Positions 1 to 64,000 of a DNA stretch of 64,000 nucleotides are shown here, in pieces. The position numbers and the translations under genes were made by a program. How positions within the stretch are numbered: position 1 is the first letter of the stretch; every line of letters starts with the position of its first letter. The DNA is from Prevotellaceae bacterium (GTDB taxonomy: Bacteria > Bacteroidota > Bacteroidia > Bacteroidales > Bacteroidaceae), in contig JAQYPT010000092.1 of assembly GCA_028726625.1 (NCBI GenBank), positions 1 to 64,000 of the forward strand, written 5' to 3'. The notes under the pieces are model-generated. The model was not told the origin of the DNA, searched no databases, and was given only the letters and a program-made list of their open reading frames with translations.

Positions 1-66
1 GCTTGGATTTTGGATTTTTAGAAGAGTGGATTCTGTTTGGCTTAATATATCGTCAAAGATTTTTTC

Positions 67-606
67 CTATCCCTTCTTCGTAAGTTGGAATGCCAGCCGC
101 TCGTCGCCAGACCAGCAGTGGATAACTCCGCAATAGCTGAACCCCTCGTCGGCAAGCAGATGTTGCATCACGAGATTGTCGCGATGTGTGTCGATGCGGA
201 TGTTGTCGTAGAGGGTGAGGGCATACTGCAGGGCGGTGTGCATGATGCCCGTTGCTTCGCCCGAACTGGCGATGCGGTGGATAGTGGCGTATGGTTTGTC
301 GTTGGGCCATTTGCCGTCGTAGATGATGTCGTAGGTAGGGTCGGCGCCGCCACGCAGTACGAAAGTAGCCACTATTCTGTCTCCTTTCACGATAACGTAG
401 CTGTCTCCGCTGTCAATGTCTTCCTGTAGAAGTTCCTCGCTTGGATATCCTTCTGTCCATTGATTGGGGTTGCCGGCTTCCGCCATGAATCGGCGGGCAA
501 TGGCGAATATTTCCTTCAGCCGTGGTATGTCGGCTGTTGTGGTGTGGCGGATGATGCAGTCGTCAGAGTTGCGGTAGTTGAGGCTGTATGTCGTTTTGTT
601 ATTCAT
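67..606 (-). CDS. GNAT family N-acetyltransferase
   Basis: ORF 67..648 trimmed to internal Met (MNNKTTYSLNYRN...); GNAT-like pattern TTADIPRLKEIFAIARRFM ... GEATGIMHTALQYAL. Confidence 0.7.
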   Translation of the reverse strand: MNNKTTYSLNYRNSDDCIIRHTTTADIPRLKEIFAIARRFMAEAGNPNQWTEGYPSEELLQEDIDSGDSYVIVKGDRIVATFVLRGGADPTYDIIYDGKWPNDKPYATIHRIASSGEATGIMHTALQYALTLYDNIRIDTHRDNLVMQHLLADEGFSYCGVIHCWSGDERLAFQLTKKG

Positions 607-811
607 GAAAGGAGAGGAGATTTTGTATCTTATGCAAAGATAGTGCAAACCGAATACAAAGCAAACTTGTTTGTTTTGTTGAGGTGCCGCCTATCTTATG
701 CAAAGATAATCATTTTTAATTGATAATGCTTGCAACCGATGTTATTTAACGCATGCCGAGACAAAGAATGGCGTGTCACAAGTGGCTCTTTTCCTTGGTG
801 CAAGGTGCACT

Positions 812-828
812 TTGCAACCCGGTTGCAT
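812..828. promoter_or_regulatory. Palindromic operator TTGCAAC-CCG-GTTGCAT upstream of P-type ATPase
   Basis: Near-perfect 7-3-7 inverted repeat overlapping the putative -33 TTG; -7 box TACTTTTG at 840-847; same motif upstream of the Cus-type locus. Confidence 0.6.
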
Positions 829-877
829 CTTCTTTTTCGTACTTTTGCACCAGTAAAATTTTAATATATACAAAGAT

Positions 878-2728
878 ATGGAAGACATTCATGAAGAAGA
901 GCAGATGGCCTGGTGGAAGATTATCCTATCGGGCGTGATGCTTGTCGTGGGCATCGCAGCCCCATATATTGGGTTAACAATTCTCTATGACCAATGGATA
1001 TCCTTGGCATGGTACGTCGTGGCGTTTGCCTTTGTGGGCCTGCCAGTGATGAAAGAAGCGTGGGAATGTGCCGCGAAAGGCGACGTATTCAGTGAGTTCA
1101 TGCTCATGACGATTGCCTGTATCGGTGCTTTCGCCATCGGTGAGTACCCCGAAGCGGTTGCCGTGATGCTGCTGTACTGCATTGGTGAGGCGTTGCAAGA
1201 CCGTGCTGTAGACCGTGCCAGAGATAACATTCGTGCGCTGGTGGCTTTCAGACCAACCCTGGCTCGCGTGGTCGTTGATGACACAACCGTGGAGAAACAG
1301 CCCGCTGAAGTGGCCGTGGGCGATGTGATTGAGGTGAAGGCTGGCGAGCGAGTGCCACTTGATGGAACGCTGTTGTCAGATTCAGCCTCACTGAACACCG
1401 CAGCTCTGACGGGCGAATCGATGCCCCGAACGATGGAGAAAGGCGAGGAGGTGATGGCGGGCATGATTGCCGTTGACCAAGTTTTACGCCTCAAGGTGAC
1501 CCGTCCTGAAAGCCAGTCGGCCATCTCGCGCATCTTGAAAATGGTGGAAGATGCCGCCGAGCGCAAGGCTCCTACCGAACTGTTCATTCGTCGCTTCGCC
1601 CGCATTTACACCCCCATCGTCGTCATGCTGGCGGCCTTGGCCATTCTGCTACCTTATCTATATAGTTTGTTCGACGCCAACTTTACCTACGTTTTCAGCG
1701 AGTGGTTCCGCCGTGCGTTGGTCTTCCTGGTTATCTCTTGCCCCTGTGCACTGGTCATCAGCGTGCCGCTGGGTTATTTTGCGGGCATAGGTTCGGCCTC
1801 CAAGCGGGGCATTCTGTTCAAGGGGAGCAACTACCTTGACGCCATTACCGAGGTTGATTTGGTGATGTTTGACAAGACTGGCACGCTCACCACGGGCGAA
1901 TTTGCCGTGCAAAGTGTGGAGGGACTGGACGAGGAGGCGCTCAAAACGGTGTCGGCTATCGAGAAGTCGAGCAATCACCCCATCGCTAAAGCCATCGTAC
2001 GTTATCGTCCGACGGACGAGAAGATTGATGCCAAAGACATTGCCGGGCATGGCTTGCAGACCGATGAGTGGCTGGTGGGTAACTTGAAACTGCTGGAGCG
2101 TGAAAACGTGTTCTTCCCAGATGCGTTGCGCAATATTCCCGAAACTGTGGTTTGTGTGGCCCATCTCGGTCGCTATGTGGGGCATATTATCCTGGCTGAC
2201 AAGGTGAAAGATGATGCCAAACAGGCTATTAAATCGCTGCCCGTGCGTGTGGAGATGCTGTCGGGCGATCGCCAAGAGCTGGTTTCAAAGGTGGCTTCGA
2301 GCCTCGGCATACGCAAGGCCTACGGCGACTTGCTGCCCGAAGGCAAGGTGAAACACATAGAGCAGGCCAAACACATGGGGCAGCGAGTGGCCTTTGTGGG
2401 CGACGGTATCAACGACGCACCGGTGTTGGCATTGAGCGATGTGGGCATTGCCATGGGCGGATTGGGTTCTGACATGGCCATCGAAACCGCCGATATCATC
2501 ATTCAGACCGATCAACCTTCGAAGGTGGCCGATGCCATCCGTATCGGTAAATACACGCGCCGAATCGTCAATCAGAACATCTGGCTGGCCCTCATCATCA
2601 AGGCTCTGGTGATGCTGTTGGGCTTGTTGGGCCTAGCTAACCTGTGGATGGCCGTGTTTGCCGATTCGGGTGTGGCACTATTGGCGGTGCTCAATTCGTC
2701 GCGCATCTTCCTGAAAAACAACAAATAG
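878..2728 (+). CDS. Heavy-metal translocating P-type ATPase (Zn/Cd/Pb type)
   Basis: CPC motif (VISCPCALVISVP), DKTGTLTTG phosphorylation site, GDGINDAPVLA hinge. Confidence 0.93.
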   Translation: MEDIHEEEQMAWWKIILSGVMLVVGIAAPYIGLTILYDQWISLAWYVVAFAFVGLPVMKEAWECAAKGDVFSEFMLMTIACIGAFAIGEYPEAVAVMLLYCIGEALQDRAVDRARDNIRALVAFRPTLARVVVDDTTVEKQPAEVAVGDVIEVKAGERVPLDGTLLSDSASLNTAALTGESMPRTMEKGEEVMAGMIAVDQVLRLKVTRPESQSAISRILKMVEDAAERKAPTELFIRRFARIYTPIVVMLAALAILLPYLYSLFDANFTYVFSEWFRRALVFLVISCPCALVISVPLGYFAGIGSASKRGILFKGSNYLDAITEVDLVMFDKTGTLTTGEFAVQSVEGLDEEALKTVSAIEKSSNHPIAKAIVRYRPTDEKIDAKDIAGHGLQTDEWLVGNLKLLERENVFFPDALRNIPETVVCVAHLGRYVGHIILADKVKDDAKQAIKSLPVRVEMLSGDRQELVSKVASSLGIRKAYGDLLPEGKVKHIEQAKHMGQRVAFVGDGINDAPVLALSDVGIAMGGLGSDMAIETADIIIQTDQPSKVADAIRIGKYTRRIVNQNIWLALIIKALVMLLGLLGLANLWMAVFADSGVALLAVLNSSRIFLKNNK

Positions 2729-2812
2729 CAAGCGTCCCATCATGACATCCGTAGGCCAGTTGCCCGTCTGTCGTGCTCGTGGAACATGAATGAAAATTCA
2801 ACATCAATCGAA

Positions 2813-2849
2813 ACGGCCACCTATCGTATGAAAATCGATGGGTGGCCGT
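2813..2849 (+). terminator. Hairpin following P-type ATPase
   Basis: ACGGCCACC ... GGTGGCCGT inverted repeat. Confidence 0.5.
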
Positions 2850-2882
2850 GTCGTTATTGCTTGCGTGCAATGCTGCGTGATG

Positions 2883-3680
2883 CTACGAATTGATGCTCCT
2901 TCCCACGTGTTCGTAGAAACGATCAATGACGCGCAGCATGTCGCTGGGCAGGTATTCGTAAGCCTGTTCAATCAGTTCTTCCGGCACTTCATAATAAGCC
3001 TCGGCAAAGCTTCCGCAGATGGCAGCCTTGGTGTCGGTATCGCCACCAGCCCCAACGGCGATGCGAATGGCGTCTTCAAAGCTCTCACTTTCCAGGAAAC
3101 AGCGGATGGCCCATGGAACCGTTTCTTGACATGTGCTGTCAAAGTGTCCCAGGTTACCTATTCTATAGATGTCCTTCAAAGGTGGAATGTCATACCCGAA
3201 TTTGCTCTTCACGGCACTTTCTATTTCGTCTTTCGTGATGCGACAGGTACGCAACCAATACACCAGCGTGGCGATGCACTGCGCTCCCCTGATGCCTTCG
3301 CTGTGACAATGGCTTACCTCGGTGCAGCGTTTGCTTTCGCGAAGCACGTCATGAAAGTCGTCGAAGAGCCATCCTATCGGACTAACGCGCATGGCTGCGC
3401 CATTGCCAAACGAACTTTGTGGGAGTGGGTTCTTCTCTTGTAGCCAACTATGATACATGTTGCCATACCCGTTCATGGGGTTGGGATAGCGATGACACCA
3501 GTCGAGGAGCGACTCTTGATAAGGGCGCATCCGGAGTATGGCGTCGGCTATGGCCACCGTACAGATGGTGTCGTCGGTGTAACTGCATTCTTCTGCGAAG
3601 AGGGTAAAGCCTGCTTTTGGCGCAGATTGGTCAAATTCGTATGGCGAACCTACAATGTCGCCGATGATGGCTCCTAACAT
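2883..3680 (-). CDS. ADP-ribosylglycohydrolase family protein
   Basis: MLGAIIGDIVGSPYEF N-terminus, YTDDT and GGDTDTKAAICG motifs. Confidence 0.92.
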   Translation of the reverse strand: MLGAIIGDIVGSPYEFDQSAPKAGFTLFAEECSYTDDTICTVAIADAILRMRPYQESLLDWCHRYPNPMNGYGNMYHSWLQEKNPLPQSSFGNGAAMRVSPIGWLFDDFHDVLRESKRCTEVSHCHSEGIRGAQCIATLVYWLRTCRITKDEIESAVKSKFGYDIPPLKDIYRIGNLGHFDSTCQETVPWAIRCFLESESFEDAIRIAVGAGGDTDTKAAICGSFAEAYYEVPEELIEQAYEYLPSDMLRVIDRFYEHVGRSINS

Positions 3681-3855
3681 ATAACAATATAATAGAATTT
3701 AAGGTGTTTGACAAATTTATAAAATACTTTTCATATTTTTATCTATCAATAAAGAAGTAGATTTGTTTTTTACGCTTTATTAACAAACTGGATGCGCTAA
3801 AATTTATCATATCTGTTTCGTAGATGATATGCAGTGGTTGTCAATCAGACATAAA

Positions 3856-4252
3856 GAATTTTCTTGACAACATCCCCTTCTCTCCTTGGCGTATTTGTGA
3901 ACAACCTTAATCTTGGTCGCAAATACGCTAAGCACAAGCGATTTTTGCATGTGATTGATAAACAGGTTTTTATAAATTCCCTTCGTTGTTTTTCAATCTT
4001 TTATGACGTCTTTTTTTGCCAAAAGCATTGCATGAAGTGCCTAATATCTATGCTTTTGCGGGGAAAAGGCATGTTGGTAAGCAGGCAAAATGATGCCTTT
4101 TATCACTTGAAATCCGCTTTTTTGTGTAAATAATCGGCATGACGCACCAAATAATCGCTTGTTTGCGGTACGTTTGCCTATTGTTTTTTTCTAGATTGAA
4201 AGTTTTGAAGTGCCGTTTTTGGGGCCATTTTTTGATAAAATATTCAACAAAT
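3856..4252 (+). repeat. ~400-bp dispersed non-coding repeat, copy 1
   Basis: Collinear blocks shared with 23249-23640 and 32591-32993: GAATTTTCTTGACA, AAAAGCATTGC, ATGCTTTTGC, AAAATGATGC, GTTTGCCTATTG..TTTTTTCTAGATTGAAAG, GTGCCGTTTTTGGGG. Confidence 0.8.
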
Positions 4253-4379
4253 TGGCATGCCGGTGTAAACCTTTTGAGTAGCAGCAAGCACAGCACTTTT
4301 CCACAGGCTGGTAACTCAAATGCCTATAGTCTAACCCAGTTGATGCACATAGCCCAGCAGCGATTGAAATGCGTTCTGT

Positions 4380-4686
4380 AGCTCTGTTCGCAATGTGTAT
4401 CGTAACGCTCCATCTAAGTGAATTTATCTTTCTTAGTATCGCTGTGTACAATAAGAGAATCCCCAAGAGTAGATTCTCGAAAGTTTTACCTAATTTTGCG
4501 GATGAACTTTTGGCGGCATCTCTGCAGATTTCCGTATATGGGTCGAGTGGTTCTGCTGTCATTTACTTGATGTTTTGATTACTATAAGGTTACTGATAAT
4601 CAGCTGTTTAACCATATTTTATTCGTTATATATTGTAAATTAATTCACTCATTTCCAAGCGATTACATGAGAAGTAACAGAATATT
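4380..4686 (-). mobile_element. Degenerate transposase N-terminus / IS end fragment (copy A)
   Basis: Minus-strand reading DPYTEICRDAAKSSSAKLGKTFENLLLGILLLYTAILRKI then, after a frameshift, KFT*MERYDTHCEQSYRTHF, resembling Bacteroidetes transposase N-termini (INFTQLGRY..EQ.YR); related to 8585-8808. Confidence 0.6.
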
Positions 4687-4744
4687 ATAAAAAAAGTTTC
4701 CATTTATGGTTTAGTAAATCCGCTTTCATGTGTAATATAGATGT

Positions 4745-5254
4745 ATGACGGACAGAAAACAACTTGCATCGCTCTTCAAGCAACACTACCGTGAAATGTA
4801 CCGCTTGGCAAGCATCATGCTCCATGATGATGCCGAGAGCAAGGATATTGTGCACGACGTCTTTGCCTACATTCTTGAGAGTGGAAAGGACTTGAAGGCG
4901 GATACGGCAGTTGCGTATTTGATGACAAGCGTGCGAAACAGATGCTTGAACCGCATCAGGAACATAGAAATTCAGGAGCGGGTGGAAAGACTTTATCTTC
5001 TCGACCAAGAATTGGAGCAATGCCAAGAGCCGAGAAAGTTGGAGGAGGAGATAAAGGCATTGGAAAAAGAATTGGAAAGGATTCAGCCGCCCAGATGTCG
5101 GGAAATCCTGTTGATGCACTACCATGCCAAGCGCACTTTCAAAGAGATTGCCCAAATGATGGGCATAAGCGAGACTGCCGTCTATAAACATTTGCGTCAT
5201 GCAATGAAACAGTTACGTGAACAACTAAAAAAAGGTAGAAATGGAAAAGACTGA
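4745..5254 (+). CDS. ECF RNA polymerase sigma-70 factor
   Basis: Region 2 (LFKQHYREMYRLASIMLHDDAESKDIVHDVF) and region 4 (HAKRTFKEIAQMMGISETAVYKHLRHAMKQLRE). Confidence 0.92.
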   Translation: MTDRKQLASLFKQHYREMYRLASIMLHDDAESKDIVHDVFAYILESGKDLKADTAVAYLMTSVRNRCLNRIRNIEIQERVERLYLLDQELEQCQEPRKLEEEIKALEKELERIQPPRCREILLMHYHAKRTFKEIAQMMGISETAVYKHLRHAMKQLREQLKKGRNGKD

Positions 5255-5903
5255 ACTTCTGCTTCAAATGATGGAACACCCCCATGAATATACTCATGAG
5301 CAATGGGAGGAGCTGTTGGAAGACGAGGAATGTAGGCAATTGTATTCCTTGCTCTCCAAGACAAAAAGTGCCGCCAGTGCCAACGAGAACGATTCCCGAC
5401 TGACGGAAGAAGACGTGGACAAAGAGTGGAAACGATTGGCTCACGAATATCTGGCAAAGTCACAAGTCGTTATGCTTTGGCGAAAAGTGGCAGCCGTATT
5501 TATTGGTGTGTTGCTGGTTTCGGGCATTGCCATTGCCACTATCAGCACGGGATTTTTCGGCTTCCGTTCCACAAACGGACATTCCGCTGCGGTGAACAAT
5601 GCGAAAGAGTCAAGAACTATTGTCGCTGCCGATACTGTCCGAAAGGACACGATTGCCGTACCCGCTGTAAAACTTTTCGACAATGTGCCTTTGGAAAACA
5701 TTCTTGCAGAACTATCCAACCACTATCACATCAATGTAGTTTACCGCAACAAGGAAGTAAAACAACTGCGCCTGTTCTTCGAATGGAATCCCTCGTATTC
5801 CATAGAAAAGGTGGTGGAAATGCTCAACCACTTCAAAACCCTGCAATTCCAATTGGAAGAGAACCAACTGATTGTTGAACCACAAAGCACGACCGAACCA
5901 TGA
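5241..5903 (+). CDS. Anti-sigma-like membrane protein with DUF4974-like C-terminus
   Basis: Overlaps sigma gene by 14 bp; one TM segment; C-terminal FDNVPLENILAELSNHYHINVVYRNKEVKQLRLFFEW typical of FecR-associated DUF4974. Confidence 0.75.
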   Translation: MEKTELLLQMMEHPHEYTHEQWEELLEDEECRQLYSLLSKTKSAASANENDSRLTEEDVDKEWKRLAHEYLAKSQVVMLWRKVAAVFIGVLLVSGIAIATISTGFFGFRSTNGHSAAVNNAKESRTIVAADTVRKDTIAVPAVKLFDNVPLENILAELSNHYHINVVYRNKEVKQLRLFFEWNPSYSIEKVVEMLNHFKTLQFQLEENQLIVEPQSTTEP

Positions 5904-8506
5904 AAAAAGTCTTGTTTCTTATTCTCATGTGTGCTATCGTTTTCAATGTCGGTGCACAGCGCATCACGCACGAGTTTCGCAACGTCTCCATGTCGGATGC
6001 TCTCAAATTTATTCAAGCACAAAACACACATTATAAAATCGTGTTCATCTACAATGAACTGGAAGATTTCAAGGTGACGGCTTCCGTCCAAAACAAGCGT
6101 GTGGGCGATGCCATTCAGCAATTGATTGGTTTCTATCCCATTCTAATGACCATTGGAGAAAGCAACGACATCTATGTGGAGTGTGTACAGAAGGCGGAGC
6201 GGAAATACATAGGTCATTTGGTGAACCGCAACAATCGTCCCATAGAGTTTGCCAACGTGGCATTGCTCAATCCCAAAGACAGTTCTTTCATCACGGGTGG
6301 CGTGACCAATAGCGACGGATTGTTCGTCATTCCATGCGACGTTCATCCCGTATTGGCGCGACTGTCTTTCGTGGGCTACCGCACAGCTTATGTGCGTTTT
6401 TCACAAAACAGGGTGGGAACACTCCGCCTGTATGAAGACACGAAAACGCTAAAAGAAGTAAAGGTGACCACCCTTCGCCCCACGGTCACTTATAAAGGCG
6501 ACCGTTATTCGGTCAATATCGGTAACACCATTCTTGGGATTGGCAACACGGCGGAATCGCTCTTGACGCAACTTCCCGGCGTGTGGCTCAACGGAAATGA
6601 CATTTCTATCAATGGCATTTCTGGTGCACAGGTCATGGTAGACGATCGCAGCATCCACCTTTCGGGCAGCGAACTCGTGGCTTATTTAAAAGGCATCCGT
6701 TCGGAAACCATCGACAAGATTGAGATTATCCCCAATCCTTCTGCCGAATTTGCGGCACAGGGCATGGGCGGTGTCTTGAGGATTCTCACCAAAGAACGGC
6801 AAAGCGGCTCGCAACTGGTTGTCGGCAGCTCTGTAGATTTCATCAATTACAAAGCCGTCAGACCATACGTCTCCTATGGCTACGGAAAAGGAAAGTTCGG
6901 GTTTGATATCTCTGCCAACGGCACTTTCGGCAAAGGTTATTTGTGTGCGGATGAATTGACCAAGAACTATGAAAAGTTAGTCAACTACCAAAACAATATA
7001 GTTGATAGAATGGACGACGTGATAGGAACCATCAATTCGAACATCTATTACGATTTCAATGCGAGAAACAAATTCGCCTTGAACCTCAACTATTCACACT
7101 GGTACAAAGATGAGCATGTGAACGGCTACACCTTGGTGGATGGGGCGAACGCTCCTAAAATGGTGTACACCGACATCAAGCATGAAACCATCCAAAACCG
7201 GAACACGCTGAGCGCATCGATGAACTTTACACACAAGTTTGGACCTGACGACCGCAACAAACTGCTGGTGCTGGCAGATGTGGCAAAGAGTTTTTATCCC
7301 AACGACGATGAGTTTGAGTACAAAAATTACGACCGCAACGGCAATCTTCTTTCCACCGAGAACCTGCGCCATCATCAATCCGTTCCTTTTTTCATTCTTT
7401 CGGGCGAAACAAGAGTGGAATGGGACTTCCTGACGCATGGCAGTCTGATGGCTGGCATCAAATACAGCCATTCCTTAAAAGACAACGAGTTCGAGGAGCA
7501 AACACTCACAAACGGTAGTTGGAGCAGCAGTGCCGGCAAGGGCTACTCATTTAAATATGCGGAAGACCTGCAAGCGGCATATCTGAAATACGACCTTTCG
7601 GGCAAGAGATGGAATCTGACGGCTGGGCTTCGGGGTGAGTACAACTACGCCAAAGCTGATGGCTACGACTTCTCCTACCGCCATTTCGACCTGTTCCCCA
7701 GCCTGTACTACACCTACCGCTTGAACAAACAGCACACAATGATATTTTCCGCATCCCGAAGAACGCAACGGGTGGGCTTCACACGACTGATGCCATACCG
7801 TTATTATCACTCTCGTTATACGCTAAATATGGGAAATCCAAATTTGCGACCCGACTACAGCAACCATATCAGCGTTACTTACCAGTTGGCGCAGAAATAC
7901 AACCTTACCCTCACGCACGTGTGGAGCAACAACGGTCTTGACAACTACAACAGGACAGAAATCGTGGACGGGCAGGCAATGACCGTGGCAAGTTATGTGG
8001 ATGGGGTGAAAAACCGGCTGACTAATCTCAACCTCTATGTTCCCATCAACGTAGCATCGTGGTGGTCGATTGTGAACCAAGCGAGGATGAGTTACGACAA
8101 ATATATCACTTCCGAGACTTCCGTCAACAATTTCGACTGGAAAATCTACACGCAACACACCTTTGTCCTTCCGTTGGACATCCGCATGCAGTTGCTCTAC
8201 CGCTATATCTCCGAATCCAAGTCGGCATACGGCAGGAGCAGGGATTACCACCAGTTGGACTTCTCGTGCATGAAGACATTCTTCAACGACAAACTCACCT
8301 GCAAATTGTCGGTCAATGACCTGATTTGCGGGCAGAAGAACTGGAGTTATACCTTAACCAATAAGATTTATCGGAAAACCTACATGTATGGCAGGTTGTT
8401 TCCCTTTTTCTCCTTCTCCATCTATTATACCTTTACAAAGGGAAAACGGAAACAACACGATTCCATCGAGCAGAGCAACAGCGATGAGAAGATGCGTGCG
8501 ATGTGA
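5900..8506 (+). CDS. TonB-dependent receptor-type outer membrane beta-barrel protein with STN and carboxypeptidase-regulatory-like N-terminus
   Basis: 4-bp ATGA overlap with 5241..5903; STN-like RITHEFRNVSMSDALKFIQ; plug ESLLTQLPGVWLNGNDISINGISGAQVMVDD; beta-barrel C-terminal half. Confidence 0.88.
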   Translation: MKKVLFLILMCAIVFNVGAQRITHEFRNVSMSDALKFIQAQNTHYKIVFIYNELEDFKVTASVQNKRVGDAIQQLIGFYPILMTIGESNDIYVECVQKAERKYIGHLVNRNNRPIEFANVALLNPKDSSFITGGVTNSDGLFVIPCDVHPVLARLSFVGYRTAYVRFSQNRVGTLRLYEDTKTLKEVKVTTLRPTVTYKGDRYSVNIGNTILGIGNTAESLLTQLPGVWLNGNDISINGISGAQVMVDDRSIHLSGSELVAYLKGIRSETIDKIEIIPNPSAEFAAQGMGGVLRILTKERQSGSQLVVGSSVDFINYKAVRPYVSYGYGKGKFGFDISANGTFGKGYLCADELTKNYEKLVNYQNNIVDRMDDVIGTINSNIYYDFNARNKFALNLNYSHWYKDEHVNGYTLVDGANAPKMVYTDIKHETIQNRNTLSASMNFTHKFGPDDRNKLLVLADVAKSFYPNDDEFEYKNYDRNGNLLSTENLRHHQSVPFFILSGETRVEWDFLTHGSLMAGIKYSHSLKDNEFEEQTLTNGSWSSSAGKGYSFKYAEDLQAAYLKYDLSGKRWNLTAGLRGEYNYAKADGYDFSYRHFDLFPSLYYTYRLNKQHTMIFSASRRTQRVGFTRLMPYRYYHSRYTLNMGNPNLRPDYSNHISVTYQLAQKYNLTLTHVWSNNGLDNYNRTEIVDGQAMTVASYVDGVKNRLTNLNLYVPINVASWWSIVNQARMSYDKYITSETSVNNFDWKIYTQHTFVLPLDIRMQLLYRYISESKSAYGRSRDYHQLDFSCMKTFFNDKLTCKLSVNDLICGQKNWSYTLTNKIYRKTYMYGRLFPFFSFSIYYTFTKGKRKQHDSIEQSNSDEKMRAM

Positions 8507-8584
8507 CAAAAACGCCCACATCTTAATGTCAAGATGCCAAACTAACCTTTGATGAGCGGCTGACCAATTTAATATCCAAGTAAG

Positions 8585-8808
8585 CAAGAATAGATTCTCG
8601 AAAGTTTTGCCTAATTTTGCGGATGAACTTTTGACAGCATCTTTGCAGATTTCCGTATATGGGTCGAGTGTTTTGATGCCATTTACTTGATGTTTAATCT
8701 GCTATAAAGTTGCTGGCAGTCTGCCTTTTAAATAAATTTTATTAGTAGATATAGTTAATAAACTCGCTCATTTTCACACGATTATATGAGAATTAACAGA
8801 GTATTGAG
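8585..8808 (-). mobile_element. Degenerate transposase N-terminus / IS end fragment (copy B)
   Basis: About 220 bp similar to 4465-4686 in direct orientation; minus-strand PYTEICKDAVKSSSAKLGKTFENL. Confidence 0.6.
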
Positions 8809-8812
8809 ATAA

Positions 8813-9379
8813 ATGAAATTATTTACAAACATTTTGCTTATCGGCATCGTAGCAATAGGCTTTGTATCATGTGGATTGCCATTCTGTAAGAAGACGCATC
8901 TAAGTGAAAATGAACTTGAATGGATCGCATCCTACCATATAAATGATACGCTACTGTTACATGACCAACAATCCACAGATACAATGATTATTACTGCTAT
9001 CCAAGTTTTTAACAAACAACATATTTCTATATTTGATTTAAAGTCTTGTAATTGGTTAGAGGGGCAGAATGAATACAAAGCAAATGCTTCCGTAGATTTC
9101 AAATTAAAGCATAAAGACACATGGTGGGAAGGGTTGTTCTATATAGAAAAACGCTTTAATGATTCTAATATTGTTGCAATGCTAACATTAGGAGGTTTGT
9201 ATTCTAAAGATATTAGTATATCCCCCAAAGAGAAGAAAATAACTGTTGTCGAAGGTGTTAATGCTGAGAATGGTGTAAATCAAAAACTAATGGGAGTTCG
9301 TAGCTTTATATGGGAAAAGAAAAGAGGACTAATGAGCATAACATTAAAAGACGGTAGCAGATTCAAAATCGAAGTTTGA
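8813..9379 (+). CDS. Hypothetical lipoprotein
   Basis: MKLFTNILLIGIVAIGFVSCG lipobox-like signal; no family recognised. Confidence 0.65.
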   Translation: MKLFTNILLIGIVAIGFVSCGLPFCKKTHLSENELEWIASYHINDTLLLHDQQSTDTMIITAIQVFNKQHISIFDLKSCNWLEGQNEYKANASVDFKLKHKDTWWEGLFYIEKRFNDSNIVAMLTLGGLYSKDISISPKEKKITVVEGVNAENGVNQKLMGVRSFIWEKKRGLMSITLKDGSRFKIEV

Positions 9380-9464
9380 AACTTGGGTTATTATTATGCG
9401 CCTCATGCACCATTTCTATTCGGGGAAGGTGGAATGTGAACAATCACGACTAAGCTGTAACCGT

Positions 9465-10322
9465 CTACCTTTCTTTCACGCTCACGGTGATGGTAACATG
9501 CAGGCCATCCCTATTTTCAAGTTTGTAGATTAATTGTCCTGAGGCATCCATTGGAATACTTAGTTGTAGCCAATCGTATAGATAAGTGCTGTCGCCATTT
9601 GTTCCTTTTGCTACCAGGACATTGAAAGGTGTTTCAACAGCTGCCGACACCAGTTTCCATCCACCGTTACCATATTTGATTAAGAAATTCAGTAGTTCAC
9701 CTTGTTGACATTCTACCTCAAGAGTGCTGCCAGTAACGTCCCAGCCTTTGTTGACGTCCACGATGACGTAGCGGACGATACCTCGGGTGTCGGCGAGCTG
9801 GAATGAATGTCTTCCCGGCTTGATGCTTTCGATGACCAGCACGCCATCTGGGTCGATGCCGACTTTGGCCACACCATTTTCCTGGTTGCTACGCAGTATC
9901 TTTATCTTTCCTGTTCCGAACTTGAGGCTTGGATATCTCTGTCTCACCCCATACGATTGGCTCAGGTCGTAGGTAGTGGGAATTAAGTCAGGGTGTGTGG
10001 ATTTTATTTTGATGTGTTGTGACAATCCACTCTCGTCCGTAACCTTCAGAAAGGTATAGTCGGCGATGAGTTCTACTGTCACATGGTGGTCTTCAATCGT
10101 GATTTTGGGTGCAGTAGGCGATTGGGTATCCTCACTTTCTACCGTGAACTTGCCCTTGCATTTGATTACGTCAAACGAAAATGTGAGCTGGTCTGTTGTT
10201 ACCTCCTCGGTTACAGAAATCTCTGGTGGTGTAGGGTCGCCTTCCTCAAAAGTGTCGCTGCAAGCGGCGAGGCATGCCACCACGCATCCAATGAGGAACA
10301 TTCTAAAAATCTTCAGGTTCAT
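9465..10322 (-). CDS. Hypothetical lipoprotein
   Basis: MNLKIFRMFLIGCVVACLAACSD lipobox; no family recognised. Confidence 0.75.
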   Translation of the reverse strand: MNLKIFRMFLIGCVVACLAACSDTFEEGDPTPPEISVTEEVTTDQLTFSFDVIKCKGKFTVESEDTQSPTAPKITIEDHHVTVELIADYTFLKVTDESGLSQHIKIKSTHPDLIPTTYDLSQSYGVRQRYPSLKFGTGKIKILRSNQENGVAKVGIDPDGVLVIESIKPGRHSFQLADTRGIVRYVIVDVNKGWDVTGSTLEVECQQGELLNFLIKYGNGGWKLVSAAVETPFNVLVAKGTNGDSTYLYDWLQLSIPMDASGQLIYKLENRDGLHVTITVSVKER

Positions 10323-10534
10323 ATCTCGTGATTTATGGCTTCAGCGTATTTTTTGCTTCTTTGATGATTTCCAGGCATTCTTGACATCGGTTAGAGATGC
10401 CTGTCTTACTTTGCAAAGTTAGTATTTTTGACTAAACCAGACAAATTATCAACCTAAAAACCATTTGAAGTTGAATCTACATATTTGTCTTTGTCCGTGA
10501 AGGTGCATTCAAAATGATTTCATATCTTTGCAAT

Positions 10535-10912
10535 ATGAATTTTCTACGCAGTATGTTGATGGTAGCCATGGGTGGAGCTGTGGGTTCAGCCATGAGATAT
10601 CTTACTTCTAAAGTCATACAAGATTGGCTTCCTAATGCCTTTCCCTATGGTACGTTTGTAGTCAATCTTTTGGGTTGTCTGGTCATTGGAATCCTCTACG
10701 GCCTGGTTGACCAGAACATGCTTGGTAACAACCATCTCAAACTACTCTTGATAACAGGTTTTTGTGGAGGCTTTACCACTTTTTCCACTTTCTCTCATGA
10801 GAGTTTGTCTCTCGTGCAGCAAGGTCACCTTTCGTATGCCGTTCTGTATGTGGGAGGAAGTGTTTGTCTCGGAATGCTGATGGTGCTGATTGGAATCAAA
10901 CTGACAGGCTAG
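10535..10912 (+). CDS. crcB: Fluoride efflux channel CrcB/Fluc
   Basis: GGAVGSAMRYL, FPYGTFVVNLLGCLVIGILYG, GFCGGFTTFSTFS signatures. Confidence 0.93.
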   Translation: MNFLRSMLMVAMGGAVGSAMRYLTSKVIQDWLPNAFPYGTFVVNLLGCLVIGILYGLVDQNMLGNNHLKLLLITGFCGGFTTFSTFSHESLSLVQQGHLSYAVLYVGGSVCLGMLMVLIGIKLTG

Positions 10913-11073
10913 CCTCCGTGCCGTCTTTTTCTGCAATTCTTGTTATGCTGCGTCTGGATGATGTTTTAGCGAAAAAAAGTGTTAAACAAAAGTTTTTCTC
11001 ACTTCTTCCTCCGTTTATCAATTTTATTTTTTACCTTTGCAGCCATAAACTTATTCGCTTTCTGTAATAAGTC

Positions 11074-11147
11074 GGACTTGTAGCTCAGTTGGTTAGAGCA
11101 ACAGACTCATAATCTGGAGGTCCCTGGTTCAAGCCCAGGCTGGTCCA
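11074..11147 (+). tRNA. tRNA with CAT anticodon (Met or Ile2)
   Basis: Cloverleaf: GGACTTG acceptor, AGCTCAGTTGGTTAGAGC D-arm, CTCATAA anticodon loop, CCTGGTTCAAGCCCAGG T-arm. Confidence 0.92.
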
Positions 11148-11157
11148 CTCTCAAAAT

Positions 11158-11187
11158 AAAGGAGTTACGAAGTTCGCAACTCCTTTT
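11158..11187 (+). terminator. Rho-independent terminator after tRNA
   Basis: AAAGGAGTT acgaagttcgc AACTCCTTTTT. Confidence 0.75.
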
Positions 11188-11377
11188 TATTTGCAATTCA
11201 ATTTAAATCTTCATCTAAAATAATAAACAGCCTGCTATATGAGCCATACACGCTAATTGGTGCATGCTTATTCCATCACGCTCAATGCCCATAAATCTTC
11301 ATAGGGTGAGGATGAGCTGCGCTAACCGTTATGTGCTGATACCATGTCGTTCGTCAAAACAGGCTTGATTGCCCTGT

Positions 11378-13126
11378 TTATTTCAGGTTGAAGTCTGCGG
11401 CCGACACCCATTGTCCTGCGAACGTGGTGCCGGTGAAGCTCGATTTGGTGGAAACGCCGTAGCGAATGGTGCCTTTGGTACTACGTATATTCTTAATCTC
11501 TACGCGGTTCCATCCATATCCCTTACTGTCGTTAGCGTCAACAATATTCTGATAATAGGTCCTGTCCGGATCGGATGAGAGCGAGTCTGCGACACCCAAC
11601 CTACGTTTGGCCTCTGCCCAGATATCCCCGCCCGTATTGCCATTGGCTGGTATCTCCACCATATATTTACGTCCATCGGCAATGGCATATACATAAGCCC
11701 CCTTGCCATTGGTGCGAGCGGCCACGCTCAAGGTATATGTGCCAGGTGTAACCTCGGTTTTCTCACGCTCCACCTGATAGCCCAACCCCCATTCAGAGTA
11801 TCCGCTCAGATAGCGCATGCCCTGGTTGCCAGTGTAATATTCTCCACTTGAAGTGTAGCGGTCCTCACGATTTGACGGAGCAACCAGCAGATACCATCCG
11901 CCCTGATTCAGGAAATCCCAATCGGTTTCGTTAATGAATACGCCATTGTGGGTGTTCTCCTTGATGTAGGCCTCATGCCTTATATCATCCATTTTCCTCT
12001 CGGCAATAGTCATTCTTGCGCCAATGGCGATACCACTGACGATGGCCACAATGAGGCTCACGGTCCACAGTCCCGCCCACATCAGGCGTTGCGGAGTACC
12101 CATTGGCATGAGTTTTTGGGTGTTGCTAAGAATTGAGTGGATGCCGCAATAAAGGGTAATGAACAGCACTCCTGCCATACCCACAACACATACGATGCTC
12201 AATGACGGACTAACCGCGTGTGAATAAAGCTTTGCAAACTCACTGTCGCCAAACAAATCGGGCATGGTCAGCAGCACGATGAGGGTGGCCAATGCAGCCA
12301 CCAAAACCAGTCCGGCAAAAATACAGGCAAGAATAAAAACGCCTTTTATCAACAGCAGGATAATCTTGAAAAAACCAGCTACGCATCCCGACGCTCCACT
12401 CCGGCGAGGTTGAGTGGTGTCGGCCTGAACGTGTTCTTCGGTCACTTCCTGCGCCAAGCTTTGTGGTGTCACATCCTTTCCTTTCATTTTCAGTCGGTCT
12501 TCGGGATTCTGTGCCACGGGTGTGATGATCGAAATCATGAAATAGATGATTACCAGCCAAAGCGGTGTCCATGTGAATGGCGTTACATGGAAGAACCTGC
12601 CAGAAGACAAAGACGTATTAAAAGTGATAAACACAAGCAACACGCAAGCCAGTCGCCACCACAAGGGGTCGCCACCAAAGTAGCGGGCACATCCAGCCAG
12701 CAGTCCGGTTATCTTCTTGTCGGTGGGGTCTCGGTATAGACGTTTGCCCGATTTTCTCAATCGTTTGAAATAGGCCACAACTTCTTCCTTCAGTCGGCTG
12801 CCCATACTCTTTTCCTCTGCCTGCTCCTCCTCTTGCATCGCTGTCCCCTCTTCTTGAGGTTCCTCCTCGACCATTTCTTTGGGATCTCCGATTCGTGTGA
12901 TGATGTCCTGCACGTGCTGAATGTTAATCGCTTCGATGCCTTGTGTCTTAAGGTCGTCAAACAGTTCAGCAATGCGGGCCTCGATGTCGTCGGCAATCTC
13001 TTTTCCATCGGGCTTATGCGCAAAATAGCTGCGCAGCGTGTCGATATATTGTTGCAACAGTCCGTAGGCGTCTTCATCGATGGCGTAAAGCCTGCCTAAC
13101 ATATTGATGGTGATATTCTTTTTCAT
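11378..13126 (-). CDS. PspC domain-containing membrane protein
   Basis: PspC core DPTDKKITGLLAGCARYFGGDPLWWRLACVLLVF; N-terminal region typical of Bacteroidetes PspC proteins. Confidence 0.85.
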   Translation of the reverse strand: MKKNITINMLGRLYAIDEDAYGLLQQYIDTLRSYFAHKPDGKEIADDIEARIAELFDDLKTQGIEAINIQHVQDIITRIGDPKEMVEEEPQEEGTAMQEEEQAEEKSMGSRLKEEVVAYFKRLRKSGKRLYRDPTDKKITGLLAGCARYFGGDPLWWRLACVLLVFITFNTSLSSGRFFHVTPFTWTPLWLVIIYFMISIITPVAQNPEDRLKMKGKDVTPQSLAQEVTEEHVQADTTQPRRSGASGCVAGFFKIILLLIKGVFILACIFAGLVLVAALATLIVLLTMPDLFGDSEFAKLYSHAVSPSLSIVCVVGMAGVLFITLYCGIHSILSNTQKLMPMGTPQRLMWAGLWTVSLIVAIVSGIAIGARMTIAERKMDDIRHEAYIKENTHNGVFINETDWDFLNQGGWYLLVAPSNREDRYTSSGEYYTGNQGMRYLSGYSEWGLGYQVEREKTEVTPGTYTLSVAARTNGKGAYVYAIADGRKYMVEIPANGNTGGDIWAEAKRRLGVADSLSSDPDRTYYQNIVDANDSKGYGWNRVEIKNIRSTKGTIRYGVSTKSSFTGTTFAGQWVSAADFNLK

Positions 13127-13153
13127 AATGGCTGGTTGAATAATAAATAGAAC

Positions 13154-13492
13154 TTACTTAGGTTGTTTCAGGTAGTTGACGGTGGCGGCAATCTCACCCC
13201 ACGCCTTGTCCAATTCGCGGAGGAAAACCGCCCCTTTGTCGGTGAGCATATAGTATTTTCGCGGAGGCCCCTGCGTACTTTCCTGCCATTTGTAACTCAG
13301 CAAATGGTCGTTTTTCAGTCGCGTAAGCAGCGGGTACAACGTTCCCTCCACCACCAGCAGTTCGGCCTCCTTGAGCCGCTGAATGATGTCCGACGTGTAG
13401 GCCGACTGCTTTTCCAGCAACAACAAAATGCAGTATTCCAGCATTCCCTTGCGCATTTGCGATTTCACATTGTCTACATTCATAATCATCAA
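13154..13492 (-). CDS. PadR family transcriptional regulator
   Basis: KGMLEYCILLLLEKQSAYTSDIIQRLKEAELLVVEGTLYPLLTRLKNDHLL. Confidence 0.92.
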   Translation of the reverse strand: MMIMNVDNVKSQMRKGMLEYCILLLLEKQSAYTSDIIQRLKEAELLVVEGTLYPLLTRLKNDHLLSYKWQESTQGPPRKYYMLTDKGAVFLRELDKAWGEIAATVNYLKQPK

Positions 13493-13827
13493 TTTTTCAA
13501 GTTGATGTCACAAAAGTAGGTAAAATATAAATACCTTGCAAAACATAGTACTATAAGTAATTATTATATTAACTTTATTTAACTAAAAAGACGTTGTGAA
13601 TATTTATTCAGAGGTCAGAGCTCTTCCACTCAAGCGGTTGCTTGTTAGCAAAAACAATCGTTTGTTGTTCAACCCCAGTAGCCTTAAACATAATGGCCGT
13701 GTTATGCGAATGTGGTGGTGAAAAAGCCTGTTTCTTAGGGCCAGGAGAACGGTTAGAGTGCTGACAATCAGAGCATTCGGTGATGAGTTATATAGGATGG
13801 TTGCGCAAGCGCATCTACTTTGAAAAC

Positions 13828-13915
13828 CAATGTCAATGATATTGGCACCCAAAGTCATTGACTTTGGTGTCCAATTCACATGACTTTGGCGTTCAAAGTC
13901 AATGCTATTGGAAAA
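13828..13915. repeat. 22-bp palindromic tandem array, locus 1 (4 units)
   Basis: caatgtcaatgatattggcacc / caaagtcattgactttggtgtc / caattcacatgactttggcgtt / caaagtcaatgctattggaaaa. Confidence 0.85.
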
Positions 13916-13932
13916 CAGTGTAAATGAGCACT

Positions 13933-13949
13933 TTGCAACCAAGTTGCAA
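13933..13949. promoter_or_regulatory. Palindromic operator TTGCAAC-CAA-GTTGCAA
   Basis: Perfect 7-3-7 inverted repeat overlapping putative -33; -7 box TACCTTTG at 13961-13968; same register as 812-828. Confidence 0.65.
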
Positions 13950-13972
13950 CAAAATTTTGCTACCTTTGCATC

Positions 13973-14389
13973 ATGATACGGGGAAAAGCTCTCATAGTAA
14001 GTCTTTGGCTGGCAATGCTCATGGTGTTGCTGGTGTTGGCTGTGCCTCATCATCACCACCTGAGCAACGTTTGTTTTGTGGAAGAGAGGTGCGAGACTGA
14101 CGGCCAAATCAATGACCGCCACACTCACCATCATTCTTCCGAACAGGAATCGCAGGCAGACAACTGTCCCGTAGAGCAAATCAGACACATTGTTAAGGAC
14201 GATGCGGATGTGCAACCCGTCATACAAGTGGCGCAGCAGCAGCCTCATTGGCTGTGCGCCAACGCTGCTGCCACGCACCCGCACGTTCATGAACTCTCGC
14301 CAGTTGGCGAAACGCCCGACCCCATCGCCCGGTTGCTTGAGGCACATGTAACCTCGAGTGGACGAAGGGGTCCTCCCGCTTTATCATAA
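13973..14389 (+). CDS. Small His-rich exported protein (DUF6769-like) preceding metal efflux operon
   Basis: Signal-anchor then VPHHHHLSNVCF, DRHTHHHSS; upstream of CusA-type gene. Confidence 0.65.
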   Translation: MIRGKALIVSLWLAMLMVLLVLAVPHHHHLSNVCFVEERCETDGQINDRHTHHHSSEQESQADNCPVEQIRHIVKDDADVQPVIQVAQQQPHWLCANAAATHPHVHELSPVGETPDPIARLLEAHVTSSGRRGPPALS

Positions 14390-14582
14390 GGGCTGTTCTA
14401 TAAATTACCACCGTAAAGTTTTTTTTACGTCAGTCTTTTTACGTTTTGTCATCTTGTGGACTCTTTTTGGTTCAATTTGCTTGTTCGTTCAGTCGTATAG
14501 CTCGCTATACTCCTTCACTCACGAACAGATTGACCTCAAAAATAGTCTCACAATCTGTCAAATCTAATTTATAGAACCGCCC
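14390..14582. mobile_element. MITE-like element, 193 bp, 17-bp TIRs and ATAA target duplication
   Basis: GGGCTGTTCTATAAATT ... AATTTATAGAACCGCCC (one mismatch); ATAA at 14386-14389 and 14583-14586. Confidence 0.85.
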
Positions 14583-14663
14583 ATAACCCATTGTTTTTAT
14601 CGAGTGGCAGAGCAGTTGTTAACAGCTGTTCCGCAGTAAGTCGTACATGTTCATACTAAGGTT

Positions 14664-17600
14664 ATGATTAACAAGATTATCTATTTTTCCATTCAACATA
14701 AATTTCTGGTGGTACTCCTGTTGGCGGCCATCATCGGCGGCGGAGTGTATTCACTGCGAACCATCAACGTAGACTCCACGCCCGACATCACAAACAACCA
14801 GGTGCAGGTCATCACGGTTTCTGAAAATCTCTCGACGGCCGACATCGAGCAGTTCGTCACCTACCCCGTTGAGTTGGCCATGTCCAACCTGCCCGGCGTT
14901 GAAGACATCCGTTCCATCTCACGCTTCGGCCTGTCTGTGGTCACCATCGTTTTCAAAGAAGACATGGGCACCTACCTGCCCCGCCAGCTGGTGCAAGAGA
15001 AGCTGGAAGAGGTGCGCGAGGACATTCCGGAGGGATTCGGAACGCCCGAGATGGGTCCCATCAGTACGGGACTGGGCGAGATTTTACAATACACCCTTGT
15101 TCCCAAAGACACCGCCCGTTACAGTACGCAGGAGCTGCGCACCATTCAAGACTGGATAGTGAAGCGCCAGCTGTCCATGATTCCGGGCGTGGTGGAGGTC
15201 AACTCGTTTGGCGGAAGCATCAAGCAATACGAGGTGGCCCTCAACCCCCAGCGGCTCAACGCCATGCGCGTGAGCGTGGGCGAGGTGTACGAAGCCCTGA
15301 AAAAGAATAACGTCAACACGGGCGGCGCCTACATAGAGCGCGACCACATGGCCAGCTTCATCCGAGGCGAAGGACTGGTGAAGTCGGTTGACGACATTGA
15401 GAACATCGTGGTGAAGAATGTCAACGGTACCCCTGTCCTCGTGCGTGACGTAGCCGACAAGGTGGGCTTTGGCTCGCAAGTGAGGTACGGTGCTTTCACG
15501 CAAGACGGTCATGAGGCCGTCGGGGGCATGATCATGATGCTCAAGGGAGCCAACTCTGACAAGGTGGTCAGGGCGGTGAAGGAGCGCATGGAGAGCGTCA
15601 GAAAATCGCTGCCCGACGGCATCGACATCAAACCTTTTCTCGATCGGTCCGACCTTATCGAGCGTACAACGAGCACCATCGCACGCAATTTGACAGAAGG
15701 CGCACTCATCGTGATATTCGTGTTGGTGCTGTTGTTGGGAAGTTTGCGCGGAGGTGTCATCGCCGCATCGGTCATTCCACTGTCCTTACTGTTCGCCCTC
15801 ATCATGATGCGGCTCTTCGGCGTGAGCGCCAACTTGATGAGTCTGGGGGCCATCGACTTTGGAATTATCGTCGATGGAGCGGTGATTATCGTGGAAGGCA
15901 CGGTGTTCGAAATGGAGAAAAGAATCAGAAAGCACAACCAACTGGGACGGGGCGGCATGAACGCCGTTGCCTTCGAGGCCGCCTCTTCGATGATGCATTC
16001 GGCCTTCTTCGGTCAGCTGATTATTCTCATCGTGTTCACCCCCATCATCTTTCTCTCTGGCGTCAGCGGTAAAATGTTCTCGCCCATGGCCTACACCTTC
16101 TCGTTCGCCGTACTGGGAGCCATCATTCTGTGTCTGACGTATGTGCCGATGATTTCATCTTTGCTCATTCGTCCACTGAGCCACCAGGGCGGATGGATGG
16201 CGCGGATGGAACGCCGCTTGCAGCGCGTGGGCAACCGTGTGACGGGGCGCATCATACATGTTTATCACCCACTGCTGTTGTATGCCCTGCGTCATAAAAA
16301 GATGGTACTTGTTTCTGCCGCTGCTTTGTTTCTGGCTGCCGCATTCGCTTTCACGCGGATGGGAGGCGAATTTGTGCCTGAACTCGATGAGGGCGACATC
16401 GCCATGCAAACCTTCCTCCGCCCCGGCAGTTCGCTCTCGGAAAGCATCAAGCGCGAGGGAGAGGTGGAACGCCTGCTGCTTCAGAGCTTTCCGGAAATCA
16501 AAACCGTATGCGCACGCATTGGGGTGGCCGACATACCCACCGACCCGATGGGGTTTGACTACACGGACAGCTTCATTATCCTGGAAAAGGATCGTAGCAA
16601 ATGGACATCGGCCAAGACCAAAGAAGAATTGATAGAAAAAATCAAAGACAAATTGCAAATCCTGCCGGGGCTCAACTTCTCGTTCTCACAACCGGTGGCC
16701 CTCCGTTTCAACGAGCTGCTCACGGGTGTGCGCGAGGATGTGGCTGTGAAACTTTATGGCGACGATCTCGACAAACTCGGCGAACTGGGTGAGCGGATGG
16801 TGAGCATCATCAGTAGGATAGAGGGAGCCGAGGACGTAACCCTTGAGCGCACGGACGGACTGCCGCAGATTACGGTGAAGTACGACAGGCAGCGGGTGGC
16901 GCAATACGGTTTGCACATCGATGACCTCAATGCCTATGTCAGCAGCGCATTTGCCGGAAGTTCGGCAGGGTCGGTGTTTGAGGGTGAGAAACGTTTTGAC
17001 CTTGTCATCAGGCTCTCTGACGCATACCGGAAGAGTATCGATGACCTGCGCCAACTTTACATACCGCTGCCCAGCGGGGCACAGATACCCTTGAGCGAGG
17101 TGGCACAAATTGATTATGAGTCGGGGCCCATGCAGATTTCCCGCGAGCAAACCTCGCGCAACATCTATGTCGGGGTGAACGTCAGAGGACGGGATGTGCA
17201 GTCGGTTGTGGATGAGATACAGGACAAACTCGATCAACAACTGCGCCTGCCGGCTGGCTATCGGTTGGCGTATGGCGGTGAGTTCCAGAAACTTCAGGAG
17301 GCCAAGAATCGCTTGATGATTGTCTTGCCCATCGCCCTGCTCCTGATTTTCGTGCTACTTTATTTCGCCTTAAAATCGTTCAAGCAGAGCCTCATGATTT
17401 ACATGGCGGTTCCGCTGGCCACGGTCGGCGGCGTATTGGCCTTGCTGTTGCGGGGCATGCCCTTCTCCATCTCGGCCGGAGTGGGTTTCATCGTCCTCTT
17501 CGGAGTGGCCGTACTCAACGGTCTGGTACTCATCAATCGTTTTAATTCGTTAAAGAAAGAAGGTATGAACAACATCAACCGCAGAATCATCATGGGTACG

Positions 17601-18986
17601 CAAGAGCGCATCCGCCCCATCCTTCTCACGGCCACGGCCGCCATGTTGGGCTTCCTGCCCATGGCAGTGTCGGGGTCGGCAGGTGCTGAAGTGCAGCGAC
17701 CTTTGGCCACTGTGGTCATCGGCGGACTGTTCACGGCTACGCTGCTTACCTTGCTTGTCGTTCCTTTATTGTACGCCTTGGAAGAGAAAGCGCAGCGAAA
17801 AACTGCCAATAGGTTACCCAAAGCGGCCTTTGCCCTGATGCTGACACTGCTGGCACCATGCGGTATGCAGGCTCAACAGCCAGTGAGTTTGCAGCAAGCC
17901 CTGCAACTGGCTGAGCAATATCATCCAAGCATTCGTCTGGCACGGATGGGTGTCAGTCGTGAAGAGACCATGGTCAAAGGCGTGAGCGAGGTGGGACTTA
18001 CTGAGCTGTCGGCAGGGGTAGAAGAGCTTGGAAGAGGCAATGATGCCACCTTTACCCTGTTGTCTGTCAGGCAAAACATTGACGTACTGGGGAACAGACA
18101 GCGCGTGCGCACCCAGCACCAAAAGGTGAATGTGGCTCGTGCGGAAATGAATCTCACCGAACATCAATTGCGCAAAGCCGTTTACCGCGATTATGCGCAG
18201 GCTTACATCCTAAGACAAAGGATGAACGTGCATGCCATGATAGACTCTATCTATCAGAACTTTGAGCATGCGGCGAAAGTGCGTTACGAGGCAAGAGAAA
18301 CGTCGAAGTTGGCTTATCTGGCCGCTAAGAAGAAGGCTGTTGAAACCAAAGAAAACTTCAAACAGTCGGTGTTTGATTACCAAGTGGCGCTGAAAGCCTT
18401 GTCACGGTGGCTGGGAGAGGGACTCTATGAACCCACTACGGCTCCAGACGAGACGCTTAGAGAGGTAGCAGGCAGTGCAAATCCCGTATTGACTTGTCAG
18501 TCGGAGAGGGTCAAATTGGCCGAAGAAAACATCCGATTGGAAAGATCCAAAGGGCTTCCGGCATTCTTCGTGGAGGGTGGTACACAGCGCATTGGCGACA
18601 AAAACGGCTACTGGACATTCGACGTTGGTTTGAGTGTTCCGCTGTTCAGACGTTCGTACAAGGCCCGACAAAAGGCCGCCGCCTTGGACAGGGACATCGA
18701 AAACACGCAGTTTGACTTGCTGAAAAAGCAGCTGGGTGACAACCAAGAACGCTTGCAGACAGCGTACCAGAAGTGGCTTCATAAGCTGCAATATTACCGG
18801 GAAACAGCTCTTCCCACGGCCAGGGCGCAGCAACGTGGCGCGTCTTCTGCGTACAAACTGGGCGCAACCGATTACATTGGATTCATTCAGACCATGGGTG
18901 ATGCCGTGCAAACCGAGCTTGATTATTGGGAAGCATACGAACAATTCATCAATACAATCATCAATTTACAATATCCAACCATTTAA
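14664..18986 (+). CDS. CusA/CzcA-family heavy-metal RND efflux permease fused to C-terminal outer-membrane efflux (TolC/CusC-like) domain
   Basis: RND motifs (DSTPDITNNQVQV, GAIDFGIIVDGAVIIVEG, GGEFVPELDEGDIAMQ); C-terminal ~370 aa PVSLQQALQLAEQYHPSIRLARMG ... coiled-coil OEP-type. Confidence 0.93.
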   Translation: MINKIIYFSIQHKFLVVLLLAAIIGGGVYSLRTINVDSTPDITNNQVQVITVSENLSTADIEQFVTYPVELAMSNLPGVEDIRSISRFGLSVVTIVFKEDMGTYLPRQLVQEKLEEVREDIPEGFGTPEMGPISTGLGEILQYTLVPKDTARYSTQELRTIQDWIVKRQLSMIPGVVEVNSFGGSIKQYEVALNPQRLNAMRVSVGEVYEALKKNNVNTGGAYIERDHMASFIRGEGLVKSVDDIENIVVKNVNGTPVLVRDVADKVGFGSQVRYGAFTQDGHEAVGGMIMMLKGANSDKVVRAVKERMESVRKSLPDGIDIKPFLDRSDLIERTTSTIARNLTEGALIVIFVLVLLLGSLRGGVIAASVIPLSLLFALIMMRLFGVSANLMSLGAIDFGIIVDGAVIIVEGTVFEMEKRIRKHNQLGRGGMNAVAFEAASSMMHSAFFGQLIILIVFTPIIFLSGVSGKMFSPMAYTFSFAVLGAIILCLTYVPMISSLLIRPLSHQGGWMARMERRLQRVGNRVTGRIIHVYHPLLLYALRHKKMVLVSAAALFLAAAFAFTRMGGEFVPELDEGDIAMQTFLRPGSSLSESIKREGEVERLLLQSFPEIKTVCARIGVADIPTDPMGFDYTDSFIILEKDRSKWTSAKTKEELIEKIKDKLQILPGLNFSFSQPVALRFNELLTGVREDVAVKLYGDDLDKLGELGERMVSIISRIEGAEDVTLERTDGLPQITVKYDRQRVAQYGLHIDDLNAYVSSAFAGSSAGSVFEGEKRFDLVIRLSDAYRKSIDDLRQLYIPLPSGAQIPLSEVAQIDYESGPMQISREQTSRNIYVGVNVRGRDVQSVVDEIQDKLDQQLRLPAGYRLAYGGEFQKLQEAKNRLMIVLPIALLLIFVLLYFALKSFKQSLMIYMAVPLATVGGVLALLLRGMPFSISAGVGFIVLFGVAVLNGLVLINRFNSLKKEGMNNINRRIIMGTQERIRPILLTATAAMLGFLPMAVSGSAGAEVQRPLATVVIGGLFTATLLTLLVVPLLYALEEKAQRKTANRLPKAAFALMLTLLAPCGMQAQQPVSLQQALQLAEQYHPSIRLARMGVSREETMVKGVSEVGLTELSAGVEELGRGNDATFTLLSVRQNIDVLGNRQRVRTQHQKVNVARAEMNLTEHQLRKAVYRDYAQAYILRQRMNVHAMIDSIYQNFEHAAKVRYEARETSKLAYLAAKKKAVETKENFKQSVFDYQVALKALSRWLGEGLYEPTTAPDETLREVAGSANPVLTCQSERVKLAEENIRLERSKGLPAFFVEGGTQRIGDKNGYWTFDVGLSVPLFRRSYKARQKAAALDRDIENTQFDLLKKQLGDNQERLQTAYQKWLHKLQYYRETALPTARAQQRGASSAYKLGATDYIGFIQTMGDAVQTELDYWEAYEQFINTIINLQYPTI

Positions 18987-18989
18987 GAA

Positions 18990-20150
18990 ATGAAAACAAA
19001 ATCATATCTCATCCTTTCGCTCATCGTCTTTCTGGCAGCTTGTGGCAAGCAAACTAAGGACGCTGGCGAACAAGAAAAACAGTCATCGGACAGCATGACA
19101 AAGGTGGAACTTACCGATGAACAGGTGAAAAAGTTAGGCATCAAGGTGGGGAACATCGCCGACACGATGCTCATCAGCAGCGTGGACGTCAATGGAAAGC
19201 TGGCCGTTGACCCACAGAGCGAGGCAACCATAACCCCGCAAATGGGCGGTAACGTCAAACAAATATTGGTTCATCAAGGGCAATCTGTGTCCAAAGGAAT
19301 GGTGGTGGCCTATCTGTCTCATCCTGATTTGGTAAACCTTCAGACGGATTATTTCTCGGCATTGAACCGACAGAGATACCTGAAAAAGGAGTTTGACCGC
19401 CAGACCATGATGCTGAACGAAGGTGTAGGAGCCGGCAAAGACTATGACCGCACGAAGTCGGAGCTGCAAACTGTGAGCGGTCAGGTGCAGATGCTTGCCG
19501 CACAACTCAAACAACTGGGCATCAGAACGTCTGCCCTTCGCAAGGGAAAACCTATGCTGGCCATCGCATTGACAAGTCCCATCAACGGAACGGTGGAACA
19601 AATCAACGTGCAAACGGGGCAATATGTTTCGCCCGAGATGGCCATGATGAAGATTGCCAACACCAGCAATATGTATGCAGAATTGCAGGTCTTTCAACGC
19701 GACGTGCCGAAAATAAAGGTGGGACAGGATGTGGCACTGAAGATTATTCATGCTGACGGAACCGCCTGCAAGGGAAAAGTGTACTCAATAGGCAAGACTT
19801 TCAGAGCCGAGACGCAAACGGTTGATGTGCGGGTTCGTTTGGATGGACAGCACACGGGACTGATTGTAGGGATGTATGTTCAGGCGAAGATTGCAACAAG
19901 CAGCGAAAGGACGAGGGCCGTTTCGTCTGATGCCATCGTTGAAGTGGATGGAAAATCCTATATCTTCACGGCGGAAAAGAAGGGGAACAACTGGCATTTT
20001 GTCCCCACGATGGTCAAGAAGGTGAAAGAAGAAGGCGACCTCGTGGCCATAGAGACCAAGGAGCCGGCAGATCGTCTTTCACGCATTGTGCAGTCGGGCG
20101 CTTACTACCTGCTTTCAGAGATGAAGAAAGACGAGACGGGAGAGGAATAA
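18990..20150 (+). CDS. RND efflux periplasmic adaptor subunit (CusB/CzcB-like)
   Basis: Lipoprotein signal FLAACGK; VKQILVHQGQSVSKGMVVAYLSHPDLVNLQTDY adaptor motif. Confidence 0.92.
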   Translation: MKTKSYLILSLIVFLAACGKQTKDAGEQEKQSSDSMTKVELTDEQVKKLGIKVGNIADTMLISSVDVNGKLAVDPQSEATITPQMGGNVKQILVHQGQSVSKGMVVAYLSHPDLVNLQTDYFSALNRQRYLKKEFDRQTMMLNEGVGAGKDYDRTKSELQTVSGQVQMLAAQLKQLGIRTSALRKGKPMLAIALTSPINGTVEQINVQTGQYVSPEMAMMKIANTSNMYAELQVFQRDVPKIKVGQDVALKIIHADGTACKGKVYSIGKTFRAETQTVDVRVRLDGQHTGLIVGMYVQAKIATSSERTRAVSSDAIVEVDGKSYIFTAEKKGNNWHFVPTMVKKVKEEGDLVAIETKEPADRLSRIVQSGAYYLLSEMKKDETGEE

Positions 20151-20167
20151 AACGTAACTAAAACGGA

Positions 20168-20213
20168 ATGGATGTTTGGTAGGCAGGAAATTGCCCGGCT
20201 ACCAAACATCCAT
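20168..20213. terminator. Hairpin between convergent genes
   Basis: ATGGATGTTTGGTAG ... CTACCAAACATCCAT, 15-bp perfect stem. Confidence 0.7.
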
Positions 20214-20253
20214 CATGTTTTCAATATCAAAAGAACAAAACCGTAGTTGATGT

Positions 20254-22407
20254 TTATCGACGACGGTCGGTCATGAAGAACTCCAGTGTGCCGCCGGCCA
20301 TGATGTCCTTGTAATCGATGTACAGCTTGTTGTAGGGTTTTCCGTTGAGCTTGATATGGCTGACATACACATTTTTCGGACTGTTGCCATGCGCCAGGAT
20401 GGTAAACGTCTTGCCATGGCTCACATTCACCTCAGCCTTGTCAAACAAAGGCGAGCCAAACATATACTTTCCGCCAGAGGGTTCCACCTGATAGATGCCC
20501 ATGGACGAAAGAATGTACCAGGCTGACATCTGTCCAACATCCTCGTTTCCGCTCAGACCATCGAAGTCGTTATGGTACATAGTCTTCAGCACCTCACGCA
20601 CCTTTTCAGCCGTCTTGTAGTGCTGGTTCACATAGTTGTACATATAAATAATGTGGTGGCTGGGTTCGTTGCCATGCGCATACTGGCCAATGAGTCCCGA
20701 GATGTCTGGCGAGGCATCGGCACCGAGGTCGCCAACGACCGTGAACAGCGAGTCAAGTTTAGTGACAAACGTCCGCTTACCGCCGAAAAGTTTGATCAAA
20801 CCAGGCACATCATGAGGCACAAGCCATGTGTATTGCCAGGCATTTCCCTCGGTATAGTCGTCGTTGCGGTGGGAGGAATGGAACGGATTGAACGGCTCAC
20901 GGAACTTACCATTGGCCACGCCGCGCATGAAACCGGTCTTCTTGTCAAAGTAATACTTATACGATTGACTGCGTTTCAGGAAGTAGCGATAATCTTTCTT
21001 GGCACCAACCAGCTTGGCTACCTTGGCCACAGAGGCGTCTGCCAAGGCGTATTCCAGACCCTTGGCGACTGTTTCGTAGGTAGAATCGCTGTTCCATGGA
21101 ATGTAACCATACTTCTTCAGGTTGTCCAGGGAGCGCTCATCGAGCATGGCAGAGGTGTGCATGGCCTTGTAAGCGGCCTGCTTGTCCACGTCAAATCCCT
21201 TGAGAACGATGTCGGCCAACACGGGAATGCCTGGGTTGCCCACCATACAGTCGGTTTCGTTACCAACGAGATGCCACACGGGCAACTTGCCTTGCTGCTC
21301 AAAGATGTGCAGGAAGGTCTGCGCGATGTCACGTTGTTTCTCGGGATGAATGATGGTCATCAGCGGATGAGCCGCACGGTAGGTGTCCCAAAGCGATATG
21401 GTGGTGTAGTTGGTAAAGTCGCCTTTGTGAATCTTTCCGTCACTACCACGGTACTCACCATTGATATCCGAGAAGATGGAAGGAGCCGTCATGGTGTGAA
21501 AGAGTGCCGTGTAGAAGATGGTTTTGTCATTGAGATCGGCGGTTTCTACCTTGATTTTGCCAAGTTCTTTGTTCCAGGCAGCATCGGCATTGTCGACAAC
21601 ACGGTCAAAATCCCAGTCCTTGATTTCGGTACGCAGGTTGGCTTTGGCATTGTCAACGCTCACGGCCGAGATGCCAACACGCGCCAACAGTGGCTTCATG
21701 TTCTGCCCTAAGGAGAAGACGCCCACGCTGTCGCCTTGCATTTCCTTGAGCTTCAAAGGCTGCGAAAACTCGGCAAAGAAATAAATGCGCTGGTCTTTTG
21801 CCCAGCCTTCTGAATAACGAAAACCACTCACCGTCGTGCTGTTTTCCTGCGTCAACTGGCATTTGGTCATCTTATCCCAACCAATGCCTTGTTTAAGATT
21901 AATCTTCAAGAGAGGCTCTTTACTGCTAAGCGGGAAAGTATAGCGATGCATACCGGCACGCTGGGTGGCCGTCAATTCCACCAGTATCTTGCTGTCGGCC
22001 AGGCGAACGGTGTAATAACCGGGACGCACATACTCGCCATCGTGCGAGAAACGCTCGGTATAGGTCTTGGCATCGAATGTTGGCAAGAAGGCAATGTCGC
22101 CCAAATCGCCAATGCCGGTACCACTCAAATGGGTGTGACTAAAGCCAATGATGAGCGAATCGCTGTAATGATAGCCCGAGCACCAGTCCCACCCACGGGT
22201 GATTTGTGTGGGCCCTAACTGCACGGCACCAAAGGGAACATTGGCACCGAGAAACACATGTCCGTGTCCACCCGTTCCGATGTAAGGATTGACATAGCGC
22301 GTCAATTGCGCTGAAACGTCTTGAGACTGAGCCATCATGCCATGTCCTGGTAAGAACAGGAGCGCTGTGGCAACGATGAAAGATTTGAACAATTTAGTAT
22401 AGGTCAT
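20254..22407 (-). CDS. GH92 family alpha-mannosidase
   Basis: VNPYIGTGGHGHVFLGANVPFGAVQLGP, GFSHTHLSGTGIGDLGDI, YTEGNAWQYTWLVPHD. Confidence 0.93.
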   Translation of the reverse strand: MTYTKLFKSFIVATALLFLPGHGMMAQSQDVSAQLTRYVNPYIGTGGHGHVFLGANVPFGAVQLGPTQITRGWDWCSGYHYSDSLIIGFSHTHLSGTGIGDLGDIAFLPTFDAKTYTERFSHDGEYVRPGYYTVRLADSKILVELTATQRAGMHRYTFPLSSKEPLLKINLKQGIGWDKMTKCQLTQENSTTVSGFRYSEGWAKDQRIYFFAEFSQPLKLKEMQGDSVGVFSLGQNMKPLLARVGISAVSVDNAKANLRTEIKDWDFDRVVDNADAAWNKELGKIKVETADLNDKTIFYTALFHTMTAPSIFSDINGEYRGSDGKIHKGDFTNYTTISLWDTYRAAHPLMTIIHPEKQRDIAQTFLHIFEQQGKLPVWHLVGNETDCMVGNPGIPVLADIVLKGFDVDKQAAYKAMHTSAMLDERSLDNLKKYGYIPWNSDSTYETVAKGLEYALADASVAKVAKLVGAKKDYRYFLKRSQSYKYYFDKKTGFMRGVANGKFREPFNPFHSSHRNDDYTEGNAWQYTWLVPHDVPGLIKLFGGKRTFVTKLDSLFTVVGDLGADASPDISGLIGQYAHGNEPSHHIIYMYNYVNQHYKTAEKVREVLKTMYHNDFDGLSGNEDVGQMSAWYILSSMGIYQVEPSGGKYMFGSPLFDKAEVNVSHGKTFTILAHGNSPKNVYVSHIKLNGKPYNKLYIDYKDIMAGGTLEFFMTDRRR

Positions 22408-22489
22408 AAAATGTATTGATTAAAGTTTCTATGAATGTACTCCGTTCTATCTTGCAGTGGAGCGAAGATGATGATGAGAATTTGCGGCG

Positions 22490-22926
22490 TTACCGTTTAT
22501 CTTGTTTCAGGAAATGGAACGAACCGTTGACCAAACTGAAGCCACGATCGGTATGACGGAGCTTCACCAAGGCTACCTTTCGGGGTGTTGGCTGGGCGTT
22601 GCTGCGGTGAGTATGCAAGACATACTGCCACTCGCCGGCCGCATTCTTGAACTAATCGCCCCGCCAAAATTGAAGTACACTTTCTCGTTGGCGCGGATGG
22701 TCACGGTAATCACTTCATCTTCTCCGTTGCGACTCACCGTCTTGGTGAGGGTTAAAGGCAATGGAGCAGAGGCCTCGAGCTTCCCATTGTGATCGGTTAG
22801 GGTATAAGTAACGGCCTTGTTTCCCGGTTGTTTCAAACTGATATGACTCTCCACATCTGCAGCATAGGTCATTTGTGATGCCAAAAGGGCACAGGTCAAG
22901 AGTAAACTCTTCAATGATTTCTTCAT
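22490..22926 (-). pseudogene. Frameshifted exported protein (possible pseudogene)
   Basis: MKKSLKSLLLTCALLASQMTYA signal peptide and intact frame to ...KVYFNFGG; protein-like continuation (FKNAAGEWQYVLHTHRSNAQPTPRKVALVKLRHTDRGFSLVNGSFHFLKQDKR*) is in another frame. Confidence 0.5.
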
Positions 22927-23013
22927 AAAAATGATTACTAATCGTTCAATAACCAGTTTAATTTTCTGCAAAGATAATCATTTCAGCACACTTATAAGAA
23001 TGTAAAAAACAAA

Positions 23014-23040
23014 AAAGGAGGGTTTCTCACTCCCTCCTTT
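23014..23040 (-). terminator. Rho-independent terminator downstream of SusD relic
   Basis: Minus strand AAAGGAGGG agtgagaaa CCCTCCTTTTTT. Confidence 0.7.
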
Positions 23041-23071
23041 CTCAATGATTGTAAATTCCTTCAACCCCAGG

Positions 23072-23181
23072 TTAGTATTGATAACCCTCTGTTGGTTTCA
23101 ATTTAGGATTACGATTAGAGATAGGCCATACCAAGTCTGAATGCTTGAATGATAATCTCATCAATTGCGCCAAATATAGTT
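23072..23181 (-). pseudogene. SusD/RagB C-terminal relic
   Basis: Minus-strand translation AQLMRLSFKHSDLVWPISNRNPKLKPTEGYQY*, the canonical SusD C-terminal ..LWPIP..E...NP.L....GY tail. Confidence 0.7.
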
Positions 23182-23248
23182 TTTTTGTATAGATTTTCCT
23201 TAATTTAACCATTTAATAAGGTTTCATTTCAGCGCGCCACACCGGTAT

Positions 23249-23640
23249 GAATTTTCTTGACAACCTACTGCTTCATATTTCGCTTATTTCAAAACAGATC
23301 TGCCTTGTGTCGCAATTTTTCCCTACAAACGCTATATTTCTATGTTGTTCATTATGAATGGTTTACGTCTGTGGCATCGCTGCGTATAGCAATCTAACAT
23401 GCCTTTGTAGGTTAAAAGCATTGCTTCAAGGGTGCAATTTGCATGCTTTTGCCTGGTTAAACCTTATCTATTGCCACCCTAAATGATGCTTTTAAGCGAT
23501 AAAAAACAAGAATTTGGGGGTAAAAATCTATTTTGCTTTCCAATTTACCTCCTGTTTGTCGCCTGTTTGCCTATTAATTTTTTCTAGATTGAAAGATTCA
23601 ATGTGCCGTTTTTGGGGCGTTTATTGGTAAAAAAAGCGCA
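23249..23640 (+). repeat. ~400-bp dispersed non-coding repeat, copy 2
   Basis: Six collinear conserved blocks shared with 3856-4252 and 32591-32993. Confidence 0.85.
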
Positions 23641-23825
23641 CAATAGCTTCAATTTCTGTCTATGTATTTTCTATCCGAATGCCTTCCGTCTATCCTTGGT
23701 TTTCACAAACGGAGCGCTGGGGTGGACATAGCCTATCAAATAGAAAAGTGGGGCTTTTATTTGGGTCGAACTAATAAAATGTTTATCTTTGCACACCCAC
23801 ACAATGCTGCGGCAAACGCAGATTC

Positions 23826-23897
23826 GCTCCCATAGTTAAATGGATAGAACGTAGGTTTCCTAAACCTTTGATCCGGGTTCGATTCCCGGTGGGAGTA
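23826..23897 (+). tRNA. tRNA-Arg (CCT anticodon)
   Basis: GCTCCCA acceptor, TTCCTAA anticodon loop, CCGGGTTCGATTCCCGG T-arm. Confidence 0.92.
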
Positions 23898-24185
23898 CTT
23901 TTCGCAAACTATCAACGCCAACCTGCCGTGCGTGTAACCTTTTTTCGCCTTGCTAAAAGTTACAATTTGATAGTTTGGTTGTTCAAAATAGCGGCACACC
24001 TGCTGGCATTCCCTTTTACTTATTTGTTTTCTTCTGTTTCAAAAAGGATGTTACGCCTGGCTTTTCAAAGGCTTGTTATCCGTCCAAGCACCCAAACTGT
24101 TAAACTTTCTTAATAAATGGGGGGGGTAAAAATATTACATATATTCTCAATACTTTTGCAAAGTTTAAAACTCAAATAAGACTCA

Positions 24186-26510
24186 ATGATGAAAAGAAAA
24201 CATTTACACACGTTACTAATCATGTGTATTGCATTATTGTGCGCTGTCACAGTCAAGGCTGGTGACAACAAGTGGACACTGAATGCAAACCAAACCGAGT
24301 GGCTGTACACCTACACAACCGATCGCTATCCCACCACCTTTTTAGTGAATGGCTACAGTTACAATGGTTATGCCCAAGGAAAGATAACCTTCTCGTTCCG
24401 CAACACACGCGTGACCGATCGCATCGCAAATGCAGGGTGGGCTGATTTTGGTATGCGCATCGGAACAGCAGGCGATACAGATCCAGGATCTACCATACCC
24501 ACATACCAATCCTCAGGTACAGTTCAAGTTTCTTTGTATTATGCAAACGGAAACTACGCTGGCGATGTGTCATATCAGGCAAACGCTTTTCCCCACTTTC
24601 ACTACTACAATTCACACCTTGAAGATGATGGCACTGTGAAACTCAATGACGAACCCGTTTTACCTTATGGATTTTGGTGGAATCTTGACTTGCAGCGCAG
24701 CATCAAGATATTTTTCCAAAGACCCAATGGCGAAATACTCGAGACACTGCGTATTCGCCATCCGTTGGACGAGCAAGCCAAATGCTATAGTACCACAGAG
24801 GGTAACGTACGCAACTACCGTACCAACCTATGGAACAGGTTTGACGCTAATAACCGTCAACAAAACAAAAGCGTGAACTATATGGTGGACCGTGGTGACG
24901 GAACCTATCTACTGAACCCTGTCTGGGATGAGTTTTTCACACAAAATAGCAATGGCACGCTCATTGCCAAGAACAAGTACAAGCCAAACGCACTTGACTG
25001 GACTGGGAAAGTAAGCAGTACGACCGTTGTCACGGCACCTCTTAATCCACAAACACAGAAGTATGAATTGACACTCGGTTGCAGCATGCCGCTCAATCTT
25101 TTCAAAGACAAAGACAACGATAAGTTACATTCTCTCGCACAAGCCATTGTTAGAGCAGAAACTGGGAGCATCGTTGAGATGAGCTACAAATACTACGACT
25201 TCGTTGACAATCAAATACATCACACAACATGGGACTGGGGATGCGTGGCCGGCGTTGGCATTGACGACAAAACCGAGGGTAATACCGCCTATGGAACAGT
25301 TCATCCCAATGGGCGCGTAGACTTCCTCAAACGTATCGGAAATGGTGGATGGGTCAAGCTGGAGGCACCTATTCAACTCAACCAGGCATCTGCCGACATG
25401 ACCGACATTGAAGCACGCGTATGGATTGTGCTTACATCTGACAAGCCTTTCGAAGTAAGTGACGTGTTCTTGCTCTGGAGACCAGACCAACCAGGCTTCT
25501 ACCAGACATCGGCCAACAGACTCCAATTCACCGAAGCAGATAAGGATATTGATGAGTCATGGATAGACCTGTCAGCTGAAAACAAGTTCAGCCTCTTCGA
25601 CCGTGGTGCCAACCTCAATCGAGTAGTTAAGGTAAATCCCGCAACAACATTGGGACATGCGGGGCACGAACACCCCTGCAATGTGGTTATAAACGGTAGA
25701 ACTCCATTGCTCTATCTCACCGACAAAGGCGTGCGCCAAACTGACAGCAATGACGAGCACTGCTTTGTACATACAGGAGCATGGCTCAATGACAACAAGG
25801 AACAATACATGAAGAGCGGCTATACCTTTGGTGTAAACGAAACCTTTACGGCTGAAAAGGTTTGGTTTGACCGCAACTTTGCTTATAAGACAGATGCCAA
25901 CGGTAAGTCTTACAGCATGTCTACCATCTGCCTGCCCTTCGCGATGGATGCAACAGACCTGTACAAATTTAACGTAACAAAGGCGTATGAGTTCATGAAT
26001 GCCAATGACAACAAGGCTACATTTAAAGAGGTTACATCAACCGAAGCTGACAAACCTTATCTGATAGAACCGAGCGAAGCCATCACCACAGCCAACGAAA
26101 CGCCTATCGAGTTTGTCAACAAGCAAATCCCAGCCAGCAACATTGCCACAGGCGACTTCATCGGTACCTACCAATATCGCAACTTACCAGCCAAAGACGG
26201 AGAATACACGAATTACATTTTCGGTTTCAATACACAGAAATTCAATTATGTGAAGTCTACAGGTGCTTCGTTCAAGCCTTTCCGTGCCTACCTGCGCTCC
26301 AAGCAATCGGCTGGCAGCATGGCGAAGAGTATCGAATTCAGGATTTGGGATGGATCGGTGACGGGTATTGAGCAAATCGATGCTAAGGATAACACACCAT
26401 CACATGCACCCATCTACACCATCGACGGACGCATGGTTAGCCCAACGGGAAATCTACAACTCCTCCCTCAAGGCATCTACATTCAGAACGGAAAGAAAAT
26501 CATTAAATAA
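24186..26510 (+). CDS. Large exported hypothetical protein with C-terminal IYTIDGRMV..LPQGIYIQNGKKIIK tail
   Basis: Signal peptide MMKRKHLHTLLIMCIALLCAVTVKA; T9SS-like/Prevotella surface-protein type C-terminal tail. Confidence 0.75.
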   Translation: MMKRKHLHTLLIMCIALLCAVTVKAGDNKWTLNANQTEWLYTYTTDRYPTTFLVNGYSYNGYAQGKITFSFRNTRVTDRIANAGWADFGMRIGTAGDTDPGSTIPTYQSSGTVQVSLYYANGNYAGDVSYQANAFPHFHYYNSHLEDDGTVKLNDEPVLPYGFWWNLDLQRSIKIFFQRPNGEILETLRIRHPLDEQAKCYSTTEGNVRNYRTNLWNRFDANNRQQNKSVNYMVDRGDGTYLLNPVWDEFFTQNSNGTLIAKNKYKPNALDWTGKVSSTTVVTAPLNPQTQKYELTLGCSMPLNLFKDKDNDKLHSLAQAIVRAETGSIVEMSYKYYDFVDNQIHHTTWDWGCVAGVGIDDKTEGNTAYGTVHPNGRVDFLKRIGNGGWVKLEAPIQLNQASADMTDIEARVWIVLTSDKPFEVSDVFLLWRPDQPGFYQTSANRLQFTEADKDIDESWIDLSAENKFSLFDRGANLNRVVKVNPATTLGHAGHEHPCNVVINGRTPLLYLTDKGVRQTDSNDEHCFVHTGAWLNDNKEQYMKSGYTFGVNETFTAEKVWFDRNFAYKTDANGKSYSMSTICLPFAMDATDLYKFNVTKAYEFMNANDNKATFKEVTSTEADKPYLIEPSEAITTANETPIEFVNKQIPASNIATGDFIGTYQYRNLPAKDGEYTNYIFGFNTQKFNYVKSTGASFKPFRAYLRSKQSAGSMAKSIEFRIWDGSVTGIEQIDAKDNTPSHAPIYTIDGRMVSPTGNLQLLPQGIYIQNGKKIIK

Positions 26511-26518
26511 GCAAACAA

Positions 26519-26695
26519 ATGAAGAAGATATATCAACAGCCCCTCATCGACATAATTAAAATCAACGCCGAAGACCTATTGAAGGATGTAGTCGCATCAG
26601 ACGAAGACGATGCAGCAGGAGCCAAGAAGGCCGACTTCGACTACTCGGATGACGAAGACTGGGAGCAGAATCGGTGGTATGATGGTGGAAGATAA
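26519..26695 (+). CDS. Small acidic peptide (58 aa), MKKIYQQPLIDIIKINAEDLLKDVVASDEDDAAGAKKADFDYSDDEDWEQNRWYDGGR
   Basis: Below the ORF-track threshold; starts 8 nt after the upstream stop; N-terminus matches the 46178-46402 peptide; followed by a terminator. Confidence 0.7.
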   Translation: MKKIYQQPLIDIIKINAEDLLKDVVASDEDDAAGAKKADFDYSDDEDWEQNRWYDGGR

Positions 26696-26743
26696 ATACG
26701 TGCGTGGTGCCTGACAGAAGGTAAATCCACACACATCCATCAA

Positions 26744-26782
26744 GTAGGAGGTAAACGTTCATCAGCAGCGTTTACCTCCTAC
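26744..26782 (+). terminator. Terminator hairpin after small acidic peptide
   Basis: GTAGGAGGTAAACG ... CGTTTACCTCCTAC then T-rich. Confidence 0.75.
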
Positions 26783-26905
26783 TTTCATTTTTACCCAGCA
26801 ATCTCTTTTTGTGTTATCAACATGCTGCGTAGAAAATTCATGTTGCACATTTCAATAAAAAACGCGATATATAACCAGTGAGAATAATAACGATATATAT
26901 ATAAT

Positions 26906-26942
26906 GAGGGTGTACCATAAAGATGAATTGTGACACACCCTC
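26906..26942. terminator. Hairpin between convergent genes
   Basis: GAGGGTGT ... ACACCCTC. Confidence 0.4.
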
Positions 26943-27048
26943 CTACAATATTTTTTGCACAGGAAACTTATGGAAGAATCGCACCTGTGAAAGTACAAAT
27001 CAAGGAAAAATGCGCTACAAGTTCAGTAGCGATCCAACCTCAACTTGC

Positions 27049-28371
27049 TTAAAATTGTACCTCTATAATCTTATCAATGCAATCCTTCGACAATGCTGTT
27101 GGCAAGGTAAGCACCACACCTGTTTGGCATCTTTCCACCTTTACTGGCTGCTTAGTGTCATAAACAAAGGCTTTCTTGATGCGCTGTTTGCCGACGGGCA
27201 ATAGCAAACTACGGTCGTGCAGATTCAGGATATGCACAAAGAGACGATTGTTTTTCTGCGTGGTAACGCCCCAATCGTGAGGCTTCACCATGCCCCCTCG
27301 AGTGCCATATATCGTTTCTCCATACAATTTCATCCACTGTCCAACCTTCTGCAAGCGTTCCAAAGCCACGGCAGGGAGCTCACCATCGGGCTGTGGCCCA
27401 ATGTTCATCAACAGGTTAGCGTTCATTCCAGCCGCCTTGACAATGTAACGTATCAAGGTGGTGTCCGACTTATAGTCCTGGTCGGTAATCTTATATCCCC
27501 ACATGCCATTCATAGTTTCGCATGTTTCCAACGGCAACCTACTGATATCTTGTCCCGACAAACCAGCATTGTTCTCACCAGGTAAATCCCGTTCGAATAT
27601 CTGAATGTCCTCGCCTTGGAAAGGAATGGTGTGATGATTGTTACCCACCAAGCACGCAGGTTGTAAGCGATGAATGAGCTGATATTGCTCTTCCAGTTGC
27701 CAATCGAAATCGGGTTGCTGATCCCACCAACCGTCAAACCATATCGCACCTATCTTTCCATAGTTGGTTAACAGTTCGGTAAGTTGGTTGTTCATAAACG
27801 CATAATAATGCTGCCAATTGCCTTGAGGGTTGGGACGCCCTGTCCCTCGTCCTGTTCTTCCCCACACTGCATCCTCTCTGTACCAGTCAATATGCGAATA
27901 ATACAGATGCAATCGGATGCCCTGCTTATGACATTCGTCTGCCAACTCCTTCAAGATGTCGCGCTTGAAGGGGGTTGCATCCACGATATTATAGTCAGAA
28001 TACTGGGTCTTGAACATAGAGAATCCCTCATGATGACGGGTAGTAAAGCAAATATACTTCGCCCCCGATGCCTTGATAGCCGATACCCAAGCAGCTGCAT
28101 TGAACCGAGAAGGATAAAAACCTCCTGCTAGTTTAGCATACTCTTTGTAGTTCAAATTCTTGTTGGTCATGGTCCACTCGCCCGTTGCCAACATGCTATA
28201 CAAGCCCCAATGCAGGAAAATACCAAACTTAGCATCTTGAAACGCTTGGCGCGAAGCCACATTCGCTGCCGTAGGTTGATAATCGTGAGCTTTCGTTGAC
28301 GTAGTTACTGATTGTGCGAAAGCTGATACTGACAAGCACAAAGCCAGTGCCAAGGAAAATAATTGATTCAT
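27049..28371 (-). CDS. GH29 family alpha-L-fucosidase
   Basis: FQDAKFGIFLHWGLYS, YICFTTRHHEGFSMF, IGAIWFDGWWDQ, MNANLLMNIGPQPDGELP. Confidence 0.93.
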   Translation of the reverse strand: MNQLFSLALALCLSVSAFAQSVTTSTKAHDYQPTAANVASRQAFQDAKFGIFLHWGLYSMLATGEWTMTNKNLNYKEYAKLAGGFYPSRFNAAAWVSAIKASGAKYICFTTRHHEGFSMFKTQYSDYNIVDATPFKRDILKELADECHKQGIRLHLYYSHIDWYREDAVWGRTGRGTGRPNPQGNWQHYYAFMNNQLTELLTNYGKIGAIWFDGWWDQQPDFDWQLEEQYQLIHRLQPACLVGNNHHTIPFQGEDIQIFERDLPGENNAGLSGQDISRLPLETCETMNGMWGYKITDQDYKSDTTLIRYIVKAAGMNANLLMNIGPQPDGELPAVALERLQKVGQWMKLYGETIYGTRGGMVKPHDWGVTTQKNNRLFVHILNLHDRSLLLPVGKQRIKKAFVYDTKQPVKVERCQTGVVLTLPTALSKDCIDKIIEVQF

Positions 28372-28390
28372 ATATTAGAATTTCACCTGG

Positions 28391-31054
28391 TTATTCTGCC
28401 CCAATGATTTTCTTGATTTCGTTGAGTTTGTTCAATGCCTCCATGGGCGTAAGGTTATTGATGTCAAGTCCGAGTATCTCGTCACGAACCTGACACAGCA
28501 CGGGATCGTCCAGCTGAAAGAAGCTCAATTGCATGCCTTCCCTGCTCTCTTCCAAGCGTTTCACGCTGGGTTTGCCCACCGAACCCACCTCGCTGTTATC
28601 GGCTTCCAGCTGTTTTAAGATTACATTAGAGCGTTTAACGATGCTTCGGGGCATGCCCGCAATCTCGGCCACATGAATACCAAAGCTATGTTCTGAGCCG
28701 CCACGTTCCAACTTACGCATAAAGATAACCTTGCCATCTGCCTCTTTCACACTCACGTTGTAATTGTGAATCCTCGGGAAATGCTTCTCCATTTCGTTCA
28801 ATTCATGGTAGTGTGTGGCAAAAAGCGTGCGTGCCCGAGCTCTCGGTTGCTCGTGCAAGTACTCCACAATCGCCCAGGCAATGGAGATACCATCGTATGT
28901 TGATGTTCCCCTACCCAACTCATCGAAGAGCACCAGCGACCTGTTGGTCACGTTGTTCAGGATATTTGCCGCCTCTGTCATCTCCACCATGAAGGTAGAT
29001 TCACCCAAGGAGATATTGTCAGAAGCCCCCACGCGCGTGAAAATCTTATCCACCAAACCTATCTTCGCACGCTCCGCAGGTACGAAACATCCTATCTGCG
29101 CCAATAGTACTATTAATGCCGTTTGGCGCAACAGCGCCGACTTTCCCGCCATGTTAGGTCCGGTAATCATCATGACCTGCTGTTTCTCCGTATCCAAGTA
29201 GATGTCGTTAGGCACGTATGTCTCGCCTAAGGGTAGCTGCATCTCGATGACTGGGTGACGACCTTGCTTGATGTCAAGAACGTCGGTGGCGTCAATTTGC
29301 GGACGCACATACTGGTTTTCCTCCGCCACCTGCGCAAAGCCAAGCAGACAATCCAAATGGGCTATCAGGTTGGCATCAAGCTGTATCTGCGGAATGTACG
29401 GCTGCATATCGACAATGAGTTCACGAAACAGCTTGTCTTCCAGCATCATGATGCGCTCGTCAGCCCCTAATATTTTCTCCTCATAAGCCTTCAGTTCCTC
29501 GGTAATGTAGCGTTCTGCCTGTGCCAATGTTTGTTTGCGAACCCAGTTCTCCGGCACTTTGTCTTTATACATGTTGCGCACCTCGAGGTAATACCCAAAC
29601 ACGTTGTTGTATCCCACCTTCAGCGATGCAATGCCCGTTTGCTCTACCTCACGCTCCTGTATCTGTATCAGATAATCCTTACCGTTGCGCGATATTTGTC
29701 GCAGCTCATCGAGTTCGGTATCGTAACCATCGGCTATCACCCCACCTTTGTTCACCAATAGGGGCGGATCGGGTTGTATCTCGTGTTCAATGCGGTCGCG
29801 AATGGTCTCGCAAAGTTGCAATTGTTCGCCAATTCTCCGCAAGCTCTCGTTCGATGCTTTCATGCAGGCAGCCTTCACGGGTTGTAGGGCTTGCAGCGCA
29901 TTCTTTAGCTGTACCACCTCTCGGGGCGAAACTCTGCCCACAGCCACCTTTGAGATAATGCGCTCAAGGTCGCCTATGCGCTGAAACTGCTCACCCACCA
30001 ACTGTCGGAAATCGGGGTCTTTAAAGAAATAATCCACCACATCCAAGCGTTGTTGAATGGGCGTTACGTCCTTCAACGGAAACACCATCCAGCGGCGAAG
30101 CATACGTCCTCCCATGGGTGTGATGGTCTTGTCGATGATGTTCAACAACGACCGTCCCCCCTCTTGCATGGTGTCAATCAGTTCGAGCGAATGAATGGTA
30201 AACTTGTCCAACCGCACATAGCGTTCTTCTTCGATGCGAGCAAGCGACGTGATGTGCCCGATATTCGTGTGTTGGGTAATCTCCAAATACTGCAAAATGG
30301 CACCCGAAGCCACGATACCACTTTTCATTTGCTCTACACCAAAGCCTTTCAGCGACTTGGTGCCAAAGTGTTTCAGCAGTCGTTGGCGTGCACTCTGCTC
30401 GGTAAACACCCAGTCTTCCAATTCAAAGACACAGTATTTGGTGCCAAAATGGGTGTCAAAATCGCGCTTGTTGTTGCGGTCGTACAACACTTCCTTGGGC
30501 GCAAAGCTGCCCAATAATTTCTCCACGTAGTCATAAGTACCCTCACCCGTGAGAAATTCGCCCGTCGAAATGTCCAAAAAACTCACGCCGCACGCCGCCT
30601 TACCAAAATGCACTGCCGCCAAGAAGTTGTTTTCCTTATAGTTCAACACGTTATCCCCCATCGCCACACCCGGTGTCACCAACTCTGTAATACCACGTTT
30701 CACCATCTTGTCGGTGGCGGAAAGTCCCTTCTTCCCTTTCAGTTCCTCTCGCTTTTTCTTAGGGTCTTCCAGCTGGTCGCAAATAGCCACGCGCTTGCCA
30801 GCCCTTATCAGTTTAGGCAAATATGTATCAAGAGCGTGGTGCGGAAAACCAGCCATAGCCGTTTCACCACTATTGCCCCCATTGTTTCTTTTCGTGAGCG
30901 TGATGCCCAAGATGCGCGAACCCTCAATGGCATCATCGCCATACGTCTCATAAAAGTCGCCACACCGAAAGAGCAACAGCGCATCGGGATGCTGCCGCTT
31001 CATGCTGAAAAACTGTTTCATCATTGGTGTAAGACCTTTATCTTTCTGTGCCAT
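28391..31054 (-). CDS. mutS: DNA mismatch repair protein MutS
   Basis: [30 protein letters not shown]; Walker [26 protein letters not shown]. Confidence 0.97.
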
Positions 31055-31254
31055 AGGGGAATATTTCTGTTGAATTTACAAAGTTATCAAAAAACGATTG
31101 GTAGGCAAAATAATTGAGTCATTTTTAGAATATCAGCCGTCTTGGCGGGCAACCGACAATTCTACCAATATCAACCAAGATTGAATATACTGTAAGGAGC
31201 CCAACTCCTAAGTTTATCAGAAGGATTGTTATTTTCCTTAACATAATCATTAAT

Positions 31255-32406
31255 TTACTTTCTCTTGCCTTTCAAGCCCATTTCCAATTCCTCAATAGTC
31301 GGCATGGAAGATTTGAAGTCTTTCGGGAAGAGCTTGGACAATTGATATTCTGATATTCCCATTGGTTCCTTATATGATTCCAAGGCGTATTTTGCCACCA
31401 CATTATCTTTGTCCTTGCAGATGAGTAAACCGATGGTAGGGTTGTCGACATCGGTCTTGAACTGATGGTTAATGGCTGAGACATAGAAACTCAACTGTCC
31501 CAAGAATGATGGATGGAACGATTGGGCTTTTAGCTCTATGACGACATACGCATGGAGGTGGGCATTGTAAAACAGCAGGTCGGGGAAGAACTCCTGTTGT
31601 CCTACCTCTAAACGAAACTGTCTGCCCATATAGGAAAATCCCTTTCCAAGTTCCAAAAGGAAACGAGTAACGTTGTTCACCAATTCATCCTCAATGTCTC
31701 GCTCGTCATATTTCTCCCTTAGATTAAGGAAGTCTAATTGATAAGGGTCTTTGGTTATTTGTTGAGCCAAGTCGCTTTGTACAGCAGGAAGCGTAGATTG
31801 AAAGTTGGTGATAGCCTTGCCGTCACGCTCATACAAGTCAGTATCAAGCCAGTTGAGAAGAGTGTCACGTCCCCAATTGTTCTCCCAAGTCTTTCTTATA
31901 AAGAATATAGCTTTATCCATGTCGTCCCTGCATTTTTCTAAGATACGGCAATGATGTCCCCAAGGAATCAGAAACAGCAAACTGAAATCGTCAACAGGTT
32001 GTTGACGTTTTCGTTTGTAGTCTGAAACTCGCTGAATATCTGCATTATATGTATCTTTCACAAAATCGCCAGCAACTTGCGGACGATTTGCAACCAATGG
32101 AGCATAGAGCTTGTAGAAGTAGCTCATGTATTTCAAGTTGGTTGGTGAGAATCCCTTTGTACCAGGCATTTCATTCTTCAAGTCCTGACTAAGATTCTTG
32201 TAGAACCCTGAGCCATAAGTATTGGTATATTGCTTGGCTTCGATGTCTCGTCCTAACTTCCAATAGAAGTCCAACAAGTAGCCATTGGTGGCACATGACG
32301 CTTTGAGGCGATGGCTGTAGAAACGTTCTTTGAGTTCTACAAGCCAGTCCTTATAGTCACTGTCGTCATGGAGGACTATAGATAAGTCTATATTTTTCTT
32401 TGCCAT
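31255..32406 (-). CDS. PDDEXK nuclease domain protein (DUF1016/YhcG family)
   Basis: FYWKLGRDI, LSQDLKNEMPGTKGFSPTNLKYMSYFYKLY, FFPDLLFYNAHLHAYVVIELKA. Confidence 0.92.
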   Translation of the reverse strand: MAKKNIDLSIVLHDDSDYKDWLVELKERFYSHRLKASCATNGYLLDFYWKLGRDIEAKQYTNTYGSGFYKNLSQDLKNEMPGTKGFSPTNLKYMSYFYKLYAPLVANRPQVAGDFVKDTYNADIQRVSDYKRKRQQPVDDFSLLFLIPWGHHCRILEKCRDDMDKAIFFIRKTWENNWGRDTLLNWLDTDLYERDGKAITNFQSTLPAVQSDLAQQITKDPYQLDFLNLREKYDERDIEDELVNNVTRFLLELGKGFSYMGRQFRLEVGQQEFFPDLLFYNAHLHAYVVIELKAQSFHPSFLGQLSFYVSAINHQFKTDVDNPTIGLLICKDKDNVVAKYALESYKEPMGISEYQLSKLFPKDFKSSMPTIEELEMGLKGKRK

Positions 32407-32590
32407 TGTTATATTTTTTATTTATGGCATAAATATACTATTTTATCGTGATAAATCATTATTAGCAAAAGACTTTTTGAATAAGATGGCAACTATTTAG
32501 GGAATTCCAGCTAATTCCCTACATCAGTTTGTTAATTCTAATGTAATCAACAGACACTGCATCATGTGTGTGAAGACAGTCCATGATGAT

Positions 32591-32993
32591 GAATTTTCTT
32601 GACATCGCACCGCTTTATATTTCGCTTATTTCAAAACAACTTTGGTTGTTGGCGCAAATTCGCCCAAAATAGGATGTATTCTTATTTGATTGATTATTAA
32701 TGCGTTACGTCAGCATGGTGATAACATGTGTCCATCTTTCATGCGTTTTTACGCTAAAAGCATTGCTATTAGGGTGAAATATGCATGCTTTTGCCTGCTT
32801 AGACCATACAGATTGACGGTCAAAATGATGCTGTTAATGGTGTAAAAACAAAAATTTGAGGGTGAAAATCGTTTTTTCTTGCTGCGACAACTGCTTGTAT
32901 GCATCCTCCAAGCCTATTGATTTTTTCCAGAATGAAAGTAGGGAAGGGCTGTTTTAAGGGTGTTTTTTGGATAAAAAATTAAACAAATTTTGG
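32591..32993 (+). repeat. ~400-bp dispersed non-coding repeat, copy 3
   Basis: Six collinear conserved blocks shared with copies 1 and 2. Confidence 0.85.
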
Positions 32994-33113
32994 AGTGCAA
33001 ATGCTCTCGCTCGGGCAAATGCGCATGTGTTTTGTGAAGCTCATGAAGAACGGTTAAAGCGGGCAGATGCCATGACCTGCCCCGTCAGACTGCCGGCCGT
33101 GCGCCTGTGGGGG

Positions 33114-35090
33114 TCAGGGCATCAGCTGGTCGTTCTCCATCCTGTACATGTATTGTTGGATGATGGCTTTCAGTTCTTGCTCCATCTTGCGCTGTTCCTT
33201 CACCTTTCCTTTCAGGTTGTGGCGCATCAGCAGGTCGTCCAAGGCATAGATGCCACGCGTTTGTTGACCGTCGAACTGCAACACATAGCCATACTTACAA
33301 TACTGATAGATGCCGTTGAGATAGTTTACGGCGTAGGTTTCTGCGGCGGGAGTGGTCATCAGGTCGCAGCCGAACGACAAGAAAGGCTTGTCGTAGCCCA
33401 ACAGACTCAGTACGGTGGGCAGGATATCTATCTGCTGTGCGATGCCGTCGTGCATGCCCACGGGCACCTCTCCGCTGGGATCAAAGATGATGAGTGGTGC
33501 CGAAAATCCGCCGATGTCGGTCTGATACTGCGCATGGTCGCTCAGGTTGGTGTGGTCGCTGGTCAGCACAAAGAGGGTGTTCTTGTACCACGGTTGCTGC
33601 TTGGCCGCTTCGAAAAACTTGCCGATGGCCATGTCGGTATAGCGTATGCACTTGTGGATGGGCAGTCCCTCTTCGGGATACACGTCCTTGTATTTTTCCG
33701 GAATGACGTAGGGCGTGTGGCTCGACACGGTGAAACAGGCCGTCATGAAGGGTTCTTTCATCTCGCCAATCTTCGTACACCAATATTTCAGGAAAGGCTC
33801 ATCCCAGATGCCCCAGTGCCCATCAAAGTCGGCATCGCCACCAAATCGGTGGTCGGCGGCATAGTCTTGTCGGCCATAGTACGCTTGGAAGCCCACCTTG
33901 TTGGCAAAAGCCAGGAATCCCATGCTGCCCCGGTTGGCACCGTGGAAGAATGCCGTGTGGTAGCCCTCGTGCGCCAACAGGCCGGCCATGCTGGTGTAAT
34001 CGTTCATCGAGGCGTTGGTGAGCACGAACGGTTCTTTAAACATAGGAATGCCACAAAGCACGGATGGCATGCCATCGATGCTCTTCCGTCCGTTGCAGAG
34101 CGAGTATTTGTAGGTGGCACTTTGACTGATAAGCTGGTCAACGTATGGGGTATAGCCCTTGTATCGGCCGTTTTCGAGCTGTTGGTTGAAAGCTCCGATA
34201 TACTCGCGGCCAAAACTTTCGACGATCAGCACCACCACGTTCTTCTTTTGGAACGCATGCGTGGGCTTTGGATGGTGTATCGGCGTGAACACTTTGGCGG
34301 CTGCCTCGATGTTGGGATAGTAGGTGGGAACGTCGAAAACGTTCTTCCCAATGGTTCTGATCAATGAGAACGGTGTGTTGAGCACCAGTGCACACTCGGT
34401 TGGACGGCGCACGTATTGGTTGGCATTGTTGACGGTGATGGGGCGTATGCCCGACGCCAGGCCGCCCCGGCAGGCACCGATGATGAGAGGAGTGAGCAAG
34501 GCCAGCAGCACAAACTGGATGAGACCGAATTTCCATCGCTGTGTGGCGGTGGCGTAATGTGTGTGTGCGGTGCGGGGCATGACGTAGAGTTTCCACAGCA
34601 GGGTGATGACTACGATGGCCAACAGCACGAGATACCAGTGGCCCACCAGCTCGCCCCAAAATACGTCGGCGAGGTTGTTTTCGTTGCGAAATTCGCTGAA
34701 TACGCTCGTCGTGGTGCGCCGCAGGGTGTAAGGGAAGTATACCGAGTCGCACAAATTGATAATCAGCGTCAGCGCATTGATGACCACAAACACCCATTTG
34801 CACAGCAAATGATAGCCTCTGCGCTCCTTGATCCACAGCGGAAAGAGCATCAGCAAGATGTACAGGGCATTGGTGTAGGCGATGGCGGAGCGGTCGAAGA
34901 TGTAGCCACCGTAGAACAATTCGCTCAGATGGGATGCCGACAGGTTGCCGGAGAAATAGCTGTAATTCTCGAAAAGGAATTCCACGCGGGCAATGAAGTA
35001 TACCACGAATGCCATCAACAGGTTGAGAATCATGGCGCCGAAAGGCCCGAAAGAAGTGTGTAGGAATGTTGCTTTTGCTTGTTTCATCAT
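33114..35090 (-). CDS. LTA synthase family (alkaline phosphatase superfamily) membrane protein
   Basis: N-terminal TM segments; KKNVVVLIVESFGREYIGAF; CFTVSSHTPYVIPEKYK; FVLTSDHTN. Confidence 0.88.
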   Translation of the reverse strand: MMKQAKATFLHTSFGPFGAMILNLLMAFVVYFIARVEFLFENYSYFSGNLSASHLSELFYGGYIFDRSAIAYTNALYILLMLFPLWIKERRGYHLLCKWVFVVINALTLIINLCDSVYFPYTLRRTTTSVFSEFRNENNLADVFWGELVGHWYLVLLAIVVITLLWKLYVMPRTAHTHYATATQRWKFGLIQFVLLALLTPLIIGACRGGLASGIRPITVNNANQYVRRPTECALVLNTPFSLIRTIGKNVFDVPTYYPNIEAAAKVFTPIHHPKPTHAFQKKNVVVLIVESFGREYIGAFNQQLENGRYKGYTPYVDQLISQSATYKYSLCNGRKSIDGMPSVLCGIPMFKEPFVLTNASMNDYTSMAGLLAHEGYHTAFFHGANRGSMGFLAFANKVGFQAYYGRQDYAADHRFGGDADFDGHWGIWDEPFLKYWCTKIGEMKEPFMTACFTVSSHTPYVIPEKYKDVYPEEGLPIHKCIRYTDMAIGKFFEAAKQQPWYKNTLFVLTSDHTNLSDHAQYQTDIGGFSAPLIIFDPSGEVPVGMHDGIAQQIDILPTVLSLLGYDKPFLSFGCDLMTTPAAETYAVNYLNGIYQYCKYGYVLQFDGQQTRGIYALDDLLMRHNLKGKVKEQRKMEQELKAIIQQYMYRMENDQLMP

Positions 35091-35094
35091 TGTG

Positions 35095-36927
35095 TTAAAC
35101 CTCTTGCATGTCATGCAGTTTTTTGTAATAGCCCTCTTTAGCGATCAGTTCTTCGTGCGTACCTCGCTCCACGATGCGTCCTTCGTGTAGCACACAGATT
35201 TCGTCAGCGTGCTTGATGGTGGACAGGCGGTGCGCGATGGCCACCGTGGTGCGGGTGTCCATGAGCCGCTCCAGCGCATCTTGCACCAAGCGTTCGCTCT
35301 CGGTGTCGAGCGCACTGGTGGCCTCATCGAGTATCAGGATAGGTGGATTTTTGAGGATGGCGCGGGCAATGGAGATACGCTGACGCTGTCCGCCGCTTAA
35401 CTTGCTACCCCGATCTCCGATGTTTGTGTCGAATCCTTCCTCTGACTCCATAATGAATTCGTAAGCGTTGGCGATGCGAGCGGCCTGGTCTACCATTTCT
35501 TGTGTGGCGTGGTCAACGCCGAAGGTGATGTTGTTGAAGAACGTGTCGTTGAACAAAATGGCTTCTTGGTTGACGTTTCCGATGAGGTGGCGCAAGCTGC
35601 GTACGCCCAAGTCACGCACGTTGATGCCGTCGATGAGCACCTCACCTTCCTGTACGTCATAGTAGCGTGGAATCAAGTCGACCAAGGTTGACTTGCCACT
35701 GCCGCTCTGTCCCACCAACGCCACGGTCTTTCCTTTGGGAATCACCAGATTGATGTCGCGCAACACCCATTGTTCCGCATACCTGAACGATACGTGGCGG
35801 AATTCGATTTGATGTTCAAAGCTGTTGATGTGAATCGGTTTTTCGGGCTCTTTAATGGCTACTTCGGCCTTCAGTATCTTGTCTACCCGCTCGATGGATG
35901 CCAGTCCTTTCATGATGGCATAGCTCGCCTTTGACAGTTCTTTCAACGGGTTGATGATGCTGTAGAGCATCACGAGGTAATAAATAAACGTGGGTCCGCT
36001 GAGCACTTGCTCGTTCAAGACCAGCGTACCACCAAACCATAACACGATGACAATCATCAGCGTACCCAGAAACTCGCTCATGGGGTGGGCCAATTGCTGC
36101 CGGATGGTGACCTTGAGGATGCTGTCTCGGTAGTTGGAATTAATCTTGTCAAAGCGCGCATTCATCTTTTCTTCGGCCGAGAAGGCCTTGATGATGCGCA
36201 GTCCGCCTAACGTTTCTTCCACCTGACTCATGGTGTCGCTCCACAAGTTTTGCGCCTTCACGCTGTTTTGTTTCAGCTTTCGTCCAACCAATCCCATGAA
36301 CCAGCCGAAGAGAGGAACGAAGAGAATGGTGAACAGGGTGAGCTGCCACGAGATGATGAGCAGCGTGGTGAAGTAGGCAATGACGAGGATGGGGTTCTTG
36401 AACAGCATGTCCAGCGAGGCCATGATGGAGTTTTCTATCTCCTGAACGTCACCGCTCATGCGGGCGATGATGTCGCCTTTGCGTTCCTCGGAGAAGAATC
36501 CAAGTGACAGACTCGTTATCTTTTGGTACAATTGGTTGCGTATATCGCGCACCACACCCGTGCGGATGGGCATCACACTGGCTGAGGCAAGAAAGTAAGA
36601 ACCTGTCTTGAGAAACGTCATGAAGGCCAAAAACAAGCCGATGAACAGCAGGGTGGTGGTGGCTCCATAATGGTCAATCATCGTCTGTACATAGTAATTG
36701 GCATTGTTACTCAGTACGTCGGGCAGTTCATTCATGGATGAAGGCCATGGCATCAGCGTGGTTACGCGCTCCTGACCAATGTTGAAAAGGATGTTAAGAA
36801 TGGGGATGAGGGCCGCGAAAGAGAAAATGTTCAATACCGCAGACAATATGTTGAACAGTACAGAAAACCCTAAATAACGCTTGTAGGGTGCTACAAAGCG
36901 TCGCAAAACCTGTATGAATTCTTTCAT
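35095..36927 (-). CDS. ABC transporter ATP-binding/permease protein (MsbA-like exporter)
   Basis: Walker A GQSGSGKSTLVD, signature LSGGQRQRISIARA, Walker B ILILDEATSALD; start trimmed to MKEFIQVLRR. Confidence 0.93.
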   Translation of the reverse strand: MKEFIQVLRRFVAPYKRYLGFSVLFNILSAVLNIFSFAALIPILNILFNIGQERVTTLMPWPSSMNELPDVLSNNANYYVQTMIDHYGATTTLLFIGLFLAFMTFLKTGSYFLASASVMPIRTGVVRDIRNQLYQKITSLSLGFFSEERKGDIIARMSGDVQEIENSIMASLDMLFKNPILVIAYFTTLLIISWQLTLFTILFVPLFGWFMGLVGRKLKQNSVKAQNLWSDTMSQVEETLGGLRIIKAFSAEEKMNARFDKINSNYRDSILKVTIRQQLAHPMSEFLGTLMIVIVLWFGGTLVLNEQVLSGPTFIYYLVMLYSIINPLKELSKASYAIMKGLASIERVDKILKAEVAIKEPEKPIHINSFEHQIEFRHVSFRYAEQWVLRDINLVIPKGKTVALVGQSGSGKSTLVDLIPRYYDVQEGEVLIDGINVRDLGVRSLRHLIGNVNQEAILFNDTFFNNITFGVDHATQEMVDQAARIANAYEFIMESEEGFDTNIGDRGSKLSGGQRQRISIARAILKNPPILILDEATSALDTESERLVQDALERLMDTRTTVAIAHRLSTIKHADEICVLHEGRIVERGTHEELIAKEGYYKKLHDMQEV

Positions 36928-37225
36928 GTAATAACAGAATGATGCGGAAAGCAGAAAGTCGCAACCTCTCTTTCCGAATGCTGGAACGTAGTTTATGCAC
37001 TGCAAAGATAAACCAATTATTTAGAAATGACAACTTTGCCCTTATATTTTTGGTACACAGCAGCATGGCGCACAGCGTGTTGCCGGCAAACGTTTTCTTT
37101 GTTTGTGCATGTCGTTTGGTTTGCTTATCTTTGTCGTCTGAACGAACAACAAGAAGCCTTTCGTGCCTCATTGAGGGTAGATGATGAAAGGCATCCATAG
37201 GTATTGAACGTAAAAAGAGATAAGT

Positions 37226-37690
37226 ATGAGTAAATTAGTAGTCAACTCTTACGACGAGTTTGCAGCCTTTGAGGGCAAAGACTTGGGTGCATCCGACTGG
37301 TTGCTGATAGACCAGGAGCGTATTAATCTATTTGCTGATGCGACATTGGATCATCAATGGATTCATGTGGACACTGACCGTGCCAAGAAAGAGAGTCCAT
37401 ATCAAAGCACCATCGCACATGGCTATCTGACGCTTTCACTGCTGCCTTACCTCTGGTCACAGATCATTGAGGTGAACAACATCAAGATGTTGGTTAATTA
37501 TGGCATGGACAAGATGCGCTTTGGACAGGCGGTTGTCACGGGAAGTAGGGTGCGGATGGTGACCAAGCTGCATGCCATCAGCAACCTACGCGGCATCTGC
37601 AAGACCGAAATCAACTTCAAAATAGAGATCGAAGGTCAGCGAAAACCGGCATTGGAAGGCATCGCCACCTTCTTGTATTATTTCGAATAA
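37226..37690 (+). CDS. MaoC family dehydratase (R-hydratase-like)
   Basis: DWLLIDQERINLFADATLDHQWIHVD ... TIAHGYLTLSLLPYLW hot-dog hydratase motif. Confidence 0.9.
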   Translation: MSKLVVNSYDEFAAFEGKDLGASDWLLIDQERINLFADATLDHQWIHVDTDRAKKESPYQSTIAHGYLTLSLLPYLWSQIIEVNNIKMLVNYGMDKMRFGQAVVTGSRVRMVTKLHAISNLRGICKTEINFKIEIEGQRKPALEGIATFLYYFE

Positions 37691-37813
37691 CATGCCATTG
37701 TCAGGCTTGTGCGCCGTTGAGAAGATGGCGAATACTTGCTCTTCTCTTTCCTTTATTGGGAGCATGGCGTGTATCATGCTTGCCCTTTAGCGCATGTTTT
37801 CAAATGAAGTAGT

Positions 37814-39484
37814 ATGCCCAATCTTCCCCAGTCGCATCCCTCATCCTTCACAACCTCGTGTTTTCATCCATTGAACACGAACGTGGAGCGACCGTTGAGG
37901 CTGAACAATCCCTTTCATTATCAGCCCCATCCTTTGGCTTTGTTGGCCATAAAGCGCATCCAGGAGTACATCTCGGGCATGCAAACGTGGCAGGAAGAGG
38001 TGGCAAAAGGGAAGATGTTCGGGGTTTTAGTCGTTGAAGATCAGCAGCAACAGCTGGGCTTTTTGGCGGCTTATTCAGGACAAATCGAGGGCAGGAGCGA
38101 TTGGTCGGGCTTCGTTCCCGCCGTGTTTGATTACCTACAGCCACAAGGTTATTTCAAAAAACATGAAGAACAGATTACGCATATCAATGCTCTGGTAGAG
38201 CAACAGGAAACGGATGCTGGCTATTTAGCGTTGAAAGAAGTGCTTAAATGCTTGGAAGAGAATGCGCAACAAGCACTTGCAGCGTTTCAAAACCGCTTGA
38301 AAGAGGCAAAACAGAACCGTGACTTTCTGCGGAAAACTTCCTCACTTTCGGTAGAAAAAGAGGCCGAACTCATTCGGGAAAGCCAGTTCATGAAAGCCGA
38401 ACTGCGTCGCATCAAGCACCGTTGGGAGGCTGTCTTGGCTGACAAACGGGAAGAGTTGGCGCAGCATGATGACCGCATTAGGCGACTGAAAGACCAGCGC
38501 AAGCAGCATTCAGACGCACTGCAACGGTGGTTGTTTACTCATTTCGTGATGCTCAACGCACAGGGTGAGCAGCGCAATCTCTTGGATATTTTCGCTGAAA
38601 CGCCACAACATGTTCCGCCTGCGGGAGCGGGAGAGTGCTGCGCTCCCAAGCTGTTGCAGTACGCTTATCAGCACCATTACAAACCAATCACCATGGCTGA
38701 GTTCTGGTGGGGAGCCTCACCGAAGGCCACCATACGGTGCTATGGCGAATGTTATCCAGCCTGTCGAGGCAAATGCCTGCCCATCCTTCGCTTCATGTTG
38801 CAAGGGCTTGAGGTGGACGATGAATATCCAGATGATGCAGAACCCATGCAACTTCAAATGCTATATGAGGATGATGATCTGGTTGTTGTGAACAAACCAG
38901 CCGGATTGTTGTCCGTTCCAGGACGATCAAGTCGCCCCTCTGTCCTGTCCATCTTGCAGGAAATAATGCCTCAAGACATGCCGTTGCATGCCGTACATCG
39001 TTTGGATATGGCTACGTCTGGATTGCTCATCGTGGCCAAAAACATGAAGGTTTACCATCATTTGCAAGCCCAATTCAAGGCTCACACCATCCAAAAGGAA
39101 TACATAGCTGTACTGGATGGCGAGGTAACACAGAAAGAAGGTTCCATTAACCTGCCGCTTCGCCCCGACTTACTCGACCGTCCACGACAAATAGTGGACC
39201 GCGTTCATGGCAAACCGGCCATCACTTTCTACCGTGTGTTGGCTGTACATCAGGGGAAAACGCTGCTCCCTCTCTCGCCCATCACAGGCCGTACACATCA
39301 GTTGCGTATGCACTGTGCCCATCAAGAGGGACTGAATTGTCCCATCCTTGGTGATGAACTTTACGGCCATCAGGCTGATAGACTCTACCTACATGCTGCT
39401 TCCATCACCTTTATTCATCCCACTTCGGGCAAGCACATGACGCTGAAAGCTCCCATACCCGACTGCTTTAACAACGTAAAATAG
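37814..39484 (+). CDS. RluA family pseudouridine synthase with long N-terminal extension
   Basis: LHAVHRLDMATSGLLIVAKN catalytic motif; PITGRTHQLRMHCAH. Confidence 0.92.
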   Translation: MPNLPQSHPSSFTTSCFHPLNTNVERPLRLNNPFHYQPHPLALLAIKRIQEYISGMQTWQEEVAKGKMFGVLVVEDQQQQLGFLAAYSGQIEGRSDWSGFVPAVFDYLQPQGYFKKHEEQITHINALVEQQETDAGYLALKEVLKCLEENAQQALAAFQNRLKEAKQNRDFLRKTSSLSVEKEAELIRESQFMKAELRRIKHRWEAVLADKREELAQHDDRIRRLKDQRKQHSDALQRWLFTHFVMLNAQGEQRNLLDIFAETPQHVPPAGAGECCAPKLLQYAYQHHYKPITMAEFWWGASPKATIRCYGECYPACRGKCLPILRFMLQGLEVDDEYPDDAEPMQLQMLYEDDDLVVVNKPAGLLSVPGRSSRPSVLSILQEIMPQDMPLHAVHRLDMATSGLLIVAKNMKVYHHLQAQFKAHTIQKEYIAVLDGEVTQKEGSINLPLRPDLLDRPRQIVDRVHGKPAITFYRVLAVHQGKTLLPLSPITGRTHQLRMHCAHQEGLNCPILGDELYGHQADRLYLHAASITFIHPTSGKHMTLKAPIPDCFNNVK

Positions 39485-39568
39485 GCTGCTTCAGACAGCA
39501 AACCATTTGTTTTTGCCAACTGAAACAGCCCATGTGGCGGCTGACGTGAAAGGCTATTGCCTGCGAAC

Positions 39569-41464
39569 TTAATGCCTGTTGCCCTCTTTCACAGGCTCTG
39601 TAGCCAACCGATCAATGGTGTCATAAATCCTTTGCAGGTAGGCTTTCCCCCGCTTGAGATTCTTCCCAGGCCGCTTACCTCGGTCCAAAACAACCTTCTT
39701 CGACTCGTTATTGAAGACCACCTGATTGTCTTCATCCACCAAACCAAAGGCATCCGGGAAGGTAAAGAACGCAAAATGGGGGGATGACGGATTGAACATA
39801 TCCTTGCTATAGGTAAACTCGTGATGCGCAATTCCCATCTGCCCCAACAGCGTGGCGGCAATGTCAGTCTGCGAACCATGGATGTCTACCGTGCCAGGCC
39901 CTTTGAGTGCGCCACCCAAGAAGATGAGCGGAATTTGATAACGCTCAACGGACAGGTTGTCAATGTCCTTGGGATAGCATCCCAAATGGTCGGGAACCAG
40001 TACCACAAGCGTGTTCTTCCACAGCGGCAGTTTCTTCAATTCGTCCACAAAGTGACCCACGCAACTGTCGGTATAAGCAAAAGCATTGAGTACTTTGTCA
40101 TTCAAACGGTGGTATGGAACATCAAAGGGTTCGTGGCTACTCGATGTCTGTACCACTTTGAGCCACGGCTTTTGACGCTTGTTTTGCCGCAAGTTTGAGA
40201 GTACCTTTTCAAACAATAGGTGGTCGGGGACTCCCCATTTGCTGAGCCTATCTGACACAGGAAAGTCTTCATCACACACAATCGTCTCAAATCCTGTACC
40301 CTTCAAGTACGACCGCATGTTGGTAAAATCGGCATCGCCACCATAATAATAATCGGCCGTATAGCCCACCTTGCGTAAACTTGCGGCAAGGGAAGGCAAA
40401 CTTTGAGACACCTTTGGCATTTTCATGATGCTGGTGGTGGGCTGCGAAGGGAATCCGCTGAGGATGGAAACAAGTCCTCTGTCGGTTCGAAAACTCGTGG
40501 CATAGAAGTGGCGGAACAGCAATCCTTCGGCCGAAAGTCGGTCCAGATTGACCGCCACATTGCGTTCTCCGCCCAGTGACGCCATGAGTTTGGAGGAGAA
40601 ACTCTCCATCACCACGAACAGAATGTTAGGCCGAGCGGTGGTCAATATCCATTGTTGGGGTGCCTGATATGACCGATGTACAACGTCCTGGTCGTACATC
40701 TGTGCCACCAACTTGTTGGCTTCGTCATCCTTCATGAAGCGATATTGCTGCTTGAAGTTTTCTTGTTTGATCAATGAAACCAGCAAACTGAACAGTGGAT
40801 TGGTCGCAGCGTGGTTCAAACGCATGTTCTCACTGAAATATACTTTGCCGATATTCATGGTCGATGCCTTGAATCCGCCACGGATAGGAATGAACAAGGC
40901 CGCCCAAAGCAGCACGAAAAGGAAGGTGAAGAAGGGCCGGTTGAGGGGCAAGAGCTTCTTTTCGAGCACGTCATCTCTCAGCAACAAATAAAACAGGGCA
41001 TAGAGCAGAGCGGCCATAAGCAGCAAAGTCACGATGTCACCGATGAGTTCCCATGCGCTGGCACTGGCCAAAGCGTCCCCCGGAGAGGAGCAGAAATAGA
41101 ACAAAGGCGTGGTGTCTAATCGGAATCCCCAATACCGATAGAGGCCCAGGTCGATGACAAAGACGGCCGACAGGATGATGGCAATGACGGCAAAATAGGC
41201 CTTTGCCAGTCTTCTCCACAAACGTTTGCGCGACCAGATGGTGCAAATCAGCAACAATCCGGGAATGATAGTGAGGTAGCCGGCCAACGAAAAATCCAAC
41301 GGCAGGCCATGGTAAGGCACCAAAAACCAATCTTTCCACGTTGCCTCTTTGAACAAAGACAGGTGGTAAAGCATGAACAGAGGTTTCTGAATGATAAAAA
41401 TCAGGACAAAGAAAACGTAGGTTAGAAAGAAATACTTAAAACGAGTTTTCATTATTTTTGTCAC
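39569..41464 (-). CDS. LTA synthase family protein
   Basis: ARPNILFVVMESFSSKLMASLGG, RHFYATSFRTDRGLVSILSG, SSSHEPFDVPY. Confidence 0.92.
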   Translation of the reverse strand: MTKIMKTRFKYFFLTYVFFVLIFIIQKPLFMLYHLSLFKEATWKDWFLVPYHGLPLDFSLAGYLTIIPGLLLICTIWSRKRLWRRLAKAYFAVIAIILSAVFVIDLGLYRYWGFRLDTTPLFYFCSSPGDALASASAWELIGDIVTLLLMAALLYALFYLLLRDDVLEKKLLPLNRPFFTFLFVLLWAALFIPIRGGFKASTMNIGKVYFSENMRLNHAATNPLFSLLVSLIKQENFKQQYRFMKDDEANKLVAQMYDQDVVHRSYQAPQQWILTTARPNILFVVMESFSSKLMASLGGERNVAVNLDRLSAEGLLFRHFYATSFRTDRGLVSILSGFPSQPTTSIMKMPKVSQSLPSLAASLRKVGYTADYYYGGDADFTNMRSYLKGTGFETIVCDEDFPVSDRLSKWGVPDHLLFEKVLSNLRQNKRQKPWLKVVQTSSSHEPFDVPYHRLNDKVLNAFAYTDSCVGHFVDELKKLPLWKNTLVVLVPDHLGCYPKDIDNLSVERYQIPLIFLGGALKGPGTVDIHGSQTDIAATLLGQMGIAHHEFTYSKDMFNPSSPHFAFFTFPDAFGLVDEDNQVVFNNESKKVVLDRGKRPGKNLKRGKAYLQRIYDTIDRLATEPVKEGNRH

Positions 41465-43131
41465 ACAAAGAACATGATTAATACTTGGGCTATGATGACC
41501 CTAATAAACATTCCGATGGGGTAAACCGTGGCATAGCTGATGCTGGGTGTATCCCCTTCAATGGTGTCGTTGGCATACGACAGCGCCATCGGGTTGGCCA
41601 TGGCTCCGCAAAGAATGCCACAAATGGTTCCGTAGTCAAGTTTCTTGGTTCGCAAGGCAATGCAACCCACGATTAAAACGGGTACGATGGTGAGCAGTGC
41701 GCCGATGCCTACCCACAGCAACCCTTCAGGACGGAACACCGTACTGAAGAAATCTTTGCCCGCATCAAGCCCCAAACAGGCCAGATACAACGCCAACCCC
41801 AACCTACGTAGCATGAGAGAGGCTGAGCGAGTGGTGTACGAAATGAAGTGCATGTGTGGTCCCAAGGCACCCACGAGGATGCCCATGATGATAGGACCGC
41901 CGGCAATTCCCAGTCGAATGGGCGAGTCCATGCCGGGGAAACTGATGGGGATGGCGCCCAAGGCCAGTCCTAAGATCATGCCAAAGAAGATGCTTCCCAC
42001 GTTCGGTTCGTTGAGTGTCTTGACCGAATTGCCCAAGAAATGCTCGGCACTGTCTACTTTTTTCGGCTCACCAACAACCGTCAAGCGGTCACCATACTGC
42101 AACCTGAGGTCTTTGGTGGCCAGCAATTTAACATCACCACGAGTAACACGGCTGACATTAACATCGAAACTGTCGCGCAAGTGGATTCTTCCCAGTAGCT
42201 TACCATTGAGGGCCGTACGAGTTAATACGATGACGCGCGACTCTACCTTGCGGTCGATTTGATTCCAATCTATCTCCCCTTTGTTCCAATCGCGTTCCAC
42301 TTTTTGGCCGAAAAGAATCTCCAGGCCCGACACATCTTCACGATTGGTCACCACGATGAGGTTGTCACCCGTGTGCAGTCGCGTTGAGGCACCCGGCACC
42401 AATACTTCATCCTGTCGCCAAACGCGTGAGACAATGAATCTTAAAGGCGTACTCATGGCCAGCTCACCAATGGTTCGTCCTTCAATGGCAGGATTGACAA
42501 TGAGGAACTGGCACACAAACGTCTGGTCTTCGTCCACAGGAGATTTGGGCTTCAAATCTGCCGGTTTGACAAAGAACTTGCGCATGATCAGAATGCCCAG
42601 GATAACGCCTACGACACCCAGCGGATAGGTTACGGCAGTGGCCAGGGCCACTCCGCCGGTTGGAAGGTTCATGTGTTCCAATGCTTGTTGAGCCGCACCG
42701 AGTGCCGGTGTGTTGGTGGTGGCGCCGCACAACAAGCCCACCATCGTGGGAAGGGAGATGCCCGTCAGCGGGCACAGTGCCACTGCCATCACCGTTCCTA
42801 CGATGATGACGGCCAACCCCCATAGGTTAAAGCTGGTCCCCTCGTGGCGGAAAGCACCGAAAAAGTTGGGCCCCACGTACAATCCAAGCGTGTATACGAA
42901 CAAGACCAAACCAAAGGTTTCGGCATAGTTGAGAGTAGCTGAATCAACGGAAAGCCCCAGGTTTCCGGCGATGATGCCGATGAAGAAAACAAACGACACA
43001 CCAAGAGAAACTCCCATGAACTTGATCTTGCTCAATGCCGTGCCAACAGCGATGATCAGAGAGATGACCACCACTGCCTGTACTGGGGACGGAATTGTAA
43101 AAAGAGCGTTAATCCAATCCAACTTTATCAA
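41461..43131 (-). CDS. AspT/YidE/YbjL-type transporter with TrkA-C domains
   Basis: Two membrane duplication halves flanking TrkA-C-like repeats; 4-bp overlap with LtaS-like gene. Confidence 0.9.
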   Translation of the reverse strand: MIKLDWINALFTIPSPVQAVVVISLIIAVGTALSKIKFMGVSLGVSFVFFIGIIAGNLGLSVDSATLNYAETFGLVLFVYTLGLYVGPNFFGAFRHEGTSFNLWGLAVIIVGTVMAVALCPLTGISLPTMVGLLCGATTNTPALGAAQQALEHMNLPTGGVALATAVTYPLGVVGVILGILIMRKFFVKPADLKPKSPVDEDQTFVCQFLIVNPAIEGRTIGELAMSTPLRFIVSRVWRQDEVLVPGASTRLHTGDNLIVVTNREDVSGLEILFGQKVERDWNKGEIDWNQIDRKVESRVIVLTRTALNGKLLGRIHLRDSFDVNVSRVTRGDVKLLATKDLRLQYGDRLTVVGEPKKVDSAEHFLGNSVKTLNEPNVGSIFFGMILGLALGAIPISFPGMDSPIRLGIAGGPIIMGILVGALGPHMHFISYTTRSASLMLRRLGLALYLACLGLDAGKDFFSTVFRPEGLLWVGIGALLTIVPVLIVGCIALRTKKLDYGTICGILCGAMANPMALSYANDTIEGDTPSISYATVYPIGMFIRVIIAQVLIMFFV

Positions 43132-43273
43132 CTTTTATGATACATCAAACACAAGTGTTATGTATCTACTTATCAAATAGTTTGCTATTGATGGGCAAAG
43201 GTACTGTAAATAAAAGAACCAGCAAAACAATTGGTGCCAATTGTTGACTGGTGAGGGCTTGCAAGGCTTCATT

Positions 43274-44440
43274 TTATCTACTGCCCAGCAGATATTGGTC
43301 AATAAACTCACGCACGCATCCCTCGCCGCCGGCCTTCTGCATGATGATGATGCCCGGAATTTCTTGAATGGGGCGCATCGCATCGGCCGGACAGGCGCAA
43401 ATACCAACGGCACTCAGCAGTTGTTGGCAGTTGACGTCATCGCCGATGTAAGCCACTTCGCTCAAGGTAATGCCTATCTGGTCACAAATTTCCTGAGCCG
43501 CCTCAAGTTTCTCCCCATGTCGCTTGCCCTGAACGAGAAAATCGACCTTTAGCTTTTTAGCCCTGTTCTCTACCAGTTTGGTGTTCTCAGAGGTGATGAT
43601 GCCCACCTTGACACCTTGCGTCTGCAAGAGTTGTAGCCCCATGCCGTCGCGTGTGTTGAACTTCTTCAGCTCGTCACCGCTTTCTGCATAATACATGCCG
43701 CCATCGGTCAGCGTGCCGTCAACGTCGCACAAGAAGAGCTTTACGGATTTCTTCAGACTGTCCACCGCATGGTTCAAAACATGCTTTCGCATGAGATTTT
43801 CCAGGAACGTCCAATCGTCTGGTTCAGCAATCTCCATGGCCGTGTAAGCCGGCATCACATAGATACCGATGTGACCACTTAGCCTGTTGCCCGATGATAG
43901 GATATTCTCTACCTTATTTATATAGAGTGCGCCGTTCTCCATGAGCGTTCCTTCAAAATTATTTCGGGGTGGGCGATGTGTGTAGTCGTAGTTCATGCTG
44001 GTGCCATCGGCGTTCCAAAAGAACTGGTAATTGCGCACGCAGGAGAGGATGGAGTCGTATCGGGCGGTCTTGTACAGTGCCAATGCCTCACTGAAATGCT
44101 TCGTTTGCGTCATGGGCGACGTGCCCTTCACCAACATGAAGCAAGCCTCGGGTGCTGGATTGGCGGCATGGATGTACGCCAGCATCACGTTCTCGGCAGA
44201 AGGGGTGTCACAGATTTTCTCGGCTGAGCAGCGATAAAACTCTGTCTTGCGGTATGGGCGGGAAGCCACTACCCGTTCTATCTCGTCCGAATCGGTGGCC
44301 ACAATCACCTTGTCCACCTCGCGGCAGGCCTCCAAAGCCTCGATGCTCCAACACACAAGCGGCTTTCCGCAAAAGGGCTTGATGTTCTTCTGGGGGATTG
44401 ACTTGCTGCCACCCCGCACTGGAATGAATGCTATGACCAT
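43274..44440 (-). CDS. Bifunctional acylneuraminate cytidylyltransferase / KdsC-like HAD phosphatase
   Basis: N-terminal IAFIPVRGGSKSIPQKNIKPFCGKPLV (NeuA-type); C-terminal LFLCDVDGTLTDGGMYY ... FNTRDGMGLQLLQ (KdsC/NanP-type). Confidence 0.9.
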   Translation of the reverse strand: MVIAFIPVRGGSKSIPQKNIKPFCGKPLVCWSIEALEACREVDKVIVATDSDEIERVVASRPYRKTEFYRCSAEKICDTPSAENVMLAYIHAANPAPEACFMLVKGTSPMTQTKHFSEALALYKTARYDSILSCVRNYQFFWNADGTSMNYDYTHRPPRNNFEGTLMENGALYINKVENILSSGNRLSGHIGIYVMPAYTAMEIAEPDDWTFLENLMRKHVLNHAVDSLKKSVKLFLCDVDGTLTDGGMYYAESGDELKKFNTRDGMGLQLLQTQGVKVGIITSENTKLVENRAKKLKVDFLVQGKRHGEKLEAAQEICDQIGITLSEVAYIGDDVNCQQLLSAVGICACPADAMRPIQEIPGIIIMQKAGGEGCVREFIDQYLLGSR

Positions 44441-44728
44441 CTTAACTTGATTCTTTTTGAGTATGTCGCGCTGCACGTTTTGATGTCCAGAACAGTCCAC
44501 ACAGTTCCCTGTTGAGGTTATCGGCCAACGATATCTTCATCATCCGAAGCCTCAATGTGCAGATTTCTGCTTGTAAGCCTTCATGCTACTTGGCTGTGCT
44601 TGCAAATATATAAAATAATCACTCATTGACGGAATGAAACGACATGTTTTTTTGTTGCGAGCCCCTACAGCGGGGATTGAACGGGCAAGGGGCAACCTGT
44701 TTGGTCAACGAGGATGACGCATGCACTT

Positions 44729-44816
44729 CAATAGCATTGACTTTGGACGACAAACCCATAGACTTTGGTCGTCAAACTCAATGAGTTTGGCAGCCAATGT
44801 CAATGACTTTGTAAAG
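44729..44816. repeat. 22-bp palindromic tandem array, locus 2 (4 units)
   Basis: caatagcattgactttggacga / caaacccatagactttggtcgt / caaactcaatgagtttggcagc / caatgtcaatgactttgtaaag. Confidence 0.85.
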
Positions 44817-44858
44817 CATTCAGCGACAGCCTATTACAATATGTTGTGCAGGCCAGCG

Positions 44859-45722
44859 TCATAGGGTCTGCTCGGGCTTTACTATGCCGTTTCTTATTTC
44901 GCCGGGTGTGCCGCCTAATGTCTCCTTACAGAATGTGGAAAGACGCTGTACAGAGGAGAACTTGAACTGGTTGGCTATCTGCTCCATGGTGTCGTTGGTG
45001 TTGAGCAGAGCCTTGAACAGTGCCTCGCCTTTCACCTTGCTGACCCAAACCTTGGGCGTTTCGCCAAAGCATCGTTTGAAGTGACGTATAAATGTGGGAC
45101 GACTCATGCACACCTTTTCTGCCATTTCGTCAATAGAAGGATAGGTGCGCGACATCGCAATAATGGTTTCCTGGAACGACAAATCCACTCCATAGAGCGG
45201 AGCAAGAAACGGTGCCAGGTCGTCCTTGGGATAATAGGCCTGCATGACGGCCGTGAACTCGCGCTGCTTGATCAGCTGGATGTCACAACAGAGCAGTCCG
45301 TCCATGACATAGTCGGCCGTCTGTCGAGCCAGCACTGTCATCGGCTTGATCATGTCCAAGGCAAACAGCCAGTCGTCACGTTTGGGTGCATTCTCGATCA
45401 TCTCATCCGTGATGATGTTATGACAAAACTTGAATTTGCTGTCAATAAAATAAAGCACCAATACCAAACTGTCCTCCATAAAGCGAATGGAGTTGTCTAC
45501 ACCGGCTGGCATGGGAAACATCTGGCTGCCATGAACGGTGAAGCCTGGAAACCGTTTGCCTTCCACACGCAAGGTTCCCTCCAATAGAAAGAGCATGGCC
45601 GTACGCGAGGGAGCCGTGTGTCTCACCGCGCCTTTCTTTTCTCTTACAACCCTGAAACCTACAGGGGAGTTGCCTTGATAATGCTCGCACATGAGGTGCT
45701 TGTTCAGATAATATACTTTCAT
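44859..45722 (-). CDS. AraC family transcriptional regulator
   Basis: C-terminal HTH MAEKVCMSRPTFIRHFKRCFGETPKVWVSKVKGEALFKALLNTNDTMEQIANQFKFSSVQRLSTFCKETLGGTPGEIR. Confidence 0.92.
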   Translation of the reverse strand: MKVYYLNKHLMCEHYQGNSPVGFRVVREKKGAVRHTAPSRTAMLFLLEGTLRVEGKRFPGFTVHGSQMFPMPAGVDNSIRFMEDSLVLVLYFIDSKFKFCHNIITDEMIENAPKRDDWLFALDMIKPMTVLARQTADYVMDGLLCCDIQLIKQREFTAVMQAYYPKDDLAPFLAPLYGVDLSFQETIIAMSRTYPSIDEMAEKVCMSRPTFIRHFKRCFGETPKVWVSKVKGEALFKALLNTNDTMEQIANQFKFSSVQRLSTFCKETLGGTPGEIRNGIVKPEQTL

Positions 45723-46177
45723 AGGATGCCTGTAAAAATAAGATTTTTATGCAAAAATAAACGATAAAAGAATATGTGCTTCAAGTGTTAACAAATATTA
45801 TAAAATACATGGGGGGGTAACGTTTGTTAACTATTTGTGCGGTAGTTTTGTTCTGAAATCCTGTCTTTTGACCAATCGTATATATAGATGTAGGTAATGG
45901 ATGATTTTGGGGTGTTTTATTCTGATATTGTCAATGTTGCGGTATGTGTAGATTGATACAAAATGGTAACCTTTTGAAACAATTTGTTGTGTGTCATATT
46001 TTCGAAGATATCTATCTTTGCAAACAGAAGAAAGACAGAATATTTTTACCGAAGAAAATAACAGATACGAAGTACATAAAGACAAACATTGAATCCGCCC
46101 GTGCTTGTCAGGATAAACGAGAATCAAAAAAAAATAAAAACATCATTTTTTTTATGACCATTTTTAATTATAAGATT

Positions 46178-46402
46178 ATGAATAGAGAAAAAGATCTCAA
46201 TTGCAAGGAAAAGAAAAGCTACATCCAGCCTTCTTGCGACATCATTAAAATCGACACGGAAAGTCTCCTGGTAGAAGTGTCGGGCAACCTGCCGGGCGGC
46301 TCTCCCGGTACAGACATGGGCGGCGGCGAGGACGAAGAGCCCATCACCATGCCGGCCAAGTCCTTCAACCTGTGGGACGACAGCGAATCGGAAGGACGGT
46401 AA
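46178..46402 (+). CDS. Small acidic peptide (74 aa) MNREKDLNCKEKKSYIQPSCDIIKIDTESLLVEVSGNLPGGSPGTDMGGGEDEEPITMPAKSFNLWDDSESEGR
   Basis: In-frame within ORF 45944..46402; -7 box TATCTTTG near 46013-46020; motif shared with 26519-26695; 31 nt upstream of lipoprotein gene. Confidence 0.7.
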   Translation: MNREKDLNCKEKKSYIQPSCDIIKIDTESLLVEVSGNLPGGSPGTDMGGGEDEEPITMPAKSFNLWDDSESEGR

Positions 46403-46433
46403 TGACCGGTCAACCGGAACGAACATCAATTTA

Positions 46434-48287
46434 ATGAAGAAGAAAAACAACATGACAAACAAAACAACATTATTGAAGACACTCGCAGCCACCGTGTTAT
46501 GCATGGCTGCCGTGGCATGTTCAGACATGGAAAACGATCTGACAGGAAACGAAAGCGAAACATCGCAAAGCAAGGGAACCGTCATCACTGCCGAGGCCGT
46601 GCTGGGCGAGAACGAACAGGCAATGGTCAGCAAAGCCAAGCAAGCCGGCTCTCCCATGACGAGGGTAGCCGTATCGCCCGACGGCAACGGCGGACTGAAA
46701 TACAATTGGGAGACGGGAAAGACCATTCCCCTCTATGTTTATATCACTGACGGCACACGCCGCACGACCCTGACCACCACCCTCAAGGTCGAGTCCGACC
46801 GCAGGGGGCGGTTCTCCTTCACCGTGCCTGCCAATTATAACCTCGCCAGCGTAAAGGTGGCGGCGGCCACAGGCAAGGAGAGCGACGCAGAGAACGGAGC
46901 ATGGGCTACAGGTATCGACGCAACCGGAAAAGTCACCATGGGAACGCCCCAGTCAATAGACGCCACCTCCAACAAGTACAACATCCCCCTGTATGCCAAG
47001 CTCACACCGGTCAGTGCCGACGGCAAAACGGCAAGCGTGACATTCTCCATGCTGGGCAGCTGGATCGGCGTAAGGGCGAAGTCGGACATGTACTACGCAG
47101 CCAGCCTGTATTCTGTGGCAGTGGAATCGGACGTGCTACACATGGACGGAAATCTCGACCTCTCCACCGCAACACCCTCATGGACACCGGGCAAGTACCG
47201 CATCAACGAAGCCGGCAAGGAAATCAGTGACACCATCCGGGTGCGTGGCGTGGTCATCGGAGGCAGTGCGGCCGGCAAGGGCACGACGCTCTATTCCAAT
47301 ATGTTCTACGTATGGGCAAAGGCCGGCACCTCGAAAAACAGCACGAAGAAGGCAAGGGTGTATGTACGCGACGAAGCCACCACGCTCGCCGGCCCCGTGT
47401 ACAAGAAGGCCGACCAGTTCTCCTCGCGCAACAAGTTCTACCGCGAGGCCAAGCAGGTGGTGCAGTTCGCCGACGGACACACCTACAACTTCGGCATCAA
47501 TGCCAACCTGCAGGAGAGCGACGGCGGCCTGATCATCACCGAATACTACCACAGCACGTTGGCAACAGGTGAATACAACTGGATAGAGATCACCAATGCC
47601 ACGAACAAGACCATCTCCCTTGACGACTACTATTTGGTGAGCCCCGACTGCGACAACATGAAAAACTTCTACGTCATGGAGCTCAAGGATCTCCAGCGTC
47701 TCGACTGGAAGAAGCGTGGCGTCGGATACCCGGCCAACTCCACGACCACGATACCCGCAGGGCGCAGCATCTGCCTGGCGGCCGGACAAGTCAACAGCGG
47801 CTGGGATGCTGTCAAGAAAAACGGCCTGGCCTATCAGATGGTGAACACCCAGTCGGGTGTCGGCAACCTCTCGGCCGTCTCCGGCGGCATCCGCCTGCCC
47901 AAGTTCCTCTGCAAGGGCGGCTGGAACATCGACTTCAACGACCTGGCGAACAACATCGTCGACAATCTCGGCGTGCGCGTGGTGTACGACCCGGCTGCCA
48001 ACAAGTTCCTCACCTACGCCTACTACTTGGGCAACGTTACCTTCCTGCGCACCAAGGAGACCGGCATGAGCATGCCCCAGAAGAACTTCCTGCCCGAGGC
48101 GTGGAGCTTCATGAATATCACATGGGACTACCTGGGCGCATACCACGACAGGAACGGCAACTACAAGCCCCTCGCAGGCTACGACGGCAACGGACAGGCA
48201 AAGAACTTCCAGCAGTATGATCAGACCTCGTCGAGCTTCGACAAGCAACATTTCCGTCCTGACGCAAAGCACCCGTCACCCATCTGA
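46434..48287 (+). CDS. Fimbrillin-like lipoprotein with C-terminal lamin-tail-like region
   Basis: Lipobox CMAAVACSD; fimbrillin-like beta region; LIITEYYHSTLATGEYNWIEITNATNKTISLDDYYLV. Confidence 0.75.
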   Translation: MKKKNNMTNKTTLLKTLAATVLCMAAVACSDMENDLTGNESETSQSKGTVITAEAVLGENEQAMVSKAKQAGSPMTRVAVSPDGNGGLKYNWETGKTIPLYVYITDGTRRTTLTTTLKVESDRRGRFSFTVPANYNLASVKVAAATGKESDAENGAWATGIDATGKVTMGTPQSIDATSNKYNIPLYAKLTPVSADGKTASVTFSMLGSWIGVRAKSDMYYAASLYSVAVESDVLHMDGNLDLSTATPSWTPGKYRINEAGKEISDTIRVRGVVIGGSAAGKGTTLYSNMFYVWAKAGTSKNSTKKARVYVRDEATTLAGPVYKKADQFSSRNKFYREAKQVVQFADGHTYNFGINANLQESDGGLIITEYYHSTLATGEYNWIEITNATNKTISLDDYYLVSPDCDNMKNFYVMELKDLQRLDWKKRGVGYPANSTTTIPAGRSICLAAGQVNSGWDAVKKNGLAYQMVNTQSGVGNLSAVSGGIRLPKFLCKGGWNIDFNDLANNIVDNLGVRVVYDPAANKFLTYAYYLGNVTFLRTKETGMSMPQKNFLPEAWSFMNITWDYLGAYHDRNGNYKPLAGYDGNGQAKNFQQYDQTSSSFDKQHFRPDAKHPSPI

Positions 48288-48366
48288 TGACACCCGAACC
48301 ATAATTTACCAACCGGCCTTTCGGGTGCAGCAGATAGAGACCGTGACTAAATATACTTCAGTGGGG

Positions 48367-48405
48367 CACTACTTATACTTTAGATGCCCACTACTTATAC
48401 TTTAG
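48367..48405 (+). repeat. Two exact copies of CACTACTTATACTTTAG at 22-bp spacing
   Basis: 48367-48383 and 48389-48405 identical 17-mers; degenerate third upstream (gactaaatatacttcag). Confidence 0.8.
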
Positions 48406-48452
48406 TCGTTGTTAACATTTCCGCCGCCCGAAGGCATAAAACGATCAAAACT

Positions 48453-48674
48453 ATGTCTTTCTTCAAGAAAATGAAGATGACGGTGAGCGGCAGGTGTATC
48501 CCAAGTCCGTTCTCTTGGGCTCCGCCGTCACCACCGAGGAGGTGGCACACGAGCCACGGGTGGCGGCCGCCGTGCGCGGACTCTCAGACGTGGACATCGA
48601 GTGGGAGGAATGAAAAGGTCGAGACTGACGGCTCAGGAACGCCGCCCGGCGGCGGAGAGAATCCACTCACGTAA
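48453..48674 (+). pseudogene. HU-like DNA-binding protein pseudogene (frameshifts plus internal deletion)
   Basis: Frame 1 MSFFKKMKMTVSGR; shifted frame YPKSVLLGSAVTTEEVAHE + PRVAAAVRGLSDVDIEWEE*; back in frame 1 GTPPGGGENPLT*. Confidence 0.75.
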
Positions 48675-48705
48675 CTGCGTGATTTTATATAACTCTTTAA
48701 TTTGT

Positions 48706-48739
48706 GGCGCAAGGCCTGTTGGGACACAGGCCTTGCGCC
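48706..48739 (+). terminator. Strong terminator hairpin after HU-like pseudogene
   Basis: GGCGCAAGGCCTGT tgggac ACAGGCCTTGCGCC, 14-bp perfect stem. Confidence 0.75.
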
Positions 48740-48742
48740 GTT

Positions 48743-48883
48743 GTGTACGCTCGTCATGAGCATTATCTAACGGGTGGAAGTCTCGAGTAAGTCATAATAG
48801 CGGGAATTACATAGCCAAGAGCAAGGGTGTCCGTGAGGTGGAATCTGAAGGAAGCTGGCGGCAAACGTCTGATCTAAGGAACA
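48743..48883 (+). mobile_element. Group II intron 5' fragment (domain I), no RT ORF
   Basis: GTGTACGCTCGTCATGAGC ... CGGGTGGAAGTCTCGAGTAAGTCATAATAGCGGGAATTACATAGCCAAGAGCAAGGGTGTCCGTGAGGTGGAATCTGAAGGAAGCTGGCGGCAAAC, characteristic of bacterial group II intron domain I. Confidence 0.8.
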
Positions 48884-49031
48884 ACGTGAGTTCGGGATAA
48901 GAAAAGCCTTAAAAAAGTTGGTAATCATCACTCAATATTTTTTTGTAATTAATTGATTCACAACTATAAATGTACAAAATGTTAGTGAGATTACCAACTT
49001 TTTTAAGGCTTTTCTTATCCCGAACTCACGT
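48884..49031. mobile_element. 148-bp element with 43-bp perfect terminal inverted repeats
   Basis: ACGTGAGTTCGGGATAAGAAAAGCCTTAAAAAAGTTGGTAATC (48884-48926) and exact reverse complement at 48989-49031. Confidence 0.85.
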
Positions 49032-49062
49032 ATTGATGATCTCAATGAATGAATATTAAACA

Positions 49063-49087
49063 AGTGGGGTGATAAAGACACCCCACT
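49063..49087. terminator. Hairpin AGTGGGGTG/CACCCCACT
   Basis: 9-bp perfect stem, 7-nt loop. Confidence 0.45.
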
Positions 49088-49092
49088 CATGT

Positions 49093-49146
49093 AAAACCGT
49101 TGGCGAAAGGAATGATGACATCATTCTTTCTTCGCCAACGGTTTTT
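49093..49146. terminator. Bidirectional-looking terminator hairpin
   Basis: AAAACCGTTGGCGAA ... TTCGCCAACGGTTTT with T/A tracts. Confidence 0.7.
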
Positions 49147-49225
49147 TATGTCATGTACCGCATGTGGACATGGGTACCGCACAACCTCATGTGTGCAAGG
49201 AATAAAAGTAAGCTGTGTGAACGGC

Positions 49226-50089
49226 TTATTTGCGACCGAAATCAGCGGGAATTTCGCCCCATTCGGCAGTTTCCCATTTAACGACAGGGTTGCGGTAAGC
49301 GTGCGTTTTCAGCCATTGTTCGGCGCGCGAGATAATCTGATAGAGTTGTTCTGTTTGTGATGTTCGCTTCAACTTTGTTTTACATTGCTTCTTCTTCACC
49401 CACAAAATGGCGTTGTAACTATCCGAATAAATGGTTTTTTGCGTGTCACCTTGTTTCCATAACAAGGCCAACGCATGCACGATAGCCAAGAACTCACCCA
49501 CGTTATTGGTGCCATGTACGGGGCCAAAGTGAAAGATTTCCGCTCCTGTCGTCAAGTCAATTCCCCGATATTCCATAGGTCCAGGATTGCCTGAACATGC
49601 CGCATCGACCGCCCATGCCGAGGCCCCCCTCTGTCCCCCCGATTGGGGGGAAGAAGCTAACGGCGTAACTACGTTGGTTTCTTGCGAATTGTTTTTTATC
49701 TGTTCTGCTTGAGACATGTGATCTAATGATTTGAGTATTTGAGAGATGACGGATGAAAGACGGTGAAGCACCTGTTCGTTTGTGAAACGTAAAACGGTAA
49801 AACCACGACTTTTTAAATCAGCTGTACGTTCGGCATCCATGAGCGGTTGATTGCCTTGTTGATGATAACCACCGTCTATTTCAACCACCAGTTTGAAACG
49901 AATGCAAGCAAAATCAGCAATATAGTTGCCGATGATATGCTGTCGTCTGAACTTACATCCTAATTGGTTTCCACGTAATGCCTCCCACAACATGCTTTCC
50001 GCCTGTGTTGAATGCGTTCTACTTCTCTTTGCAAATGCTTTCAATAACTCGTAATTCGCACAATCTGCCGTTTCATGTTTCCGTTTCAT
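49226..50089 (-). CDS. DUF559 (PDDEXK-like) domain fused to RNase HI domain
   Basis: N-terminal HSTQAESMLWEALRGNQLGCKFRRQHIIGNYIADFACIRFKLVVEIDGGYH; C-terminal AVDAACSGNPGPMEYRG ... GTNNVGEFLAIVHALAL ... IYSDSYNAI ... WGEIPADFGRK. Confidence 0.88.
   Translation of the reverse strand: MKRKHETADCANYELLKAFAKRSRTHSTQAESMLWEALRGNQLGCKFRRQHIIGNYIADFACIRFKLVVEIDGGYHQQGNQPLMDAERTADLKSRGFTVLRFTNEQVLHRLSSVISQILKSLDHMSQAEQIKNNSQETNVVTPLASSPQSGGQRGASAWAVDAACSGNPGPMEYRGIDLTTGAEIFHFGPVHGTNNVGEFLAIVHALALLWKQGDTQKTIYSDSYNAILWVKKKQCKTKLKRTSQTEQLYQIISRAEQWLKTHAYRNPVVKWETAEWGEIPADFGRK
49621..49657. repeat. GC-rich palindromic repeat at DUF559/RNase H junction
   Basis: aggccccccTCTGTCCCCCCgattGGGGGGaagaagc, translated in frame as the linker ASSPQSGGQRGA. 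Confidence 0.7.
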
Positions 50090-50220
50090 ATCATACGGTA
50101 AACTTACATTAAAGCCGAAAATGTATCTCCCTCTATATATAATAAGGTGGATTATCGGCATCAGCAAGCGAGAGTTGAGCGATCAACATCCGTCAAGAAG
50201 ATGGGCAAACAAGGTAATTT

Positions 50221-50261
50221 CCTTCTCCCTCCCCTACTGGGGAGGGCGGGGAGGGGCTTCC
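50221..50261. repeat. GC-rich palindromic repeat upstream of DUF559
   Basis: ccttctCCCTCCCCtactGGGGAGGGcggggaggggcttcc. Confidence 0.7.
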
Positions 50262-52082
50262 TTACATCCTCTCAGGAACCTCTATACCAAGCAGTAGCAT
50301 GCCGTTCTTGATAATCTTTGCCACGTTGTTGGCCAGCACCAACCGGGTGAGTTTCTCCTCTTGTGTGTCGGCGTTCAGAATGCTGTAGTCGTGGTAGAAC
50401 TGGTTGAAGTCTTTGGTCAACTCGTAACAGTAGTTGGCAATGCCGCTCGGACTGTAATCCGTTGCAGCCTGTTCTATCACCGCACCGAAGTCGTTCATCT
50501 TCTGTATCAATGCAATTTCCTTGTCGTTCAGTGGCGCATCGCTGGGCAGTTGCGCGGGCAGTGCCATGCCCTCTGCTGCCGCTTTGCGCATGATGGAACG
50601 GATGCGGGCGTAAGTATATTGGATGAACGGCCCCGTGTTGCCATTGAAGTCGATAGACTCTTCGGGGTTGAACAACATGTTTTTGCGGGCATCTACCTTT
50701 AAAATGAAGTATTTCAGTGCGCCCAATCCAACCACGCGGGCAATCTCACGCCTCTCTTCCTCGCTCATGTCCTTGAACTTACCCAGTTCATCACTGGTCT
50801 TGCGGGCATCGTCTATCATGGTGGCTATCAACTCATCGGCATCCACCACCGTGCCTTCGCGGCTCTTCATCTTGCCGTTTGGCAATTCAACCATGCCGTA
50901 TGAGAAGTGTACCAACTCCTTACCCCACTTGAATCCCAAGCGGTCGAGCAAGATGGAAAGCACCTGAAAATGATAATTTTGCTCGTTTCCGACCACATAT
51001 ATCATTTTGTCGATGGGGAAATCCTTAAACCGCATGTCAGCCGTTCCGATGTCTTGCGTCATGTACACGCTGGTGCCGTCAGAACGAAGCAACAGCTTTT
51101 GGTCCAAACCCTCTTGTGTCAAGTCTGCCCATACGCTGTTGTCATCCTTTCGGAAGAAAAGACCTTTCTCCAGTCCTTCTTCTACCTTAGCCTTTCCCTC
51201 GAGGTAAGTATCTGATTCATAATATATCTTGTCAAAGCTCACGCCCAACGTCTTGTACGTCTCATCAAAGCCGGCGTAAACCCAATTGTTCATTTTTTGC
51301 CACAAAGCACGCACCTCTTCATCGCCCTGTTCCCACTTTACGAGCATTTGGCGCGCCTCTTTCATCAGCGGAGCCTCTTCTTTTGCCTTGTTCTCGGCGG
51401 CCTCTTCGTCCAGACCCTCGTCTGTCATGAACTTGTTTTTCAGCTCTGCCACTTCGGCCCTGTAGTGCTTGTCAAACGCCACATAGTAATCGCCGATGAG
51501 GTGATCGCCTTTCTTTCCGCTCGATTCGGGTGTCTCCCCGTTGCCCCATTTCAGCCATGCCAGCATCGACTTGCAAATATGAATGCCTCGGTCGTTCACG
51601 ATGTTGGTCTTCACCACCTTGTTGCCATTGGCCTCCATGATTTGCGCCAACGACCATCCCAACAAGTTGTTGCGAACATGACCCAAGTGAAGTGGCTTGT
51701 TGGTGTTAGGCGATGAATATTCAATCATCACCAAGGGCGATTGGTCTGTAACGGGTTTCTCTCCGAATTTCTCATCCGCATGCATGTCATTGAGCAATCC
51801 CACCCACGCCTCTTTGGCGATGTTCAGGTTCAAGAAGCCCTTTACGACGTTGAAACCAGCTACGGCCGAACAGTCTCGCACCAGCAACTCGCCAATGGCT
51901 TGGGCCGTGTCTTCGGGTTTCTGGCGTGACATTTTCAAGAAAGGAAACACCACTAAGGTGAGGTTTCCTTCAAAGTTGCTTTTCGTCTTCTGTAACTGTA
52001 CCATCGACAAGGGTACATCTTGTCCGTAGAGTTCTTTCACAGAAGCAGTGACAGAACTGGCTATTTGGTTCTCAATTTTCAT
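50262..52082 (-). CDS. argS: Arginyl-tRNA synthetase
   Basis: MIEYSSPNTNKPLHLGHVRNNLLGWSLAQIMEANG; C-terminal anticodon-binding domain. Confidence 0.97.
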   Translation of the reverse strand: MKIENQIASSVTASVKELYGQDVPLSMVQLQKTKSNFEGNLTLVVFPFLKMSRQKPEDTAQAIGELLVRDCSAVAGFNVVKGFLNLNIAKEAWVGLLNDMHADEKFGEKPVTDQSPLVMIEYSSPNTNKPLHLGHVRNNLLGWSLAQIMEANGNKVVKTNIVNDRGIHICKSMLAWLKWGNGETPESSGKKGDHLIGDYYVAFDKHYRAEVAELKNKFMTDEGLDEEAAENKAKEEAPLMKEARQMLVKWEQGDEEVRALWQKMNNWVYAGFDETYKTLGVSFDKIYYESDTYLEGKAKVEEGLEKGLFFRKDDNSVWADLTQEGLDQKLLLRSDGTSVYMTQDIGTADMRFKDFPIDKMIYVVGNEQNYHFQVLSILLDRLGFKWGKELVHFSYGMVELPNGKMKSREGTVVDADELIATMIDDARKTSDELGKFKDMSEEERREIARVVGLGALKYFILKVDARKNMLFNPEESIDFNGNTGPFIQYTYARIRSIMRKAAAEGMALPAQLPSDAPLNDKEIALIQKMNDFGAVIEQAATDYSPSGIANYCYELTKDFNQFYHDYSILNADTQEEKLTRLVLANNVAKIIKNGMLLLGIEVPERM

Positions 52083-52434
52083 GCTAATAAAAAATAAAAT
52101 TTACTGACACTGAAACAATCTTCATGCTTAAAAAGCATACCTATCAACGTTTTTGATGCTTTATCAATAGAAGATTTATGCCCTGCAAAGGTACAACATT
52201 TAATTCAAAACAATTGGGTTACCGCTGTTTTTTATCCCAGCTTCCACTCTCATCTCTTAAAATACAGTCAGTAGATGGTCGTACACCATGCACTATCCGC
52301 TATCGATTCTTCTACCCAACGTTTGGCATGGCGAAGATACAAATAATCATCATCGAAGCAATCCCTCCTTTTGGGTGAACATTCTGCTTCATGCAATCAG
52401 ATTATTTTTATCGTATATCAGCCGTAAATACAGC

Positions 52435-52950
52435 TCAAGGCATTTCTACTACCACTGCTTTTCCTGTAAACTGGTATGGCTCGGTTGTGAGAATAGAATT
52501 GTATTTCTCCACTTTTCTGCCATTGATATCGATGTCCTCGAGGGCAAAAATAAAGGTTGTGGTGTTCTTTTCGCTTTCTCCTTTGCAAGCGACAGAAACC
52601 TTTGTTTTGTAGTCTTTACGGCAAATGACATTGAAATCGATAGCCCCACTGCTGTTTACCGAACGAACATTTTTGCTCCCGTCGAACGCGAAAGGAAGGT
52701 CATTACTCAGTTGGTGCGCACGCCCATCTATATATAAGGTGATGTTTCCCTCAACAGGTAACAAAAAACGTTGGTAGTTTGAAAAGTCAGAAAAAGTACT
52801 TTCCGTGAGGTGAATCACCGCTGACGATATTCGCAGGTTGAAGTTTCTCTCTGCAAGACTACTGTCGAGAGGAAGGATGAACAGCTCTCTTGTGATGCCG
52901 CCGCTCCATTGGTTTACCTTATAATCTGACTGTTGAATAATTTTGAACAT
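52435..52950 (-). CDS. HutD/Ves family protein
   Basis: WSGGITRELFILP ... RISSAVIHLTESTFSDFSNYQRFLLPVEGNITL; start trimmed to MFKIIQQSDYK. Confidence 0.85.
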   Translation of the reverse strand: MFKIIQQSDYKVNQWSGGITRELFILPLDSSLAERNFNLRISSAVIHLTESTFSDFSNYQRFLLPVEGNITLYIDGRAHQLSNDLPFAFDGSKNVRSVNSSGAIDFNVICRKDYKTKVSVACKGESEKNTTTFIFALEDIDINGRKVEKYNSILTTEPYQFTGKAVVVEMP

Positions 52951-53375
52951 CTTTGGTTGGTTTTGTTGATAGAAGAATGGCTTTGTCCCAATGTTGAAGT
53001 GCAAGCCACCTTCCCAATGAACGATGTGGCGAAGATACAAATAAAAGGGAAAGGTACGCAAGCTTTTCGATGATTTTTATACGATGACGAAGAACTACTC
53101 GTTGACGATAGGTTCCTCGATGCGCCAGGAGTGTTCGGTGTATAGGTGCTTTTTGTTTTTGGATTAAACGCAACGTTCTTCCGTGAAATGTCTGCGCTCG
53201 CAACGCGTTTTTAACACAAATGCTGGGCGTTTTTTCAACCAACTCGTTCGTGTGTCGTAAATAGGCTCATTATGAGAGGAGGTTATTATTTGCTTGATTA
53301 CCATAGATTTATAGAATTTTTAACCCTAAGTCGAAATCAAAAAGCAATGAGTTTGTGCCCAAAAGCTCTTCACTA

Positions 53376-53462
53376 TGATGCAAATAGGGCGGTTATAGCA
53401 TGCATATTGAGTGGTTAAAGCATGCAACTTGGAGGGCAAAAGCATGTTGATTGCCCATTTAC
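53376..53462. repeat. Degenerate ~22-bp tandem array with GCATGC core
   Basis: AGCATG at 53398, 53419, 53441 (spacing 21 and 22) plus ATGATGC at 53376. Confidence 0.55.
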
Positions 53463-53879
53463 TGCATGTGAATAGGGTACAAGAGGCTGAGTTTAAGACT
53501 TTAAATGCCTTCAAAATCTCCTCTTTTTGTCTATTTCCCGATTTTATTTTGTCAAAGAAAAAGAATTGATTTAACAAACTAAAGGTTTATTAACAAACGG
53601 GGCAGAAGAAGCCCTGCGCATGTTTAAAAATCCCACATCCCACCCTCATCTCAAAGAATACAGTCAGTTGACGGTCGTGCTACGTGCTCTTTACGCCGTG
53701 CATTCGTATGCTGATGTGCTGAACCTGCACCGTGACTTGATTCATAATAGAATCATGCTGTTGGTTCCGAACAGCGCAAGTGATCATACTTTTCTTTTTC
53801 AACTCGCCCTGTATTGCGAGACTACGCCCATAAAATGTCATTGCGCAACCCGCGGGTTGCGATTGTCGTTGGTGCGACT

Positions 53880-54332
53880 TTATACCAAGTCTACCTCAAA
53901 ATTGGTGGCCTGAATTTGCATGTCCAGCTTGCGCAACTCCTGTGAAAAGTGGTCAATCTGCTTGTTTAGTGCCTTGATGTCGATTGTTGAAACGTATTTA
54001 ATCTCGGTACGCGAATAGCGGTCTTGAGTCTGAGTTGCAGCGTTAAAAGCCTCTCTGAGAATGCCAATGCGCTTGGTCAGCATGTCGCGTTCGGCCATCA
54101 TGGCGGTCAGGGTGCGTCCATTGCGCTCTGTCTTCAGGTTGGTGATGTTGATTTTCAGAATCAGTTCCTCGAGCTGTTTCAAGCATTCGTCCAACACTTT
54201 GAGCAGCTCTTCCGGCTGCTCGGCAGGCTCGTCGCCCTCCTGGATTTTCACGTTTTGCGTCAGTCGACTGCTCAATTGATCAATCTTCTTCTGCAAATCT
54301 TTTCTCAAACTTAATGCTTCTGCCAGTTTCAT
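53880..54332 (-). CDS. DIP1984 family protein
   Basis: MKLAEALSLRKDLQKKIDQLSSRLTQNVKIQEGDEPAE ... INITNLKTERNGRTLTAMMAERD. Confidence 0.9.
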   Translation of the reverse strand: MKLAEALSLRKDLQKKIDQLSSRLTQNVKIQEGDEPAEQPEELLKVLDECLKQLEELILKINITNLKTERNGRTLTAMMAERDMLTKRIGILREAFNAATQTQDRYSRTEIKYVSTIDIKALNKQIDHFSQELRKLDMQIQATNFEVDLV

Positions 54333-54358
54333 GATGATATATTTTTATTGATTTTTGT

Positions 54359-54922
54359 TCATTTGTTTGGTTTCTTGCCTACGTTTGTCCATCCCATTTC
54401 GCTGGCTCTTTCCAGGAAAATGCGCAAACCTTGGCGGATAGAACGCAGTCCGAACTGCTCGGTTCGAATCTCATTTAGTGGCAACCACAAGGCTGCATCG
54501 GCGTCGTCACCAGCTTTCAGAGTAGACGTGTCGCTCACTTCGCAACGGAAAAAAATGTCGAGCGTAGGGATATCCAGTCCGCTGTAGCGGTACTTGTTGG
54601 GCAGACTGAACACATATTCCGCGCGGTCTACCTGCAAATTTGTTTCCTCTTTCACCTCCCTGATGATGCCTTCTTCGCCCGTTTCGTTTGCATCGGTAAA
54701 TCCACCGGGAAGGTCCAGCGTTCCTTTTCCGGGCTCTTTTCCTCGCTTCTCAACCAACAATTCGCCACGCTCGTTGAGAATGAAGGCCACGTTGGCGGCG
54801 CTTGGGTTCATGAAATACACGAAGTTGCAGTTCTCACATCGTTTGCTTTTCTCGTTATTTTCCACGAAGTGTTGGCTTCCACACACTGGGCAGAACTTGA
54901 ATTTTTCCAATAAATGTATCAT
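54359..54922 (-). CDS. NUDIX hydrolase with zinc-ribbon N-terminus
   Basis: CPVCGSQHF ... CENCNF; Nudix box GGFTDANETGEEGIIREVKEETNL. Confidence 0.93.
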   Translation of the reverse strand: MIHLLEKFKFCPVCGSQHFVENNEKSKRCENCNFVYFMNPSAANVAFILNERGELLVEKRGKEPGKGTLDLPGGFTDANETGEEGIIREVKEETNLQVDRAEYVFSLPNKYRYSGLDIPTLDIFFRCEVSDTSTLKAGDDADAALWLPLNEIRTEQFGLRSIRQGLRIFLERASEMGWTNVGKKPNK

Positions 54923-55106
54923 AGTTAGTCATTCTTATCTTGTTGGACACTATCCAAATACAAATTTAGACAGAATATTTGAATTAGAAGTCTGTTTTGA
55001 TGAAAATCGAGAAAGGACGTTGATTTGCCCCCGCATATTGTGCATTGCAGGTAAAAAACATCCGTTTACTTGGGTGAACCGCCATTTTTATATAATTTTG
55101 CACCAA

Positions 55107-56339
55107 ATGGTATTGAACTATATTTGGGTTTCATTTTTCATCCTTGCCTTTGTCATCGCTTTGGCGAGAATGGTTTTCATGGGTGACATGGAGGTGTTTC
55201 CGGCCATGATGAATTCCACGTTTGACTCGTCCAAGACGGCTTTCGAGATTTCGTTGGGACTGACGGGCGTGCTTTCCTTATGGCTCGGCATCATGAAGAT
55301 AGGCGAGCGAGGAGGCGTCATCAACGTCTTGGCACGCATGCTTTCACCCGTTTTCTCTAAATTGTTTCCCGACATACCGAAGGGACATCCCGTCACGGGG
55401 AGCATCTTTATGAACATGGCGGCCAACATGTTAGGGCTTGACAATGCCGCCACGCCGTTAGGATTGAAGGCCATGGAACAGCTACAGGAGCTGAACACCA
55501 GGAAGGATACCGCCACCAATCCGATGATTATGTTCCTGGTTCTCAACACTTCGGGACTGACTTTGATACCCGTGAGCATCATGGTGTACCGCTCACAGCT
55601 GGGAGCTGCGCAGCCCACCGACATCTTCATCCCCATTCTGCTGGCTACTTTTTTCTCTACCTTGGCAGGTCTTATCATCACATCTATCTATCAGAAGATC
55701 AACCTGCTCAACAAGGTGATGGTGCTCACTCTTGGTGGGATGGCGGTCATTGTGGCGCTCATCATCTGGGGATTCGGGCAGATGAGCAAGGACACGATGA
55801 ACGTGGTGAGCACCAGCGTGGCCAACATCTTGCTCATGACCATCATCGTGCTGTTCATCTTCGCTGGTTTGCGCAAGAAAGTGAATGTCTACGACGCCTT
55901 TATCGAAGGGGCGAAAGACGGGTTTACCACGGCTGTGCGCATCATACCTTATTTAGTAGCCATCCTCGTGGGCATCGGTGTGTTCCGTGCATCGGGGGCC
56001 ATGGACATGTTGGTCGACGGCATTGGATGGTGTGTGTCGGCAGTAGGAGGCGACAGTCAGTTTGTGGGTGCCTTGCCAACCGCCCTCATGAAGCCGCTCT
56101 CGGGCAGTGGCGCGCGCGGCATGATGGTCGACGCGATGACCACGTATGGTGCCGATTCGTTCGTTGGTCGCTTGAGTTGCATCTTCCAAGGCTCCACCGA
56201 CACCACCTTTTATATATTGGCTGTCTACTTCGGCAGTGTCAACATCCGTTACACACGTCATGCCGTGGCGTGCGGATTGCTGGCCGATTTGGCGGGTGTT
56301 GTGGCGGCAATAGCCATCGCGTACATGTTTTTTGGATAG
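55107..56339 (+). CDS. Nucleoside recognition domain protein (SpmA-SpmB-like fusion)
   Basis: MNMAANMLGLDNAATPLGLKAMEQLQELN; PLSGSGARGMMVDAM...GADSFVGRLSCIFQGSTDTTFYILAVYFGS. Confidence 0.9.
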   Translation: MVLNYIWVSFFILAFVIALARMVFMGDMEVFPAMMNSTFDSSKTAFEISLGLTGVLSLWLGIMKIGERGGVINVLARMLSPVFSKLFPDIPKGHPVTGSIFMNMAANMLGLDNAATPLGLKAMEQLQELNTRKDTATNPMIMFLVLNTSGLTLIPVSIMVYRSQLGAAQPTDIFIPILLATFFSTLAGLIITSIYQKINLLNKVMVLTLGGMAVIVALIIWGFGQMSKDTMNVVSTSVANILLMTIIVLFIFAGLRKKVNVYDAFIEGAKDGFTTAVRIIPYLVAILVGIGVFRASGAMDMLVDGIGWCVSAVGGDSQFVGALPTALMKPLSGSGARGMMVDAMTTYGADSFVGRLSCIFQGSTDTTFYILAVYFGSVNIRYTRHAVACGLLADLAGVVAAIAIAYMFFG

Positions 56340-56340
56340 G

Positions 56341-56491
56341 AGCCTCTCCCCCTGCCCCTCCCCGAAAGGGAGGGGAGTGGTTAGCTGTATTGTGTTGTAT
56401 TATGTAATGGGACTATCAATTTGTGAGCTTGTCAATTAATCCAACTATCTATTCCCCTCCCTTTTGGGGAGGGGTTAAGGGGTGGGGCTTT
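56341..56491. repeat. Inverted pair of GC-rich palindromic repeats (BIME-like)
   Basis: CCCCTCCCCgaaaGGGAGGGG at left and CCCCTCCCttttGGGGAGGGG at right; outer sequences also complementary in part. Confidence 0.7.
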
Positions 56492-56517
56492 AATTTGTAA
56501 ACTATATTATCTCAACT

Positions 56518-58011
56518 ATGTCGAATCTAAAGTCATTGGTTAAGGATACAGCCATTTATGGACTGAGCAGCATTGTCGGTCGTTTTCTCAACTACCTGCT
56601 CACTCCCCTGTACACCATCAAGCTGGCATCGGCCAGCGGCGAGTATGGCATCATGACCAACATGTATGCCGTGACGGCTCTGATACTCGTGATATTGACA
56701 TTCGGATTGGAAACTACCTTTTTCCGTTTTGCCAACAAGTCGGGCGAAGACCCGCGCAAGGTCTATTCCACCACGCTGATTGCCGTTGGCTCTGGCGCGC
56801 TGAGTTTCTTCCTGTTGGTGCTGATGTTCTTGTCGCCAATTGCCTCGTTCATGGGCTATGCCGACAATCCATCGTATATTTGGGTCATGGCACTCACGGT
56901 GGCTATCGATTCGTTCCTGTGCATTCCGTTCGATTACCTGCGTTTTAAGAACCGCCCTATCAAGTTTGCATCTCTCAAAGTATTCATTATTGTTCTGAAT
57001 ATTTCGCTCAACTTGGTTTATTATCTCTTGCTGCCCGCACTCTATGAGCGTCATCCAGAGGCGGTGGGAATGGTCTACAGTCCATCTGTTGGCGTGGGCT
57101 ATGCGTTCTACATCAACCTGGCTTGCTCGGCGCTCACTGTTCCTTTGTTGTGGAAAGAGCTGACTTGCGTGAGCTATGTCTTCGACAAGAAGCTGATGAG
57201 GCGCATGCTCTCGTACAGTTGGCCCATCCTTGTGCTGGGATTGGCGGGCATCCTGAACCAGACAGCCGACAAGATATTGTTTCCACATATTTATCAAGGA
57301 GCCGACAGTTTGGCCCAACTTGGCATCTATGGGGCCGCCAGTAAGATAGCTATGATTATGGCTATGATTACACAAGCCTTTCGCTTTGCCTACGAACCCT
57401 TTGTCTTTGGCAAAGCAGAGGAACGCGACAATCGCGAAACCTACGCCAAAGCCATGAAATATTTCATCATTTTCACCTTGCTGGCCTTCCTTGTTGTGGT
57501 GGGCTATATGGACATCTTGCGCTATCTCATCGGTAAGGATTACTGGGAAGGGCTGCGTGTGGTGCCCATCGTCATGGCCGCCGAAATCATGATGGGCGTT
57601 TATTTCAACCTCTCATTCTGGTACAAACTCATCGACAAGACCATCTGGGGAGCGTATTTCTCGGGCATTGGTTGCGCCGTACTCATTGCCATCAACGTCA
57701 TCTTTGTGCCCCGTTACGGCTACATAGCCTGCGCATGGGCTGGCTTTGCGGGCTACGGCGTGGCTATGATTCTGTCGTATATTGTCGGACAGAAGATGTA
57801 TCCCATCCGCTATCCCATGCGCAACATCCTCACCTATGTGGCGTTGGCAGGGGCCTGCTTCTTTGTTATGACAATCTTTAATGATGTACTTACCACAGCA
57901 GGTGCGCTGGCTGTCAACACACTGCTCATTGCGTTGTTTGTGGCTTACATCATCAAGTTTGACTTCCCATTGCGCCAATTGCCCATCATAGGCAAATATT
58001 TCAGAAAATAA
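56518..58011 (+). CDS. Polysaccharide biosynthesis/flippase protein (MATE/Wzx-like)
   Basis: DTAIYGLSSIVGRFLNYLLTPLYT; multi-TM. Confidence 0.9.
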   Translation: MSNLKSLVKDTAIYGLSSIVGRFLNYLLTPLYTIKLASASGEYGIMTNMYAVTALILVILTFGLETTFFRFANKSGEDPRKVYSTTLIAVGSGALSFFLLVLMFLSPIASFMGYADNPSYIWVMALTVAIDSFLCIPFDYLRFKNRPIKFASLKVFIIVLNISLNLVYYLLLPALYERHPEAVGMVYSPSVGVGYAFYINLACSALTVPLLWKELTCVSYVFDKKLMRRMLSYSWPILVLGLAGILNQTADKILFPHIYQGADSLAQLGIYGAASKIAMIMAMITQAFRFAYEPFVFGKAEERDNRETYAKAMKYFIIFTLLAFLVVVGYMDILRYLIGKDYWEGLRVVPIVMAAEIMMGVYFNLSFWYKLIDKTIWGAYFSGIGCAVLIAINVIFVPRYGYIACAWAGFAGYGVAMILSYIVGQKMYPIRYPMRNILTYVALAGACFFVMTIFNDVLTTAGALAVNTLLIALFVAYIIKFDFPLRQLPIIGKYFRK

Positions 58012-58026
58012 ATCAATCACAATAAT

Positions 58027-60138
58027 ATGAAAAAATCAGCATTACTCCTTGCTTGCCTGCTTGCTGTAGGCGTGGCAAGAGCCGACGAAGGCATGTGGAC
58101 CTTGTACAACTTGCCGCAAGCTGTGTATGAGCAGATGCAGGCACAAGGCTTCAAGGTTCCTTACAACGACTTGTACTATGGCGACCAGGCCATGAAGAAC
58201 GCGGTGGTTAACTTCTCCGGTTATTGTACCGGTGTGGTGGTCTCGCCCAACGGACTGGTGTTCACCAACCACCATTGTGGCTTCGAAGGCATCCGCAGTC
58301 ACTCCACTGTGGAGCACGATTACATGAAAAATGGCTTTTATGCTAAAAGCTATGAGGAGGAACTTCCAAACAAAGACATGTTCGTGAGCTTCATGGTCGA
58401 GCAGAAAGACATTACCGACAGGCTGAGAAAGATGGACTTTGACAATCTTTCTACCGAGCGACAAGATGTGATACTCGACTCGCTACAGAACGCCATGAGC
58501 GACTCCATCAAGCGCATTGACAAGACACTGCACATCGGGATTGACGCCTTCTACGAGGGCAACACCTACTATGCAACCACTTATCGACAGTTCAACGACC
58601 TGCGACTGGTGTTCGCCGTACCCAAGTCGATGGGCAAATTCGGCGGTGAAACCGATAACTGGATGTGGCCACGGCAAACCTGTGACTTCTCTGTGTTTCG
58701 CATCTATGCCGACAAGAAGACCAACGGACCAGCTGAATATTCTAAGGATAATGTGCCTTATCGTCCCAAATATTGGGCACCTGTTAGTTTACAAGGATAT
58801 AAAGATGGGGACTATTCTATGACGATTGGCTATCCTGGGTCGACCAGCCGCTACCTCTCGTCGTACGGTATTCGTGAGCGTAGGGATGCACTCAATGCTC
58901 CCCGTGCGCAAGTGCGCGGCGTGAAACAAACCATCATGACCCGACACATGCGGGCAGACGATGGCGTACGCATCAAGTATGATTCGAAGTTTGCGCAGAG
59001 TTCCAATTACTGGAAGAACTCCATCGGCATGAACAAGTGCATCGACTCCATTGGCATTATCCAGCAGAAGCAGCAGTACGAGCAGAAAATACGCCAATGG
59101 CAACAGCAAACGGGGTACCTGAAGGGCAAGCTCGACTTTGACACCATGGCCCGACTCTACAACCAACGCCTCAATATCATGAAGGCTTATATGTTCTTCC
59201 GTGAGACATTCGGCCGCACCAACGAGTTCACTACCCGTGCCATGCAGCTGAACAATAAGGAAATACTCGGCCCCAAAAACAACCCGAAGAAGCAGTACAT
59301 CCTCTTCAAGGACAACAGTGACGAGTGGGATGAGGCACTGGATAAGGAGGTAATGGCTGCGCTGCTCAAGAACTATAAAGACAAGGTGCCGGCCAAATAT
59401 CTACCTAAATTCTACCAAACCATCACTACCAAGTTTGGCGGTGACTACACCCGCTATGTCAATGAGCTGTACAAAAAGTCGTTCTTGATGAAGAGTGGCA
59501 AGCGAATCTACGCCAACAAGAAAAGCTATCAGCGTGACCCAGGCGTCCTATATAGCCTTGATTTGCTGGAGACCATGGGTGAATTTACAGCCGATTTGTC
59601 GGCATTCGAGGACAGTATCAAGCTCCAAGAGAAATATCTGTGTGCTGCCAAGCTGCGCATGGAGGAAGACATGCCCCATTATTCGGATGCCAACTTCACC
59701 ATGCGGTTGAGTTATGGACAGGTTGGAGGCTTCCTGCTGGGCGGTAAACCTTCGGGCTATTACACCACGGCAGAAAGCATTGTGGAGAAAATGAACCAGG
59801 CTGATAAGGTGTACGAGTATCAGGCAGAACCCGTGATGAAAGAGATTCTCAGCGCCAAGGACTTCGGTCCATACCAGGACAAGCACACGGGTAAGATGCA
59901 ACTTTGCTTCCTCACCAACAACGACATCACCGGTGGTAACAGCGGAAGTCCAATGTTCGACGGGCAAGGACGGCTCATCGGACTGGCTTTCGACGGCAAC
60001 TGGGACAGTCTTTCGAGCGACATCAACTTCGATTCCCGCCTGGCTCGCTGCATTGGAGTGGACATCCGTTATGTGCTGTTGATGATGGATCGCTGGGGAC
60101 ACGCTGACCGTTTGCTCAAAGAAATCAACGCCCAGTAA
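58027..60138 (+). CDS. S46 family dipeptidyl peptidase (DPP7/DPP11-like)
   Basis: GEGMWTLYNLP-type N-terminus, GLVFTNHHCGFEGIRSHSTVEHDYMKNGF, ITGGNSGSPMFDGQGRLIGLAFDGNWDSLSSD. Confidence 0.95.
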   Translation: MKKSALLLACLLAVGVARADEGMWTLYNLPQAVYEQMQAQGFKVPYNDLYYGDQAMKNAVVNFSGYCTGVVVSPNGLVFTNHHCGFEGIRSHSTVEHDYMKNGFYAKSYEEELPNKDMFVSFMVEQKDITDRLRKMDFDNLSTERQDVILDSLQNAMSDSIKRIDKTLHIGIDAFYEGNTYYATTYRQFNDLRLVFAVPKSMGKFGGETDNWMWPRQTCDFSVFRIYADKKTNGPAEYSKDNVPYRPKYWAPVSLQGYKDGDYSMTIGYPGSTSRYLSSYGIRERRDALNAPRAQVRGVKQTIMTRHMRADDGVRIKYDSKFAQSSNYWKNSIGMNKCIDSIGIIQQKQQYEQKIRQWQQQTGYLKGKLDFDTMARLYNQRLNIMKAYMFFRETFGRTNEFTTRAMQLNNKEILGPKNNPKKQYILFKDNSDEWDEALDKEVMAALLKNYKDKVPAKYLPKFYQTITTKFGGDYTRYVNELYKKSFLMKSGKRIYANKKSYQRDPGVLYSLDLLETMGEFTADLSAFEDSIKLQEKYLCAAKLRMEEDMPHYSDANFTMRLSYGQVGGFLLGGKPSGYYTTAESIVEKMNQADKVYEYQAEPVMKEILSAKDFGPYQDKHTGKMQLCFLTNNDITGGNSGSPMFDGQGRLIGLAFDGNWDSLSSDINFDSRLARCIGVDIRYVLLMMDRWGHADRLLKEINAQ

Positions 60139-60347
60139 AGTCATGCTTACACGATAGCTTGTATTTCCATGCTCCATCAAGAACGATTTGACAATCCTTT
60201 ATTTTCCAATAAACGATTCATCATCCTAAAAAAAGTGCTCAATATTTGTAACACAATCTGCATTTTCTACGTCTGATGAAATAGAACACCACCATGATGG
60301 CGTGTTTTTGAAGTAACACAACATAATCCATTAAAAATTAAATACGT

Positions 60348-60827
60348 ATGAAAAAAGTGATGATGATTGCAGCATTGGCATTCATGACCATGACTGTTCA
60401 GGCCCAAATGTCGGTAGACCGTTTGATGAGGAAGTACAAACATTCGCCCAAGGCGGAATATGTTCATGTGCCAAAAATAATGATGACGCTGGCCAAGGCA
60501 ATAAAGACCGGCGATGCCGACGACTATACGAAGTATCTCAAGCACATCGACAGCATCAAAGTATTGGACATGGAGGATTGCTCAAACGCTGTTAAACAAC
60601 AGTTTTTCAAGGATGTTACGCAACTGAAAACAGCAGGGTATGAGGAGCTGATGATAGCAAAGGAAGCAGATGAGCAAACCGTGATCTTGGCGAAGAGAAA
60701 CAAAACGGGAATTAAAGAACTTGTCATTGTCGACTCGGATAATGACGATGCCGCATTAATCCAAATCTTGGGAAACATCAAGAATTCAGAGATACAAAAG
60801 ATAGTCGCTGACAAAAAGAAAAAATAG
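60348..60827 (+). CDS. DUF4252 domain protein
   Basis: Signal peptide; small exported protein with DUF4252-like EYVHVPKIMMTLAK ... YEELMIAKEADEQTVILAKRNKTGIKELVIVDSDNDDAALIQILGNI. Confidence 0.75.
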   Translation: MKKVMMIAALAFMTMTVQAQMSVDRLMRKYKHSPKAEYVHVPKIMMTLAKAIKTGDADDYTKYLKHIDSIKVLDMEDCSNAVKQQFFKDVTQLKTAGYEELMIAKEADEQTVILAKRNKTGIKELVIVDSDNDDAALIQILGNIKNSEIQKIVADKKKK

Positions 60828-60861
60828 GTAGCTCTCCAACCCACTCAACCTTACCAGCTGT

Positions 60862-61374
60862 ATGGATGCCTCACAGTTTAAGCAGTGTGTCTTGCCATGT
60901 CATGAGAAAATGTACCGCATGGCATGGCGACTCACGGGCAATGCGCAGGCGGCCGAAGACCTGGTGCAGGAGGCTTTCCTAAAGCTGTGGATCAAGCGCG
61001 ATGGACTGCAAATTACCGACTCGGCCGAGGCTTTCTGCGTCACCACGGTGAAGAACTTGTTCTATGAACAGGTGCGTAAGCGGCGTCCACTGACCACGAA
61101 CCATACCCCAGAAGAGTTGCAAATACCCCACGATGACGATGCCGGCAGGGCGATAGAGCAGGCAGAAGACCGACAGATGGCGTGGAAACTTATCAGCGGT
61201 CTGCCCGAGCAACAGCGGCAAATCGTGATGATGAGGGACATCGGCGAGATGGCGTATCGGGAGATAGAGCGGCAGACGGGCCTCACGGCGGTAAACATCA
61301 GGGTACTGTTGAGCCGCGCCCGCAAGCAGATGAGAGAACAACTAAAACAGATGAAAGACAATGGATACAGATAA
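60862..61374 (+). CDS. ECF RNA polymerase sigma factor
   Basis: MYRMAWRLTGNAQAAEDLVQEAFLKLW; MRDIGEMAYREIERQTGLTAVNIRVLLSRARKQMRE. Confidence 0.93.
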   Translation: MDASQFKQCVLPCHEKMYRMAWRLTGNAQAAEDLVQEAFLKLWIKRDGLQITDSAEAFCVTTVKNLFYEQVRKRRPLTTNHTPEELQIPHDDDAGRAIEQAEDRQMAWKLISGLPEQQRQIVMMRDIGEMAYREIERQTGLTAVNIRVLLSRARKQMREQLKQMKDNGYR

Positions 61375-61834
61375 AATCAGGCAACTTCTTGACCGTTACT
61401 ATGACGGACAGACCAACGAGCGCGAGGAACAAGAGCTGAAAGACTATTTCCTTCAGGATGACGTTCCGCCTCAGTGGGTGACCGACCAACAGCTGTTCCG
61501 GCAGTTGTATGGCGCGAATATGCCGGCCATTGACGGTCTGGAGCAGCGGTTGTCGCGGCAGATTGACGGCTGGAACCGTGTGGAGAAGACGACTAGTCGG
61601 CGTTCCCGCACCGTCGGTCTGCGGTGGATGGCCGGCATTGCGGCCTCCCTGTTGTTGCTTTTCACCATCGGCCTACTGGTCGACAGGCAGCAAAAACAGG
61701 CGCAATATGCCGTGCAGCAAGATACATTCGACGACCCGAGGGATGCGTATGCCGAAACACAGAAGGCCCTGATGATGTTTTCCAAGTCAATAAACAAAGG
61801 TTTAAATAAAGTAGAAAATGTTACACAAGAGTGA
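61361..61834 (+). CDS. Anti-sigma-like membrane protein
   Basis: Overlaps sigma gene by 14 bp; cytoplasmic N-terminus MDTDKIRQLLDRYYDGQTNEREEQELKDYF; one TM. Confidence 0.7.
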   Translation: MDTDKIRQLLDRYYDGQTNEREEQELKDYFLQDDVPPQWVTDQQLFRQLYGANMPAIDGLEQRLSRQIDGWNRVEKTTSRRSRTVGLRWMAGIAASLLLLFTIGLLVDRQQKQAQYAVQQDTFDDPRDAYAETQKALMMFSKSINKGLNKVENVTQE

Positions 61835-62300
61835 TTTGACCGCATGGCTGAGATCATTGTCCCTGGCCATTTGCCTCGTATTGGGGGGTGTGTCGCTGTC
61901 GGCACAGGACCGTCTGTTCAAGCAGTTTGAGAACACCAAGGGTGTGTCCACGGTGTACATCTCGCCCGCGATGTTCAAGCTGATGCCCAAACTCGACGTG
62001 GGCGACAAGGATTTGGCTAAGCTGGCCTCTCGGCTTACGCGCTTGCAAATCCTGCAATGCGAACGCCCATCGCTGATTCCTTCTATCAAGAAGCAGGCGC
62101 AGGCGTACTATGACAACAACCGCTATGAAGTGATTATGCGGGTGAAAGACGACGACGAGCGTACCACCATCTACCAGAAAGTGGTGGGTAAGGGCAACAA
62201 TGAGTTTGTTCTTCTCAATGAGGAGAAAGACGAGCTGTCACTCATCCACCTCATTGGGAACATCACGTTGGAGGATATCAAAGACCTTTACGACAGATAG
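61818..62300 (+). CDS. DUF4252 domain protein
   Basis: Signal peptide, KGVSTVYISPAMFKLMPKLDVGDKDLAKLASRLTRLQILQCERP ... LSLIHLIGNITLEDIKDLY. Confidence 0.85.
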   Translation: MLHKSDLTAWLRSLSLAICLVLGGVSLSAQDRLFKQFENTKGVSTVYISPAMFKLMPKLDVGDKDLAKLASRLTRLQILQCERPSLIPSIKKQAQAYYDNNRYEVIMRVKDDDERTTIYQKVVGKGNNEFVLLNEEKDELSLIHLIGNITLEDIKDLYDR

Positions 62301-62322
62301 GTGAAGGATGTATCATACGGAC

Positions 62323-62354
62323 GAAGGCTGGTTTGAATGGACAAACCAGCCTTC
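62323..62354 (+). terminator. Rho-independent terminator
   Basis: GAAGGCTGGTTT gaatggac AAACCAGCCTTCTTTTTT. Confidence 0.85.
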
Positions 62355-62428
62355 TTTTTTCGATAGAGGGCGAGTATGGATTTCACAGCTTAACGCATGA
62401 TTGTAACTTGCTGTCATCTACGGCTTTG

Positions 62429-62538
62429 CAAACTCATTGACTTTGGACATCAAACCCATTGACTTTGGACATCAAACCCATTGACTTTGACTGCCAAACC
62501 CATTGAGTTTGACGACTAAAGTCAATGAGTTTGAAAAC
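62429..62538. repeat. 22-bp palindromic tandem array, locus 3 (5 units)
   Basis: caaactcattgactttggacat / caaacccattgactttggacat / caaacccattgactttgactgc / caaacccattgagtttgacgac / taaagtcaatgagtttgaaaac. Confidence 0.9.
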
Positions 62539-62597
62539 CGATAAGATGATGGTATGATGTATGGTCGTGATTTCTCACGCTCCAATTAAATATAAAT

Positions 62598-62636
62598 GGC
62601 CTGGAGGGTTGTGATGGTATCACGCTCCTCCAGGCC
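62598..62636 (-). terminator. Hairpin downstream of GH27 gene
   Basis: GGCCTGGAG ... CTCCAGGCC. Confidence 0.6.
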
Positions 62637-62664
62637 ATCGTGTTGTTGTATAAAGGCCTAACTA

Positions 62665-64000
62665 TCAGTATCTCACCTTGATGTATTTCACGCCGTGAGT
62701 GGGCACAAAGTAATTAGTATCGGTGGTAGACAAGTCTTTCTGCTGCCACAGATCACGAACGGACTGCAACTGCCGAATGCCCAGTTGGCCGAAATATTTG
62801 GAAAGATTCACGCGCGCATCCTCGCTTCCTACGTTGAAGATACCGATGGCATGACAGCCGTCGGCCAGTGGACGTTGCCATATTTGGATATCACCGTCTA
62901 GCACGTCGCGCTTGGCCTGCTTGCCCAGTGCGTCTTGGTTGATGGCGTTTACCTCGTTGTTACACAACAAACCGAAGGTGAAGTCGTCCATCTGACTGAG
63001 GTCTCCGCCCATAAGCATGTTGGCAGCCAGCAGGGTCCAGAGCGAGATGTGCGTGTACTGCTCGTCGGGTGTCAGGCGTGTGTCGTGGAGTTTTGGACCC
63101 CATCCCACCTTACCTACAACAAGCATGTCGGGGTCGTTCCAATGACCTGGCCCGGCATAGGGATAGAGTTCGGCCTGACGTACGAATCCGATGTAGTACA
63201 ACGACTGCCATGTATCGGTGATATCGCCCGTGGTTCTCCACGAATTGGCATCAACCGCATGGCCCCATTTCCACACGTCGGCCATGCCGTATTGACATAA
63301 ACTGTAGAAAATGTCGCGTGGCTGTGCGCGTAAGTATTCCTGCATTTTCAGGTAAGGGCGCACGTATGCGGCAACGGAAAGGTCGCCATCGGCATCAAAC
63401 TTGCGGCTGTAACCACACCAATCGTATTTCAGGTAGTCAACACCCCACTCGTTGTAGGTCTTCGCATCCTGCTCCTCATGGTCGAGCGAGCCAAGGTAAT
63501 GCCCGCATGTAAGGTCGCCTGGCGAGGAATAGATGCCAAAGCGCAGTCCGTTGTCGTGCAGCCAGTCGCCCAGTCCTTTCATGTTCGGGAACTTCTCGTT
63601 CACGGCAATGGTGCCGTCGGCATTGCGCTGTTCGGCCTCCCAGGCATCGTCCACGTTGATGTAATTATAGCCATAGTCTGCCAATCCACGGTCGATGAGC
63701 GCCTTGGCAGATGCCATCACTTTCTCTTGTGACACGCTGGTGCCCCAGCAGTTCCAACTGTTCCAACCCATAGGCGGTGTCAAGGCAATCTGATGACCAA
63801 CGTGGATACTGAAGTCTTTCTCATCTTTTCCCTTGCTGTTTTCGGCAATCAAGGTGAGCTTGTATTCGCCCCTCTCTTTCAAACTGCCGCTGATGACCCC
63901 GTTTTCGGCGTTGACAGAGAGCCCGGCTGGCAGGTTCTTCACGCTGAACTTCATGGGTCTGTCGCCAGAAGCAGGGATGCGGAAGATTACTGGAGAACCC
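62665..64000 (-). CDS. GH27 alpha-galactosidase-like, partial at window edge
   Basis: LTPPMGWNSWNCWGTSVSQEKVMASAKALIDRGLADYGYNYINVDDAWE; reading frame stays open (GSPVIFRIPASGDRP-M) to position 64000, with Ig-like putative N-terminal domain. Confidence 0.9.
   Translation of the reverse strand, partial: GSPVIFRIPASGDRPMKFSVKNLPAGLSVNAENGVISGSLKERGEYKLTLIAENSKGKDEKDFSIHVGHQIALTPPMGWNSWNCWGTSVSQEKVMASAKALIDRGLADYGYNYINVDDAWEAEQRNADGTIAVNEKFPNMKGLGDWLHDNGLRFGIYSSPGDLTCGHYLGSLDHEEQDAKTYNEWGVDYLKYDWCGYSRKFDADGDLSVAAYVRPYLKMQEYLRAQPRDIFYSLCQYGMADVWKWGHAVDANSWRTTGDITDTWQSLYYIGFVRQAELYPYAGPGHWNDPDMLVVGKVGWGPKLHDTRLTPDEQYTHISLWTLLAANMLMGGDLSQMDDFTFGLLCNNEVNAINQDALGKQAKRDVLDGDIQIWQRPLADGCHAIGIFNVGSEDARVNLSKYFGQLGIRQLQSVRDLWQQKDLSTTDTNYFVPTHGVKYIKVRY

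Follow-up and report, generated by a model that had tools for sequence, protein, structure and literature searches.

Plasmid iteron and centromere (parC-type) arrays consist of short sites, about 20-22 bp each, arranged in tandem, to which protein dimers bind cooperatively, and the REP/BIME repeats of E. coli bind gyrase. The E. coli REP/BIMEs also bind IHF, and REPs are targets of the IS3-family elements IS1397, ISKpn1, and ISPsy8, the insertion specificity of IS1397 and ISKpn1 being set by their transposases (PMC1525189). The octameric BarR, a member of the Lrp/AsnC family, acts on regularly spaced sites (PMC4977709). A literature search on 22-bp arrays in Prevotella or P. gingivalis yielded no description or relevant paper. 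The arrays of 22-bp units described here share features with each of these systems. They occupy tens of chromosomal loci, whereas an iteron or parC-type array occupies one plasmid locus. Like Lrp/AsnC operators they offer several evenly spaced sites per intergenic region, and an octamer built from four dimers would be matched by four such sites, but the arrays are not promoter-centred. Regular spacing and partial palindromes recall CRISPR, which has near-identical repeats and unique spacers of about 30 bp, whereas the arrays have 5-bp spacers, variable repeats, and tens of loci; the initial annotation had rightly set CRISPR aside. With REP/BIMEs they have in common that they are dispersed, extragenic, palindromic, biased to 3' ends, present in at least tens of copies, and targeted by an IS3-family element. 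They differ in their strict 22-bp register, about four units per locus, and the lack of a RAYT gene; the GTAG/CGTC tag at the stem foot was not seen, and arm complementarity is not conserved in this genome, although G374 differs in this respect. Membership fails because a search with PF01797 (Y1_Tnp, RAYT) found no such gene in six array-rich genomes (G000, which is this genome, G070, G005, G235, G275, and G374) and because arm complementarity is avoided here. The earlier label "REP-like" is thus apt for behavior but not for membership, and the arrays are dispersed extragenic palindromic repeats that work like REPs.

The window analyzed is a stretch of 64,000 nucleotides, part of contig C92 of a genome of 2.70 Mb in 101 contigs, which belongs to a bacterium of the human-associated Prevotella group. 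Near its end, at locus 3 (62429-62533), five units start at 62429, 62451, 62473, 62495, and 62517, with a period of exactly 22 bp and 0 indels, just as had been noticed in the initial annotation. The units and their surroundings are as follows.

61818 to 62300, plus strand: DUF4252 gene, convergent neighbor of locus 3
62323 to 62361, plus strand: intrinsic terminator of the DUF4252 gene, a 13-pair stem followed by TTTTTT, preceding the array
62429 to 62445, no strand assigned: unit 1, 17-bp dyad CAAACTCATTGACTTTG, followed by the 5-bp spacer GACAT
62451 to 62467, no strand assigned: unit 2, CAAACCCATTGACTTTG, followed by the spacer GACAT
62473 to 62489, no strand assigned: unit 3, CAAACCCATTGACTTTG, followed by the spacer ACTGC
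62495 to 62511, no strand assigned: unit 4, CAAACCCATTGAGTTTG, followed by the spacer ACGAC
62517 to 62533, no strand assigned: unit 5, TAAAGTCAATGAGTTTG
62665 to 63999, minus strand: alpha-galactosidase (Melibiase_2) gene, convergent neighbor of locus 3, extending past the window end

The reported position between convergent genes is correct, with the DUF4252 gene ending at 62300 on the plus strand and the alpha-galactosidase gene ending at 62665 on the minus strand, and because the intrinsic terminator of the DUF4252 gene comes ahead of the array, the DUF4252 transcript probably does not extend into the array. The initial description, in which each unit contains a half or full copy of a 17-bp palindrome, is accurate save for one detail: the perfect palindrome CAAAGTCATTGACTTTG is absent from locus 3, where the two arms are unlike each other in all five units, and is found at 13850-13866. 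As single-stranded DNA, locus 3 folds into one long hairpin (folding z -8.95) that depends on units 1 and 5 being reverse complements of each other and that is lost in both close relatives, Prevotella sp. BV3P1 (G070) and Hoylesella buccalis ATCC 35310 (G422). Each relative has four units at this locus, so that one of the five units here represents a lineage-specific 22-bp difference.

When up to 2 mismatches were allowed, the unit pattern matched 16 times in the window against 0.35 matches expected from shuffles, and the two additional loci reported for the unit were recovered.

13806 to 13910, no strand assigned: second array, four units from 13828 and a weaker unit at 13806, upstream of an ORF at 13973
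44729 to 44811, no strand assigned: third array, four units, between two tandem minus-strand genes, an AraC-type ORF (44859-45722) and an ORF (43274-44500)

The genome-wide pattern search that had been proposed shows that further arrays exist: the tandem-pair pattern CAANNNCANTGNNNTTG-N5-CAANNNCANTGNNNTTG (up to 2 mismatches) occurred at 189 places per strand and the reversed-pattern control at 0. Among 55 arrays with at least three units that were read, 45 have four units, 8 have five, 1 has three, and 1 has six, which places the copy number at a center of four. The register is fixed, as strong unit matches near these arrays lie at offsets of 0, 22, 44, 66, 88, or 110 from the array start, with 4 isolated exceptions, and the 22-bp grid extends beyond the arrays on both sides as degenerate units. 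The consensus unit is YAAWNNCAWTGNNWTTR plus 5 spacer bases, the first of which favors R and the last Y, and the column frequencies follow CAAW ... WTTG with R/Y spacer ends.

The arrays are dispersed, and all those read are intergenic. With gene orientation taken from a simple, purpose-made codon-usage gene caller and with the chance two-unit matches at window position 4020 and L050 2033 omitted, 41 classifiable arrays comprised 19 in convergent, 18 in tandem, and 4 in divergent gaps, whereas 85 array-free intergenic gaps of at least 100 bp comprised 11, 45, and 29, respectively. Convergent gaps are therefore enriched (19/41 vs 11/85; Fisher p = 9e-5) and divergent ones depleted (4/41 vs 29/85; p = 0.004). 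Between tandem genes, the arrays lie closer to the 3' end of the upstream gene (median 130 vs 211 bp, p = 0.02), and a predicted terminator precedes the array at 19 of 56 gene ends.

Around the arrays, this genome and each of the two relatives share about 94-95% identity. In a flank-gap test with a concatenated flank query from 25 loci, restricted to cases with both flanks on one contig and with gap arithmetic done by hand, none of 35 flank-to-flank measurements revealed an empty site; 33 gaps had the length of the array or differed from it by whole 22-bp units, and 2 were longer. The drift of the period in orthologues that had been named as a refuting outcome was thus not seen, although unit number differs by one between relatives at some loci. 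Compared with the two relatives, the fixed dyad positions had a substitution rate of 3-5%, against 6-9% for the arm triplets, 9-12% for the flanks, and 21% for the spacers; the low rate in the dyads is partly due to ascertainment, because arrays are recognized by their motif, a bias from which the flank-gap test is free. Position and dyad are conserved while spacers evolve fast and the sequence is species-specific, and the retention of array positions under changing letters suggests protein docking.

The two arms of each unit were compared. In this genome only 7 of 208 units had the same triplet in both arms, where 33 would be expected. Across arrays, inverted arm pairs were null or depleted and direct pairs null or enriched, the latter as expected from unit duplication. 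The z-scores are overstated because units of one array are partly duplicates and not independent, and direction and size were taken instead. As the arms avoid matching, an RNA stem-loop is disfavored and selection for an RNA stem was rejected, although the avoidance is not universal, near-perfect palindromes being common in G374. Folded as single strands, the arrays are more stable than shuffles, with RNA folding energy z averaging -5, and this stability would allow an RNA or hairpin role. An Rfam search of six sources gave tRNA, RNase P, and SRP matches only and left the arrays unmatched. Intrinsic DNA curvature, predicted with wedge parameters, was rejected, the predicted bend not exceeding that of shuffles or flanks.

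A 138-bp sequence common to the ends of many contigs proved to be the end of an element of about 1.6 kb, of which some 14-16 copies break the assembly.

L103 1 to 1601 (C28 of this genome), fixed orientation relative to arrays: IS3-family element with terminal inverted repeats TGTCTTTTCC.../TGTCTTATAC... and 3-bp duplications, inserted at array edges

Its ORFB matches the IS3 family transposase model with 220 bits (cutoff 160) and its ORFA carries HTH_Tnp_1. Outward reading from this 138-bp end was possible for 13 of 14 copies; each of the 13 borders directly on an array, its terminal CA being offset by 0 or 22 from a unit (to within 1 bp), and beyond the other end there are array remnants at most. 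Empty sites in relatives (2-3 mismatches in 50) show 3-bp target duplications. As the specificity of IS1397 and ISKpn1 lies in their transposases, the element is a parallel to the REP case and not proof of a bound host protein. At L069 2932-3014 (C57), an array lies between diverged copies of the same IS end, both facing inward, and this arrangement is kept in BV3P1 (L203).

The CAA-type unit motif was present in 38 of 398 genomes of the genus, with hosts including Xylanibacter ruminicola and rumen Prevotella. Blind sampling for repeats of any period from 10 to 59 covered five Prevotella genomes and five genomes of other Bacteroidales families. Period 22 was among the commonest in all five Prevotella genomes, often with unrelated sequences, and in three of them hardly any other period occurred except 44, which is twice as long (25 lag-22 arrays in 464 kb), whereas the 344 kb from the other families contained none except one run of N. 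In G108, where the CAA motif is absent, 100 kb contained 12 lag-22 arrays of several families. Nine copies of one family were aligned, and eight of them have in common some 50 bp of flanking sequence on either side, with TGTAAA...TTTACA close to the ends; inspection by eye revealed no target duplication around these copies. Four more lag-22 families in G108 (L268, L269, L271, and L272) have the palindromes TATGACGTCATA, TTACGTGTAA, ATTATCATAC, and TCTTATAAGA. Arrays of RGIG3773 carry inverted flanking repeats. About 27 array loci are spread along the single 2.73-Mb contig of G374, where the usual array has three units, many units are near-perfect palindromes, and convergent enrichment is not evident (6/18 vs 6/31 background). 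G374 also has compound arrays (L303-L322) in which three CAAATTC units are flanked in register by AAGTTGAACTTT-type and CAAATCAAGTTGATTTG units. Viral carriers were rejected, as no exact three-unit match was found among IMG/VR contigs.

From these data we infer three steps, namely protein binding, action as a multimer of dimers, and an architectural role. On balance we favor, with modest confidence, the reading that the array is a DNA-level docking site for several dimers of a putative DNA-binding protein that would evolve fast and probably have an architectural or insulating role at the 3' ends of genes. This would account jointly for the register, the number of copies, the conserved dyads, the loose spacers, and letters that differ between species. 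Each 22-bp unit is an imperfect 17-bp dyad (YAAWNNCAWTGNNWTTR) with a 5-bp spacer, which puts consecutive dyads about two helical turns apart and nearly on the same face of the double-stranded DNA. Each dyad would be occupied by one dimer of a single DNA-binding protein, and some four such dimers, lying side by side, might stack or wrap into a complex covering about 88 bp and serving as an insulating or organizing boundary between transcription units rather than in classical promoter regulation. The array-type binding site proposed initially is thus the best-supported reading of the sequence, resting on the fixed register, about four units, the conserved dyad with fast spacers, and the conserved intergenic position; the first reading is partly supported overall, and the observation behind it is confirmed and larger than first described.

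The strongest rival is a selfish or once-mobile interspersed repeat, similar to REP/BIMEs or MITEs, that spread in per-species bursts, is tolerated at gene ends, and has palindromes recognized only by its mobilizing enzyme. Species-specific sequence families, the common flanks and TIR-like ends of the G108 copies, the inverted repeats of RGIG3773, a 3'-end bias that is also typical of REPs, and the known targeting of REPs by IS elements (PMC1525189) all speak for it. We nevertheless consider it unlikely, as the six array-rich genomes lack Y1_Tnp, no empty site occurred in 35 orthologous measurements at about 94% identity, arrays here share no flank beyond in-register degenerate units, the G108 copies lack a visible target duplication, and REPs do not have a fixed four-unit register. 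Simple tandem slippage would explain why unit number shifts by one between relatives, but it is scarcely credible and was rejected, given that tens of unrelated loci agree in motif, phase, and unit number, that the exact period is steady in orthologues, and that multiple families share one period.

A reading in which the arrays are transcribed as strings of hairpins that terminate transcription in both directions or stabilize 3' ends would fit their location at 3' ends and between convergent genes, the folding energies, and the long hairpin of locus 3. Such an RNA-level element is improbable, however, since matching arms are avoided, U-tract architecture and Rfam matches are lacking, the locus 3 hairpin is not kept in relatives, and a terminator already lies ahead of the locus 3 array, though predicted terminators precede only the minority of arrays counted above. 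Even less probable is a cis-acting chromosome-dynamics site (curved DNA, a gyrase-type wrapping site, or a centromere-like array): the half-period of about 11 bp, the convergent genes where positive supercoils meet, and the tens of copies along the G374 chromosome agree with it, but predicted curvature is unremarkable and gyrase specificity is not expected to vary by species or by family within a genome.

For the docking array, fixed geometry with changing letters across species would fit a protein family with drifting specificity. The steady geometry, varying letters, and tens of loci per genome, in every sampled Prevotella genome, point to a widespread DNA-protein system, of which no description was found in the literature searched. 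A genus-wide chromosome-organizing or insulating system of Prevotella is conceivable but doubtful, in which one or several paralogous multimeric putative binders with fast-changing specificity would each use their own family of 22-bp-register arrays of roughly four dyads at the 3' ends of genes, while insertion sequences would use the arrays as safe landing sites. Lrp/AsnC, the sole candidate binder family tested, was rejected as not discriminating: AsnC-family genes occur in 16 of 17 genomes with or without arrays. Nothing links them to the arrays, as array-less families have a similar number (1-3) and the array-bearing genome G005 (86% complete) yielded none. The organization of the nucleoid in Bacteroidota is poorly known, and a bait whose 88-bp structure is defined allows the question to be tested directly, with the landing of the IS3-family element at array edges as a second, independent readout.

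Other repeats of the same period were also noticed. Two adjoining 22-bp direct repeats (GTGAACGGCGTGTGAAAAGCTC; CTTGTGAATT...) at L185 2870-3150 are not palindromic in appearance. In the window, positions 48343-48409 hold an exact 22-bp-period array of another sequence (TATACTTTAGTGGCCCACTACT, about 2.5 copies) directly upstream of a gene; this array (at 48352) has one locus only in the genome, which places it outside the dispersed class, and is perhaps a candidate operator. At 53325-53450, a degenerate array of GCATG-type units in 22-bp register adjoins a CAAAAAGCAATGAGTTTG unit and may be a decayed array.
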